Notes under the pieces: generated by a model
What the model was told of the DNA's origin: nothing
The model's database searches: none
The model's input: only the letters and a program-made list of their open reading frames with translations
Shown: piece after piece, positions 1 to 64,000 of the stretch
Layout: every line of letters begins with the position of its first letter
Position numbering within the stretch: position 1 is the stretch's first letter
Translations under genes and position numbers: made by a program
NCBI GenBank assembly: GCA_021817045.1
Contig: JAKAWG010000018.1
Coordinates: forward strand, 1 to 64,000
DNA: 64,000 bases
Direction: 5' to 3'
From: Acidobacteriota bacterium
GTDB lineage: Bacteria; Acidobacteriota; Terriglobia; UBA7540

Positions 1-2
1 CT

Positions 3-404
3 CTTACTCTACGAAATCCCAACTTCACGCAAGTTGGAAATCCAAACGCAACTGGAGTCGTAAACGGCACCCTCGATGAGACCCAAACCGTCCAGAAGTT
101 GAGTTCAACTTACGAATTCGGGTTGAAGAGCCTCCTTGGGCTCTGCTGCCATTCCATACGCAATGTCCCCCAGAAATGTTCCACGGAATTCTTTGAAACG
201 GCGGGTGGCAGACATCGTTTTTCAATGTCTGCGAGTTTTCCAAGCCGCACGCATGCCGGAAATCGGCATGTATGCGCCCCCGGCACGGACCTAGTGGGCC
301 TGCGATCCATCGGGCACAGTCATTCTGATCCCGCGAAGCGGAAGAAGAGTTTCCATATTCGGCGTATCAATGCCGAAATTCTTCGCTCGCTGCGCTCCGA
401 ATGA
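3..404 (+). pseudogene. Partial open frame at window edge; possible C-terminal remnant of a TonB-dependent receptor-like protein
   Basis: Frame open from base 3 reads LRNPNFTQVGNPNATGVVNGTLDETQTVQKLSSTYEFGLKS, resembling C-termini of Oar-like TonB receptors, then runs into repeat sequence without the usual terminal beta-strand/stop. Confidence 0.25.
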
Positions 405-405
405 C
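319..405. repeat. Dispersed imperfect palindromic repeat (GTCATTCTGA...TCCGAATGAC)
   Basis: Inverted termini; same motif near 62298-62405 and a half copy near 36821-36870. Confidence 0.6.
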
Positions 406-440
406 ATCTTCCCATGGTTGCGGGGCCGAGCCGCGAGGCA

Positions 441-5675
<5,235 letters not shown>

Positions 5676-5678
5676 GTT

Positions 5679-6347
5679 GTGCCGCGACGGAGACGCGTCT
5701 TGGCAAAATCGCTGTTTAGCTTTGGTACAAAGTTCATTGATTCCCTTGCAGTTCTGCCTAAAGACGTTCACGTAAAGTTCGTAAAAAGCCTTGAGCTTCT
5801 CTCGCGGAATCCCCGTCACCCTAGCCTGAATGTCGAACCATTGCAGGGGCAGGCTAAGGGCCTTTATTCGGCAAGAGTCGACTTACAGTATCGTTTGGTG
5901 TTTGCTCAGCCTTCCCAAGAAGACGTTCGCCTCCTGTTTATTGGTACACACGACGAGGCGTACAGATTCACAAACGGGAGGACATCTCGAGTGCTTGAGG
6001 AGATTCGGAGCGCAGGTACGCCGGTGGAATCGGACAGCCTCGAAACGTTCTTTGCCTTGTCGTCGGTTAAAACAAAGAAGTATCTGCCGCTTTCCAGGCA
6101 TTTGATGAACCAACCTGGGTCCGTGAGCCGGCTCGAAATGACATTCGGAGAGATAGAATGTGTTATCGGAGACAAGCTGCCGCCGTCGGCCCACAAGTTT
6201 CCCGCATGGTGGGCGAACGATCACACTCGGCACGTGCAGGCCTCGGCGTGGCTTGGCGTCGGGTGGAAAACGGTGGAGGTTCGTCTAGCCCGCGGGCGCC
6301 TTTTTTTCGCCCGGGGTGCGAAGGCCATGAACGTTGTAACGCAGTGA
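5679..6347 (+). CDS. RelE/ParE-superfamily toxin-like domain fused to a DUF7662-like C-terminal domain
   Basis: N-terminal LAVLPKDVHVKFVKSLELLSRNPRHPSLNVEPLQG...YSARVDLQYRLVFAQPSQEDVRLLFIGTHDEAYRF is RelE-like; C-terminal LEMTFGEIECVIGDKLPPSAHKFPAWWANDHTRHVQASAWLGVGWKTVEVRLARGRLFFAR matches the DUF7662-type pattern as remembered. Confidence 0.75.
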   Translation: MPRRRRVLAKSLFSFGTKFIDSLAVLPKDVHVKFVKSLELLSRNPRHPSLNVEPLQGQAKGLYSARVDLQYRLVFAQPSQEDVRLLFIGTHDEAYRFTNGRTSRVLEEIRSAGTPVESDSLETFFALSSVKTKKYLPLSRHLMNQPGSVSRLEMTFGEIECVIGDKLPPSAHKFPAWWANDHTRHVQASAWLGVGWKTVEVRLARGRLFFARGAKAMNVVTQ

Positions 6348-6459
6348 ACCCGGCGTCGGGCGCCTTATCCGGTTGGATTACCACGGAGCTAAGGAAGTTC
6401 CCAGCGGAACGTGCCATGCGATTCTTAAAGCCGCTGGCCTGAAGGAACGGAGCCGATGA
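6340..6459 (+). pseudogene. Truncated hicA remnant (C-terminal about 30 codons)
   Basis: Frame reads RLIRLDYHGAKEVPSGTCHAILKAAGLKERSR* (HicA C-terminus); in-frame TAA at 6337-6339 and no HicA N-terminus upstream; TGA (6457-6459) overlaps the hicB ATG as ATGA. Confidence 0.75.
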
Positions 6460-6704
6460 TCGAACTCGCCTATTCGCTGGTCATTGAAGCGACTGAAGAC
6501 CCTACGTTCTTCACCTTCTACTCACCGGAACTGGAGGGTTTCACGGGCGTTGGCAGCTCTGTGGAGGATTGTCTTTACAAAGCGCGATGGGGCATGGAAG
6601 AGCACGTAAGCCTTTTGCGAGAGCGGAAGCTGCCGGTTCCGCTGCAGTCTGACGACCCAAGAATTGTGATCCAAAACGCAAAGCGGGTTTCCTCGGCTGC
6701 CTGA
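6456..6704 (+). CDS. hicB: HicB-family antitoxin
   Basis: FTFYSPELEGFTGVGSSVEDCLYKARWGMEEHVSLLRE typical HicB-like fold. Confidence 0.85.
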   Translation: MIELAYSLVIEATEDPTFFTFYSPELEGFTGVGSSVEDCLYKARWGMEEHVSLLRERKLPVPLQSDDPRIVIQNAKRVSSAA

Positions 6705-6816
6705 GCAACACCAATAATTCGCGAATCGTCGTTGACATCAAAGCGACTGCATCGCCCACGCACGCTGCGCCGTTCAGCGCACTGAGAGGCCTATGCCGTA
6801 GGAGGAGAATCATTCG

Positions 6817-7569
6817 ATGTTCGAACGTCAGGTTGCACTCATCACCGGAGCTTCAAGCGGTATCGGCTATGCCAGTGCCATCGCCTTTGCGCGTGAGGGC
6901 GCCGCGGTCGCTGTGAACTACCTAAAGAATGAAAAGGGAGCGGAAGAAGCCACTGAAGCCGTTCGGAAGCTTGGGCGGCAGGTCATCACGATCAAGGCGG
7001 ATGTCACGCGCAGCGCGGACGTCGAGAAAATGGTGGAGACCACAGTCGAGAAATTAGGGCGCGTCGATATTCTGGTGAACAACGCCGGAGACCTTTTTTC
7101 CCGGCAGACGCTTGCTGACATGACCGAGGAATATTGGGACCGGGTGATGGCGCTCAATTTGAAGAGCGTATTCCTGTGCGTGAAAGCCGTGTGGAAGGCG
7201 ATGGCGGAGCGCAAGAGCGGGTGCATCATCAACGTAGCTTCGATTGCCGGACGCAACGGCGGCGGACTGGGCGCAGCCGCATACTCGGCGGCAAAAGGCG
7301 GACTGATTACCTACACCAAGTCGCTGGCCAAGGAGCTTGCTCCGCACGGCATTCGCGTGAACGCCATCGCGCCCGGTGTCATCGCCACGCCTTATCACGA
7401 GCGCTACAGCCCGCCTGAAATTTTCCAGAAATTCATCGCCAACATTCCCATGGGACGCGCGGGAACGTCCGAAGAGGTTGCGGATGTGATCGTCTTCCTA
7501 GCCTCGCCTGCCGCTCGCTACATGACCGGCGAGACTGTGGAGGTGAATGGCGGCATGCTGATGGATTAG
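6817..7569 (+). CDS. SDR family oxidoreductase (3-oxoacyl-ACP reductase-like)
   Basis: TGASSGIG, NNAG, YSAAKGG motifs; GGMLMD C-terminus. Confidence 0.95.
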   Translation: MFERQVALITGASSGIGYASAIAFAREGAAVAVNYLKNEKGAEEATEAVRKLGRQVITIKADVTRSADVEKMVETTVEKLGRVDILVNNAGDLFSRQTLADMTEEYWDRVMALNLKSVFLCVKAVWKAMAERKSGCIINVASIAGRNGGGLGAAAYSAAKGGLITYTKSLAKELAPHGIRVNAIAPGVIATPYHERYSPPEIFQKFIANIPMGRAGTSEEVADVIVFLASPAARYMTGETVEVNGGMLMD

Positions 7570-7658
7570 CTTTCAGCAATCAGCGTTCAGCCATCAGCAA
7601 AACCAACAGGTTCTGAACCGACCTGCTGAATGCTGACGGCTAATGGCTGAAAGCTGAA
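7568..7658. repeat. Imperfect palindromic intergenic repeat (AGCTTTCAGCAATCAGC...GCTAATGGCTGAAAGCT)
   Basis: Left arm TTCAGCCATCAGC matches reverse complement of right arm GCTAATGGCTGAA with one mismatch; AGCTTTCAG/CTGAAAGCT perfect. Confidence 0.7.
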
Positions 7659-7684
7659 GTCCTTTCGCCTGTGACGTTGTAACT

Positions 7685-8641
7685 TTGAGTGTGTCCAATC
7701 ACTTGGGTCTTTCTCTCCCAGCCCAATCGCGCCTGTTTCTGGGCATCGACGGCGGTGGCACGCGGACCGAGGCCGCACTTGCAGACGAAGGCGGCAGGAT
7801 TCTTGCCCGCTCGGCCAGCGGCCCGTCGAACCCGCTCAAGACAGGCCTGGCAAATTCCGTCCGTGAACTGACTGCAGCCGCGCGCGGCGCGCTTCGCAAG
7901 GCGAACGCGTCCGTTGGTTCTCTGGAGGCGGTGTATGCGGGCGTTGCGGGCGCAGGCGATGCTGCGATCCGCCGGCGACTTGCCGTGGCGGTGCGGAAAG
8001 CGGTGCCGGCCCGCCGCGTGGAGGTGACAACCGACGCCGAGATTGCCTTACAAAGCGCCGTGAGGGACGAGGAGGGCGTCGTGGTGATTTCAGGAACTGG
8101 TTCGATAGCTTACGGTCGTGATCGGGCTGGGCACACGGCGCGCTGCGGCGGTTGGGGCTCGCTATTTGACGACGCGGGCTCTGGCTACGATCTTGGGCGC
8201 CGGGCCATATCCGCGGCGCTCCGCGACTACGATGGCCGAGGACCGCGCACTTCGCTTAAGCGGACTCTGTGCTTCGCGTTGCATCTTAAAAGCGTTACGG
8301 AGGCGGCGGCGCGGGAGTGGACGCCACACGAGATTGCTGCGCTGGTGCCTGCCGTGTTGAGGACGGCCGATCGGGGCGACGACGTGGCGCGCCGACTTTG
8401 CCAGGAGGCAGGCCGCGAGCTTGCTGAAATGGCCGTGGCGTTGCTCAAGCGGCTGGACCCAGCTCTTCGCGGCCTGCCGGTAGTTTGCGCAGGAAGCGTT
8501 TTTCGCGCGAGCCCGACCTTGCGGCGCAGCTTCGCGCGGGAAGTTCATAAGGCGTCGCCGCGAAGCGAGATCCGCTTGCTCGCGCGAGAACCGGTCGAAG
8601 GAGCGCTTGAGCTTGCAAGGAAAGAGCGAGGTTTCAGGTAG
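7685..8641 (+). CDS. BadF/BadG/BcrA/BcrD ATPase family kinase (N-acetylglucosamine kinase-like)
   Basis: FLGIDGGGTRTEAAL, VVVISGTGSIAYGRD, CGGWGSLFDDAGSGYDLGR. Confidence 0.9.
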   Translation: MSVSNHLGLSLPAQSRLFLGIDGGGTRTEAALADEGGRILARSASGPSNPLKTGLANSVRELTAAARGALRKANASVGSLEAVYAGVAGAGDAAIRRRLAVAVRKAVPARRVEVTTDAEIALQSAVRDEEGVVVISGTGSIAYGRDRAGHTARCGGWGSLFDDAGSGYDLGRRAISAALRDYDGRGPRTSLKRTLCFALHLKSVTEAAAREWTPHEIAALVPAVLRTADRGDDVARRLCQEAGRELAEMAVALLKRLDPALRGLPVVCAGSVFRASPTLRRSFAREVHKASPRSEIRLLAREPVEGALELARKERGFR

Positions 8642-8642
8642 C

Positions 8643-8742
8643 AGGTTCCAGGTGTCAGTCACAAAGCGGTCAGCAAGCGGCTTTTCATGCGCCTGATCTT
8701 TGCTGAGCGCGCGTTGTCCCTGAAACCTGACACCTGTAACCT
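8643..8742. repeat. Imperfect palindromic repeat (AGGTTCCAGGTGTCAG ... CTGACACCTGTAACCT)
   Basis: 16-nt arms at 8643-8658 and 8727-8742, one mismatch. Confidence 0.7.
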
Positions 8743-8750
8743 AATCGCCT

Positions 8751-9785
8751 ATGTCTCAGATGATGAGGGAGATTTTTGAGCAGCCTGAGGCGCTCGAAAG
8801 GACGCTTAAAGCGGAGCGCGACCACGCTTGCAAGTTCCGCGAATTGGCACAGAAACGGCGCTTCCGTCTTGCGCTGCTTATCGCGCGCGGCACTTCGGAC
8901 AACGCTGCGCTCTTCGGTCGTTACCTGCTTGAACTGACCGCGGGCATCCCTGTCTCGCTCTGCGCGCCGTCGATTCACACCATTTACAACGCCCGCCTTG
9001 ACCTGCGCGACACACTTGCGGTTGGCATCTCTCAGTCGGGCGAAGGGACGGACATCAATCGCGTCCTGGCCTCCGCGCGCCGCCAGGGGGCGTACACCGT
9101 TGGCATCACGAACGAGGCCGGGTCGGGCGTGACGAAGATCGTCCACGAGGTATTTCTGGCGCGAGCCGGAAAGCAGCGGTCCGTGGCCGCGACGAAAACC
9201 TATACGACGCAACTCATGCTCCTCTACCTGCTGGCTTCGGCGCTCGGTTCTCAAGTCACGCTGGACGCCATCAGCAAAATTTCCGGATACGTCCGAGCCG
9301 CTTTGCGCCTGACCGACGAGATCCGCGAGTTGGTGGAACGTTACCGCTATATGCGCCATTGCGTGGTGGTGGCGCGCGGACTGAATTATGCGAACGCCTT
9401 TGAGCTGGCTCTGAAATTGATGGAGACCTGCTATGTGGTGGCAGAGCGGTTCTCTTCTGCTGATTTCTTGCACGGCCCCATCGCTATGATCGAGCGCGAC
9501 TTCCCGGTCATCGTTCTGATGCCCCCGGGTAAGACTTTTCGTGAGCTCTGCGGCTTGGTGGAAAGACTGAGGGGGCTGACGGCCGAGACCCTGGCGATTT
9601 CTTCGGCCGGCGCTCGCTTGCCAGCAACGACCCGCGCCATTCGCATGGTGGGATCAATCCCTGAGATTTATACTCCGATTCCCTATATCGTTCCCGGACA
9701 GATTTTTACCGCATTACTCGCGGAAGTAAAAGGCTTGAATGCGGACAAACCGCGTTCGTTGCAGATTGTGACCCGGACGATTTAG
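8751..9785 (+). CDS. SIS domain-containing protein (GlmS isomerase-domain-like sugar isomerase/deaminase)
   Basis: MREIFEQPEALERTL, ARGTSDNAALFGRY, GISQSGEGTDINRVL, VAATKTYTTQL, DFLHGPIAMIE. Confidence 0.93.
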   Translation: MSQMMREIFEQPEALERTLKAERDHACKFRELAQKRRFRLALLIARGTSDNAALFGRYLLELTAGIPVSLCAPSIHTIYNARLDLRDTLAVGISQSGEGTDINRVLASARRQGAYTVGITNEAGSGVTKIVHEVFLARAGKQRSVAATKTYTTQLMLLYLLASALGSQVTLDAISKISGYVRAALRLTDEIRELVERYRYMRHCVVVARGLNYANAFELALKLMETCYVVAERFSSADFLHGPIAMIERDFPVIVLMPPGKTFRELCGLVERLRGLTAETLAISSAGARLPATTRAIRMVGSIPEIYTPIPYIVPGQIFTALLAEVKGLNADKPRSLQIVTRTI

Positions 9786-9843
9786 ACCGCCGCGAGGCGT
9801 GGTATACTGCTAGGTGTAATTCCGACGAGGAGTATTGAATCGC

Positions 9844-11058
9844 ATGACCAAGCATTTTCGCCGCGTCTTAATCGCCGTATCGTGTGTGCTCGTGATTTAC
9901 ATCGTCGTCGGCGGTGTACTCGGCGAAGGGAGTTCCACGAACGACCAGACTTATCGCGATCTTGGCGTATACAGCGAAGTTCTCTCCCGCATCAAGAGCG
10001 ATTACGTGACCCAGCCTAACCTTCACAAAGTAACAGGAGGCGCAATCCGCGGATTGCTTGCGGCGCTGGACCCATACAGCACCTACTTTACCCCCCAGCA
10101 ATTTAAGGAATATTTGGCCCATCCTGATCCGGGCCCCGCGAGCATCGGTCTGTTTGTTTCCAAGAGGTTCGGGTTTGCCACGGTGGTCGCTGTGCTACCC
10201 GGCAGTCCTGCGGATAAGGCTGGGATCCAGCCTGCGGACCTCATTGACAGGATCAATGACAAGCCGGTGAAAGAGCTTTCGGCCGTTCAGATTGCGCGAA
10301 AGTTTGCCGGTCCGCCAGGCACGACTCTGGACCTTTGGGTGGTCAATCAATCGCGCGGGAAACCGCAAAAGGTGACACTCACGCGCATGGTGCTCACTTC
10401 GCCCCCTGTAACGTCGAAACTCATGAGCGATCAGACCGGTTACGTGCGCGTGGCCACGTTTGACAAGGGTGTAAGTGCCCAGATCGAATCGGGTATAAAG
10501 AGGCTTATCGCCCAGGGTGCGGACAAGATCGTGCTTGATCTCCGCGACTGCGCTGGCGGCGAGAGCGAGGAGGCAGTGAAGACGGCGAGCCTGTTCATTC
10601 AGAATAAGCTCATCACCTACACTTACGGCCAGCGTAGTCCCCGCCAGAATTACATGGCCGAGCCGATGGGTGTGGTTTTCACGCAACCTCTGGCAGTGCT
10701 CATCAACCGGTCTACCGCTGGGCCGGCGGAAATCGTTGCGGATGCGGTTCGGTGCGACAAGCGGGGTGATGTTGTTGGCGTGACAAGTTTTGGCGTTGGC
10801 GTGGTGCAGAAAGCGATTGCGGTGGGTGATGGGTCTGGCCTTCTGCTTTCGGTCGCCAAGTATTACGGCCCGGACGGCACGGCGATTGAAGGCAATGGCG
10901 TGAAGCCTGACATTGAGGTTCCAAGCCCCAGTCAGGAAATGGCGCTCGGCAGCGCAGCGCTGGTGCGGCGCAGCCAGTATGGCACGAAAGCCGATTTTCA
11001 GCTTCAGAAAGCTATCGAAGTGCTGAAACAGGAGTCTCCGCCCGCCAAGGCTGCCTGA
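9844..11058 (+). CDS. S41 family C-terminal processing peptidase
   Basis: Signal/TM N-terminus, PDZ domain, S41 core LDLRDCAGGESEEAV...NRSTAGPAEIVADAVR. Confidence 0.92.
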   Translation: MTKHFRRVLIAVSCVLVIYIVVGGVLGEGSSTNDQTYRDLGVYSEVLSRIKSDYVTQPNLHKVTGGAIRGLLAALDPYSTYFTPQQFKEYLAHPDPGPASIGLFVSKRFGFATVVAVLPGSPADKAGIQPADLIDRINDKPVKELSAVQIARKFAGPPGTTLDLWVVNQSRGKPQKVTLTRMVLTSPPVTSKLMSDQTGYVRVATFDKGVSAQIESGIKRLIAQGADKIVLDLRDCAGGESEEAVKTASLFIQNKLITYTYGQRSPRQNYMAEPMGVVFTQPLAVLINRSTAGPAEIVADAVRCDKRGDVVGVTSFGVGVVQKAIAVGDGSGLLLSVAKYYGPDGTAIEGNGVKPDIEVPSPSQEMALGSAALVRRSQYGTKADFQLQKAIEVLKQESPPAKAA

Positions 11059-11113
11059 TTCATTTCTCCTCAAGCTATGTCCCTTCAGCATCAAGTGCGT
11101 CCATGCCGGTGAG

Positions 11114-12415
11114 TTGGCATCTGTCGGCTCACGGGTATCGCTGAGCGCCCGAAGCCGAGACAGGAGCGCACGATTCGGAAATGCATTGCCCCGGCGACGG
11201 AAGAAACGTCTGAAGTTCACAAGAGGGCGGGCGCTTGCCCTTTTTGGCCTGTTCGTAGGAATTTGCGTCGTAGCCGCTCTTTGGTGGACACACAGTCGTA
11301 GGCGCCAAGAAGCTTCCAAGCCCCCCAGGCGCACCCGCACACAATTCAGTCCTTCTCGGAGCGCTCGCCGCCTGCTGGATTCCATTGCCGAAAGCGGAGG
11401 AGAGGATGTGTGGATACGCGCGACAGGCTCAGCGGTCTGCGGGTGGAACGAGCGCGGCACCGCTCAGGTCTTTGCCGCGGGGCGTGCTTACGGGAGTGCT
11501 CTAAGGGCGATGAGCGCCGAAGCACGCCGGCTAGGCCTGATATTGAGGGTCGAATCGGGGCGTACCCGGGCGGGCCTTACAACCTCGCAAATCACGCTTT
11601 TCCTGGGGAAAGACCGGGTTTGCGGGCTTCGCTTGCTCAACGTGTCGCGCATCGCCCGCGCCGCGATTGTGATGGACGACCTCGGGCGCGACCTGGGCTC
11701 GGCCCGCGTCCTACTCAGTCTGCACGCTCCTTTAACGTTTTCCGTAATGCCCGGGCAGCGCGATTCACGCCAGCTTGCCGAAGCGGCCCACCGCGCTGGT
11801 GTTGAAGTGATGCTTCATCTGCCGATGCAGCCAATTGACGACTCGGCGCCGGACATCAGTCCTCACGAATTGCGCGTTGGAATGTCGGACCGCGAGGTCG
11901 AGCGCTTGGTTCTTCATGATCTGGCGACGGTGCCGGACGCCGCCGGCGTGAACAACCACATGGGTTCGCGGGCGACTGCAGACGGTAAATTAATGGCCGA
12001 AGTGATGTCCGTTCTCGCAAAGCGGCGACTCTATTTTATCGACAGCCGTACTTCACCCGACTCGGTCGCTCTCGCTGCGGCCCGCCGCGCGGGGTTGCGC
12101 GCCTTCTACCGCTCCGTCTTTTTGGATGATGTTCGCACCGTTCGTTACACTCTCGGGCAGTTACGCCTACTTTCGCGGCTCGCGCAGGAGCGCGGCGCCG
12201 TCCTGGCGATCGGCCACCCATATCCTTCCACTCTCGCCGCTCTGCGTCTCTTTCTTCCTGAGCTTTATCGTGAGGATGTGCAACTGGTCCCGGTCTCACA
12301 ACTGCTCCGCTCGCCCGAGGTTGCCCGTCTTTCTCCACCCCGTTCGCCGAGTGGCCTCAGCGGCAACACTGGGCGCAGAAGAGATTATCTCGCGCCCGCT
12401 CGCGCAAATTTTTGA
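11114..12415 (+). CDS. Divergent polysaccharide deacetylase family protein
   Basis: AIVMDDLGRDLGSARVLLSLHAPLTFSVMPGQ, EVMLHLPMQP, GVNNHMGSRATAD, FIDSRTSPDS. Confidence 0.9.
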   Translation: MASVGSRVSLSARSRDRSARFGNALPRRRKKRLKFTRGRALALFGLFVGICVVAALWWTHSRRRQEASKPPRRTRTQFSPSRSARRLLDSIAESGGEDVWIRATGSAVCGWNERGTAQVFAAGRAYGSALRAMSAEARRLGLILRVESGRTRAGLTTSQITLFLGKDRVCGLRLLNVSRIARAAIVMDDLGRDLGSARVLLSLHAPLTFSVMPGQRDSRQLAEAAHRAGVEVMLHLPMQPIDDSAPDISPHELRVGMSDREVERLVLHDLATVPDAAGVNNHMGSRATADGKLMAEVMSVLAKRRLYFIDSRTSPDSVALAAARRAGLRAFYRSVFLDDVRTVRYTLGQLRLLSRLAQERGAVLAIGHPYPSTLAALRLFLPELYREDVQLVPVSQLLRSPEVARLSPPRSPSGLSGNTGRRRDYLAPARANF

Positions 12416-12456
12416 CACACACGCTTCGTTGTGTGAAGATACGTGCGGAGAAAAAC

Positions 12457-15201
12457 ATGCGATCAGACCGTCTTGCGCGGTGGATGGCTGCGCTGGTCAT
12501 ATTCCTGCTGGTTGTTGCCCCGTTGTTTTCAGGCGGCGTGGGCCTGATTGTCAATTGGCTCTGGTTCAGTCACGAAGGCTATCGTATTTTGTACACCACG
12601 CCCCTGAAGGCCCAGGTTGCACTAAGCGGGTATTTCGGCATCGGCTTCATGGTGATCGTAGCCCTGAACCTGTTGATTGCAAGATCGCTTGCTCGCCGCT
12701 CCGGATTCCAGGTCTATTCGCGAGAGATCGAGTTTCCCGCGCTTGATCGGGTGAGCGCTCTGTTTCGCGGTTTCGTTTGGTTTGGTGTCCTGCTCGTCGG
12801 CTATTTTGTTGGAGAGTGGGCGACCGGCCATTGGATGGAATACTTGCTCGCCACCCATCCTGTGACGATGCGGCAATCGGATCCATTGTTTGGAATCAAT
12901 CTAGGCTTCTACCTGTTTCGCCTGCCGTTTATCTGGTTCATCTATCATTTCCTGCTCGCGGTCGTGATTGTTTCGGCGCTTGCCGCCGCCTTCCTGTACT
13001 TTATCGAAGGAGGAGTTACCGTCACGCCGCGCGGAGTGTTCATGGGGCGGCAGCCGCGCGCGCACCTGATGGCGCTCGGTGGACTGTTCTTTCTGCTGAT
13101 GGCCTGGCGGGCTCGCCTTGCGATGTACGGCCTGCTCTATTCGACGCGCGGCCTCATTTACGGCGCGGCCTATACGGACGTACACGCTACACTGCCGGTG
13201 CTGAAGATTCTGCTTGTCCTCTGCATCATCACCGCGCTGGCTTTTTTCGCGGGCGCGTGGACGGGACGGGTGCGAGCGGCGCTTCTTTCCATCGGTGCGT
13301 TGATTGTGGTCGGCGTGCTCGGCGGCGCAGTTTATCCGGCGCTCGTGCAGACATATATCGTCACTCCCAACGAACTCGCCAAGGAGACTCCCTATATTGC
13401 CCGAGCCATCAGCTTCACGCGCAAGGCTTATGCGCTCGACAGGTTTCAAGAGCGCAATTTCCCCGACGTCAGCGACCTGACCCCGACCGTCATCGCCCAG
13501 AATCAGGCGACCGTGAACAATATTCGCCTTTGGGATCATCGCCCGCTTCTGACCACTTTCCAGCAGCTTCAGGAAATCCGTACTTATTACGACTTCGTGC
13601 GCGTGGATAACGACCGCTACAGGATCAATTCAGACTATCGTCAGGTCTCGCTCTCGGTGCGGGAGATGAATTCGAGCGCCCTTCCCGATCCGAACTGGGT
13701 GAACGAACACCTGATTTACACGCACGGCTTCGGGCTGTGCATGGGCCCGGTCAACGAAGCTACTCCAGACGGCATGCCGGACTTGTTTATTGAGAATATC
13801 CCGCCAGTCTCGAACGTGCCGATCAAAATCACGCGCCCGGAGATTTACTACGGAGAGCTTTCGAATGACTATTGTATCGTCAAGACCAGCGCCCAGGAAT
13901 TCGACTATCCGTCAGGCTATGAGAACGTGTACAACACCTATCAAGGCTCCGGAGGCGTGGGGATTGGCGGGTTCTGGCGGCGCCTCTTGTTCACTCTGCG
14001 TTTCGGACAAATCAATATCCTGCTTTCCAGTTATATCCAGCCCTCGAGCCGCATCATGATTTACCGGCGCGTTCTCAACCGGGTGAGCCGCCTGGCGCCT
14101 TTTCTCACATTTGACAGCCATCCGTACATCGTGGTGGCCAAAGATGGCTCCCTTTACTGGATTGTGGACGGCTATACGACTTCCAGCCAATATCCATACT
14201 CCGATCCCACCCAGTTGGCCGACGGCTCGCTGAATTATATTCGCAATGCCGTCAAGGCGACCGTCAACGCTTACAGCGGGCAGGTTCGCTTCTACGTCAG
14301 CGATCCCACCGACCCTCTGATCCAGGCTTACGCCAGGATTTTCCATGGCGTCTTCCGGCCGCTTTCGGAAATGCCGGATGGGCTCCACGCGCACATCCGC
14401 TATCCGATGGATTTTTTCTCCGTCCAGGCTCAGAAATACGCGGTCTTTCACATGACTGACCCCCAAGTTTTCTATAGCAAGGAAGACTTATGGCGCGTTG
14501 CACGACAGAATACGGGCGGGCAGATGGAGCCGATGGAGCCTTACTACACCATCATGAAGCTTCCAGGGGCGAGCGACAAGGAAGAGTTCGTGCTGATGCT
14601 TCCGTTTGTTCCGGCTCGCAAGAACAACATGATCGCCTGGATGGCGGCGCGCTGCGATGAGCCCAACTACGGCAAAGTTCTGGTCTTCACTTTTTCAAAG
14701 GACAAACTCATCTATGGCCCGGAGCAGATTGAATCCCGCATCGACCAGAAGCCGGAAATTTCCCAGCAACTCACGCTGTGGAATCAGAGCGGCTCAAGGG
14801 TGGTCCGCGGCACGCTGCTCGTCATTCCGGTTGGAAATTCCGTGCTCTATGTGGAGCCGCTATACTTGGCTGCGGCAACCGGAGGCGCGCTTCCCGAATT
14901 GAAGCGCGTGATTGTAGCTTATTCGGATCACGTCGTGATGGAGCCTAGCTTGGACACCGCGCTGAGCCAAATTTTTGGGGGTGCCACCTCGACGGAAGCC
15001 GCCTCATCGGCTTCTTCCGCCTCGCCTCCGGTGAAGGGAGCCATCCTTCGCGTTCCGCCGCCAGGAATGCAATCTCTTATCCAGCAAGCCAATCAATACT
15101 ACCAGCAGGCCCTCGATGATCTGCGGCAAGGAAACTGGAGTGGCTACGGCGACCAGATTCAGAAGCTGGGTAAAGTGCTGAATCAACTGCAAGCGAAATA
15201 G
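12457..15201 (+). CDS. UPF0182 family membrane protein
   Basis: Seven-TM N-terminal half, NVPIKITRPEIYYGELSNDYCIV and PYIVVAKDGSLYWIVDGYTTSSQYPYS motifs. Confidence 0.95.
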   Translation: MRSDRLARWMAALVIFLLVVAPLFSGGVGLIVNWLWFSHEGYRILYTTPLKAQVALSGYFGIGFMVIVALNLLIARSLARRSGFQVYSREIEFPALDRVSALFRGFVWFGVLLVGYFVGEWATGHWMEYLLATHPVTMRQSDPLFGINLGFYLFRLPFIWFIYHFLLAVVIVSALAAAFLYFIEGGVTVTPRGVFMGRQPRAHLMALGGLFFLLMAWRARLAMYGLLYSTRGLIYGAAYTDVHATLPVLKILLVLCIITALAFFAGAWTGRVRAALLSIGALIVVGVLGGAVYPALVQTYIVTPNELAKETPYIARAISFTRKAYALDRFQERNFPDVSDLTPTVIAQNQATVNNIRLWDHRPLLTTFQQLQEIRTYYDFVRVDNDRYRINSDYRQVSLSVREMNSSALPDPNWVNEHLIYTHGFGLCMGPVNEATPDGMPDLFIENIPPVSNVPIKITRPEIYYGELSNDYCIVKTSAQEFDYPSGYENVYNTYQGSGGVGIGGFWRRLLFTLRFGQINILLSSYIQPSSRIMIYRRVLNRVSRLAPFLTFDSHPYIVVAKDGSLYWIVDGYTTSSQYPYSDPTQLADGSLNYIRNAVKATVNAYSGQVRFYVSDPTDPLIQAYARIFHGVFRPLSEMPDGLHAHIRYPMDFFSVQAQKYAVFHMTDPQVFYSKEDLWRVARQNTGGQMEPMEPYYTIMKLPGASDKEEFVLMLPFVPARKNNMIAWMAARCDEPNYGKVLVFTFSKDKLIYGPEQIESRIDQKPEISQQLTLWNQSGSRVVRGTLLVIPVGNSVLYVEPLYLAAATGGALPELKRVIVAYSDHVVMEPSLDTALSQIFGGATSTEAASSASSASPPVKGAILRVPPPGMQSLIQQANQYYQQALDDLRQGNWSGYGDQIQKLGKVLNQLQAK

Positions 15202-15263
15202 GCGGGGCCAATGAGCTTGGCCACAGTACGAGTAGCAAACCAGGCTAAGTGTGAGTAAGTGGA

Positions 15264-15971
15264 ATGCGGAGGATTACCTCTTGCGAATTGCTGGACGAAG
15301 ATAGCGTCAGCGCGGCAGATGTTGAGGCTGCCCTACGCGATATTTGGCGCATTAACCAGCGCTTTGGGGGTGTCTCGGGGTGCCTTCGCTTGCTGGATCA
15401 TTTCCTTGCCCGAAGCGGTTTGCGGCGCTTCCGTGCCCTTGATGTAGGAGCGGGAGATGGGCGTCTGGCGGCTTGTCTGCAAGATGAGCTCGCGGACCGG
15501 GGCCTGGAAACTACATTCTGGGCGCTCGACCGCCGCCTGTCGCACCTAAACTGCAGTCGCTCTTCGCATGATCCGCTCAACCGCGTGGCTGCCAACGCGC
15601 TTGAGTTGCCTTTTCCCTCGGCGAGTTTCGAGCTTGTGATGTGCAACCTTTTCGTGCACCATTTTTCCGGTACAAGTCTGCGCTACCTTCTGGCGGAGAT
15701 GGTACGGGTGGCAAGCCAGGGTGTGTGCGTGAACGATCTTGAACGACGGTGGCTGCCTTATCTTTTCATTCGCTACGCCCCCTTCGCCACCCGCAACCCA
15801 ATTGCGCGCCGCGACGGCGTGGCAAGCGTGCGGCAGGCGTATACACGCCCCGAGCTTGCCGCCGTCGCCTCGACCTGTGGCGCTGCTTCCGTTGACGTGA
15901 TGTCGCTTCCATTTTTCCGGCTGGGTTTGATGTTATGGAAAGAGCCGTCACCGGCAGGTTCTTCTGTCTGA
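15264..15971 (+). CDS. Class I SAM-dependent methyltransferase
   Basis: LDVGAGDGRLAACLQDE, VAANALELPFPSASFELVMCNLFVHHF. Confidence 0.85.
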   Translation: MRRITSCELLDEDSVSAADVEAALRDIWRINQRFGGVSGCLRLLDHFLARSGLRRFRALDVGAGDGRLAACLQDELADRGLETTFWALDRRLSHLNCSRSSHDPLNRVAANALELPFPSASFELVMCNLFVHHFSGTSLRYLLAEMVRVASQGVCVNDLERRWLPYLFIRYAPFATRNPIARRDGVASVRQAYTRPELAAVASTCGAASVDVMSLPFFRLGLMLWKEPSPAGSSV

Positions 15972-16017
15972 TTTGGCGGAGGCGCGTTGCAGTCTTGGGA
16001 AGAAAGGAAGCGCTTAA

Positions 16018-16401
16018 ATGAATAGAGTCATAACAACTCTGCTGCAATGTTGTTTATGTCTTACCTGTGCCGCCTTGTTTGCAGGAGCGAGTGCGGCTGG
16101 TGCTGCATCCAAAACGGTTGTCATTCACATGACCGCTAAGAGGTATGAGTTCAATCCCAGCGTCATCAACGTGAAGCAGGGCGAACACGTCCGCCTGATC
16201 GTTACAGCGCTGGACCGAACTCACGGCATCAAGATCCCCGGGTATGGTATTAACCGCAGACTCAACAAGGGGGCTCCGGTGACCATCGAATTCACGGCCA
16301 ACAAGGCGGGAACATTTCCCTTCCATTGCTCCGTATGGTGCGGGTTCGGCCACAGACGGATGAAAGGCAAGCTTATCGTGAAGCCGGCAAACGGAGGATG
16401 A
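16018..16401 (+). CDS. Secreted cupredoxin-domain protein (cytochrome oxidase subunit II-like)
   Basis: Signal peptide; FPFHCSVWCGFGHRRMKGKLIV copper site motif. Confidence 0.85.
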   Translation: MNRVITTLLQCCLCLTCAALFAGASAAGAASKTVVIHMTAKRYEFNPSVINVKQGEHVRLIVTALDRTHGIKIPGYGINRRLNKGAPVTIEFTANKAGTFPFHCSVWCGFGHRRMKGKLIVKPANGG

Positions 16402-16549
16402 AGCGGGTCGGAGCAGCCGTCGCTCTTTGCAATCAACACCAGAGGTACGTTGCCGCGCCTTATAGCCGGTTGGAGCTCCATGGTTACCGTCGTTCATGGA
16501 CCACGGGCCAGCCGCCGTCATGGAGTAGTATGGTTCTTACGCTCTTCTG

Positions 16550-17290
16550 GTGAGTCGTCGTACCGTTCTTCTTGATTTCACGATCGAACAAACCTCGTTT
16601 CGAACGGCTGCTGCTCGGGCGCCCGTAATGACCCTTCGCCCTTGCCGCCGGGTATACAATAACACCAGAAGATTTATGGGCTTGTGGGACAACAGCGAGC
16701 GGAAGGCGGTTGAAGAAAAGATACGCCAGGAGAATCGTTTGCCTCCTGGCCAATCCTTGACGCTCAAGTGGCCGGTACTCCATTACGGTGGTGTGCCTGC
16801 GTTCGATCGGGCCCATTGGGAATTCCGCACGGCGGGGCTGGTGAAGGAACCTCTTCGCCTGTCTTGGAGCGAATTTCAGGCCTTGCCGCGCGTTCAGGTG
16901 ACAGCGGATTTCCACTGCGTCACTCGCTGGAGCCGGTTCGACAATCGCTGGGAAGGAGTTTCGCTCCGTACGCTTTTTGAGATGACGCGCCCCAAGGCTG
17001 AGGCGACCCATGTGATGGTGCACTGTCTGGAAGGTTACACCACGAACGTCCCGCTTGCCGACCTGCTGGATGACAACGTGCTACTAGCCGACAAGCACGA
17101 CGGCTATACGTTGCCGCCTGAGCACGGAGGACCGTTGCGATTGGTCGTACCCAAGCTTTACGGGTGGAAGAGCGCCAAGTGGGTGTGTGGGTTTGATTTC
17201 ATGCTTTCCGACCGGCCGGGCTTTTGGGAGCAGAACGGTTACCACTTGTACGGCGACCCGTGGAAAGAACAGCGGTTTGACACGGACTGA
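16550..17290 (+). CDS. Sulfite oxidase-like molybdopterin-dependent oxidoreductase (start may be about 16676)
   Basis: VTADFHCVTRWSRFDNRWEGVSLRTLFE, LPPEHGGPLRLVVPKLYGWKSAKWV. Confidence 0.9.
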   Translation: MSRRTVLLDFTIEQTSFRTAAARAPVMTLRPCRRVYNNTRRFMGLWDNSERKAVEEKIRQENRLPPGQSLTLKWPVLHYGGVPAFDRAHWEFRTAGLVKEPLRLSWSEFQALPRVQVTADFHCVTRWSRFDNRWEGVSLRTLFEMTRPKAEATHVMVHCLEGYTTNVPLADLLDDNVLLADKHDGYTLPPEHGGPLRLVVPKLYGWKSAKWVCGFDFMLSDRPGFWEQNGYHLYGDPWKEQRFDTD

Positions 17291-17503
17291 CCGGTCGCGC
17301 GAGAAGAATGTTTTGCAGCGGGAACCGCCACGGTGAGGCGCGGTGCAAAAATGCGTGAGGCGCCGTTTGGCCAAAGGTATTGCGCGCAGAGAAGACACAA
17401 GGAGACAGCCCACCGCGGGTCGCTCGCCCACACTTCATTGCGCCGCGCGCTGCCCTTCGCGGGGTGCCGGGTCCACAGATCTGGCTGGATCCGCAAAGCA
17501 ACG

Positions 17504-18355
17504 ATGGGGCTGTTCTGCCTCCTAGCTCCGGTGTTCTCGCTTGATTTTACCCTCCGTGCATCCCGCATTCAGGCTCACGATTCACCCGAGAAGGTGAATG
17601 TCCATCAATTGGTGAAAAACGCGGTGTGGAACAAGCTCTGGTCGATGGAGCATCCCACCCACCATTACGAATACGTGGATCATTATGTCGATTCTGGCCA
17701 TTCGCAGACGCACCTGGAAGTTGAGACTTCCCACGGTGCAGTCGGTCGGCTCATTGAATCAAACGGCAAGCCGCTCACGGCAAAAGTGTGTCAGCGCGAC
17801 CGGGCTCGGTTGGCGCGCCTTGTGAGCAGTCCACAATTGCAAAAGAGGAGATTTGCCCAGCAGCAGGCTATCTTACAGCGTCGCGAACAGTTGTTCAGGC
17901 TGCTTCCGCAAGCGCTTCTTTACAGTTTTGATGGCGTTGACCGGCGCACCGGCTGGATCAGGCTGAAGTACCGGCCAAACCCGGCGTTTCATCCTCGCAG
18001 CCGCGTCGCGGGCATCCTTCAAGGCATCGTGGGCACGGCCTGGGTGGATCCCTCCGACCAGCAATTCGCAAAGATTGACGGCCGCCTCGCAAACACCGTG
18101 ACTTTTGGCTGGGGCATTCTCGCCAAGCTTTATCCCGGGGGGCACTTTATTCTGGAACAAACGAGGCTCCCGGACGGGACGTGGCGCTTGACGACGTTGG
18201 ATGTGAAGATGCAGGGCGTGGTTCTGCTCTTCAAAAAGTTAAGCGTGAACATCAAGGAGAGCGACGGCTCGTTCAAGGAAGTCTCAAACGATCTCACCAT
18301 CCAACAAGCCGTTGCCATGCTCAGCCGCGCGCGCGTGCCCTGTCAGGAGCAGTAA
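17504..18355 (+). CDS. Hypothetical secreted protein
   Basis: ATG at 17504 gives a signal-peptide-like N-terminus (MGLFCLLAPVFSLDFTL); long open frame with consistent protein composition. Confidence 0.7.
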   Translation: MGLFCLLAPVFSLDFTLRASRIQAHDSPEKVNVHQLVKNAVWNKLWSMEHPTHHYEYVDHYVDSGHSQTHLEVETSHGAVGRLIESNGKPLTAKVCQRDRARLARLVSSPQLQKRRFAQQQAILQRREQLFRLLPQALLYSFDGVDRRTGWIRLKYRPNPAFHPRSRVAGILQGIVGTAWVDPSDQQFAKIDGRLANTVTFGWGILAKLYPGGHFILEQTRLPDGTWRLTTLDVKMQGVVLLFKKLSVNIKESDGSFKEVSNDLTIQQAVAMLSRARVPCQEQ

Positions 18356-18428
18356 GAGAACGCACGCGCTACGCGTCGCCTCCTGCGTCCACTCGGACGG
18401 TGGGCTAATTGAGATTCTCCCCAGCCTG

Positions 18429-20822
18429 TCAAAAAATCTCGAATCGTTCCTGGTGTACTTCAGGATCGCTCTTAATGACGATTTCCTTCCGCGTTGCTGC
18501 CTCAATTTCCGAGATCAGTACACCATCTCGCGATTTGAGACTGGCAGCAACGCTTGGGTGAACTCGCAGGTTAAGGATGTTGCCGTCGATTTCTGAGGCC
18601 ATCTTGCGTGCCTCGGCCCGGATTTCGCTGCACACCGTAGCGACAGACTTGATCCAGCCCGCGCCTCCGCAATGGGGGCACGGTTCGCACAGTGTGCGCT
18701 CGAGAGACTGCTTGACGCGCTTGCGGGTCAGCGCCACGAGCCCGAATTCATTGAAGGAGAGGATCTTGGTCGGCGCTCGGTCGTGGCGCAGGGCTTCTTC
18801 CAGCGCCTGCACCACTTTATTGCGGTTCCGCCGCTCGTCCATATCAATGAAGTCAATCACGATGATGCCGCCCAGGTCGCGCAATCGGATCTGACGCACG
18901 ATCTCCTTCACAGCATCGATATTGGTCTTGACAATGGTGTCTTCAAGGCGATTGGTTTTGCCGACGTATTTGCCGGTGTTCACGTCGATCGCCACCAGTG
19001 CTTCGGTCTGGTTGATCACAATATAGCCGCCCGATTTCAGCCAGACCTTGGGCTTAAGCGCGTGGTCAAGCTCAGCCTGGACGCCGAATTCGTCGAAAAG
19101 TGGCTCATCGCGCGTATAAAGCTTCACGTGGCTGATGAGCGACGGCTGAAAGCGCTGGACGAATTCCAGCACATGTTCGTATTCAATTTCGTTGTCCACT
19201 CGGATTGACTTGAAATCCGGCGAGAGCAGGTCTCGAAGGATGCGCTCGACGAGCGTGAGGTCCCGGTGGAGCAGCGCCGGAGCCTTGCTTCGCTCGGCCT
19301 TGGCGCGAATGTCGTTCCAGAGGTTCGTGAGAAAGGCGAGGTCGGCCTTGAGTTCTTCTTCGCTACGGCCTGCCCCGGCGGTACGCACAATGAAGCCACC
19401 CGTGAGCGTGCCCCGGTTTTCCAGAATGAGGTTGCGCAACCGGAAGCGCTCCTCCTCCGAGCCGATCTTGCGGGAAACACCGATGTGGTCAATGGTCGGC
19501 ATGTAAACCAGGTAGCGGCCGGGCAGCGCGATGTGCGAGGTGATGCGTGCGCCTTTCGCGCCGAGGGGTTCTTTGGCGATCTGGACCAGGATTTCCTGGC
19601 CTTCTTTCAGCAACTCGCTGATGGCTGCCGGGTGACGGTTTGCGCCGCGCGGCACTTCCTCGCTAGATGCCGTTAAGTTCTGGCGGCGCCCTTCGCGGGG
19701 CCGGAATCGCCCGCGGCCACGGCGGTGGCGCGGAGCGACCCGCGGGCGATGGTGGCTGTCGCGCAGTGTGTAGGATTGGGGTTCCGGCGGCTGAGTCGAA
19801 GACGTCTCGGGGGGTTCGGCCTCGGCAGGCTCCTGCGGGCTTCCGGGTGTCACGCTCTCAGTCACCTCGGGTGCCAGTGAATCTTCTTCTTGCGCACCCG
19901 CAGGCCGCCCTGAACTCAGGGAAAGCTCACCTTCCGTTCCTCCCATCATCTCGCCTGTTTCCGGCACGATCTGCGACTGGCTTTGTTCAGGTGCTTCGAC
20001 TGCCGCTTCTGACGCGGGCTGCTGCTCGGTCGCTTCGTCAACCGGCGAAGGAGCGGCAACAGCATCAGCTGCGGAAGTCTCAGCAACGGGAGGTTGTGGA
20101 ATCTCCTCTTTTTTTGCGGTTTCATTCGCGCCGTGAAGTCCAGAAGGTGATGATTCACCTTCTGTCTCCGTCGGCACTTGTTCGTCAGCGGGCCCGTGGC
20201 CGTATTTTGCAAGGGATTCGCCCGGCAGCAGCTCAAATCCTGCGGAAGAGGGCTGTTCGCGATGTTCAGGGAATTCCTGACGCGGAGCGAAGTGTTCCCC
20301 GCGAAACTTCTGCTCGCGCCGTCGATGGCGGCGACCGAGAAAACGGTGGCGGCGCTCCCTCGGTTCCACAGCGGGACTTGCAGGCGAGGCTTCGACTGCG
20401 GGCGCGGTGGGGGCGGCGCCTGTTGTGACGGACGGCTCTTCCGGCACCGGCCCAGCTTCCTGGACGGCAGAGGTTTCAGGTTCGCTTCCGGCTGTTTCAC
20501 TCGCCACCGGGTGGTTCGGCTCGGGGGACGGCTCGCTGGTCAGCCGCGCCACGCGATTCTCGGTTTCCGTGAAGACGCGGTCGTATTCTTCAGAGTCTTC
20601 AAAGAAATCCGAGACATAAAGGAAGGCATCACGTTCGAGTCCGATATCTACGAATGCGGATTGCATTCCCGGCAGAACTCGGTTGACGCGACCTTTGTAA
20701 ATGCCACCGACGAGTCCAACGTCGGTGTCGCGCTGAAAGTAGACTTCGACAAGCTGATCGTCTTCTAAGACGGCCACCTTCGTCTCGTGAGGAGACGAGG
20801 AGACCAGAAGCTCTTTGGTCAT
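18429..20822 (-). CDS. Ribonuclease E/G
   Basis: MTKELLVSSSPHETKVAVLEDDQLVEVYFQR start with GGGGAGGA SD; S1 domain, IDVNTGKYVGKTN, IIVIDFIDMDERRNR, CEPCPHCGGAGWI zinc link. Confidence 0.95.
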   Translation of the reverse strand: MTKELLVSSSPHETKVAVLEDDQLVEVYFQRDTDVGLVGGIYKGRVNRVLPGMQSAFVDIGLERDAFLYVSDFFEDSEEYDRVFTETENRVARLTSEPSPEPNHPVASETAGSEPETSAVQEAGPVPEEPSVTTGAAPTAPAVEASPASPAVEPRERRHRFLGRRHRRREQKFRGEHFAPRQEFPEHREQPSSAGFELLPGESLAKYGHGPADEQVPTETEGESSPSGLHGANETAKKEEIPQPPVAETSAADAVAAPSPVDEATEQQPASEAAVEAPEQSQSQIVPETGEMMGGTEGELSLSSGRPAGAQEEDSLAPEVTESVTPGSPQEPAEAEPPETSSTQPPEPQSYTLRDSHHRPRVAPRHRRGRGRFRPREGRRQNLTASSEEVPRGANRHPAAISELLKEGQEILVQIAKEPLGAKGARITSHIALPGRYLVYMPTIDHIGVSRKIGSEEERFRLRNLILENRGTLTGGFIVRTAGAGRSEEELKADLAFLTNLWNDIRAKAERSKAPALLHRDLTLVERILRDLLSPDFKSIRVDNEIEYEHVLEFVQRFQPSLISHVKLYTRDEPLFDEFGVQAELDHALKPKVWLKSGGYIVINQTEALVAIDVNTGKYVGKTNRLEDTIVKTNIDAVKEIVRQIRLRDLGGIIVIDFIDMDERRNRNKVVQALEEALRHDRAPTKILSFNEFGLVALTRKRVKQSLERTLCEPCPHCGGAGWIKSVATVCSEIRAEARKMASEIDGNILNLRVHPSVAASLKSRDGVLISEIEAATRKEIVIKSDPEVHQERFEIF

Positions 20823-21089
20823 GAAAAATCCTCCCCGGGGGTCGGCAAGAGGATCCACGTGCAAATCTGGGACCAACTCCTGACGGCGCCCCTGCGGACA
20901 GGTGGTGTAGTGGGTTCATGGATACCTGACTCCCGCTCGATGCCCTCGCTGAGCTCGTGGCTGGCCGAAGTCTCTGGCCAATTGCTCACGGCTGCCTCGT
21001 GGCGCCCGATGGTCTTGCAAGGGGTCCGCACTCAATCCAAATTCTTCAAAACTCACTGCCAATTTCGTCGCGCTCGCAACGTCGCCCGC

Positions 21090-22178
21090 TCAATTCACAA
21101 ATCGCCGCTTCCGGACGCTCATGGCGAGTCCCAACCCCGCAAAAGTGAACACGAGAGACGAGCCGCCCTGGCTCATCAGCGGCAGCGGTATCCCGGTGAT
21201 AGGAAGAAGACCGATCATCATTCCCACGTTGACGGTGACCTGAAAAAAAAGCATTGAGGCCAAGCCGACAATCAAAAATGCTCCGGCGCGATCTCCGGCA
21301 AGCTGCGCTCCGTCCAGCAGGCGAATCAGCAAGATGAAGTAGAGAAAGAGCGCCACAAGGGCGCCGACAAACCCCTGCTCTTCGGCAAAGGCAGCAAAGA
21401 TGAAGTCCGCGTGTGACACCGGAATAAAGCCCAGGCGGCTTTGCGTCCCGCGACCAATGCCCTTTCCCCACAACCCGCCTGACCCGATGGCAATCTTCGA
21501 TTGTGTCACTTGATAGCTGGAGCCGCGAGTATGCTGAGTTGGATGAACGAAGCTCATTAGGCGCTCCCTCTGGTAGGGACGCATCGCGTACCATCCTACC
21601 GGAAGCATCAGGGCGCCAGCCAACCCGAGCACAGCCAAGTGCCGGAAACGGATACCAGCCAGGAAAACACCAGCCACCACAGCTGGGAAGAACGTTATTG
21701 CGGTACCCAGGTCGGGTTCAAGTGCCACCAGTAGCGCGGGAAATCCGACCAGTATGCCCAGCACGAACAGGTCTTTCCACGTAACGGCCTTTGCCTTGCA
21801 CCCGGCAAGATACGCTGCTACCGCAATTATTATAACTAACTTACCCATTTCCGACATCTGCAAAGTGATTCCTCCGAACGTCAGCCAGCGGCGCGCTCCA
21901 CCCACGCGCCGGCCAGCCACAAGCAGGACAGCGAGCCCGAGCAGCATGATCACGTAGAGTGCGGCAACGTGGTCAAGCGCCAGATGATAATCCACCTGGC
22001 TCAGGATTAAAGCGGCGACGGCGCCGATGGCGACCCACTCGGCTTGTTTCTTGCACTCGCTGGCGAGGGGTGTGTTTAGAGTGGTGCTATAGATTTCCAT
22101 GACGCCCAGCGCTGCCAGCGCCAGCGCGGAGCCAAGGAGGAGCCAGTCAACGTCACGAAGGCCGAATCGTTCTCGCAT
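21090..22178 (-). CDS. rodA: Rod shape-determining protein RodA (SEDS family)
   Basis: SEDS protein with QVTQSKIAIGSGGLWGKGIGRGTQSRLGFIPVSHADFIFAAFAEEQGF and MSQGGSSLVFTFAGLGL. Confidence 0.95.
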   Translation of the reverse strand: MRERFGLRDVDWLLLGSALALAALGVMEIYSTTLNTPLASECKKQAEWVAIGAVAALILSQVDYHLALDHVAALYVIMLLGLAVLLVAGRRVGGARRWLTFGGITLQMSEMGKLVIIIAVAAYLAGCKAKAVTWKDLFVLGILVGFPALLVALEPDLGTAITFFPAVVAGVFLAGIRFRHLAVLGLAGALMLPVGWYAMRPYQRERLMSFVHPTQHTRGSSYQVTQSKIAIGSGGLWGKGIGRGTQSRLGFIPVSHADFIFAAFAEEQGFVGALVALFLYFILLIRLLDGAQLAGDRAGAFLIVGLASMLFFQVTVNVGMMIGLLPITGIPLPLMSQGGSSLVFTFAGLGLAMSVRKRRFVN

Positions 22179-22241
22179 GTGTGTTCCGGTCGCCGACGGC
22201 GGTCCTCGACGGGCGCCCTCGTCTGAATTTAGCTCCTAGCG

Positions 22242-24137
22242 TCACGGAAGCACCGGTAGTGGAGTCGCCTTCGCCTGGACGCCTTGGGCTACCTCCGGCT
22301 GGGGCGCTGCGGAAGGCGGCAAAGCGTGCAGGGCATTGTGCTCCTCGAAATAGGCTTTGATCACGTCTCCAGCCAGCGGGGCGGCGACCGACGATTCTCC
22401 GCCGTGCATTACGAGTACCGAGACGACGATCTGAGGGTGGTCGAAGAGCGCGTAGCCTACAAACCACGCGTTGTTGCGGTAATCGGCGGTGTGTGTCGCA
22501 TGGCGCAGCGCGGCACTAACCACTTGGGCCGTGCCGGTCTTCCCGGCAATCTGTAGCCCCGGCACGCGAGCTCCAACGCCGGTGCCCCCTTCGTTCACGA
22601 CGCCCCACATGCCGTTGCAGACAGCCTGAAGCGTGGCGGGTTGAAGTGTGACGCGGCACTTCCGGTCGGCCGGCGGGTCTACCCGGTCCCTAGCCAACTC
22701 GCTATAGAAAGCAAGGTGGGGGCGGTGGAATACGCCGCCCGAAGCCAGACCGCCCACCATGTAGGCAACTTGCAAAGGCGTGGCGGCCACGGCTCCTTGA
22801 CCGATGGCGACGGAAATCGTCTCGCCGGGATACCACGGGTGATGGTAATACTTCTCAACCCACTGCGGCGTCGGGATTAATCCCGGTTCTTCGCCCGGCA
22901 GATCAACGCCGGTTCTCCTTCCCAGCCCCAATTCCTTCGCGAATCGGGCAATCGTGCTGATGCCCAGCATCTTTCCAAGCGTGTAGAAATAGACATCACA
23001 GGAAACCACAATCGCCCGGTGAAGATCGACTGTGCCATGACCGCGGTGGTGTACCCAAATCCAATCGTGGTAGGTGTGGCCATAAAAAACGACGTAGCCG
23101 GGGCAAAAAACGGTGAAGCTGGGTTTGATGGTTCCTGTCTGGATCGCGGCCGTAGCCGTAACCAGCTTGAAGATCGAGCCCGGTGCGAGCTGCGCCTGGA
23201 TCGCTTTGTTCATCAATGGGTCTTTCGGGTCTTTGATGAGTTGCTTCCACTCACCTGGTGAGATCCCGCCTGTGAAATCATTGGGATCAAAGCCAGGATG
23301 AGAAACCATGGCCAGAATCTGGCCCGTACGCGGGTCAAGAGCCACGATGGCACCGCTGCGGTCTCCGAGCGCCTGCTCGGCGGCAAGTTGCAGGTCGAGA
23401 TCCAGCGTAAGACGAAGATTTCGGCCCGGACGCGGGGGAACTGGGGTCATCGCTCCCACCTCCTGGCCACGGCTATTGACGATCACTCGACACATCCCAT
23501 CCACGCCCGAAAGGAGGGCGTTATATTCGCGCTCGATGCCGCTCTTTCCCATCACGTCACCGGGCTGATAGCGCTTTCCTGACCGCGCGATCAGCTTTGG
23601 CGAAACGTCGCCTACGTAGCCCAGGATGGCAGACCCCACTTCATGCTTGGGATAAAAGCGCTGCTGAACCTGAATCAGGTCAAGCTCGGGGTACTCGATG
23701 CGGTGCGACTCCACAAACGCCGCGTCCTGCATGTCGGCGGATTTCTTAATCACAATTGGCTGGAAACGGGGCAGGCTGGCCGCTTGCTTCAGTTGAGTTT
23801 CAAGTGCGGCTGGATCCAGGCGAAGACCCTTGGCGATACCGGCAACCAGCGCCGGCGTCAACCGTCGCGCGCCATCGCGCGAAAGCAGCACGCTGAAGGC
23901 GGGAAGATTGTCAACCAGAACCCGCCCATTGCGATCCAGGATGAGGCCACGCGGTGCGATGATGGGCAACTCCCGGATGCGGTTGTGCTCTGAAGCCTGA
24001 AGGTACTGCCGGTGCTGGATGATCTGTACGTGCCAGTATGCGGCAACCAGAACGAGGAATATAGCGGCAACCACGTACTGAAGGAACGGAACCTTCCACA
24101 GCGGAAAACGCGGTTCTTCCGGAAAACGACCTTCCAT
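22242..24137 (-). CDS. mrdA: Penicillin-binding protein 2
   Basis: LAPGSIFKLVTATAA (SxxK), AGKTGTAQ (KTG), TM anchor, PBP dimerisation domain; adjacent to rodA. Confidence 0.95.
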   Translation of the reverse strand: MEGRFPEEPRFPLWKVPFLQYVVAAIFLVLVAAYWHVQIIQHRQYLQASEHNRIRELPIIAPRGLILDRNGRVLVDNLPAFSVLLSRDGARRLTPALVAGIAKGLRLDPAALETQLKQAASLPRFQPIVIKKSADMQDAAFVESHRIEYPELDLIQVQQRFYPKHEVGSAILGYVGDVSPKLIARSGKRYQPGDVMGKSGIEREYNALLSGVDGMCRVIVNSRGQEVGAMTPVPPRPGRNLRLTLDLDLQLAAEQALGDRSGAIVALDPRTGQILAMVSHPGFDPNDFTGGISPGEWKQLIKDPKDPLMNKAIQAQLAPGSIFKLVTATAAIQTGTIKPSFTVFCPGYVVFYGHTYHDWIWVHHRGHGTVDLHRAIVVSCDVYFYTLGKMLGISTIARFAKELGLGRRTGVDLPGEEPGLIPTPQWVEKYYHHPWYPGETISVAIGQGAVAATPLQVAYMVGGLASGGVFHRPHLAFYSELARDRVDPPADRKCRVTLQPATLQAVCNGMWGVVNEGGTGVGARVPGLQIAGKTGTAQVVSAALRHATHTADYRNNAWFVGYALFDHPQIVVSVLVMHGGESSVAAPLAGDVIKAYFEEHNALHALPPSAAPQPEVAQGVQAKATPLPVLP

Positions 24138-24391
24138 TTTTCCAACCCGCCCGCCAGAAGTCGCTCAGGCGGCTGCGTCAGGCGAGACGGTATAATCGCT
24201 CCAGGGGGCAGGAATTGTAGCCCAACTTTCAGGCTTTTTCAAAAGTCCCTTCCCCATTCCCAAACCGTAACACGAGTAGGGAGTTAAAACAACACAGCGT
24301 AGGGGCCACGGTAATTCTGCCTGAATGGAGGCGGAGCCGTTCCATGTGGACAGCTCCCACCGCTGACCCGGGTTCGCAGGAAAAGCGCGGA

Positions 24392-24864
24392 CGAAGCCTG
24401 TAAGCCGAATTCTGTATCCCGACAGGATCGGGACGGCGATCATTCATCTAGGCTCGTCATTGCTGACGGGCTCAAGCGACCTACCCGAGAGTAGCCTGCG
24501 CTCCCGCCGCCGGGGTTCCGGCAGCCGGGGCCGCATTGCGGAGCGGGCCGCTCCTCCTCTCCTATTTGGTCTTGCTCCGTGTGGGGCTTGCCTTGCCCCC
24601 GATGTCGCCATCGGGGCGGTGCGCTCTTACATTAATCCCGATGAATCGGGACGCACCTTTTCACCCTTACCCCGCTACTAACGCCGGGCGGTATGTTTTC
24701 TGTGGCGCTTTCCGTGCCGGAGGCGTACGGCATTTCTGCATCCCCCTCCGGCCCTCGCTGTTGGCGAGCACACTACCCTGTGGAGTTCGGACTTTCCTCC
24801 CCCTCGATCTTCCGCATCCGCCGAAGCAAACACGAGATCGAGGCGGCGATCACCCGGCTTGCCC
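24392..24864 (-). ncRNA. rnpB: RNase P RNA (bacterial class A)
   Basis: Minus strand: AAGCCGGGTGATCGCC...GAGGGGGAGGAAAGTCCGAACTCCACAGGGTAGTGTGCTCGCCAAC...GGGTAAGGGTGAAAAGG...ACTCTCGGGTAGGTCGCTTGAGCC...CCTAGATGAATGATCGCC...TACAGAATTCGGCTTACAGGCTTC; canonical P RNA boxes with pairing ends (AAGCC/GGCTT). Confidence 0.95.
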
Positions 24865-25089
24865 ACGCTCGACTCAATGATAACAGCAACTGCTGGGATG
24901 ATACCAATGCGCGGCCCCGATGCTGCCCATCTCCCGGCGTGGTAAGGAGTTGGCTTCGAATTGCAGTAATAGCGCTGCGCAAAGCGGCGGCAGAAGCTGC
25001 GAGGATTGCAGGGTAACTCAAGAAAGGCAAGCGGGACACCGTCAGGGGGCTCCGCGTCAAGTCAATAATTACCTCGGACATCGCGGCCG

Positions 25090-26454
25090 TCATTGTGACG
25101 GGTGATATCTCGGCCTGTAGCTTCCGCCTGGCAGAGCAACGGACGGGTGATAGCCGCATCCCCAAACATTCCGTTCTGGGACGTGCGCTGGCACGGGAAT
25201 GACGAAAGGAGGAGTCGGCTTCTGGTTGAAATCGAAGCAGTCTCGCAGATCCAGGGCATAATGGTCGCGAGCCGTCAGATAAGGCAGCCTCCAGCGCTCT
25301 TCGATGAACTTCAGCACAGAGGTGAAGTCATAAGTCTCGTGCGAGATGAAGCCTGGCTTTGCATAGGGTGAAATGACGATGGTAGGCACGCGCGGTCCGT
25401 AGCCGTAGGCATCGACCATAGGCGGCTCGACATGATCGTAGTAGCCTCCATAATCGTCCCAGGTCAGCACAATGGCGCTGTCTTTCCAGTAAGGGCTTTG
25501 CATCAGGGCGTTGATCAACCGAGTCACGTACCACATGCCTTGCGCGATAGGCTCGGGAGCGTGTTCGCTGTCCTCCGTGTCCGGAACGATCCATGCCACC
25601 TGCGGCAGAGTTCCGCGCCTCAAATCCTCGAAATATTCCTTTAAGGCCACCAGACGGGCCATGTCCGCGGGGTTATCGCGGATGGCTTTGAAGCCCGGCA
25701 GGGGATTCCAGATCCAGAACCGCTTAGGGTCGGGATAGAACTGGTCGTTGATGTCCACATCGCGGCTGACACCTGGGGGGAGCGGCTTCGTTTCGTTATA
25801 GTATTTCCAATCGAGATGCGCCTTGTTAAACAAAGTGACGACGGAAGGGAAGCTAAAGCCATTGGGATCGTCCAGCGCGCGCTCTACCTGCTCGAGTGTG
25901 TGCGGCATCGGCGTGGTGATCCCGCCGTCCTGAGCTGCAACCGTGTAGATGTGGTTTTGAAGACTGGGGCCTAGGAAGGAAGAGAAGTAGCGGTCGCAGA
26001 GCGTATAATGCCGCGCGTAGGCCCAATAGTTGGGGATGTCCTGCTGGTCGTAATAGCCCATGGTATAGTTGGTGCCTTCAGCCCAAACAAAACCGTCCAT
26101 TCGTCCGTAGTTATAGGCCGCGTGAGCCGCCCACCATTCGTGCGGCAGGTCGCAGATTGGCAAGTTGGTCGCCGTGATATGAAACGGCTTCACACACCGA
26201 GAGCTGCCGGGCAGCAACGAGAGGCAAGTTCCGGTCGGAATGCCATCCGCCCCAGGAAATGTCCCGAAGTAGTTGTCGAATGAATGGTTCTCCTGAATGA
26301 TCCAGATCAAATGGTTGATTTTGTGAAACCCTGCCGGAACGTTGTTGGTCGGGACCGTCTGTGCGGCTGCCGTTCCCGCTACAGTCAGCACCAGGGTACA
26401 GCAGACGGGCGCCAACGCCAGCAAACTGAGTGGGACTCTCTCATGGAGCTTCAT
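25090..26454 (-). CDS. Alkaline phosphatase/phospholipase C-family phosphoesterase (secreted)
   Basis: [67 protein letters not shown]. Confidence 0.93.
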
Positions 26455-26490
26455 TTCATCGCACCTCGAAGGTCGTCAGGTTGGCCCGAT

Positions 26491-26657
26491 TTAGAAGAAC
26501 AGTTTGAGGGCCAGTGGGATGATGCGCGAACTGTTCAACTGGCTGGTCACCACGCCGAAATTGGCCGTGCCGAACGTTGTGTCCGGCGGTCCGAACCTAA
26601 CCGTATGGTCACGTTCATCGACTTGCAACGCGGACTCCAAAAGGACGCTCAATAGTA
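26491..26657 (-). pseudogene. C-terminal remnant of a TonB-dependent receptor-like gene
   Basis: Minus strand reads ...TVRFGPPDTTFGTANFGVVTSQLNSSRIIPLALKLFF*; upstream codons need a frame change (SMNVT in another frame) to continue the family pattern. Confidence 0.6.
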
Positions 26658-26725
26658 GTCTGGAGACCGTAGTTAATCAAAGACGAATGACGCTCGCTGG
26701 CTGCAGACCGGATCCGAAACGCGGG

Positions 26726-27580
26726 TCAGACTCCTGGCGGCCTGCCTCGCAGCAATTCCTCCAACCGCACCGCGCCGTTTGTTCTCTCGTCACGGTACTT
26801 GACAATGATGGGCGTGTAGAGGGATAAACCCAAATCGTTGCCTCGGCCCTGCGTTACGGCGCGCGCGCCGGGCACCACAACCGCGCCTTCTGGGACGCGA
26901 AGCGGCCCCGCGCCATCACGCCTGTAGATGGCGTCTTTAACCAGATCGTAGACGGGAGTCGAGCCGGTCAGGATCGTTCCGGCGGCAAGCACGGCTGTAC
27001 GGCCCACAATGGTCCCTTCGTAAACGCCGCAATTACCACCTACCAGGACTTCGTCTTCGATGATGACGGGCAGCGCGCCGACAGGCTCGAGCACCCCGCC
27101 GATTTGTGCCGCCGCGCTCAGATGGCAATGTTTACCGATCTGCGCGCACGATCCGACGAGCGCGTGCGAATCCACCATGCTGCCTTCGCCCACGTAAGCC
27201 CCTACGTTGATGTACATCGGCGGCATACACGTCACGTCTTTGCCCACGAAGCAGCCATCGCGGATCGCTGAACCTCCGGGAACCAGACGGACATTCTTGC
27301 CAGGTGGAAGCCGCCTCAAAGGAAACGTGTGCTTGTCGTAAAAAGTAAACTCCCCTGCGTGTGTCTCGATAATTCTCCCGATACGGAAGCCAAGCAGAAT
27401 GCCCTTTTTGACCCACGCGTTCACTTTCCAGCCGGAAGGTGAAGTAACGTCCGGCTCGGCGGCGCGGATTAGGCCTTCGTTGAGACAAGCTTTAAGCTCG
27501 TCGAAAGCGCGGAAATACTCCTCGCCGTATCTCGTCTCCGAACGCGAGAAAAGTTCTTCGATCTTTGAGTCAAGGTTCAT
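26726..27580 (-). CDS. dapD: 2,3,4,5-tetrahydropyridine-2,6-dicarboxylate N-succinyltransferase
   Basis: MPPMYINVGAYVGEGSMVDSHALVGSCAQIGKHCHLSAAAQIGGVLEP; left-handed beta-helix hexapeptides. Confidence 0.95.
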   Translation of the reverse strand: MNLDSKIEELFSRSETRYGEEYFRAFDELKACLNEGLIRAAEPDVTSPSGWKVNAWVKKGILLGFRIGRIIETHAGEFTFYDKHTFPLRRLPPGKNVRLVPGGSAIRDGCFVGKDVTCMPPMYINVGAYVGEGSMVDSHALVGSCAQIGKHCHLSAAAQIGGVLEPVGALPVIIEDEVLVGGNCGVYEGTIVGRTAVLAAGTILTGSTPVYDLVKDAIYRRDGAGPLRVPEGAVVVPGARAVTQGRGNDLGLSLYTPIIVKYRDERTNGAVRLEELLRGRPPGV

Positions 27581-27597
27581 GGTGTCTGTTGCGAGCT

Positions 27598-28656
27598 CTA
27601 TTTCAATTGGTCAATGACTGCGGATGCGACTTCCTCCGTAGTACTCCTGCCGCCAAGATCGGGTGTGCGAACCCGGCCTTCGGCTGTCACCGCCTGCAGG
27701 GCGCGAAAAATGCGGCTAGCTGCTGAGACTTCGCCGAGATGCTCCATCATCAGCGAGGCTGCCCAGATAGAACCGATCGGATTAGCGATGCCGCGACCTT
27801 CGATGTCCGGGGCGCTACCGTGAACCGGCTCAAAAACGGGCGGGCCGCGTCGCTCGACGGGGTTCAGGTTGGCGCTCGCCGCGAGGCCGAGGCTGCCTTG
27901 CAGGGCTCCGCCCAGGTCCGTAAGGATGTCAGCAAACAGGTTGGACGCCACGACCACATCCAGGGTTTCGGGCGCGGTGATCATGCGGGCGGCGGCTGCA
28001 TCCACGTGGTATCTGGCGGTTTCGACGTCCGGATATTCCGTTGCGAGCGCGGCGAAGACTTCGTCCCACATGACCATCGCGTGCTGCATCGCGTTGGATT
28101 TGGTGACGCTCGCCAGCCGCTTTCGCGGCCTCTTCCGGGCCAGTTCGAAGGCATAGCGCATGACGCGCTCTGTTCCTTTGCGCGTAAAGACGGACTCCTG
28201 AATGGCCACCTCGTCCGGCGTGCCCGCTTTGAACCGTCCGCCAACGCCGCAGTATTCGCCCTCGGTGTTTTCGCGGATAAAGACCATGCGGATCTCGTCA
28301 GGCTTCTTGTGCTGCAACGGCGAATCAAGACCGGGCAAAATTTCCACCGGACGCAAGTTAACGTAAAGGTCGTATTCGAACCGCATGGGGAGCAACATTC
28401 CGCGCAAGGAGATATAGTCAGGCACGGTCGGGTGCCCAACCGCGCCGAGCAATACGGCGTCGAACGAGCGAAGCTGCTCAAGGCCGTCTTCGGGCATCAT
28501 GCGCCCAGTGCGGAGGTAGCGCTCGCAGCCCCAGTCGAAGGGGTCAAACGAAAACGAAAAATCCCGCGCTGCGGCCTCGAGTACGCGGACGGCCGCCGGT
28601 ACGACTTCTTTACCAATGCCGTCGCCGGGGAGGAGCGCGATTCGGTAGGTTTTCAA
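27598..28656 (-). CDS. Isocitrate/isopropylmalate/tartrate dehydrogenase family protein
   Basis: ALLPGDGIGKEVVPAAVRVLE, DAVLLGAVGHPTVPDYISLRGMLLPMR, VFIRENTEGEYCG, VASNLFADILTDLGGALQGSLGLA. Confidence 0.92.
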   Translation of the reverse strand: MKTYRIALLPGDGIGKEVVPAAVRVLEAAARDFSFSFDPFDWGCERYLRTGRMMPEDGLEQLRSFDAVLLGAVGHPTVPDYISLRGMLLPMRFEYDLYVNLRPVEILPGLDSPLQHKKPDEIRMVFIRENTEGEYCGVGGRFKAGTPDEVAIQESVFTRKGTERVMRYAFELARKRPRKRLASVTKSNAMQHAMVMWDEVFAALATEYPDVETARYHVDAAAARMITAPETLDVVVASNLFADILTDLGGALQGSLGLAASANLNPVERRGPPVFEPVHGSAPDIEGRGIANPIGSIWAASLMMEHLGEVSAASRIFRALQAVTAEGRVRTPDLGGRSTTEEVASAVIDQLK

Positions 28657-28744
28657 CGTGGCACTCTAAGCTCTTAATGGTTTCCAGGCCGGCGCTTTTG
28701 GAAGTACGAGGCTAAAGCCGCGTGCCTGAAAGGCGCAAGTCGCG

Positions 28745-29197
28745 CTACGACGGACGAATAATCATCACTTCCGTGGCCTTGATAAGCGCTGCGGCCAATT
28801 CTCCTACTTTCAAGCCGAGCGCGCGACAAGCGTCGCGGGTGATGATGGAGGTGACGCTTTGGCCTCCGACATCGAGAGTTACCTTGGCGAGCAAGCCCAC
28901 AACTTCGACCGAAGTTACGCGCCCCACCAACTGGTTACGTCCGCTAATGACGCGCCCCATTCCCGTCGCCGACTCGGGCGACACGGGTTTGGTCTTCGCC
29001 ACTCTCACACGCGACGCAGCGGATCGCGTCTTGCCGGTCTTCTGGAACAACACCCGGTCGATTTCCGCCCGTGGGATGCGGTGATGCCCGCCTGCGGTTC
29101 TCACGGAGCGAATTCGATGCCGGTAAATCCACTGCTTCAGCGTGGGATAACTGATGCCCAGCTCTTTGGCGGCCTCGGGAAGATGGATAAGTTCCAT
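28745..29197 (-). CDS. HTH (MerR/excisionase-like) plus TOBE/molbindin domain protein
   Basis: LPEAAKELGISYPTLKQWIYRHRI...GGHHRIPRAEI HTH; SGRNQLVGRVTSVEVVGLLAKVTLDVGGQSVTSIITRDACRALGLKVG TOBE/Mop repeat. Confidence 0.88.
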   Translation of the reverse strand: MELIHLPEAAKELGISYPTLKQWIYRHRIRSVRTAGGHHRIPRAEIDRVLFQKTGKTRSAASRVRVAKTKPVSPESATGMGRVISGRNQLVGRVTSVEVVGLLAKVTLDVGGQSVTSIITRDACRALGLKVGELAAALIKATEVMIIRPS

Positions 29198-29242
29198 GAC
29201 TTGCTTGCTGCCTTCCGCTTTCTGCCTACCACCTTCTGTCTT

Positions 29243-32200
29243 CTACGAGGGTCCGGGCGGGTAAGCCGGCAAGTCTGGCGGGCGGGAAGGAAGCACCTTT
29301 GGATGCTGGTGAATCTCCTGCATCAGGATCTGGACCGCCTTTTCGAGTTGCGGATCCTGTCCGCGAATGACGAGGTCGGGACGGTTATCCACCTTGATGT
29401 CCGGCTCGACGCCATGGTTTTCAACCACCCACTGGCTGTGCAAATTGTACAGCGAAAACTCGGGGCGGGTGATATAGCCGCCGTCGATCAGAGGCATCAT
29501 GCCGCGGATGCCGCGCACTCCACCCCACGTACGCTCGCCGATTACCGGCCCCAGCTTGTATTTCTTGAAAAAGTAAGTGAAGAAGTCGCCGTCCGACGCC
29601 GTGTAATGGTTGGCGATGCAGTCGAGATAGCCATAAAAGACCACCGGAGGGATGGTCTGACTCTTGAAGTTGCGCGCCGACATCATGGCCGCCAGCACGC
29701 GCCGCAAACGTTCGAAGATGATCGGGTCCACAAATCCGCCGCCATTGTAGCGCACGTCAACGATGAGTCCCTGCTTTCGAATTTGCGGGTAAAACTGTTC
29801 CACAAAATCATTTAGCCCCAGACTTTCCATGTCCGGAAGATAGATGTAGCCGACCTTGCCATGAGTTTCCTTGGTCACCTTTCGCCGGTTCGCGCGGACC
29901 CAGTCGAGTTGCCGCAGTTCGTATTCGCTCACAATCGGCCGCACGACGATATTGCGGCTAGGCTTCGGATTATCCGGGTTGGAGCTGATGGTGAGCGTGA
30001 CGTTCTGGCCGGCCGTATTCACGAAGGCCGCGTAAGGATTTTCCGGGGCGCGCAGCGAATGGCCGTTCACGGCCAGCAGGTAATCTCCAGGCTTTACATT
30101 TAAGCCGGGCTCCGTTAGCGGCGAGACGAGCGCGGGATTCCAGTTTTCGCCCGGATAAATCTTCTTCAAGGTGTACAGGCCGCGCTGTGCATCCAAACCG
30201 AAGTCTACGCCGAGTAGTCCTACTTTCACCGGGTGCAGGTTAGGAAAATCGCCGCCGCCGACATAGGTGTGAGAACTTCCAAGCTCGCCGATCATTTCGC
30301 CGATCACGTAATTCAGGTCGTAGCGGTCTTTAATGTAAGGCAGCCATCTTGCGTATTTGTCCCGAACGTGCGCCCAGTTTACGCCATTCATGCTTTTTTC
30401 GAAGAAGAAATCCCGTTCTTGCCGCCACACGTCGTAGAAGATTTGCTTCCACTCCTCGGGAGGATCGACGTCCATTTCCATCTTCGACAACTTCAGCGCG
30501 CCTTCGCCGACTTTGTGCGGGGCCTTTGGCTCCTCGGCGCTGATGATGCCATAAATCTTAGTCGCGGGCCCGCCTGACGCTGGCGGATGCTTTGGCGGCG
30601 CGGAGTAAAGGACCTTGGTGCCGTCGAAGGAAAGCGAGTAGCCGTCTACGCCGGAAATCAGCACATGATCCTTTCGATCTTTCAGTGTGAAGACGTGCAA
30701 CTCCGGCTGACTGTCCGAAAGCGGTCCTGAAAACCCCTGCACTGGACGGGTGAGGTAGTAAACGCGCCCGCGCGCGGCGCTCAAAAGTGAGATCTGCGAG
30801 GGCGGAATTGGCAAGGCCACCACCCGGTTTTCGATGCCTTCAAGGTCAATGTGAAAAGGCTTCGGCGCGGCCTTAGCGCTCTTCCCGGCCGCCGGGCCGG
30901 TCGGCGCGGGATGAGGCGTGGTCTTGGCCTCGTCGCTTTGCGGGGCGAACGGCGAAGGAAGGCTGGCGCGCAGCGTCATGACGTAAACCCGCGTGGTTTG
31001 CGGATAAACTGCCTCGAAGTCGAAGTTATCCGGGACGGCATTGAAACTGCGATCGGAGAGAAAGTAGAGATATTTTCCCGTGGGATCGAAGATCGGGTTG
31101 ACGCTGTTCCAAAAGCTCGTCGTGACGGCAGTAATCTTCCGGTCGGCGATCGAGTAAAGGTAAATCACCGAGTTTAGATTCTGTGCCACCTTGGCGTAGG
31201 CCACCCATTGGCTGTCCGGGGACCATGTGTAGTCAGTGAGGTCGGAGTATTTTCCCTGATCAATGAAGACGGGCTTCTTTACGTGGATATCGACGTAGAA
31301 AAGCCGCAGGTCTTTGTCCGCGAAGAGCAACTTCGTGCTATCCGGCGACCAGACAGGACGCAGTCGCCACATTTTGCCATCGAAAGTTACGCGCACCTGC
31401 TTCCCTAGGCCGTTAGACGGGCGGATGTAAAATTCGTCTTCACCCGAGGCATCGGAAATGTAAGCGATCCAGCGACCGTCGGGTGACCAGACGGCGTCCC
31501 TTTCCCGCGCGCCGGAGGTTTGCGTGATGTCGCGGATGCTTCCTTTCTTTGCCGGCACGGTGAAAACGTCGCCGCGCGCCGTAAACACTGCACGCTTGCC
31601 TTCGGGCGAGAGGCCATAGCTCGTCACCAGCTTACCGACGTGGACCCAATGCGGCCGCGCCTGAAGGAAATCGCCGGGCAGATAGATCGTGAGCTTGCGA
31701 GTCTTGCCGGTTTTGAGGTTATAGAGGTAAAGGTAGCCGCCATCCTGAAAGACAATGCGCCCGCCTCCCAGGCTTGGCCACTCCACGTCGTAGTTCGTAA
31801 AGTGCGTTAACTGGCGAATCTGGCGGCTCTTCAGGCTGTAGCTATAGAGGTTCAGCCGGTGTTCCGGACCTCGGTCTGAGACAAAGTAGATCGTGTTTCC
31901 ACTCCACATCGGGTAGGTGTTCGTGCCGGGATAGTGCGTGATTCGTTCGATGGAGGGAGACTTCAGGTCATAGATCCACAGGGCTTGAGCCATGCCGCCG
32001 GTGTAGCGTTTCCAGGTGCGGAAATTTCGGAAGATGCGGTTGTAAACGATCCGATTGCCGTCGGGAGAAAAGGCGAGCAGTCCGCCTTTCGGCAGAGGAA
32101 ACTGTTGCGGCAGCCCGCCCTGCGTACTGACCGTAAAAAGCTGTCCGAACCAGTCATTGATTGTCGTCCGGCGAGAGAGGAAGACGATCCGCGTGCCGTC

Positions 32201-32581
32201 TGGCGTCCACGAAATCACCTCATTCTCGACCCCCATGCGCTCAGGCAGGTGAAGGAAGCCGGGGTTAAACGTCAGTTGCTTCGGCTGGCCGCCTTCGGCT
32301 GGCATGGTGTAGACGTTAAAATTGCCGTCATATTGCCCTGTGAAGGCGATCTCTTTGCCGTCCGGTGAGAATTTGGGGAACAGCTCCAGGCCGGGACTGG
32401 TAGTGAGACGCCGTGCGATGCCGCCTTGCGCGGAAACCAGCCACAAGTCGCCCGCGTAGCTGAAGACGATTTCGTTTCCGTGAATGTCCGGAAAGCGCAT
32501 CAGACGGCCCTCCGGCATCGGTTGCGCCAGACATAGTGTAGAACTTACCAGGACAGCTAAAGCAGCCCATCGTAATTTCAC
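29243..32581 (-). CDS. Tricorn-like S41 peptidase (beta-propeller + PDZ + S41)
   Basis: WD40-like FSPDGKEIAFT repeats, PDZ, DVRYNGGGFVDPIIFERLRR, ERTWGGVRGI. Confidence 0.93.
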   Translation of the reverse strand: MKLRWAALAVLVSSTLCLAQPMPEGRLMRFPDIHGNEIVFSYAGDLWLVSAQGGIARRLTTSPGLELFPKFSPDGKEIAFTGQYDGNFNVYTMPAEGGQPKQLTFNPGFLHLPERMGVENEVISWTPDGTRIVFLSRRTTINDWFGQLFTVSTQGGLPQQFPLPKGGLLAFSPDGNRIVYNRIFRNFRTWKRYTGGMAQALWIYDLKSPSIERITHYPGTNTYPMWSGNTIYFVSDRGPEHRLNLYSYSLKSRQIRQLTHFTNYDVEWPSLGGGRIVFQDGGYLYLYNLKTGKTRKLTIYLPGDFLQARPHWVHVGKLVTSYGLSPEGKRAVFTARGDVFTVPAKKGSIRDITQTSGARERDAVWSPDGRWIAYISDASGEDEFYIRPSNGLGKQVRVTFDGKMWRLRPVWSPDSTKLLFADKDLRLFYVDIHVKKPVFIDQGKYSDLTDYTWSPDSQWVAYAKVAQNLNSVIYLYSIADRKITAVTTSFWNSVNPIFDPTGKYLYFLSDRSFNAVPDNFDFEAVYPQTTRVYVMTLRASLPSPFAPQSDEAKTTPHPAPTGPAAGKSAKAAPKPFHIDLEGIENRVVALPIPPSQISLLSAARGRVYYLTRPVQGFSGPLSDSQPELHVFTLKDRKDHVLISGVDGYSLSFDGTKVLYSAPPKHPPASGGPATKIYGIISAEEPKAPHKVGEGALKLSKMEMDVDPPEEWKQIFYDVWRQERDFFFEKSMNGVNWAHVRDKYARWLPYIKDRYDLNYVIGEMIGELGSSHTYVGGGDFPNLHPVKVGLLGVDFGLDAQRGLYTLKKIYPGENWNPALVSPLTEPGLNVKPGDYLLAVNGHSLRAPENPYAAFVNTAGQNVTLTISSNPDNPKPSRNIVVRPIVSEYELRQLDWVRANRRKVTKETHGKVGYIYLPDMESLGLNDFVEQFYPQIRKQGLIVDVRYNGGGFVDPIIFERLRRVLAAMMSARNFKSQTIPPVVFYGYLDCIANHYTASDGDFFTYFFKKYKLGPVIGERTWGGVRGIRGMMPLIDGGYITRPEFSLYNLHSQWVVENHGVEPDIKVDNRPDLVIRGQDPQLEKAVQILMQEIHQHPKVLPSRPPDLPAYPPGPS

Positions 32582-33085
32582 TGTTTTCCCCCGGACTTGG
32601 TCTTAAAAAGAAAGCATTATATGCCATCGTGCTTGGCGTCGCAGACTTTTCCTATCTGCAGTCAACAGACCCCTTCGGAAGCCGCACTTAAGGGTGGCGC
32701 GCTTGATCCGGATGGCGATATGAGAACTTCGAAATCCAATAATCGTCGCTGGATGAGGGCGTTTCGGCGGACGGAGCTCCTTGAGCGTGAAGGTATCTAT
32801 TTGCTTCGATGTGTATTTTTCTTGCGGGAATAGGTTTTCAGCCAATTATAGGCACAGAGTATCGCCCGGATTTCGCTTGGTCATGGCGTTGGGTTGGTAT
32901 AAACTCGGGGGCATCTTGCGACGTATGGTAGAATAAGTGCAGATGTAGGAGTAGTGGCGAAAACCGTCGACCGTTATTCTTCGCGGCGCGGGCAACTCCG
33001 TCGGTGCCTGCGACATCACCGGAAAGAGTGGTTGTGAGTTTTTGAGGGTGACTTTGACCTGCCGGGCTTCGGAAGTGCGAGAGCC

Positions 33086-34201
33086 ATGTCGGACATAGGA
33101 CTAGAACCAAGGGTACGGATGAATTCGGGCCAGGCCGATTCTGACGAGCCCGTTTTCAGGCCCGCGTTTGTGGAGAGCCAGTTTATTTTGATTTCGCTGT
33201 GGCGCTCCATTAAGGAGCGACGTCGCGAGCCCAAAATAACAGTGCCCATGGAGCGCTACCAAGGGGAAGCACCTCTCCCCGTTTCGGACCTGACGCCCCT
33301 TTGGGGCGACTTACGCGATCAGTTCCGAGCGTTGTTCGAAAAGCCAGAGCCGCCCGCTATTCCTATCACGTCCCAGCCGACGGAACTAGGGGATATTTGG
33401 ACTGACTATAAGCAGCACCCCGGGTCGTTTGGGAATTCGCTTATCGTCCATGTGATTCTAGTAGCTGCGCTGTTATTACCTTACATAATTTTAGATTGGG
33501 GTAAGAAGCCGGTACAGCAGGCTCAGGTCATTCCGATTACCCTTTCGCCGTACGTTCTTCACCTTCCGGCCGGCCTGAAAAAAGCAGGCGGTGGCGGTGG
33601 CGGCGGTGACCGCACTCCGACGCCTCCGTCCAAGGGTGCGCCGCCGAAATTTACCTGGACGCAGTTCGCCCCGCCAGTGGCGAAGATCAAGATCCCGAAG
33701 CCCAAACTTCCGGTAACGCCCACCCTGCTCGGTCCTCCAGATCTGAAAACACAAATGGCAGACGCGGTCCTGGGCGACCCAACTGCAGTCCCTGGTCCGC
33801 CGTCGAACGGCCCAGGTGCCGGCGGTGGGATTGGAACCGGGACAGGGACTGGCATTGGGTCAGGGACGGGCGGCGGTCTTGGTCCTGGGAGCGGCGGAGG
33901 GACCGGTGGCGGTGTCTTCAGCGTCGGTGGTGACATTACCCAGCCCATCCCGATCTATGACCCTGATCCGCCGTATTCCGAGGCGGCGCGCAAGGCAAAG
34001 TACCAGGGCACCGTGGTGCTTCAAATCGTTGTGGATACGCAGGGGCTCGTACACGACGTACACGTCGTCAAGCCGCTCGGTCTGGGCCTCGATCAAAAAG
34101 CGATGGAGACCATCAGAACTTGGAAGTTCAAGCCTGCGGAGCGAAACGGAGTGCCTGTGCCGGTCCGTATCATGGTAGAGGTCACTTTCCGGCTGTTCTG
34201 A
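33086..34201 (+). CDS. Energy transducer TonB with glycine-rich linker
   Basis: TM segment, Gly-rich linker (GIGTGTGTGIGSGTGGGLGPGSGGGTGGG), TonB C-terminal PPYSEAARKAKYQGTVVLQIVVDTQGLVHDVHVVKPLGLGLDQKAMETIRTWKFKPA. Confidence 0.95.
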   Translation: MSDIGLEPRVRMNSGQADSDEPVFRPAFVESQFILISLWRSIKERRREPKITVPMERYQGEAPLPVSDLTPLWGDLRDQFRALFEKPEPPAIPITSQPTELGDIWTDYKQHPGSFGNSLIVHVILVAALLLPYIILDWGKKPVQQAQVIPITLSPYVLHLPAGLKKAGGGGGGGDRTPTPPSKGAPPKFTWTQFAPPVAKIKIPKPKLPVTPTLLGPPDLKTQMADAVLGDPTAVPGPPSNGPGAGGGIGTGTGTGIGSGTGGGLGPGSGGGTGGGVFSVGGDITQPIPIYDPDPPYSEAARKAKYQGTVVLQIVVDTQGLVHDVHVVKPLGLGLDQKAMETIRTWKFKPAERNGVPVPVRIMVEVTFRLF

Positions 34202-34579
34202 GACCAACCGAAACATCCTCTTCAAGACAGACTTTTGGGGCACTGCAACCCGCAGGGCTTGCTGCCTTAGGTTTGCTTACGCCTTGTCTGCTACGGCGGC
34301 GGAGGTTCGGGGCGAAACGATTTACAGCATTCATGGCCGATCTTTGTGACCGCTTGCCTCCTGTGCTAAGATGTGTTGCTGGCACGCCGACGGGAACGAC
34401 GTGTTCGGATGATCGCCGGGATTACCGGCGTTTCAAGGTCGAGGGGCGGGGGGATTATTGTACGCACGAGTCGGGTGCCGCAGCCCACTCACGAGTGGCT
34501 CTTTGTGCTCTTGCCTGCCCCTTGTTCTGCAACCCCGAAAAGGCCTGTGGACCCCCTCATTCGCCGTTGATTTAGCGAG

Positions 34580-35479
34580 ATGGAATCATTCATGACGCTC
34601 ATGCCGGAAAACCCTGCGTCGGAACCCGTGGGTATTAGTCTAGCCCACAGCCCCGATTCCGATGATGCCTTCATGTTCTACGGGCTGGCGACGCGCAAGG
34701 TTTCCACTGAAGGTCTCCGCTTCGCTCACACCCTGGAAGACATTCAGACGCTGAATGAAAAAGCGCACCAAACGATCTATGACGTCACCGCGCTGTCTTT
34801 CCATGCGTATGCCCACGTTGCTGATCGCTATATCCTGCTGCCGAGCGGCGCAAGCTTCGGGGACCGTTACGGGCCGATCGTGGTGGCAAGAGGCACGTTG
34901 AGCTCAACGGATCTCAAGAACAGGCGAGTTGCCGTGCCGGGCCTCACGACTACTGCCTGCCTCGCATTGCGACTGTTCGAGCCTGAGGTAGAGACACTGA
35001 TTATTCCGTTTGATAAAATTATGGACGCTGTGGCGGCGGGCGAAGCAGATGCCGGCGTGGTAATCCACGAAGGGCAATTGACTTACGGCGTACAAGGTTT
35101 GAGTAAGGTGATCGACCTTGGGGAATGGTGGCATCAGCAGACTGGCCTGCCGTTGCCGCTCGGAGGCAATGCTGCTCGCCGCTCACTCGGCCCCGACCTC
35201 ATCAGGCGCATTTCTCGGGTTTTCCGGGCAAGTATCCGCTACGGCCTGGAACACCGTGAAGAGGCGCTGGAGTATGCCGCGCAGTTCGCCCGAGGGCTTG
35301 ATGCTTACACGGCGGATAAGTTCGTTTCCATGTACGTCAACGACTGGACGCTGGATTACGGCGAACAAGGCCGGCGCGCTGTCCAAATCCTGCTTGACCG
35401 CGCTTTCGACCGTGGCCTGATTCCCTTGCCCGTCCTGGCAGACTTTGCCGCCGAAGAAGCTGAGATGTCCAGCGTCTGA
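34580..35479 (+). CDS. mqnD: 1,4-dihydroxy-6-naphthoate synthase-like (futalosine menaquinone pathway)
   Basis: LAHSPDSDDAFMFYGLATRKV, DVTALSFHAYAHVADRYILLPSGASFGDRYGPIVVAR, VVIHEGQLTYG, GEWWHQQTGLPLPLGGNAARR. Confidence 0.92.
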   Translation: MESFMTLMPENPASEPVGISLAHSPDSDDAFMFYGLATRKVSTEGLRFAHTLEDIQTLNEKAHQTIYDVTALSFHAYAHVADRYILLPSGASFGDRYGPIVVARGTLSSTDLKNRRVAVPGLTTTACLALRLFEPEVETLIIPFDKIMDAVAAGEADAGVVIHEGQLTYGVQGLSKVIDLGEWWHQQTGLPLPLGGNAARRSLGPDLIRRISRVFRASIRYGLEHREEALEYAAQFARGLDAYTADKFVSMYVNDWTLDYGEQGRRAVQILLDRAFDRGLIPLPVLADFAAEEAEMSSV

Positions 35480-35542
35480 GAAAAGACCCCTTTTGCCCTC
35501 CTGCGACACAGGGCGCAACGTTTATACTCCCTCGCGCACCTC

Positions 35543-36748
35543 ATGAGTACGGCCGCCAAAACGGAATCCACCGCTTTCACTTCTGCGCAGAAGAAGATGT
35601 TGTTTGCCCTCTCCAGCGCCGTCGGCCTGCGCATGCTGGGCCTGTTTCTGGTGCTTCCCGTCTTCACGCTTTACGGCCTGGAGTTTACGCACTCGCGGTT
35701 TCTGGTGGGCGTCGCGTTCGGAGGCTACGGGGTTGCTGTGGCCCTCACCGCGATACCCATGGGCCGCCTTTCGGATCACATTGGCCGCCGCAAGGTGCTG
35801 GTGCTGGGAATGGCGGTGTTTGCAGTTGGGTCGGTGCTCTGCGCGGTTCCGTCGTGGTTTCCAGCGTCGATGCGCATCGAAGAGCTTATTTTCGGGCGCT
35901 TCGTGCAAGGGCTGGGCACGATCACGGCTGCGGCGTTCGCCACCGTGGCGGATCACGTGCCGTTTGAGCGGCGTTCTACGGCCAACGCCATTCTCGGGAT
36001 TCCCATCGGCGCAGCCTTCGCGCTGGGTGTTATTGGAGGTCCGATCCTTGCGGGCTGGCTGCAAGTGGAATCGCTCTTCTGGATTACTGCCGTACTCGCG
36101 TTTGGTTCAGCCGGGCTGCTTGCCTCCACGCTGCCGGACACACCACCTCGCCGGGAGCCGGTTGCTCCCCTTCGAGACGCCCTGCGCAGCAAGGCGCTGT
36201 TAAGACTCGATGTCTGCGGGTTCCTGATGAACGCTTTTATGACGGCCTTCTGGTTCTACTTGCCCCTCATTCTCACGCGCGCGCAGCATTTAAAGATGAG
36301 CCGGTTCTACGAAGCGCTGCTGCCGATGCTTTTGCTGAGCGGCGTATCCATGTTTGCCTTTTCGCGTGGCGCGGACCGAGGTCGCAGCCGAACCTCAGCG
36401 GCAATAGCTTTCCTGATGATGGCGGCGGGCGGATGGCTGCTGTTCCAGCCGCAAACCTTGGGTATGAATGCTCACCGGCTCATCGCCGTGCTCGTGCCTG
36501 GCACCCTTTTCTTCATGGGATTCACAGGCCTCGAACCCATCCTGCCGAGTCTGGTCAGCAAGCGCGCTCATGAAACTGCGTACGGCACGGCCATCGGATC
36601 ATTTCAAACGCTTCAATATCTCGGCAGCTTCACGGGCGGTGCGGTGGCTGGCGCGCTCTCTCGCTTCCCCACGGTCGCGCCGATGACCTTCCTGATTGTC
36701 GCTGCGCTGCTGGGATCCTTGCTCATTGTCGTCTCTCCGCGAGATTAG
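35543..36748 (+). CDS. MFS transporter
   Basis: Twelve-TM pattern, PMGRLSDHIGRRKVL motif, FGRFVQGLGTITAAAFATVADH. Confidence 0.93.
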   Translation: MSTAAKTESTAFTSAQKKMLFALSSAVGLRMLGLFLVLPVFTLYGLEFTHSRFLVGVAFGGYGVAVALTAIPMGRLSDHIGRRKVLVLGMAVFAVGSVLCAVPSWFPASMRIEELIFGRFVQGLGTITAAAFATVADHVPFERRSTANAILGIPIGAAFALGVIGGPILAGWLQVESLFWITAVLAFGSAGLLASTLPDTPPRREPVAPLRDALRSKALLRLDVCGFLMNAFMTAFWFYLPLILTRAQHLKMSRFYEALLPMLLLSGVSMFAFSRGADRGRSRTSAAIAFLMMAAGGWLLFQPQTLGMNAHRLIAVLVPGTLFFMGFTGLEPILPSLVSKRAHETAYGTAIGSFQTLQYLGSFTGGAVAGALSRFPTVAPMTFLIVAALLGSLLIVVSPRD

Positions 36749-36820
36749 CCTTTTTAAGACGCCGTGGCCTTTGGTTGCAATAAGAAGCAGAGTTCTAACC
36801 CCGATGAGGTGCATCGAGGC

Positions 36821-36870
36821 TCAGAATGACGTCACTCTGAGCGCAACGAGGAATCTGCATTTCTTCGCCC
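36821..36870. repeat. Half copy of GTCATTC/CTGAGCG dispersed repeat
   Basis: TCAGAATGACGTCACTCTGAGCGCAACGAGGAATCTGCATTTCTTCGC resembles the 319 and 62298 copies. Confidence 0.5.
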
Positions 36871-36919
36871 GCTGGGAAGAAGCTTGCAGTGAGCTGTACG
36901 GATGACTTTCCTGCGCCTT

Positions 36920-39016
36920 TCAGTGATAAGGCAGCGTTCGCAACAGGTCCTGCTCGGAGGCGTTCGGTCGAAGGAGTTGCGAGGGAGGCGAATGCGAAAA
37001 GATAGCTTGCGCGGCGCCTGCCGGAATTCCTTGCGGCGCGAGGTGAAGCTGGCTGGCCCTGATCCGCTTCAGGAAGGGCGCATCGGGGCGGTTGAGAGGA
37101 TTGAGGTAGGTTAGGTCTCGCCAGGGCAGCAGAGAATCAGCGATGCGGGTTTCGAGCGATTGCTCCAGTTCGCCGAGGGCCTTCCCAGCGCCTGCGTTGT
37201 TGGCAAGGTTGTCGCGCTCGGCGGGATCGCTGATTTCGTTATAGAGTTCCACTTTTCCATCGCCGTCTTCGATCAGATGCCATTTGGGAGTCATCAGGCT
37301 TAGCAGGCCCCTAAGCGGCCGGTGAGGCAAAAAGACGTCGAGCTCCGACACGGTCTCGGGTGGTTTGTTCTCCTTCCGGGTGGCTCCGCTCTCCCACAAG
37401 CGGCGAAGACTCAGAAGGCGAACCGGACCTTTAAGCTTCAGCGCAAGGTCCACAACCGTCGAAAAGAGGCCGCGAATTCCTACCTGGCGTGTCACGACCT
37501 TGCCCACCGGAACGCCCGGACCGGCCACAATCAATGGCACGCGCAACACTTCATTGTAAAGATTCCAGCCGTGATCGTAGGTGCCGTGCTCGCCAAAGCC
37601 TTCGCCGTGGTCTGCAGTGACGATGAAATAGGTTCGGCTGCCGCCCGGCTGGCGGCTGAGAAAGCGAATCAGGCGACCCGACTGCGCGTCGAGGTATGCG
37701 AGGCTGTTATCGTAGCCGTCGATCAGTTCGCTCCGCTGCTTTGGTGTGTAGGGGCTAGGCGGGCGACCGTCGTTCAGACTTGCCGTCACCTTGGCGAGCA
37801 CAGCCCGGGACATTCGGCCGAAGCGCCGGTCGTAAGGAGGAGGAGGAAGATAAGGCCGGTGCGCGTCCATGTAATTGATAAACAGAAAGAAAGGCTGGGT
37901 TGGGTCGCGATGTCTGTACCATCGCAGAATTTCTTCATTCAAGTCGCTAGCCGTCAAGTGGTCAAACTGGTTGTAGCGAACTGCGCGGTCGTATAGATAC
38001 TGCAGCGCCGATTGTCCGACGAAAGTAACCGCCAGGTTGTGGCGAATCGCGTAACTTTCGTCAAAATAAACGTCAAAGCCTTCGCTCAACCGCCATCCGC
38101 CGAGGCCATAGAAAGGATTGGCGTTGAAGCCCGCCGTTTCATAACCCTTTGAGCGCAGAATTTTCGCCAGCGTCCATGGCCCGGCGGCCATTGCCGAGCC
38201 CCAGTCAGCGCCGTGCTGGTGGGGAAGCAGACCGGTAAAGATCGAGGCGAGGGAAGGCAGAGTCCAGGACGTGGGCGCAATCGCGTTCGCGAAGCGGACT
38301 CCGCGCGTCGCCAGGCGGTCGAAGTTTGGAGTGGTTGGGCGCGAGTAGCCGTAGCACGAGAAGTGATCCGCGCGGACGGTGTCGAGGATCATCAGCACGA
38401 CATTGGGATTGTCGGGTGGCGGCTCGGCCACTTCCGGCGCGGGCGGGTAATGGGGCGGTTCGTCCGCGGCGTAGAACGCGATCCCGGCAGAAAGCACGGC
38501 GACCGTGACGCCGCACGCCACGCACCAACTGCCGATGGGCAGACGCGCATCGGCGTTGAGGAAGCCGCGCCCGCGCCGTTCAGAGAGCGCAAGTCCGATA
38601 AAGCAGGTCAAACCCGCGAGAACGAAAGTGGCAACCGGCGCAGCGAGTCCGGGTCGAAGAACCCTGAACCAACCGAGCATCCCCACAATATAGCCGGCAA
38701 TAATCCCGAGCCCTATGGCGGCAAATGCGGCGGAAACCAGCGGCCGCCGGTGGCCGAAGAGCGAGCTTGCAAGGCCAAGGATCAAGCCGAGAATCGCCCC
38801 GGTGAAAAGGTCGACGAGCGGCGCCACGAACGCGATGACGTAATGAACGTCAGGGTGAGTGAGACCGGAGGCGCGCGGGATGAAACCGAGCAGAGCCGCT
38901 TCCACAAGGCCTGCCAAAAATCCCGCCGCAGCTCCGGCCAGCGCAAAACGCAACCCAACCGTCCCGCCTGTGGCGGCGGAAAGTTCGCCACTCGAGGCCG
39001 AGCTTGAACGCCACAT
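36920..39016 (-). CDS. Membrane-anchored sulfatase family protein
   Basis: N-terminal TM segments; NVVLMILDTVRADHFSCYGYSRPTTPNFDRLATRG; FFLFINYMDAHRPYLPP; VTADHGEGFGEHGTYDHGWNLYNE. Confidence 0.94.
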   Translation of the reverse strand: MWRSSSASSGELSAATGGTVGLRFALAGAAAGFLAGLVEAALLGFIPRASGLTHPDVHYVIAFVAPLVDLFTGAILGLILGLASSLFGHRRPLVSAAFAAIGLGIIAGYIVGMLGWFRVLRPGLAAPVATFVLAGLTCFIGLALSERRGRGFLNADARLPIGSWCVACGVTVAVLSAGIAFYAADEPPHYPPAPEVAEPPPDNPNVVLMILDTVRADHFSCYGYSRPTTPNFDRLATRGVRFANAIAPTSWTLPSLASIFTGLLPHQHGADWGSAMAAGPWTLAKILRSKGYETAGFNANPFYGLGGWRLSEGFDVYFDESYAIRHNLAVTFVGQSALQYLYDRAVRYNQFDHLTASDLNEEILRWYRHRDPTQPFFLFINYMDAHRPYLPPPPYDRRFGRMSRAVLAKVTASLNDGRPPSPYTPKQRSELIDGYDNSLAYLDAQSGRLIRFLSRQPGGSRTYFIVTADHGEGFGEHGTYDHGWNLYNEVLRVPLIVAGPGVPVGKVVTRQVGIRGLFSTVVDLALKLKGPVRLLSLRRLWESGATRKENKPPETVSELDVFLPHRPLRGLLSLMTPKWHLIEDGDGKVELYNEISDPAERDNLANNAGAGKALGELEQSLETRIADSLLPWRDLTYLNPLNRPDAPFLKRIRASQLHLAPQGIPAGAAQAIFSHSPPSQLLRPNASEQDLLRTLPYH

Positions 39017-39484
39017 GAGTTCGATTATAGGCGCACTCCAGCATTCACGGCCGGAGGCGAGGCCCTGTTCATGATACGCCCGCGAGTGGAGGGTTTATCA
39101 GCAGAAAGATTATGTTGTAGCCGTTGATCTGCCTTAGACTGATCGGCGATCCGGGGCAGGGCGGCCTCAGATTCACTTGAGCCGCACTTCAACAACTGCC
39201 GGGCTAGAGAGGTTGCTTGCTTGTCCATTCTAATAAGCGAGCAGGCGCACGCAGATGCAATAACGCCCTGCCTGCCTTCCCGGCAGGCATCCTTTCCTTT
39301 TCGCGTTCTATCGAAATAAATTGTAGCGCATGCCGGCTGGCCGATTGGCGGCGCAAAGGGGAGCGAGACACCCGTCCGATAAGGAAGCCCAATGCGACAC
39401 GCGTTCGCTTTTCGAATTCGCAGGCTTCGTTGGGACGGAGTAAACCCCGTCGGCGCGCGCAGAAGCTCATGAAAGGAATCATCG

Positions 39485-40054
39485 ATGAAAATACTGGTTT
39501 GCGCGATGATGGTAGCGCTTGCTCCTGCCGCGTTCGCCCAGAAAGTTAGCGTTGAATATTCACATCATATAGACTTCTCGAAGTTCAAGACCTATCGATG
39601 GGGCAAAAACAAGGGCGAACTAACCCACAAATTTGAAGACGCCCACGTCAGACATAAGATAGATCGCATTCTGGAAGCGAAAGGCCTGAGCAAAGTCGAC
39701 TCCAACAAGGCCGACCTCATCGTCACTTACCAAGCCACGGATACGAAACAGGAAGAGCAAGTTGACAATTATGCGGGCGATCCTGGCCTGGGCTACGGCC
39801 CTGGAATGGGCATGGGCTGGGGCTGGGGGTCTGGTTGGGGCTGGGGTTGGGGTGACGGCGGCGATTATGGCGCCACCGCCATGGCCACGATCCGGCGCGG
39901 GGACCTTTTGGTGGATATGCTCGATCCTGCGACCAAAAGCATCGTATTTCGTGGCTACGCCAGGGGCGCATTTCATTCCAATCCGATTAAAGACGATAAA
40001 CTCATGAGCAAAGCGCTCGGTAAGATGTTTAAGAATTTCCCGCCGAAGGAATAA
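39485..40054 (+). CDS. DUF4136 domain-containing protein with Gly/Trp-rich tract
   Basis: Signal peptide, VEYSHHIDFSKFKTYRWGK, KADLIVTYQ, LLVDMLDPATKSIVFRGYARG. Confidence 0.88.
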   Translation: MKILVCAMMVALAPAAFAQKVSVEYSHHIDFSKFKTYRWGKNKGELTHKFEDAHVRHKIDRILEAKGLSKVDSNKADLIVTYQATDTKQEEQVDNYAGDPGLGYGPGMGMGWGWGSGWGWGWGDGGDYGATAMATIRRGDLLVDMLDPATKSIVFRGYARGAFHSNPIKDDKLMSKALGKMFKNFPPKE

Positions 40055-40231
40055 GATGAATTAGGCGAGAATTCAGCCCAGAGGTCAGTTGTGCTTGTCG
40101 CCTGAAGAGGTACGTCTGCAGCGACCATTCCTGTGATTCGGGGTGACGGAGAAGGCCTCGCGCGCACGACGCTTTACTTTGCTGCGCCCTAAAAACAAAA
40201 TGACAGTCACTGGCAAAGAGGTGAAGGTATA

Positions 40232-41227
40232 CTGACTAACCGACTATCCCGGCGTGAATTTCTGGAAAAATCGGCCCTCCTCGGAGCTGCGACCGCCATT
40301 GTGAACGAGGCCGCCGCAGCCCGAGAGACCCTACCCACGCGAATTCTAGGCAAGACCGGTGTCCGCGTTTCCATTCTGGCGCTCGGCTGCGGGAGCCGCT
40401 TGCTCTCTTACGGGAACGAGGAGGCCGCTGTCGCTGCCATTAACCTCGCTCTCGATTCAGGAATCAGCTACCTTGACACCGCGTACGGCTACGGGCGCGG
40501 CCTCAGCGAAACGTGGATTGGCCAAGTTGCAAAGACGCGGCGCAGAGAGTTTTTCCTCGCCACGAAGATCGAGCCGCGCGACGGAGATACGGCGCGGCGC
40601 ATCCTCGAAGGTAGCCTGAAGCGGCTGCAGACAAGCCAGATCGACCTGATCCATGTGCATGCCTTGATGGGCCCGGACGACCTCAAGCGCATCGAAGCCA
40701 AAAACGGCGTGCTCAACGCGCTTTATAAGCTACGCGAGCAGAAGGTGACGCGCTTCATCGGCATAACCTGCCACTACAACCCTGTAGTCCTTAAGACCGC
40801 CCTCGAACGGCACGATTTTGATTGCACGCAGATGGCGCTCAACGCCGCCATGCAGGGGATGACCTCCGGGCATCACGGAATGGTGCTGAATCCCACGATG
40901 CACTCGAGCTTCCAGCTCACCGCGCTGCCCGTTGCGCGCAGGAAGAATTTGGGCATCCTGGCGATGAAAGTAACGGGCCAGGAGGGGCTGATCAGGCCCG
41001 GCCCCAAGAAGAGCGATGCCTTAACATTGTTGCGTTACACCTTGAGCTTGCCCGTCGCGGCCGCCGTCGTCGGCATGCCTAAGCTTGAAATGATCCGACA
41101 AAACACGGCCTGGGCTCGGACTTTTAAGCCCATGCCGGAGAAAGAGATGCACGAGTTTTCCCGCCGCATCGCTGCAGCCAATAAACTGGCCCTCGACCTC
41201 AAGTTTAGCGCCCACACGGACGCCTAA
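40232..41227 (+). CDS. Aldo/keto reductase with Tat-type signal; probable CTG start
   Basis: Upstream in-frame NRLSRREFLEKSALLGAATAIV precedes the ORF-track GTG (40301); no ATG/GTG/TTG between stop 40190-40192 and 40301; GAGGTGA at 40218-40224 precedes CTG 40232. AKR core YLDTAYGYGRGLSETWIG. Confidence 0.85.
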   Translation: MTNRLSRREFLEKSALLGAATAIVNEAAAARETLPTRILGKTGVRVSILALGCGSRLLSYGNEEAAVAAINLALDSGISYLDTAYGYGRGLSETWIGQVAKTRRREFFLATKIEPRDGDTARRILEGSLKRLQTSQIDLIHVHALMGPDDLKRIEAKNGVLNALYKLREQKVTRFIGITCHYNPVVLKTALERHDFDCTQMALNAAMQGMTSGHHGMVLNPTMHSSFQLTALPVARRKNLGILAMKVTGQEGLIRPGPKKSDALTLLRYTLSLPVAAAVVGMPKLEMIRQNTAWARTFKPMPEKEMHEFSRRIAAANKLALDLKFSAHTDA

Positions 41228-41233
41228 TCCGGT

Positions 41234-42568
41234 ATGTCCTTACGGAGCTCTCACGAACGTCTCGTCTACCACATCGCCCGATCCCTCGGGGTGAATGCAA
41301 GGCTCGTTCGCTACACGAACACATTACTATTCATCCTGATCGGCTTCGTAGTAGGCTTGGTCCTCCACCACCTCTGCCTGCGTGCCTCTAAGCGCACACG
41401 CAAGGCTTGGGTGGATTTCCTGTTTTCCGTATTGGCTCCCGTTCCTATCCCTTTGTTCCTCATCGCCGCCATCTATCTGGATTTGTATCTGCTGGCGGTC
41501 ACGACGCGTTTCGAGCACTTCTGGTTGAGAGTGGCGGCTGCGCTCGTGATTGTGCTGATGTGCCTGCTTCCCGGTCGGGCTATCGCGCTTTTTTTGAGGC
41601 GGCTCGGAACGCGCAGACCAGACTTCAAGGACACGGGTCGGCTTCTGGGAACGATCACGGAAGCGACTGTGGCACTGATCGCGATACACACGGTGATGCG
41701 CGCGCTTCGCCTTGGAATAGATTTCGAACAGTGGGAGTCCCGCATAGCCTGGGTGGTAGTGGTGGCGATTGGCTGTTACGGCCTGGCTAAGCTTGTGCTT
41801 CAGTGGCTCGCGCGGCGGACCAAAGGGGACCCAAGCTTTGCCCGGATCGCAGAGCCCGCTTCCCTTCTGACGCGCGCAGTGTTCTCCGCGCTCGGTGTGA
41901 TCATCGTTCTCGACAACTTCGGCGTGCACCTGACAGCTATCTGGACCACATTAGGCGTGGGCAGCGTGGCGGTGGGCTTGGCGCTGCAGGAGACACTCGC
42001 AAACTTTTTCGCGGGCGTTTACATTCTGGCGGATCGGCCCATTACACCCGGCGATTTCATCCAATTGGATAGTGGACAGGAAGGTTACGTGGTACGGGTG
42101 GGATGGCGCTCCACGCTGATCCAGACCCTTATGAGCAACACGGTGGTGGTTCCTAACTCAACGCTCGCTAAGGCGGTAATTACCAATTACTCGAAGCCGG
42201 AAGAGAGCCTTTACGTCAGCCTGGAAATCGGCGCGGCATACGGAAGCGACCCAAGACGCGTTCGGAAAGCGCTGGAAGAAGTGGTAAGAGAGGCGCAACG
42301 CGACGGGCTGGAAGGGCTCGACCTCGCAAGTAAACCCATCGTCCGGTTCGTACCTGGATTCGGAGATTCCTCGCTAAACTTCACGTTGCTCGTGCGCGTA
42401 GATGAGTTCCCGAAACAGTTTGAAGTGCAAACGGAGTTGCGCACGCGCATTGTTGAACGTTTTGAGAAGGAAGGACTGGAATTTCCGTTTCCGACGCGCA
42501 CGCTTGTCCTTGACAAGTCAACGCCGGAGGTACTGGGGCTAGATGGCGGACGGTTTTCCGGGCGCTGA
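41234..42568 (+). CDS. MscS-family mechanosensitive ion channel
   Basis: LGVGSVAVGLALQETLANFFAGVYILADRPITPGDFIQLDSGQEGYVVRVGWRSTLIQT, VVPNSTLAKAVITNYS. Confidence 0.94.
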   Translation: MSLRSSHERLVYHIARSLGVNARLVRYTNTLLFILIGFVVGLVLHHLCLRASKRTRKAWVDFLFSVLAPVPIPLFLIAAIYLDLYLLAVTTRFEHFWLRVAAALVIVLMCLLPGRAIALFLRRLGTRRPDFKDTGRLLGTITEATVALIAIHTVMRALRLGIDFEQWESRIAWVVVVAIGCYGLAKLVLQWLARRTKGDPSFARIAEPASLLTRAVFSALGVIIVLDNFGVHLTAIWTTLGVGSVAVGLALQETLANFFAGVYILADRPITPGDFIQLDSGQEGYVVRVGWRSTLIQTLMSNTVVVPNSTLAKAVITNYSKPEESLYVSLEIGAAYGSDPRRVRKALEEVVREAQRDGLEGLDLASKPIVRFVPGFGDSSLNFTLLVRVDEFPKQFEVQTELRTRIVERFEKEGLEFPFPTRTLVLDKSTPEVLGLDGGRFSGR

Positions 42569-42654
42569 GCCGCTGTAAGCGACGAGTTCAAGGAGTCTGT
42601 GTGAAGATCGTCTCTGAAGCGGTGGTGTCCTCACCGCCGCCCTTTATGGTTGAG

Positions 42655-42707
42655 TACCTTTGGAATTGGATTCTGCCACAAAACGACGGAATCCAATTTC
42701 AAAGGTA
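42655..42707. terminator. Long inverted repeat between convergent genes (possible bidirectional terminator)
   Basis: TACCTTTGGAATTGGATTC / GAATCCAATTTCAAAGGTA, 19-bp arms with one mismatch and 15-nt loop; no poly-T tract. Confidence 0.5.
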
Positions 42708-42724
42708 GTGGTTTGCCGTGGCTC

Positions 42725-44065
42725 CTAGACAATCTCCAGCCGCCGCGCGAGCGCCGAACGAAAAACTCCGCGCGGATCAAGCTGTTTCTGGATGGCGCGG
42801 AACTCGTTCAGGCGCGGGTATGCGGCAGCGAACGTGCCAGGTGATTGCAGGGCGTCTTTCGCGAGATAGATTCGGCCGCCGCAGCGGACCACGACTTCGT
42901 CGAGTTCGTGCAGGAAGGTGACGAGACCCAGCGCATAGGGAATGTCGAGGGCCAGCGTGTAACCCGGCATGGGGAAAGAAAGCAAGCCGCTGTTGCTCTC
43001 ACCGAACCGTTTGAGCACCGCCAAAAAGGACGCCCTCCGGCTGCGCGCGAGGCGGCCAAGCAACTCGGCGAGCGCGGCTGCGCCTTTTTCGAGCGGCAAC
43101 GCGACTTGGTATTGGACAAAGCCACGCTTGCCGTAGAGGCGATTCCAGTTCGCGACCTTATCGAGTGGATAGAAAAATGGATCGAGGTGAACGATGCGCT
43201 CCACGATCTCCCGGTGCAGCGCGTAGTAGAGGATGTTGAAGGCGCGGACCGAGAAGCCGTTTAGCAGGCAAGAAGGCATATTAAAGGGAATGTTGAATTT
43301 GGGCGGGGGCGGCAGGGGCAAGCCGCAGGCTTCGGCCGAGGTTGCGTGGTCCCCACGCATGAGCACGGACCTGCCCAGCGAGCGCCCGCCTGCGAGGCAA
43401 TCGATCCACGCCACCGAATATTGACTGCGCGCGTCGCCGGCGGCCATGCCTTCGAGCGCCCGCGCAAGGTTTTTCGCCTTCTGGTAATGGACGCGAACAA
43501 ATGCTGTCTCTATTCTTCGCAGCCGAAACCGCGCGCGCAGAATGACGCCTGTCAGCCCCATGCCGCCGATGGTGGCCCAGAAGACGTCGCGATTCTCGTG
43601 GCGCGAACAACGGAGATGCTCACCGGTTGGCGTGAGGAGGTCAAACGAGAGCAGGAAGCTCGCAAAGCTGCCGTCACGATGATGGTTCTTGCCGTGGATG
43701 TCGGCGGCGATGGCGCCCCCGACGGTAACGAACTTCGTCCCAGGCGTGACGGCGGGGAAGAAGCCTCGCGGAAGCAGGTGTTCGATGATCTCGGCGAAAC
43801 TTACTCCCGCTTCGCACTCCATGAACCCGCTGGCTGCGTCGAAGGCCAGGAAGCGGTTCAGCCGTTCCTGCGAAATCACGCCGCCGCCAGGGTTGATGGC
43901 TGCATCACCATAGCTGCGCCCATGGCCGCGAGCAATGTAGGACGTCTCGGCTCCCGACGCGAGCAAGCCGGAAAGCTCTTCGGGCGCCTCGGGGCGGTAA
44001 ACGCGACACATCGCCGCCGGGTAACGGCCCCAGCCCGAAAGATGCTCAGATCGCGGAGAGTCCAT
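42725..44065 (-). CDS. FAD-binding oxidoreductase, DprE1-like (decaprenylphosphoryl-ribose oxidase family)
   Basis: YIARGHGRSYGDAAINPGG, AADIHGKNHHRDGSF, PRLNEFRAIQKQLDPRGVFRSALARRLEIV; start MDSPRSEHLSG at 44065 avoids the repeat. Confidence 0.9.
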   Translation of the reverse strand: MDSPRSEHLSGWGRYPAAMCRVYRPEAPEELSGLLASGAETSYIARGHGRSYGDAAINPGGGVISQERLNRFLAFDAASGFMECEAGVSFAEIIEHLLPRGFFPAVTPGTKFVTVGGAIAADIHGKNHHRDGSFASFLLSFDLLTPTGEHLRCSRHENRDVFWATIGGMGLTGVILRARFRLRRIETAFVRVHYQKAKNLARALEGMAAGDARSQYSVAWIDCLAGGRSLGRSVLMRGDHATSAEACGLPLPPPPKFNIPFNMPSCLLNGFSVRAFNILYYALHREIVERIVHLDPFFYPLDKVANWNRLYGKRGFVQYQVALPLEKGAAALAELLGRLARSRRASFLAVLKRFGESNSGLLSFPMPGYTLALDIPYALGLVTFLHELDEVVVRCGGRIYLAKDALQSPGTFAAAYPRLNEFRAIQKQLDPRGVFRSALARRLEIV

Positions 44066-44066
44066 G

Positions 44067-44138
44067 CTGTAGCGCCGGTCTCGAGGCCGGCGGCATTTTG
44101 TTTTCAAAGGTTTCGCCGCTCATAGAGCGGCGCTACAG
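44067..44138. repeat. REP-like palindrome with two internal hairpins
   Basis: CTGTAGCGCCG ... CGGCGCTACAG perfect 11-bp termini; internal CCGGTCTCGAGGCCGG and GCCGCTCATAGAGCGGC. Confidence 0.75.
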
Positions 44139-44139
44139 C

Positions 44140-45066
44140 TTAGAAGTAGATAATCCACACGACAGAAGTGGCCCACAGCAGCACCACGGAAAGCAGTACG
44201 GAATCCGTCAGCAGCGTGCGCGCGGGATTGCCACCTTCTTCTCTCTGGTGCACCAGAAACAGATAGCGGAAAATAGCGAAAATCACGAACGGGACGGTAA
44301 GGGCGAGGTGCCTGCCGGGAAAGCGCGCCCGAACCTCCGCGGATTGCGTGTAGAGCGCGTAGGACATGATGGTGGAAGCCGTGACGATGGCGATGAGTTG
44401 GTCGAGAAAGGAGCGGCTGTAATGCGCGAGGCTCGACCGGTGTTCGACGCATCGCTCGCCAAGAGCAACCAGTTCATGACGGCGCTTGCTGAGCGCCATA
44501 AAAAGCGCAAGCAGCGTCGTGCAGATGATGAGCCAGGAGGAAACCGGCACGTGGATCGCAACGCCGCCCGCCACGACGCGCAACACGAACCCGGCCGCAA
44601 TGACAAACACGTCGAGTAACAAGACGTGCTTCAGCCACGCTGAATATGCCACGTTGAGAAGCAGGTAAAACAGTACCAGGCCGAAGAGCGCGCGGCCCAG
44701 CATCCAGCTTGCGGGCAGCGCGCAAGCGGCGAATAACACCGCCAGGAACAGTGCGGTAACAGGCCGTACCCTGCCGGAAGCGACCGGACGGAAGCGCTTC
44801 ACCGGATGCAGGCGGTCGCTTTCCACGTCCAGAACATCATTAAACAGGTACACCACGCTCGAAGCGGCGCAGAAAATGAGCGTGGCCGAGCAGGCCTCGA
44901 TAACGGCGCGATGGTCCGTCAGCTTTTGGGCAAAAATCAAGGCCGCCAAAACGAAGCCGTTTTTCACCCACTGACTGGGCCGGAGCGCCTCAATCACGGC
45001 GGGCATGCGGAGTCCGGAAGGCCTTGTGACGGCTTCCAGGATGACAGGGCTGCTAAGAGTTTCCAT
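44140..45066 (-). CDS. UbiA-family prenyltransferase (decaprenyl-phosphate phosphoribosyltransferase-like)
   Basis: ALRPSQWVKNGFVLAALIFAQKL, YLFNDVLDVESDRLHPVKRFRPVASGRV. Confidence 0.92.
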   Translation of the reverse strand: METLSSPVILEAVTRPSGLRMPAVIEALRPSQWVKNGFVLAALIFAQKLTDHRAVIEACSATLIFCAASSVVYLFNDVLDVESDRLHPVKRFRPVASGRVRPVTALFLAVLFAACALPASWMLGRALFGLVLFYLLLNVAYSAWLKHVLLLDVFVIAAGFVLRVVAGGVAIHVPVSSWLIICTTLLALFMALSKRRHELVALGERCVEHRSSLAHYSRSFLDQLIAIVTASTIMSYALYTQSAEVRARFPGRHLALTVPFVIFAIFRYLFLVHQREEGGNPARTLLTDSVLLSVVLLWATSVVWIIYF

Positions 45067-45249
45067 TCTAGTAATCTATCGGCCTTCGAATAGAACCCTT
45101 GAGGACAAACTCCGACGGCTTACGCCAGTATACATTAATAACTAATAAGTATATAGATCGTCTCTTGGGTGCGCGGAGCCCGGAGATTGCTGGAAGTCGA
45201 GATAAGCCTTTTGTAATGAGAGCATTTTGGGCGGTGTCCTAACTCCAAG

Positions 45250-45302
45250 TGTAGCGCCGAGCTTCAGCTCGGCAGGTGCCGACCTGAAGGCCGGCGCGAC
45301 TT
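45250..45302. repeat. Second copy of the TGTAGCGCCG REP-like repeat
   Basis: GTGTAGCGCCGAGCTTCAGCTCGGCAGGTGCCGACCTGAAGGCCGGCGCGAC. Confidence 0.65.
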
Positions 45303-45402
45303 TCAGATCAGGGCACGACCGCATTTTTTGAATGCTTGAAGACGCCGAATGGCTGTGTTAGTCTTGGCGCAGGAGAGAGTAATTTAAGGAGGTAACCCTG
45401 CC

Positions 45403-45627
45403 ATGAGTGATGTGACCGAGACCGTCCGGGAGCAGTTGATGGTCAGCAGTGAAGAATATCAGCACCTCCGGCATGAGCACGCGCTTTACGATGCCAAGCT
45501 CGACGACCTCGCCCATCGAAAGTATCTGAGCGATCAGGATCAGATCGAGGAAGCCCGGCTGAAAAAACTCAAGCTCCGGGCGAAGGATCGGATGGAGCAG
45601 TTGATTCACCGCGCCATGAGCGCGTGA
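45403..45627 (+). CDS. YdcH/DUF465 family protein
   Basis: EEYQHLRHEHALYDAKLDDLAHRKYLSDQDQIEEARLKKLKLRAKDRMEQLI; aaggaggt SD. Confidence 0.88.
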   Translation: MSDVTETVREQLMVSSEEYQHLRHEHALYDAKLDDLAHRKYLSDQDQIEEARLKKLKLRAKDRMEQLIHRAMSA

Positions 45628-45739
45628 AGTGAGTGATTTTTCCTGGACGCACGCGGGCTCCTTTAAGGGAGCAAAGGAGAGCACTATTTATTTGCCGCTG
45701 TACACCTCGCAGTTTCCCGCCGCATTCGTCTAAATTGCC

Positions 45740-46360
45740 ATGGTCAAAGAAGGATACTGGTATGGCTTGCCCTTGCTGTGCGGGGCACTGGGGTCGTTCG
45801 CACTGCGGCTGTGGGCGCCCGGTTGTGTGTTTGGGCTGGCGGCCGTTTTTGTCCTGAACTTTTTCCGCGATCCCGAGCGCACGATACCGAGCGATCCGGG
45901 AGCTATCGTCTCGCCGGCCGATGGCCGCGTCGTACAGGTGGTGGAGGAATCGATCGAGGACCGAGCCGTGCGGCGGATCAGCATCTTCATGTCACCCCTG
46001 GACGTTCACGTGAACCGCGCTCCGGTGGCGGGCGTGATCCGGAGCGTCACCTACAAGCCGGGGGCGTTCCACATCGCCTCTCGGTCGCAAGCCTCGGTTG
46101 AAAACGAGCAAAACCTGTTTGTGATCGAGGGCATCTCCGGGACAATCTGGGTGAAGCAAATCGCTGGCGCTTTGGCGCGTCGCATCGTATTCTGGAAACG
46201 TTGTGGGGACCGCCTTGAGCGTGGCGAGCGGGTAGGACTCATCAAATTCGGATCGCGCGTGGACGTGATGAGCGATGCGAAGGTTGACTGGCAGGTGAAG
46301 GTGGGAGACCGGGTGAAAGCGGGGAGCACGATTCTTGGAATTGCCAAGCCGCAGTCCTGA
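45740..46360 (+). CDS. psd: Phosphatidylserine decarboxylase
   Basis: NFFRDPERTIPSDPGAIVSPADGRVVQV, ISIFMSPLDVHVNRAPVAGVI, RVGLIKFGSRVDV processing site. Confidence 0.94.
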   Translation: MVKEGYWYGLPLLCGALGSFALRLWAPGCVFGLAAVFVLNFFRDPERTIPSDPGAIVSPADGRVVQVVEESIEDRAVRRISIFMSPLDVHVNRAPVAGVIRSVTYKPGAFHIASRSQASVENEQNLFVIEGISGTIWVKQIAGALARRIVFWKRCGDRLERGERVGLIKFGSRVDVMSDAKVDWQVKVGDRVKAGSTILGIAKPQS

Positions 46361-47216
46361 ATTGCGCTCCGGAGTTCGCCAGCGCCGGGGCGTTTACATT
46401 CTTCCCAGCTTGTTTACGGTGGGAACGCTGATTTGTGGCTTTATTGCGATCCTTTCGACTCTGAAAGGGGCGCAGACGCTGGCCGCGGGGGGCGCGAGCG
46501 CGGCCGCGCTGGTCGCGTTTGACGACGCGGCAAAAAAGATCGGTTGGGCCATCGTATTCGACGGCCTCGATGGCCGCATTGCCCGGCTCACCCATTCGGC
46601 CTCTGATTTCGGAAGGGAATTCGACTCCCTGGTCGACGTCATCGCCTTCGGGATCGCGCCGGCGCTGCTGGCTTATGCCTGGGGGGTGCAAGCCATCCAG
46701 GCCAGCCACACGGAACCCACCGTCTTTTTTTATATTCAGCGCATCGGATGGCTCGTAAGCTTTGCGTTTCTCATCTGCGGTGCGGCGCGCCTGGCTCGCT
46801 TCAACATCGACCGCGGCTCGACTGCCGACCGTCGCTATTTTGTCGGCCTGCCGATTCCCGCCGGTGCGGGCGTAGTGGCGGCCGTTGTGCACTGGGAAAA
46901 GCAACCCATTGAGCACTGGTTTTACGGTTTGGTTTGGCTCATCGTGCTAGGGGGTGCAGCCTACCTCATGGTCAGCCGCGTGCGCTATTTTAGCTTCAAG
47001 GCTATGGACCTTCGCAAGAAACGATCCTATCTGATGATTATCCTGATGGGCCTGATCGTCTGGGCGATCTGGGCGTATTCCGAGCCGGTGCTGCTGGCGA
47101 TTGCGATGGGTTATTTTCTCTCGGGGCCGGTCATGCGCCTGGTCGGGCGTGGTCGAACTCGTCCTCCTGCCCCTAAGCCCGAAGGCGCCCGCAGCCGCGA
47201 GGTTGAGGCCACATGA
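46335..47216 (+). CDS. pssA: CDP-diacylglycerol-serine O-phosphatidyltransferase
   Basis: FDGLDGRIARLTHSASDFGREFDSLVDVIAFGIAPALL CDP-OH-P motif; RFN, GLPIPAGAGV. Confidence 0.94.
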   Translation: MELPSRSPELRSGVRQRRGVYILPSLFTVGTLICGFIAILSTLKGAQTLAAGGASAAALVAFDDAAKKIGWAIVFDGLDGRIARLTHSASDFGREFDSLVDVIAFGIAPALLAYAWGVQAIQASHTEPTVFFYIQRIGWLVSFAFLICGAARLARFNIDRGSTADRRYFVGLPIPAGAGVVAAVVHWEKQPIEHWFYGLVWLIVLGGAAYLMVSRVRYFSFKAMDLRKKRSYLMIILMGLIVWAIWAYSEPVLLAIAMGYFLSGPVMRLVGRGRTRPPAPKPEGARSREVEAT

Positions 47217-48229
47217 GCCGCGAAACCCGCGTGGCAATGACGGGCGCGACGTCTCTTCTCGGCAAGGAAATTCTCGGTGTCCTCAAAGAGCGGCGTTTCC
47301 CCGCGTCGCGCGTCGTGCGGCTAGAAGCCGGCGAAGATTTTCCGGAAATACCTGTCCTCGACCTCGATGCGGAGGCTCTTCCGCTTGCTCCAGGAGAACC
47401 GGAGAGCGAGCGTTACGATTTGGTTCTCCTGGCCGCCAATCCACGCGCCGGACGGGGAAAAGCGCCGCACTTCGAACAATCGTCAGAATGGGTCATTGAT
47501 GCCGTTCACGTCCTTCCGGAGCCGGAAGGAGCTGTGCTTAGCATTCCCTTTCTTGACCGGCCGAACAAAACGTCCGCGGGCAACCCCCACTACTTTATTT
47601 CTCCGCACACGGCGGCAATCGTGCTCGACGCCTTGCTCGTGCGACTCTCGGCCTGCTTTGAGCTTAAACGGGTTGTCGCGCAGATCTTCAATCCCGCTTC
47701 CGAGCTCGGGCCCGAAGCGATTGACGAGCTTCAAAAGCAGACCGTGAGCCTGTTAAGCTTTCAGCAAGTACCAAAAGAGATTTTTGACGCGCAATCCGCT
47801 TTCAACCTCGCTCCGCGCCTCGGGCGCAAGGCGCGGGCCGGGTTCGCGAGCCTGGAACTCCGCATTCGCTCGGAGTTGAAACGGATGCTCGCCGGGCGGG
47901 TGCCGCTCCCTTCAGTTCGCCTCGTCCAGGTCCCCTTGTTCTACTCGCTTGCTTTCTCGCTTTACGTGGAGGCGGCTGGGCCGGTAACGGCGGCAACAGC
48001 CGAGCAAGCCCTCGCGTGTGAGCAGATTCGGGTGCTTAAGTCTTCGCACGGCGTTCCTTCGCCGGTCGAAGTGCAGGGCTCGGCAGAAGTCCTTGTGGAC
48101 CCCGTACTACTTGACGAAGAGCACGAGGGAGGATTTTGGTTGTGGGCCGTGGCGGACAACTTGCGCGTTGCCGCAGAGAACGCGGTCGCGATTGCCGAGA
48201 GCCTCCTTGCGGGAAGCGAGGGCACTTGA
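47213..48229 (+). CDS. Aspartate-semialdehyde dehydrogenase-like (Usg-type) protein lacking catalytic Cys motif
   Basis: VAMTGATSLLGKEILGVLKERRFPASRVVRL; expected NCST-type catalytic motif replaced by ISPHTAAIV; FNPASELGPEAIDELQKQT. Confidence 0.8.
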   Translation: MSRETRVAMTGATSLLGKEILGVLKERRFPASRVVRLEAGEDFPEIPVLDLDAEALPLAPGEPESERYDLVLLAANPRAGRGKAPHFEQSSEWVIDAVHVLPEPEGAVLSIPFLDRPNKTSAGNPHYFISPHTAAIVLDALLVRLSACFELKRVVAQIFNPASELGPEAIDELQKQTVSLLSFQQVPKEIFDAQSAFNLAPRLGRKARAGFASLELRIRSELKRMLAGRVPLPSVRLVQVPLFYSLAFSLYVEAAGPVTAATAEQALACEQIRVLKSSHGVPSPVEVQGSAEVLVDPVLLDEEHEGGFWLWAVADNLRVAAENAVAIAESLLAGSEGT

Positions 48230-48801
48230 AGTCCGAATGTCTCTACCGCAAACCTGGCCATTTTCCAGGCTGCCGAAGCCGGCAATGCCTTGCCCTGATC
48301 ATCGCGGCTTGCGCCCTCATGGGGCTGACTGGTTGCGGCTATCACGTGGCCGGCCGGGGAGCGCTTATCCCACCGGATGTTAGAACCATCGCGGTACCCG
48401 CCTTCACCAACGATACGTCGCAATTTCACATCGAGCAGCAAATGACGCACGCGGTTGTGCGGGAGCTGATCGAGCGAACCGGCTTCCGCGTCACGGAAAA
48501 TCCCGCCGGCGCGGACGCCGTGCTCCGAGGCACGGTCGAGTCGTTCCGCGAGGGGCCCGTCACCTTCAATCCCCAGACCGGCAGCGCCACCACACTGCAG
48601 ATCGAGGTCGTTACGGCCGTGAAATTTGTGGACGAGCACAGCAAGAAGGTGATTTATTCAAATCCCAGCTACGTCTTTCGCGAGGAGTACCAGGTTAGCC
48701 CCGCCGCTCAGACACTGATCGAGGAAGACCCCGCGGCAATCAACCGCCTGTCGCGCGCTTTCGCCCGCACCCTGGTTACCGACATCATGAACAACTTCTG
48801 A
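48226..48801 (+). CDS. lptE: LPS assembly lipoprotein LptE
   Basis: Lipobox LTGCGYHVAGRG, VRTIAVPAFTNDTSQFHIEQQMTHAVVRELIERTGFRV. Confidence 0.9.
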   Translation: MKSECLYRKPGHFPGCRSRQCLALIIAACALMGLTGCGYHVAGRGALIPPDVRTIAVPAFTNDTSQFHIEQQMTHAVVRELIERTGFRVTENPAGADAVLRGTVESFREGPVTFNPQTGSATTLQIEVVTAVKFVDEHSKKVIYSNPSYVFREEYQVSPAAQTLIEEDPAAINRLSRAFARTLVTDIMNNF

Positions 48802-48839
48802 ATGTGTGTTCTAGGGCAGAAGGGGAGAACGCCATACCC

Positions 48840-49136
48840 ATGAAGAACCCGCCACATCCCGGAGATCTCATTCGGGCGGAGATTATTGCGCCCGCCGGTC
48901 TGTCAGTAGGGGCAGCAGCGGCGGCGTCCGGGGTTTCCCGGCCCGCCCTTTGGAGCTTTCTGAACGGCAAGGCGGACCTTTCCGGCGACATGGCTCTGCG
49001 CATTGAAAAGGCCTTTGGCGTGAAGGTGGACACGCTCGTGCGGGTGCAAGCCTCGTTCCATATTGCGCAGACCCGCAAGCGTAAGAAACAAATTCATGTC
49101 GGACGGATTCACCAACTCGCTGACGCCAAGACTTGA
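48840..49136 (+). CDS. higA: HigA-family addiction module antitoxin (XRE), apparently orphan
   Basis: HPGDLIRAEIIAPAGLSVGAAAAASGVSRPALWSFLNGKADLSGDMALRIEKAFGVKVDTLVRVQASFHIAQTRKR; no HigB-like ORF adjacent. Confidence 0.85.
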   Translation: MKNPPHPGDLIRAEIIAPAGLSVGAAAAASGVSRPALWSFLNGKADLSGDMALRIEKAFGVKVDTLVRVQASFHIAQTRKRKKQIHVGRIHQLADAKT

Positions 49137-49259
49137 AAGTAGTAGCCACGATCAGCGCAGTCCTGCCCTGGGGGATCGTTTGCGAAGGCCCATGGTCAAT
49201 TAGGGTACAATTTACCGTGGCCACCGGATTTAGCCGACGATGATGAGGTATATTCCTGT

Positions 49260-49904
49260 ATGAGCGCAAACAAGGGCGATCACGAGAACGAGAACCCCGA
49301 TGGCTCCCTGTCTAACGGAATCTCGAAGCGGGACGTTGCCTCCGAACACAAACAACAGGATCAGAAATCCCAAAGCGAAAAAGGAAGCGCTAGCGCTAAG
49401 GCAAAGCAGCATAATTCTGGCAGTTTTCCTGTTAGGCAATATCTTCAACGCTTGTGGAAAGAGAGCAGCCCGCATGACCACCTCATGCTCGCCCTGACTT
49501 GTGTTATAGCGTTCTCCACATTCTGGTATATGGTGTTCGCTGGGTGGACTTTGTACGAAATCTATGTCGGGTCCCAAGACACGCATAGGCTGGCAGTTGC
49601 CGCACAAGATCAGGCGCAAACCGCCAAAAGCGCGCTCGCATCCTCGGAGCGCGCGTTCAGAGAACGCGAGAGGGCATATCTCTGGGACTCTTCGTTCAAC
49701 CTCTCGAATCCTCCGGTTTGTCAGATCCCAGGTGGAACAAGAATTTGCGGGGATGTTCATGTGTTGAATAGCGGCCGCACTCCCGCGATTGGTGTTCGTA
49801 TCTACCGTTACGCCACATTCGGGCCTCACGCTGAAAGGACTGTAAGGGCGTTGAAGGTTCCCACGTACAGAGCAGGGAGTACAGCACAAGTATGCTTGGG
49901 GTGA
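49260..49904 (+). CDS. Hypothetical membrane protein, probably 3'-truncated
   Basis: One TM segment then coiled/charged stretch and VLNSGRTPAIGVRIYRY; ends abruptly next to the truncated convergent oxidoreductase. Confidence 0.6.
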   Translation: MSANKGDHENENPDGSLSNGISKRDVASEHKQQDQKSQSEKGSASAKAKQHNSGSFPVRQYLQRLWKESSPHDHLMLALTCVIAFSTFWYMVFAGWTLYEIYVGSQDTHRLAVAAQDQAQTAKSALASSERAFRERERAYLWDSSFNLSNPPVCQIPGGTRICGDVHVLNSGRTPAIGVRIYRYATFGPHAERTVRALKVPTYRAGSTAQVCLG

Positions 49905-49909
49905 ACGGA

Positions 49910-50422
49910 GAAAAGTGGGGAACCGCAGCCACCGATGTTGTCAGCAACGCCACAGCCCACGCCATTCTGGATGGCAAAATCATGGGTCGCTTCTTTGGCG
50001 GGTTGGACGCGCTTGGTCAGGGGTTTCAGCATGGTCCCGGTCCAGGTTGCATTGCCGATTGCGTCTCCGCCAATGGGGTTGGAAATACACTCGAGCGTCA
50101 TCACCTTTTGAAACGAGGGCAAGGCGCGTAGCTGCTGATAGTCGAGCTCCAAGGGATGAGCAACGAGGCCCTCGATCTTCAAGCGCCACGCGGCGGCGTC
50201 AACCGTCGGCGTCGAGCCCTTACTCGTGATGTAGAATTGGTCATTCGGAGTAATGGCCATAAGCGCTGCCTTCGCGCCGTACCGTTCGTATTGCTTGACG
50301 GACAGCTTCCAGGCCGGATCGGCCAGCGAATTCATGTACTCGCTCGTGTAGATGTAGCCCGCCACGCTAATCCCGCCTGCGACGGCGCCAATGATGAATT
50401 TTCGTCGTTCCATGCAGGGCAC
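49910..50422 (-). pseudogene. Truncated sulfite oxidase-like molybdopterin-dependent oxidoreductase
   Basis: NDQFYITSKGSTPTVDAAAWRLKIEGLVAHPLELDYQQLRALPSFQKVMTLECISNPIGGDAIGNATWTGTMLKPL typical, then family similarity is lost and the C-terminal half is absent. Confidence 0.75.
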
Positions 50423-50811
50423 TTCCCACTAACCGACATCTGATCTTATCACTCATCCCTTGGCGCTACGCTGCTACTGGCCAAGAGGCTGCGCCGTCCC
50501 GCGCAACAGGAGCCGGGAGGGGACGAAGGAGTAGTCCCAGGAGCGTGGAATCGAGCGGAGTCTTCGTGCGAGGCCATGAAGCGCTAACGCCCTAAGCCGC
50601 AATGCCCGCCGTCTTATTGCTTTAGCCGCGCTCAGCCTCGGCGTCGATCACTAACTCAGAGAGGTGGTGTCTACTTGGTTACCCGTCCTTTCGTCCCATT
50701 GACACTGGAACCGTACTGCTCGATGTTGTCTTTACGCAGAATCCTGAGTCGCAGAGGCGAAGCCACAGAAGGAGGTGCGCCGACTCTGACGCTGGGGGAA
50801 GGAAGGGGAAA

Positions 50812-51495
50812 ATGAGAAAACGGGTTAGGGTGTTGGGGTTCGTAGCTCTGCTCGCCGTCTTTACGGCGGCGGCTTCTGTATCCTCAAAAGCGGATGAAAT
50901 CTTCACTTCAGGAATGATGACCTTCACACCGACGGCTCAAAGCGACTGCACGACGGCATCGGGGGGATGCCAGGCTGTATCATTCAGCACTGGTACAGTT
51001 CTTGCCACTCTTCCCAGCGAGACTATCAGCAGCTCGTCTGTTACACTTCCGGGCTTCGATCTCGGATGGAATGGTTCAGCCGCCACGTTCGATCCAGCTT
51101 CAGGCAGCTTGGCTGTGACGATCAACGGCCAGACGCTTGACGGTACGGTCGGATGGGAGGGTCTGACGGCCACCGGCACAGGGGGCTTTTCGCTCAGCTT
51201 GGGCCTTTCCGGGCTTTCGGGCGGCGGAAGCGATCCGGCCCTTACCAACTTTGCGTCGGACGGCTCAGGTAGCGGCATCCTGACCTACCAATTCATCGTA
51301 GGCGCAGGCGGCCCAACCACCGTTGCGGGGCTGGTTGGGTCCAGCAGCCCCCTGATCAGCAGTGTCTCGGGCACATTCGCGGCGCCCGAGGGCGGTAGCA
51401 CGCTGCTTTTCCTGGGCGTGGATTTCGCAGCTCTGGTGGGCCTCGCTGGTTTGGCGGGCGTCATCCGGCGCCGGAAATCGGCAACTGCGGCATAA
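50812..51495 (+). CDS. PEP-CTERM-like sorted secreted protein
   Basis: Signal peptide; C-terminal APEGGSTLLFLGVDFAALVGLAGLAGVIRRRKSA (PExGS, TM, Arg cluster). Confidence 0.8.
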   Translation: MRKRVRVLGFVALLAVFTAAASVSSKADEIFTSGMMTFTPTAQSDCTTASGGCQAVSFSTGTVLATLPSETISSSSVTLPGFDLGWNGSAATFDPASGSLAVTINGQTLDGTVGWEGLTATGTGGFSLSLGLSGLSGGGSDPALTNFASDGSGSGILTYQFIVGAGGPTTVAGLVGSSSPLISSVSGTFAAPEGGSTLLFLGVDFAALVGLAGLAGVIRRRKSATAA

Positions 51496-51747
51496 ATGTG
51501 TGGCGTAGGGATGGCCGCTTTTATTTCGCGGTCATCCCCACCAGTCTCCGCCCCGTTTTATAACTGCGAAACGGGGCAACCTGCACGCTCGTAAAGTCGA
51601 AGGCGGCGAATGGCTGCCCTGCCGCGTTAGCGTAGCGTGTCGGCTATGAAGACGGTGGTGGAGGTTTAAGGTCAACTTCCCCCGACGCCTTGTAGTCGGG
51701 TGCTTTTCTTCTTTCCAGCCCTGAACACGCAAGGCTTTCTCACCTGT

Positions 51748-52362
51748 TTACCACACAAATGGAATCAAGGCTTTCACCCGCTTTTTGTATTCGCTGTATT
51801 CCAAGCCAAACTCGTCCGTCATGAACCGCTCTTCGATGTGAGCTCTTGCCCCAAACATGAGCAGGAACAGCCCATCGGTGACAAGAAGCCGCACCTCACG
51901 GTACGCGACGGCCGTGCCTAGAAGAGCGAGCATGATCCCAGAATAGATCGGATGACGCACGAGGGCGTAAGGACCGCTCATGACCAAGGTATGATTCTCC
52001 TTAACCTCGATGGTCGCGCTCCAGTTGCCGCCTAAATAGAGCCGCGCCCACACCGCGAAGCCGATGCCTCCCAGCACCAGCCCAAGACCCCAGTAAACGA
52101 TCGCAGGCGAAGGAGGAAGGAAGGCGCGAGCAAGCCAACCAAAATCCAATTGCTTCGTGAAACCGATGACGGCCGCCAGCACGCCGAGCGCCGACAGGAG
52201 CAAGCGTGAACTCCGTGATTGAGCGCGGGCCATGCGTTTGTTTGTAAATGCGCCGGCTAACCAGATTGCGACAAAGGCTATCCAGATGTCGCTGATGACT
52301 GCGTTAACGTGAAAGGCCACTGTTCGGCAAACCTCCAGTTCGCCAAGGAAGACGCAAAACAC
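51748..52362 (-). CDS. Isoprenylcysteine carboxyl methyltransferase-like (ICMT/PEMT) membrane protein
   Basis: NHTLVMSGPYALVRHPIYSGIMLALLGTAV, HIEERFMTDEFGLEYSEYKKRVKALIPFVW. Confidence 0.9.
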   Translation of the reverse strand: MFCVFLGELEVCRTVAFHVNAVISDIWIAFVAIWLAGAFTNKRMARAQSRSSRLLLSALGVLAAVIGFTKQLDFGWLARAFLPPSPAIVYWGLGLVLGGIGFAVWARLYLGGNWSATIEVKENHTLVMSGPYALVRHPIYSGIMLALLGTAVAYREVRLLVTDGLFLLMFGARAHIEERFMTDEFGLEYSEYKKRVKALIPFVW

Positions 52363-52526
52363 TATGACACGCCAAAGACGACCTAGCTTGTTGTCCGGGC
52401 GGTATTTTTGTCAATTGGCGAGACCACAGTGTGGGACCGCCACATAGCGAGGTGCACTCGCCGTTAAAAAGTTGGACTGAGAGTTTATCGAACGCGGGGA
52501 AATGGAGTGACGATGTTGCCGCGGCG

Positions 52527-53392
52527 TCAGTCAAGATGGCCCATCTTGCCGGCCCTGTAATCGGCGATGGCCTGAGCGAGTTCAGCCTGAGAGGTCATCA
52601 CGAAGGGGCCGTAGCTGGCTACCGGCTCACCGATCGCTTCACCGCTTAGAGCCAACAACACCGAGTCCTGCCGTGCCTCCAACAGCACACTTTCACCCGC
52701 TGAGCTTCGCCTTTTAGCTCGTGCGCTCCGTTCACCACGACGTCACCCTGAAGTAGAACGATTCCGGTGTTGTGGCCTTCAGGCAAGTTCAGCTCAGAGC
52801 GATTCCCTGCTGTCAAGCGCACATCCAGCAGGTTCACGGGAGTGAAGGTCTTGGCCGGGCCTTTGGCTCCGTTCAATCTTCCGGCAATGACTCGCGCATA
52901 CGCCCCTGATCCAAGGTCGACGGAAGGGATTTGCTCCTTCAGGATGGTCTGGTACTTTGGCCTTGACATCTTATGCGCCGATGGTAGGTTCACCCAGAGT
53001 TGGACCATCTCGAACGTACCTCCGTGCCTGGCGAACTCGCGTTCGTGCATTTCTTCGTGGACCACGCCCGACGCGGCGGTTATCCATTGCACGTCACCTG
53101 GATGAATGACGCCCGAGTGCCCGCCCGAATCCCGATGTTCCACGGCTCCCTGGTATGCAAGAGTCACGGTTTCAAAACCGCGATGCGGGTGTTCTCCTAC
53201 GCCGTGACGCCGCTCCGATGGCTCGAAATCAGACGGGCCCACGTAGTCCAGCAGAAGGAACGGGTCGAGTTCATTCTGAATCCCGTTGGACGGGAAAAGA
53301 TTTCGCACCGGAAACCCATCGCCGACCCAATGCGCTGAGCCTGGCCCGTAAGTGCCTAGCAGCTTTTTTGGTTGTTTCATGCTCTTTTCCAA
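52527..53392 (-). pseudogene. Pirin family protein with C-terminal frameshift
   Basis: LLDYVGPSDFEPSERRHGVGEHPHRGFETVTLAYQG...; after HELKGEAQ the ORF goes off, while another frame continues ESVLLEARQDSVLLALSGEAIGEPVASYGPFVMTSQAELAQAIADYRAGKMGHLD*. Confidence 0.85.
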
Positions 53393-53494
53393 CTCTCTCT
53401 GGTGCCATCCTGATACGATTACACGACGCGACTTCGGCAGCGCTCTTCCGAGAATCTGCCGTTCAAATCGAGGGCTCGACGGCTCTTGCGTTGA

Positions 53495-54568
53495 TTAGCG
53501 AGTACCGCGAAGGTCCTTCCAAGGACCTCCCTGGGCGTAACGCTCTGGATGCAGAACCTTGGGACGCGGATCTTCCGCCGTGTCGAGTTGGAGGACCATC
53601 CATTTCGGATATGGAACTCCAGGATCTGACGCCGCGTCCAGAAGACGGACATCGTCTTCAGAGAGCTTGAGATCGACAGCGCGGATGTTATCCTCCAGAT
53701 GCTCTGGCTTCCGCGCGGCGATGATTACACTGCTGACTGCGGGCCGACCAAGTAGCCATGCAATCGCGACGCGGGCCGGGCTGGCACTGTGCCGGGCAGC
53801 AACTTGTTTCAGTACATCCACGACCCGGTATCCCATCTCCTGGTCAAATGGAACGAACTGACCGGTTTCGGCAAAGCGAGTTCCCGTGGGTGCCGGATTC
53901 GCTCGGCCGTACTTGCCGGAGAGAAAACCGCCGGCCAGCGGGCTCCAGACCAGAATTCCGACGTTGAAGTACTCGGCGAACGATTGGAACTCGTGTTCCA
54001 AGCCCCGGCCGACCAGACTGTAATACATTTGCGCGGTCACGTATTTTTCCAAGCCCAGACGCTCTTGCAGCAGGATCGCAGTGGCGGCCTGCCACGATAA
54101 AAGGTTGGACAGGCCGATGTAGCGAACTTTTCCATGGCGGACGACGTCGTTGAGCGTCCGCAGCGTTTCCTCCAGCGGCGTGTTGCTATCCCACCCGTGT
54201 ACCTGGTAGAGATCGATATAATCAGTCTGCAGCCGCCGGAGGCTGCCTTCCACTTCGCGCAGGATGTTTACGCGCGTCGCGCCACTGCGGTTGAAATTCC
54301 CACCCATCGGCAGGCGGACTTTGGTGGCGAGCACGATCTCTTCCCGGATACCCTTCAGCGCGTTTCCCAACAATGTCTCGCTTTCCCCCACGCTGTAGAC
54401 GTCCGCGGTGTCGATAAAATTAATGCCGGCGTCTATGGCCTGCCTGACCATTCGCGTGGTTGCCTCCTGTCCAAGGTTGCCCATGTTCATTTTGCTTCCG
54501 AATTGCATCGTGCCAAGCGCCACTTCGCTGACAATCAGCCCGGTGTTTCCCAGCTTCCTGTATTTCAT
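53495..54568 (-). CDS. Aldo/keto reductase
   Basis: MKYRKLGNTGLIVSEVALGTMQFG, INFIDTADVYSVGESETLLG, YIDLYQVHGWD. Confidence 0.94.
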   Translation of the reverse strand: MKYRKLGNTGLIVSEVALGTMQFGSKMNMGNLGQEATTRMVRQAIDAGINFIDTADVYSVGESETLLGNALKGIREEIVLATKVRLPMGGNFNRSGATRVNILREVEGSLRRLQTDYIDLYQVHGWDSNTPLEETLRTLNDVVRHGKVRYIGLSNLLSWQAATAILLQERLGLEKYVTAQMYYSLVGRGLEHEFQSFAEYFNVGILVWSPLAGGFLSGKYGRANPAPTGTRFAETGQFVPFDQEMGYRVVDVLKQVAARHSASPARVAIAWLLGRPAVSSVIIAARKPEHLEDNIRAVDLKLSEDDVRLLDAASDPGVPYPKWMVLQLDTAEDPRPKVLHPERYAQGGPWKDLRGTR

Positions 54569-54603
54569 CTTCTTCGCTCCTCATTCGCGTTAGGTCGAAC
54601 CCT

Positions 54604-55219
54604 TCAGATTACCCGGCACGCTTCCTCGAACGCCAGGCGCGGGTTGCGAGGATATAGTTTATCCCGGTCTCCATAACCCAAATTGCAAAGAAAATTGGCC
54701 TTCCACTTGCCGTCCGGAAAGAATTCGGCATTCACTTTGTCAGCATCAACCTGACATCGGCCCGCAATCAAGGCCCAAAGCCCGCGCGGCCATGATGAAG
54801 TACCCTCCCTGGAGGGAACTGTTCCGGAACGCGGTCTGTTGGATGAGACCTGGATTTCCGGCGAACCATGAACGCGCGTCGGCTTGCGGAAACAGCTTGG
54901 GCAATTGCTCGTAAAATTCCGTATCCCAAGCCACGATGGCAGTTACCGGCGCGTCCATGGTCTTCTCGACGTTGCCGGGAGCGAGCGCCGGCTTCAAGCG
55001 TTCCTTGGCCTCGCGCGTGGTGAGGAAGACGAAGCGCGCGGGCGAGGTATTGGCGCTGGTGGGCCCAAGGCGGGCCAACTCATAGATTTGCCGAAGTAGC
55101 TCAATAGGCACGGGCTCCGGCAGCCAAGCTTGGTGCGTCCGCGCCTGGCGGAAAAGTTGGTCGAGGGCTCCGTCGGAAATACTCTTCGGAGGAGTTTCTT
55201 GTTGAATTAGAGCGTTCAC
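54604..55219 (-). pseudogene. RutE/malonic semialdehyde reductase-type nitroreductase with frameshift
   Basis: ORF to ...GLDCGPMSG*; alternate frame immediately continues [47 protein letters not shown] to 54604. Confidence 0.85.
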
Positions 55220-55227
55220 GATTTAGT

Positions 55228-55244
55228 TCTCCTTGTATAGGAGA
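55228..55244. promoter_or_regulatory. Inverted repeat TCTCCT-TGTAT-AGGAGA between divergent nitroreductase and HxlR regulator
   Basis: Perfect 6-bp arms, 5-bp spacer in an 82-bp divergent intergenic region. Confidence 0.45.
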
Positions 55245-55301
55245 TTCTCTTTCGTAATTAAGGTTACAATAAGGAACTATGGAGGCCAAGAAGGAACGTC
55301 C

Positions 55302-55670
55302 ATGCCACCAAGTCACAAATACGTTCCCACAGAATGTCCCGCGGTACGCGAAGTGCTGAACCGGGTGGGAGACAAGTGGAGCGTGCTGATTATCGTGCTT
55401 CTCGGGAGCGGCCCAAGACGTTTCAGCGAACTGCGTCGCGCTATCGAGGGAGTTTCGCAGCGTATGCTCGCGCTTACACTGAGGGGTTTAGAGCGTGACG
55501 GGCTCGTCACGCGAGCGGTTTATCCGACGATTCCGCCGCGCGTCGAATATCAACTCACCGGCTTGGGTCGGACCTTGTTACAGCCGATTCGCGGCTTGGC
55601 GAGGTGGGCGGAACGGAACCGGGAGAAGATCCAAAAAGCGCGCGAGAAGTACGATACACGACCGGTCTAA
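55302..55670 (+). CDS. HxlR-family transcriptional regulator
   Basis: [60 protein letters not shown]. Confidence 0.93.
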
Positions 55671-55986
55671 GCCAGCCGGTCGCCGGCTATGAGCCGGGCA
55701 TTGGGTAGAAATTCTTTCCGCCGGTCTGTCGAATTTATCTTGCTCTTCTTCACATCCAGGTCCTTGCGGCTTGCCAGGCAGGGCGGGATAGTACGATAAG
55801 TCTCTGAATTGGTTACCCTTAGCGATCAGGGCTCCGAGCCCTCGGCCTGGTATATGGGGCGCTCGTTTTGGCATCCTTCCTGCTACAATAACGACGGATT
55901 TGTATGTAGACGTATCCGAGAGGCTATCGATTTGCGCTCATAAGCCGGCGGAGCGAATTTGAATTCCACCGGATGCCGGAGCAGGT

Positions 55987-57120
55987 GTGCTGGAGCCAAC
56001 CGAGATAAACGAAGCGCTGAAGGATGCCGACGCGACACCGCAGTTCACCGTCCTTGAAGCCTCGGCGGAGGAGCGTCAGCGCTGGCGGGCCAGCTTCAGC
56101 GCAGGCTCGCTCATTCAGGTTCTGCTAGCGCTGGTGTTCCTCTGGTTTCTTACTCTGCCCCCTGTGCCGCGCGAGCCAAAAGGAATCAACCATTTGCAAG
56201 TCGTGCGAATTACCTTTCCGCCTCGTACCCCAGTCCAGCATCCGCGGATTCGGCGAGTTCCGCTTCATCTCCCTCCTCGACCGTTGAAGCAATTGGCAAA
56301 GCTACCGCCGGTACGATCGCCAATACGACCAAAGGTTGTGCCGCGCCACGTAGCGCCCCCCGTAATGGCCAAGGTTCGTCCTAAGCTGCCGCTTTTGCCG
56401 CCGAAGCCCAAACTGGCTCGCTCGCGATTTGAAGCGTTCGAGGCCCCGAAAACTCCGCCGAAGCGGAAGCTTCAGGTTCACGTTGGCGCGTTCGGCGGGC
56501 ACCCGAAGATGGCGATGCTAAAATTACCGCGACGGAAGGTGCAAACGGGCGGGTTCGGCGACCCCAACGGTCTTCCCGGCGAGGCAGAGAATCACGCGCG
56601 CCCCAACGTGGCGCACTTAGGATCGTTTGACGCGCCTGAAGGGCCGGGCGAAGGTAACGGAACTGGCGGCATGCACGGCGCTCGCGGCCTCATTGCCAGC
56701 GCCGGATTTGGTAACGGCATCGCCGGGGCCGACGCGGGAAGCGCGAATGACGCGGCAGGTAACGGCCCGGTCCGCTCAGCGGGTTTCGCCAGCGCCGGTA
56801 CAATGACACACGCCAGGGCTCAGCAGAACTCGCGGCCGCAGGTCGCCGCTTATGTGCCAGTCGAGATTACTGGAAAGCCCAATCCAGTCTATACGGCCGA
56901 GGCGCAAAAACATCATATCCAAGGCGATGTGCTCTTGCGGGTGGACTTCATGGCCTCCGGTCGTCTACGCGTGCTGAGTGTGGAGCGCGGGTTGGGTTAC
57001 GGGCTCAATCAGGCGGCGATCCGGGCTGCCGAACAAATCCGCTTTAAGCCGGCCAGGCGAAACGGCCAGCCGGTCGATATCACCGCGACGTTGCACATCG
57101 TATTTCAGTTGGCTGATTAA
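55987..57120 (+). CDS. Energy transducer TonB
   Basis: TM segment, Pro/Lys-rich linker, C-terminal TGKPNPVYTAEAQKHHIQGDVLLRVDFMASGRLRVLSVERGLGYGLNQAAIRAAEQIRFKPARRNGQPVD. Confidence 0.92.
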   Translation: MLEPTEINEALKDADATPQFTVLEASAEERQRWRASFSAGSLIQVLLALVFLWFLTLPPVPREPKGINHLQVVRITFPPRTPVQHPRIRRVPLHLPPRPLKQLAKLPPVRSPIRPKVVPRHVAPPVMAKVRPKLPLLPPKPKLARSRFEAFEAPKTPPKRKLQVHVGAFGGHPKMAMLKLPRRKVQTGGFGDPNGLPGEAENHARPNVAHLGSFDAPEGPGEGNGTGGMHGARGLIASAGFGNGIAGADAGSANDAAGNGPVRSAGFASAGTMTHARAQQNSRPQVAAYVPVEITGKPNPVYTAEAQKHHIQGDVLLRVDFMASGRLRVLSVERGLGYGLNQAAIRAAEQIRFKPARRNGQPVDITATLHIVFQLAD

Positions 57121-57141
57121 AACTGCATCCAGGGGGCAACC

Positions 57142-58884
57142 GTGTTTGAAAAAAGCAAATTCTTTGCAGCGCTTTTGGCGGTGACTTTATGCGCCTGGGC
57201 GGTTAACGCGGCCCCCCAGGTAAACGAGACTAACCTGCTGTCGCCGGGTTCGAGCACAAACTCGCACGAGTCGCCGGCATTCAATCGCATCGTGAATGCA
57301 ATCATCGTGCGGGAAAACTACTTGGTCAGGACCCTTGAGAATTATAGCCCGCGGATGGAGATTTATCTCCAAGATATGCGCCAGGATCCGGAACTTGGCG
57401 CGGTTCCGGTGAGCGACTATTACTTCCTCGGGCGCGTCCAGTTTCGCCCGAACAAGACGATTATGGTCAAATCCCTTTTGCCGCATCCTGGGTTTGGACT
57501 GCGAATCGTTAAAGACGTCAAAGGACAACTCACCCAGTTCGTCTCACCGCGTTATCACCCCTCAGACTTCTACTTCAGCTTGGTCATGGACACCTCACGT
57601 TTCGACCGCCGGCATTACAACTTCCGCTTCGTCCGGCGCGAGTTCCTGGGTGACGTGCGCTGTCTCGTGTTTGACGTGACGCCGAAGCCCCGGGTCTTTC
57701 GGCGTTTCCTGCTGCTTGATTACGGTGACATCGGCATGTTCAAAGGGCGCATTTGGGTTGAGGACCACCATTACAACATCGTTCGTTTTGATGGTGGTTT
57801 CGAGCCCGCTCCTCAAGGAACCACGTACTACCACTTTGATAGTTGGCGCGAAGAGGTTCAGCCAGGACTTTGGCTTCCTGTTTACGCCTACAGCGAGGAG
57901 TCCGGCGTCAAGTTCGGCTTCGACCGCACCGAGCGATTCAGAGCACAGATGCGCTTCTGGGGCTACGGCCTGGAAAATCCCAATCGCCAGTCGGAAATGA
58001 CGCAAATCGAGGTGGACTCGCCGGAGGTTAAAGACGAGGCCGGAGCTTCCGGCGATCTTTCGCCAGTGGAAGGCGAACGAGAGTGGCAGGAGCAGGCGCA
58101 GGACAACGTCCTTGATCGCTTGCAGAAGGCGGGCCTGCTGGCTCCGCCGGGCGGCAACGTGGACAAAGTGATGGACACCGTCGTCAATAATTTGGTCGTG
58201 ACCAATCATCTCGAGAATCTGCCTCCCATCCATTGCCGCACGTTGCTGACCTCGCAGCTCGAATCGCTGGCGGTAGGAAACACCATTCTCATGAGCCGCG
58301 GGCTGATTGACGTTTTGCCGGATGAGCCGAGCCTGGCGGCGATGCTGGCTTATCCGCTGGCGCGCATCGTGCTTCAGCAGACAGGCGGCTTAAGGGATAC
58401 CAGGTGGGCCTTTGACGACCGGCTGATGGTTCCGGATACAGATCTGCTGAAAATCCTGAACTTCAGGCCGAGTCAACACGATGAGAAAGCCGCAAATGCC
58501 AAGGCTCTCCAATTGCTAAAGGATTCCCCGTACAAAAATCAGTTGGGCAAGGCGGGCCTCTTTCTCCGCGCCATGGCGAAAATCGAGCCTCAAACGCCTC
58601 ACCTCTTTGGGGCTCACCTGGGGAGCCGGCTGGTCCGGAAAGGTCGTGTGGAACGAGTCGCCGCACTGATGACCGGCGCTCCCAAGCTACAGCCCCGCAG
58701 CGTAGATCAGATCGCCGCCCTGCCTCTTGGAGCGCGCGTGAAGGTTGACCCATGGAACGATGACGTGAGCTTGGTGAAGTCGAAGCCTGTGACCCTGCTC
58801 TCCGCGAAGGAAAAGATGCCGTTCGAAGTTACGCCGATGTTTCCTTACCTCACCCGGTATACCACCGAACAGGCCAGCCGGTAG
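57142..58884 (+). CDS. Secreted LolA-like/degenerate M48-like peptidase fusion protein
   Basis: N-terminal lipoprotein-sorting-like beta domain; C-terminal LESLAVGNTILMSRGLIDVLPDEPSLAAMLAYPLARIVL aligned by eye to M48 core with HExxH replaced. Confidence 0.7.
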   Translation: MFEKSKFFAALLAVTLCAWAVNAAPQVNETNLLSPGSSTNSHESPAFNRIVNAIIVRENYLVRTLENYSPRMEIYLQDMRQDPELGAVPVSDYYFLGRVQFRPNKTIMVKSLLPHPGFGLRIVKDVKGQLTQFVSPRYHPSDFYFSLVMDTSRFDRRHYNFRFVRREFLGDVRCLVFDVTPKPRVFRRFLLLDYGDIGMFKGRIWVEDHHYNIVRFDGGFEPAPQGTTYYHFDSWREEVQPGLWLPVYAYSEESGVKFGFDRTERFRAQMRFWGYGLENPNRQSEMTQIEVDSPEVKDEAGASGDLSPVEGEREWQEQAQDNVLDRLQKAGLLAPPGGNVDKVMDTVVNNLVVTNHLENLPPIHCRTLLTSQLESLAVGNTILMSRGLIDVLPDEPSLAAMLAYPLARIVLQQTGGLRDTRWAFDDRLMVPDTDLLKILNFRPSQHDEKAANAKALQLLKDSPYKNQLGKAGLFLRAMAKIEPQTPHLFGAHLGSRLVRKGRVERVAALMTGAPKLQPRSVDQIAALPLGARVKVDPWNDDVSLVKSKPVTLLSAKEKMPFEVTPMFPYLTRYTTEQASR

Positions 58885-59130
58885 GCGTCCCCGACGCCTG
58901 CAGTTCGACTCGGCGCCTGGGAACTTGTCGTATCCAGCCTGGTGTAGGCGCGGCCATCACATCCCGGCATCATTAGCTTGTATCTCTTCGCCGGAAACGC
59001 AGCCTGATCGATGCCGAGCAATTGGGCTTACGGCGATGTGAAATCGCCGCGACCCACTTTTCCGTGCATTCTCCAGCAACCTGATAGAATGATGTTCCAT
59101 GTTTCCGAAATTCGATCCAGGAGATTGAAG

Positions 59131-59766
59131 ATGAAGATCGGCGTGATTGGCGCAGGAAGCGTCGGGAGCGCGCTTGGGAAGCTCTGGGCTCAGAAGGGTC
59201 ACCAAGTAACCTTTGGAGTGCGAAAAACTGAAGATCCGCGGCTTCACGAGCTTCTAAGATCCACTGCGGGCCACGCTCGCGTGGGAAGCCTCAAAGATGC
59301 GGCTGCCTTTGGAGAAGTGGTCGTGCTGGCGGTTCCCTGGTCGGCTGCCCAAGATGCGATCAAGGCAACCGGTGGGCTGGCGGGCAAGATCTTGGTGGAC
59401 TGCACGAACCCGCTGGCTCCGGATCTCTCCGGTCTGGTCATTGGAACGACCAACTCGGCGGGTGAGGAAGTTTCCCGCCTGGCGAAGGGCGCCAAGGTCG
59501 TCAAGGCGTTCAATACCATCGGCGCGGCGAACTTTGAGAATCCACGGTTCGGCTCAGAGAGCGCCAGCATGTTCATTTGCGGGGACGATCCGGCGGCCAA
59601 AGCGGTGGTGGCAAAGCTTGCTTCAGAGTTGAACTTTGACGTAGTTGATGCCGGCCCGTTGATTGCCTCCCGGTGGCTCGAGCCTCTGGCGATGCTTTGG
59701 ATTCACATGGCGCTTAAGCAGGGCTTCGGAGCGACAGGCCATGGCTTCAAGTTGCTGCGCCGATAA
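59131..59766 (+). CDS. NADPH-dependent F420 reductase-like / NAD(P)-binding oxidoreductase
   Basis: MKIGVIGAGSVGSALGKLWAQKGHQVTFGVR; VVKAFNTIGAANFENPRF; ICGDDPAAKAVV. Confidence 0.9.
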   Translation: MKIGVIGAGSVGSALGKLWAQKGHQVTFGVRKTEDPRLHELLRSTAGHARVGSLKDAAAFGEVVVLAVPWSAAQDAIKATGGLAGKILVDCTNPLAPDLSGLVIGTTNSAGEEVSRLAKGAKVVKAFNTIGAANFENPRFGSESASMFICGDDPAAKAVVAKLASELNFDVVDAGPLIASRWLEPLAMLWIHMALKQGFGATGHGFKLLRR

Positions 59767-59769
59767 GCC

Positions 59770-61875
59770 ATGACCGAACACCGCACCGAAGCGCGGGGCG
59801 GCCTCGTCTCTGTGATCATCAGCAGGTTTCTTATGTTCGCGTCGCGCCAAAGTGCGCACTTTGATATGCTGCTGAGCTCTGATTCCAACCCGCGAAGGCT
59901 CCGCGCACCGCGGGGACGGCTCATCGTGCTGGCCATGGTCGTCTGGTTGTGCGGGTGCGCCTCTCACCAAAAATCCATGCCGCTGACGACGGTCACTGTG
60001 GACGGCCACGGAACCGGGCGGATTTTTGACGGCATCGGCGCCCTTAGCGCCGGCGCCTCGTCGCGCCTGCTGATCGACTATTCTGAACCGTACCGCAGCC
60101 AGATTCTCGACTATCTCTTCAAGCCCGATTACGGAGCTGCACTTCAGCACCTGAAAGCGGAAATTGGAGCAGACGTGAATTCGACCGATGGCTCCGAGCC
60201 CAGCTTCGCCCGCACGCGTGCTGAAATGGCGCATCCTGATTTCTCCCGGGGCTACGAGTGGTGGTTAATGCGAGAGGCGGAGAAGCGGAATCCGAACATC
60301 ATCCTCGATTCGCTCGCCTGGGGAGCGCCGGGATGGGTCGGCAACGGCCACTTTTACTCGCAGGACATGGCCAATTACGCCGCCAAGTTCATCGAGGGTG
60401 CGAGGACTGCTTATCAGCTCAACGTGCAGTACACGGGAATTTGGAATGAACGGCCGTACGAAGCAAGTTATATTCCGCTCCTCAAAAGAGCGCTTCGAGC
60501 CAATCATCTTACGACCCGGGTCGTCTGCTGCGACCTCTATACCCAGGAACATCCCTGGAGCATTGCCGGGAAGATGGCCAATGATCCTAAGCTCCGAGAA
60601 GCCGTGGATGTAATCGGCGTGCACGCCCCGGATGTGATCGCCGGAACAACGGTTTCGGGTGCAGCTCTGAAGAGCGGCAAACCGCTGTGGGCCTCCGAGG
60701 ATGAGTTCTTCTATTACACCCGCAGCCTTCCGCGCAGATGGTCGCCGTTTGCTGAATCCCTGGCCATGCTTTACAACTTGAACTACATCCGGGACAGGAT
60801 TACGGCGACCGAAATTTGGAGCCCGGTGACTTCGTACTACGATGATCTTGCCGCACCCGGATCGGGCCTTATGCTCGCAAACACGCCGTGGTCGGGTCAT
60901 TACGAGGTCTTACCGATGATCTGGGTCACGGCGCACACGACGCAATTCGCGCAGCCTGGCTGGCACTACATTGACAGTGCCTGCGGCTATCTGGCCAGCG
61001 GCGGAACTTACGTGACGCTGAAATCTCCTTCCGGCAACGATTACAGCATCGTCATCGAAACGATCACCGCGACAAGGCCGCAGCGCGCGAAGTTCCGACT
61101 GACGGGCGGTCTCGCGGAAGGTGCGGTTCACGTTTGGGAAACCAACAACGCCAAAACCTTCGAGCACGTCGCGGACATCTCGCCGCACGACGATTCTTTC
61201 AGCGTCACGCTTGACTCTGACTCGCTTTATTCGCTGACGACCACTACCGGCCAGGGCAAAGGCACGGCAACGCCTCCGCCACCGAAACCTTTTCCATTTC
61301 CCTACGAGGATAATTTTGAAAGCACCTTGGTCGGACGCTCGCCGCATTACTTTGCTGACCAGGACGGAGCGTTCGAAGTGCATCGGTGCACGGACAGACC
61401 CGGCCACTGCCTCGAGCAAGTAATCACGCGTAAGCCGATTCCCTGGGGACCATTGCCCGATCCGTACACGTTTTTGGGAAGCTCGGATTGGCGAGATTAC
61501 AGCGTGAGCGTAGATGCCATGCTCGATGGCTCCGGCCGGATCACTCTGCTCGGCCGGATTGATGACGCGGACGTCTTCAAAGATCCGAAAGCTCCGTTTC
61601 CAAGCGGGTACGTTCTGCTTGTACGCCAGGATGGTCGCTGGGACCTTGACAGCGCTCAGTACAAGCTGCCGACGGTCAAGCTCGCAACCGGCAAGGTCCG
61701 TTTTGGCCTCGGCAAGTGGCATCACCTGGAGTTGAACTTTCGCGGACCGCACATTCGCGCCTCGATTGACGGAGTCGATGTCGCACACGTTACTGATACC
61801 CGTGATGCGCACGGCATGGCGGGTATTGGTTCGGGCTGGAACCGCGCCGAGTTTGACAATTTTGCGGTACGTTAA
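59770..61875 (+). CDS. GH59-like galactocerebrosidase homologue (lipoprotein-type signal; true start may be about 59935)
   Basis: GRIFDGIGALSAGASSRLLIDYSEPYRSQILDYLFKPDYGAALQHLKAEIGADVNSTDGSEPS, YTGIWNERPYEASYI, LWASEDEFFYY, MLANTPWSGHYEVLPMIWVTAHTTQFAQPGWHYI resemble animal GALC throughout. Confidence 0.88.
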   Translation: MTEHRTEARGGLVSVIISRFLMFASRQSAHFDMLLSSDSNPRRLRAPRGRLIVLAMVVWLCGCASHQKSMPLTTVTVDGHGTGRIFDGIGALSAGASSRLLIDYSEPYRSQILDYLFKPDYGAALQHLKAEIGADVNSTDGSEPSFARTRAEMAHPDFSRGYEWWLMREAEKRNPNIILDSLAWGAPGWVGNGHFYSQDMANYAAKFIEGARTAYQLNVQYTGIWNERPYEASYIPLLKRALRANHLTTRVVCCDLYTQEHPWSIAGKMANDPKLREAVDVIGVHAPDVIAGTTVSGAALKSGKPLWASEDEFFYYTRSLPRRWSPFAESLAMLYNLNYIRDRITATEIWSPVTSYYDDLAAPGSGLMLANTPWSGHYEVLPMIWVTAHTTQFAQPGWHYIDSACGYLASGGTYVTLKSPSGNDYSIVIETITATRPQRAKFRLTGGLAEGAVHVWETNNAKTFEHVADISPHDDSFSVTLDSDSLYSLTTTTGQGKGTATPPPPKPFPFPYEDNFESTLVGRSPHYFADQDGAFEVHRCTDRPGHCLEQVITRKPIPWGPLPDPYTFLGSSDWRDYSVSVDAMLDGSGRITLLGRIDDADVFKDPKAPFPSGYVLLVRQDGRWDLDSAQYKLPTVKLATGKVRFGLGKWHHLELNFRGPHIRASIDGVDVAHVTDTRDAHGMAGIGSGWNRAEFDNFAVR

Positions 61876-62008
61876 GCCACGCGTAGTGGCCGGCTTTATG
61901 AGAAAGGACTGATCTCGAGTCAGGACGAGCGGAGTCTCACCGGGCCGACGCTTCAGCACGCCGTCTCGCGGGGCTCCGTTCCGGCCAGTTTTTTCAGGGT
62001 CTAATGTC

Positions 62009-62187
62009 TTATAATGTTGATTGTTATCAATAACTTGCTCAGCTTTCAAGCGCCGCCCTAGCCTTTATATGTTTATCATTCTAAATTAGATACCTCATTT
62101 TCTGCCCAAACTCTCAGCTTTATTCTCAGCTTTGTTCTGCATAAGCAAATTATAATGTTGTGTGTTTTCTTTAACTTGCCAAGCTTC
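62009..62187. repeat. AT-rich segment with imperfect direct repeats (TTATAATGTTG...AACTTGC) and three CTCAGCTTT copies
   Basis: Copies at 62009-62040 and 62150-62186; CTCAGCTTT at 62038, 62113 and 62125. Confidence 0.55.
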
Positions 62188-62297
62188 CGAGCCCAATAAA
62201 CAATCCATTATTTTTGGAAAACTCCCTAGCCCCACGATTTTCTTCGGAGCCTCTTTTCGACCCCCATCGAGTCTGTGTGACCACGGCCCTAAGCAGT

Positions 62298-62405
62298 GTC
62301 ATTCCGAGCGGAGCGAGGAAGCTCGCAGGGAAAAGAAGCCACTTACGGGATTTCTTTCGTTGCACTCGGGACAGGCTTTGGTCGCCTCCGGCTCCTCGGA
62401 ATGAC
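62298..62405. repeat. Dispersed palindromic repeat GTCATTCCGAGCGGAGCGAGGAAGCTC...CTCGGAATGAC
   Basis: Inverted termini; shared with 319-405 and 36821-36870. Confidence 0.65.
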
Positions 62406-62726
62406 AGCGGTCGCGAGTGGTCACACAGACTCCCATGGGCCGGGTAAAGCCTCAATACCGAGGCCACAGAGACCCTGTGTACACTCCGTGGCAAAGCTCG
62501 GGGTACAGCGAGAGCACGGAGACAACCTCGTTTGGCTTCCGGTTTTCGGACCGAGCGGTTATCGCTTGGCGAAATCGTTGTTCGGCACGCGGAATTGGCG
62601 AGAAATACAGTAGACCTCCAAGCTGTCATCCAGCGAGGGGTCTGGTTACTTAATGGGGTAATAAATTACTTGACTCATCAACCGGGGGTGGGTTATGATT
62701 GGGGACTCCCGGAGGTGATTAGACAA

Positions 62727-63695
62727 GTGCCCACCCACATGGTAAACCTCGATGCCCTGATTGGCAGGGATGATTTTACTGTCAGTGTTGATCCAGAAAA
62801 AAAACACTCCGTAAATGAAGCCACAATGATGAAGGTGGTTGAGCTTGAGGTTGGAAGCCTTATGTATAAATGGCTACGCAAGCCGGATTTCCAGCGTACG
62901 ACTTCCCATTGGCCGCCAAGCAAAGTCTCTGGCTTTATAAAGAGCTTTGTTTCTGGTGATCTTATCCCAGCACTAATTCTTTGGCAGTCAGATGCCAGCG
63001 GAATTTTCGTCATAGATGGGGCGCATCGGCTGTCTGCCTTAATCGCTTAGGTGCACAATGATTATGGAGACGGGGCAATATCCCACGCCTTTTTCGATGG
63101 CAACATTCCGCCGGAGCAGAAATCCGCGGCAACGGAAACGCGACGCATTCTTGCCGATGCGCGCATTGAGTCTTACAACGACATCAAGCACGGTATAAAT
63201 TCGACCCCTGAGCAAGCGCGAATAGCCAGCAACCTAGCTGTCAGCGGAGTAACGCTTCAGTGGCTTCATGGCGATGCCTCACGCGCCGAGAGGTCATTTC
63301 ACACCATCAATACCGAGCAGACGCCAATTGGGGATCTAGAGGTGCGCCTTATCCGAGACAGGAGGTGTTCAAATGCCATAGCGACGCGGGCGCTTGTTGG
63401 AGCTGGAACGGGTCGTTACTCACCCTCTTCATTCAGTGATGACACCAAGGCGGCAATAAAAAAGATAGCCAAGGACATTTACGACGAGCTCTTTGTTCCG
63501 CCACTTCAAACGCCTATAAAAACTCTTGATCTACCAGTTGCTGGCCGGGGATATTTCGCAGATACGGTCAAGCTGGTTTTAGATTTTGTGGAGTTCGTGA
63601 ATAGGCCACGCACAGAGCCAGCGCCAGGCGAGAGCATCAAGAGACCGCGCAAGATACGGGGGAAAAAACTGACATCCCGCCCCGACAATGCCTGA
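62727..63695 (+). pseudogene. DGQHR/ParB-superfamily-like protein gene interrupted by in-frame TAG (63048-63050)
   Basis: Perfect SD GGAGGTGATT then GTG 62727; IFVIDGAHRLSALIA*VHNDYGDGAISHAFF continues in the same frame to 63695; FHTINTEQTPIGDLEVRLI. Confidence 0.7.
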
Positions 63696-64000
63696 AGATG
63701 AAGATGGGCCTGGCACCCTCAAGTTCCTTGAGAGCGTCCGCAAGGCGTCGTCCAGAATTGCTGGTACAAAACCACAATCGCTTGGATTGCATTCAGCCGT
63801 GTACTTTTATAGCGCGACCGGTAATTAGCAACCAACTGCGTTTCTGGCGGCCGTTCAGCTAACCCAAGAGCTAGATACTAGAAACGAGCTAAACCTTTTC
63901 ACCCCACACAGAAACGATTTTGAAGAGCTATTAGTAGAACACAAGTATCTAATCAACCAAATAGTAAGGAAATTTGGCGCTGGAATTCGCAGCCTCAATG
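63688..64000 (+). pseudogene. Overlapping downstream gene, in-frame TAG (63826-63828), continues past window
   Basis: ATG 63688 overlaps previous TGA; MPEDEDGPGTLKFLESVRKASSRIAGTKPQSLGLHSAVYFYSATGN*QPTAFLAAVQLTQELDTRNELNLFTPHRNDFEELLVEHKYLINQIVRKFG in one frame. Confidence 0.6.

Follow-up and report, generated by a model that had tools for sequence, protein, structure and literature searches.

A RelE-like/DUF7662 fusion protein carried by three genomes of one phylum, a candidate single-gene toxin-antitoxin module

The stretch of DNA analysed here (the window, 64,000 nucleotides) carries a gene in which a RelE-like N-terminal domain is joined to a C-terminal DUF7662 domain. The fusion is real and not a product of chance or artefact, as the identical architecture, with a shared linker motif, recurs in two other genomes. 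Tentatively, at somewhat short of an even chance, the protein is read as a single-gene RelE/YoeB-type toxin-antitoxin module with a DNA-binding antitoxin-type domain. The features of the locus are as follows.

5679..6347, + strand: RelE-like/DUF7662 fusion ORF, 222 aa from GTG; stop codon TGA at 6345-6347
5700..5975, + strand: predicted RelE/YoeB-fold domain, about aa 8-99 (AlphaFold2/Foldseek fold and weak sequence matches)
5976..6080, + strand: linker, with the motif (G)TPV..D.LE at aa 114-122 (alignments and model)
6081..6314, + strand: DUF7662 domain, about aa 135-212 (Pfam match aa 149-212)
6347..6459, + strand: 3' remnant of hicA, 5' half missing (PF07927 HicA, E=0.0023)
6456..6704, + strand: orphan hicB-like gene, 82 aa, intact (identity to relatives, pairing with hicA, and HicB by eye)

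The fusion gene and its distribution

The ORF is open for 222 codons with no internal stops, and both domains lie in the same frame. From the sequence, translation more probably begins at TTG 5700 than at GTG 5679, because GGAG stands just ahead of the TTG and no Shine-Dalgarno sequence is visible at the GTG; the protein initiated at TTG 5700 would be 215 aa. A search upstream of the ORF for a promoter-like site found none, and autoregulation of the gene is therefore unsupported. A terminator-like stem with seven T was observed inside the ORF at 6279-6307, about 40 bases ahead of the stop codon; the count of such sites is near that expected by chance.

The fused gene is rare and sporadic: three were found in overlapping samples of the phylum (396 genomes), the family (39), the class (399) and the orders and class surrounding genomes G203 and G471, which together make up roughly 800 distinct genomes. 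The other two, in G203 (L039/L099) and G471 (L103/L122), have the RelE-like domain followed by DUF7662, the same order as in the window protein, and the three genomes belong to one phylum and three different families. Pairwise alignments span nearly the whole proteins, with two-sequence E-values of 2e-32 and 9e-28 for the window protein against the two others and 5e-14 for the remaining pair. Identity among the three is 26-32%, and all are intact ORFs retaining both domains and the linker motif. In L103 the N-terminus by itself scored 24.0 bits against PF24732 ParE_like, where the cut-off is 24.4, and the C-terminal part is DUF7662. The original prediction had raised the possibility that two ORFs were artificially joined. 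Such an error of sequencing or assembly, for which the seven-T run at 6301-6307 near the 3' end of the ORF might be cited, is highly improbable: two independent genomes have the same fusion and linker motif, and the window ORF is one frame without a stop. An assembly join was rejected on this ground and the single-ORF join taken as genuine.

None of the three further genomes in the genus encoded the fusion protein, plasmid records contained no full-length fused copy, and a scan of genome contigs returned a single distant relative. The phage collection gave no match, and scans of viral contigs with DUF7662 or whole-protein queries recovered two DUF7662 relatives and no more, both lacking a fused RelE-like domain; on these results an origin as a phage gene was rejected.

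Replacement of half of hicA downstream of thiC

In the window the thiC stop codon and the fusion ORF are 3 bases apart. Downstream, the DNA from 6347 through hicB (to 6704) is 74% identical to the L118 locus, where the hicA ORF is intact. Identity to the L118 hicA resumes where the fusion stop codon ends, at 6347, and 3 bases separate thiC from the fusion; the fusion gene has thus taken the place of the thiC-hicA spacer together with the 5' half of hicA, and what is left is the hicA remnant and hicB. That the fusion gene was inserted within hicA, with the 5' part of hicA kept upstream, was rejected, as only 3 bases lie between the thiC stop and the ORF. The hicB-like protein has no Pfam match; four other genera of the family encode proteins 73-76% identical to it, in three cases adjoining thiC-hicA. 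Three other genera of the family (L117, L118 and L119) have an intact hicA-hicB pair behind thiC, and the remaining three genomes of the window's own genus have other arrangements there. The simplest reading is that one toxin-antitoxin-type gene displaced another at the thiC locus, a clear natural case of such displacement at a chromosomal site.

The loss of half of hicA was not part of the original prediction, which had remarked that no separate RelB-like antitoxin gene was visible. That remark extends to all three fused loci, where neither a RelB-like nor another cognate antitoxin gene was seen adjoining the fusion. The neighbours in the window are thiC, the hicA remnant and hicB, an arrangement that lacks the adjacent cognate antitoxin gene of a two-gene type II module.

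The N-terminal domain

A RelE/ParE-superfamily pattern had been proposed for the N-terminus; the proposal holds for the predicted fold and fails at the level of curated sequence families. No family cut-off in the RelE/ParE (BECR) superfamily was reached: the domain scored 24.4 bits against TIGR02116 Txe/YoeB (E=2.4e-5, cut-off 51.8), 17 bits against PF06769 YoeB (E=0.006, cut-off 27), 15.1 bits against PF05016 ParE (E=0.037, cut-off 23) and 16.6 bits against a HigB-like family (cut-off 27). It also resembled YafQ, under the curated cut-off, and weakly (0.02) RelK (3oei). A profile match to a viral hemagglutinin (0.007) was taken as a chance coiled-coil match. The protein was modelled with AlphaFold2 from an alignment of 13 rows (mean pLDDT 73.6, pTM 0.54; the relative orientation of the domains is uncertain at this pTM), and Foldseek against the PDB matched the N-terminal domain to solved structures of YafQ, YoeB, RelK and RelE at probability 1.00, with TM normalised to target of up to 0.82. 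The model thus predicts a BECR/RelE fold, and the absence of a RelE fold was not borne out.

E53 and R72 of the window protein align with a Glu and an Arg of RelK, and E53, R72 and H91 occupy what we take to be the positions of YoeB E46, R65 and H83. The domain is accordingly like YoeB, YafQ and RelK (PF06769, TIGR02116, TIGR00053) in fold and in these positions; unlike them, it falls under the curated cut-offs, has no YefM/RelB neighbour and is fused to a C-terminal domain. The window protein is the only one of the three fusions with the full set of E, R and H. The Arg is kept in 3/3, the Glu is lost in L103 and the His in both L039 and L103. The presumed catalytic residues are not conserved over the three fusions, and a common YoeB-type mechanism is therefore not established.

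These losses, together with the low RelE-like scores, the sporadic distribution and a possible promoterless insertion behind thiC, would fit a protein that has lost RelE-fold activity and now serves as a DNA- or protein-binding regulator, or is decaying. We consider this a serious rival reading, though rather unlikely, given that three intact fusions have kept both domains and the linker motif across their low identity and that the window copy retains E, R and H.

Among the relatives of the RelE-like domain are stand-alone RelE-like proteins and domains at the N-terminus of UvrD-type helicases (P0007, L010, L017 and L027). These helicases, which are not classical toxins, carry some of the closest relatives, with an HDEAY-like ending and an NYE/NVE motif in common with the fusion; their RelE-like domain precedes a superfamily 1 helicase and not DUF7662. 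A weaker Foldseek match was to Cami1 (CARF-RelE, 8phb/8phj), likewise a RelE fold in a multidomain protein. The fused domain of Cami1 senses cyclic oligoadenylate, whereas none such was found in the window protein.

The linker and DUF7662

The PV..D.LE part of the linker motif is invariant in the alignments of the three fusions, and the AlphaFold2 model predicts a helix at aa 118-128; the linker may be a neutralising segment for the RelE-like domain. The C-terminus matched PF24698 (DUF7662) at aa 149-212 with E=2e-13 and 50.4 bits, above the gathering cut-off of 26, in agreement with the original prediction, which had also quoted the linker and C-terminal sequences exactly. The predicted secondary structure of DUF7662 is helix-strand-helices-strand-strand. 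When modelled separately (pLDDT 82), the domain had no significant Foldseek match among solved structures; its weak, non-significant matches were mostly winged-helix proteins (MarR-family regulators, ORC, MukBEF subunits and CodY), and the model looks weakly winged-helix-like. A search of the available literature library found no paper on DUF7662.

DUF7662 was found above cut-off in 18/396 genomes of the phylum sampled, and the expectation that it accompanies nuclease- or antitoxin-like domains was borne out by both kinds of setting. L029, L032 and L102 encode short proteins in which DUF7662 stands at the N-terminus and is followed by a GSLKDTVTI..GTDLTDPI-like tail; the end of each gene lies either within a PIN-domain (VapC) gene or a few bases ahead of one. 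The proteins of L028, L107, L109, L112 and L113 share this architecture, and in L028 and L107 a VapC-like ORF lies downstream (by eye). In L046, DUF7662 is followed by a FitA-like RHH antitoxin domain, again adjoining a PIN gene. These VapB-like proteins are possibly an undescribed antitoxin type. The fusion protein resembles those of L029, L032, L046 and L102 in placing DUF7662 in a toxin-antitoxin setting; unlike theirs, which is N-terminal and encoded by a separate gene beside a PIN toxin, its DUF7662 is C-terminal to a RelE fold.

The nuclease settings are fusions to HNH (P0004), to DUF4268 (P0005) and to GIY-YIG (L035, by eye; L053, a weak match under cut-off, E=0.0046). They raise the alternative of a restriction-like DNA-targeting effector, in which DUF7662 would be the DNA reader and the RelE-fold domain would fill the slot of a nuclease or regulatory domain. 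The likeness of the RelE-like domain to UvrD-type helicase N-termini points the same way, as does a provirus protein (L073) that by eye is probably DUF7662 with EVE-like and HNH regions. No restriction or modification system was evident adjoining any of the three fusions, however, the window protein contains no nuclease domain besides the RelE fold of the kind that a type IV-like restriction nuclease would have, and PADLOC gave no match. To our knowledge, RelE-fold enzymes do not act as DNA nucleases. On balance this alternative is unlikely, though likewise a serious rival.

A DNA-binding role would account for all the antitoxin and nuclease settings of DUF7662, and the slot that it fills in VapB-like antitoxins suggests a DNA-binding-type domain rather than the sensor that the original prediction had offered as one possibility. 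The domain thus provides a functional lead, being common to VapB-like antitoxins and several nuclease classes.

A candidate single-gene toxin-antitoxin module

The reading as a single-gene toxin-antitoxin module draws on the RelE-fold match, a DUF7662 match above cut-off and the retention of fusion and linker in three genomes, with no separate antitoxin seen and with DUF7662 N-terminal in proteins whose genes overlap or abut PIN toxin genes. It is further favoured by the mostly winged-helix character of the weak DUF7662 structure matches, by the existence of fused BECR modules, and by the strain-specific occurrence of a gene that took the place of half the toxin gene of another toxin-antitoxin pair. 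Against it stand RelE scores under the cut-offs, the Glu and His losses, the UvrD-type helicase relatives, the lack of a significant DUF7662 structure match, the uncertain domain orientation and the lack of a promoter-like site upstream.

In the proposed module the N-terminal domain would be the toxin, acting, by analogy, as a ribosome-dependent mRNase. The PV..D.LE linker and its helix would pack against the RelE-fold domain and hold the toxin inactive, and DUF7662 would take the DNA-binding antitoxin role, probably on the gene's own promoter, as its placement in VapB-like antitoxins suggests. Were this restraint lost, whether to proteolysis or to a phage trigger, the toxin would be released. 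We infer toxicity, neutralisation by the linker, DNA binding and triggering from these comparisons.

Mono-gene modules of this kind with a BECR-fold toxin are established (HigB-HigA, RelE-YiaG, BrnT-BrnA and gp49-HTH), and 195 fusions have been tabulated (Gerdes 2025, PMC11980606). The protein is like them in that a single polypeptide carries a RelE-superfamily fold and, after it, a putative DNA-binding domain of antitoxin type, with no separate antitoxin gene; it is unlike them in that its second domain is DUF7662, whose antitoxin role is putative. It would behave as a fused BECR module if its N-terminal domain proved toxic and were held in check by the linker and DUF7662. The fusion is conserved in three genomes, and DUF7662 occurs in VapB-like antitoxins, though it is not a proven antitoxin domain. 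DUF7662 is not among the fusion partners in the table of 195, so that the RelE-like/DUF7662 protein adds to the published BECR fusion list (PMC11980606) a toxin-antitoxin-like architecture that it lacks.

A broader and distinctly speculative proposal is that DUF7662 is a hitherto uncharacterised winged-helix-like DNA-binding domain common to VapB-type antitoxins, modification-dependent nucleases and RelE-fused single-gene toxin-antitoxin proteins, and that restraint of the toxin depends on bound DNA. If true, translation arrest would be linked directly to the state of the DNA.

Other DUF7662 proteins

The L073 provirus gene (1462-2895) adjoins an integrase, and its product, in which DUF7662 is followed by the EVE-like and HNH regions seen by eye, is a possible modified-DNA nuclease. 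L104 and L110 have DUF7662 followed by a common C-terminal region, DLD..WP....R..IYDD.GR. An archaeal DUF7662 protein with further uncharacterised regions is encoded on the Thermococcus plasmid pTBMP1 (L052, 2210-3460), with genes annotated as type I restriction endonuclease and ribonuclease J in the vicinity.
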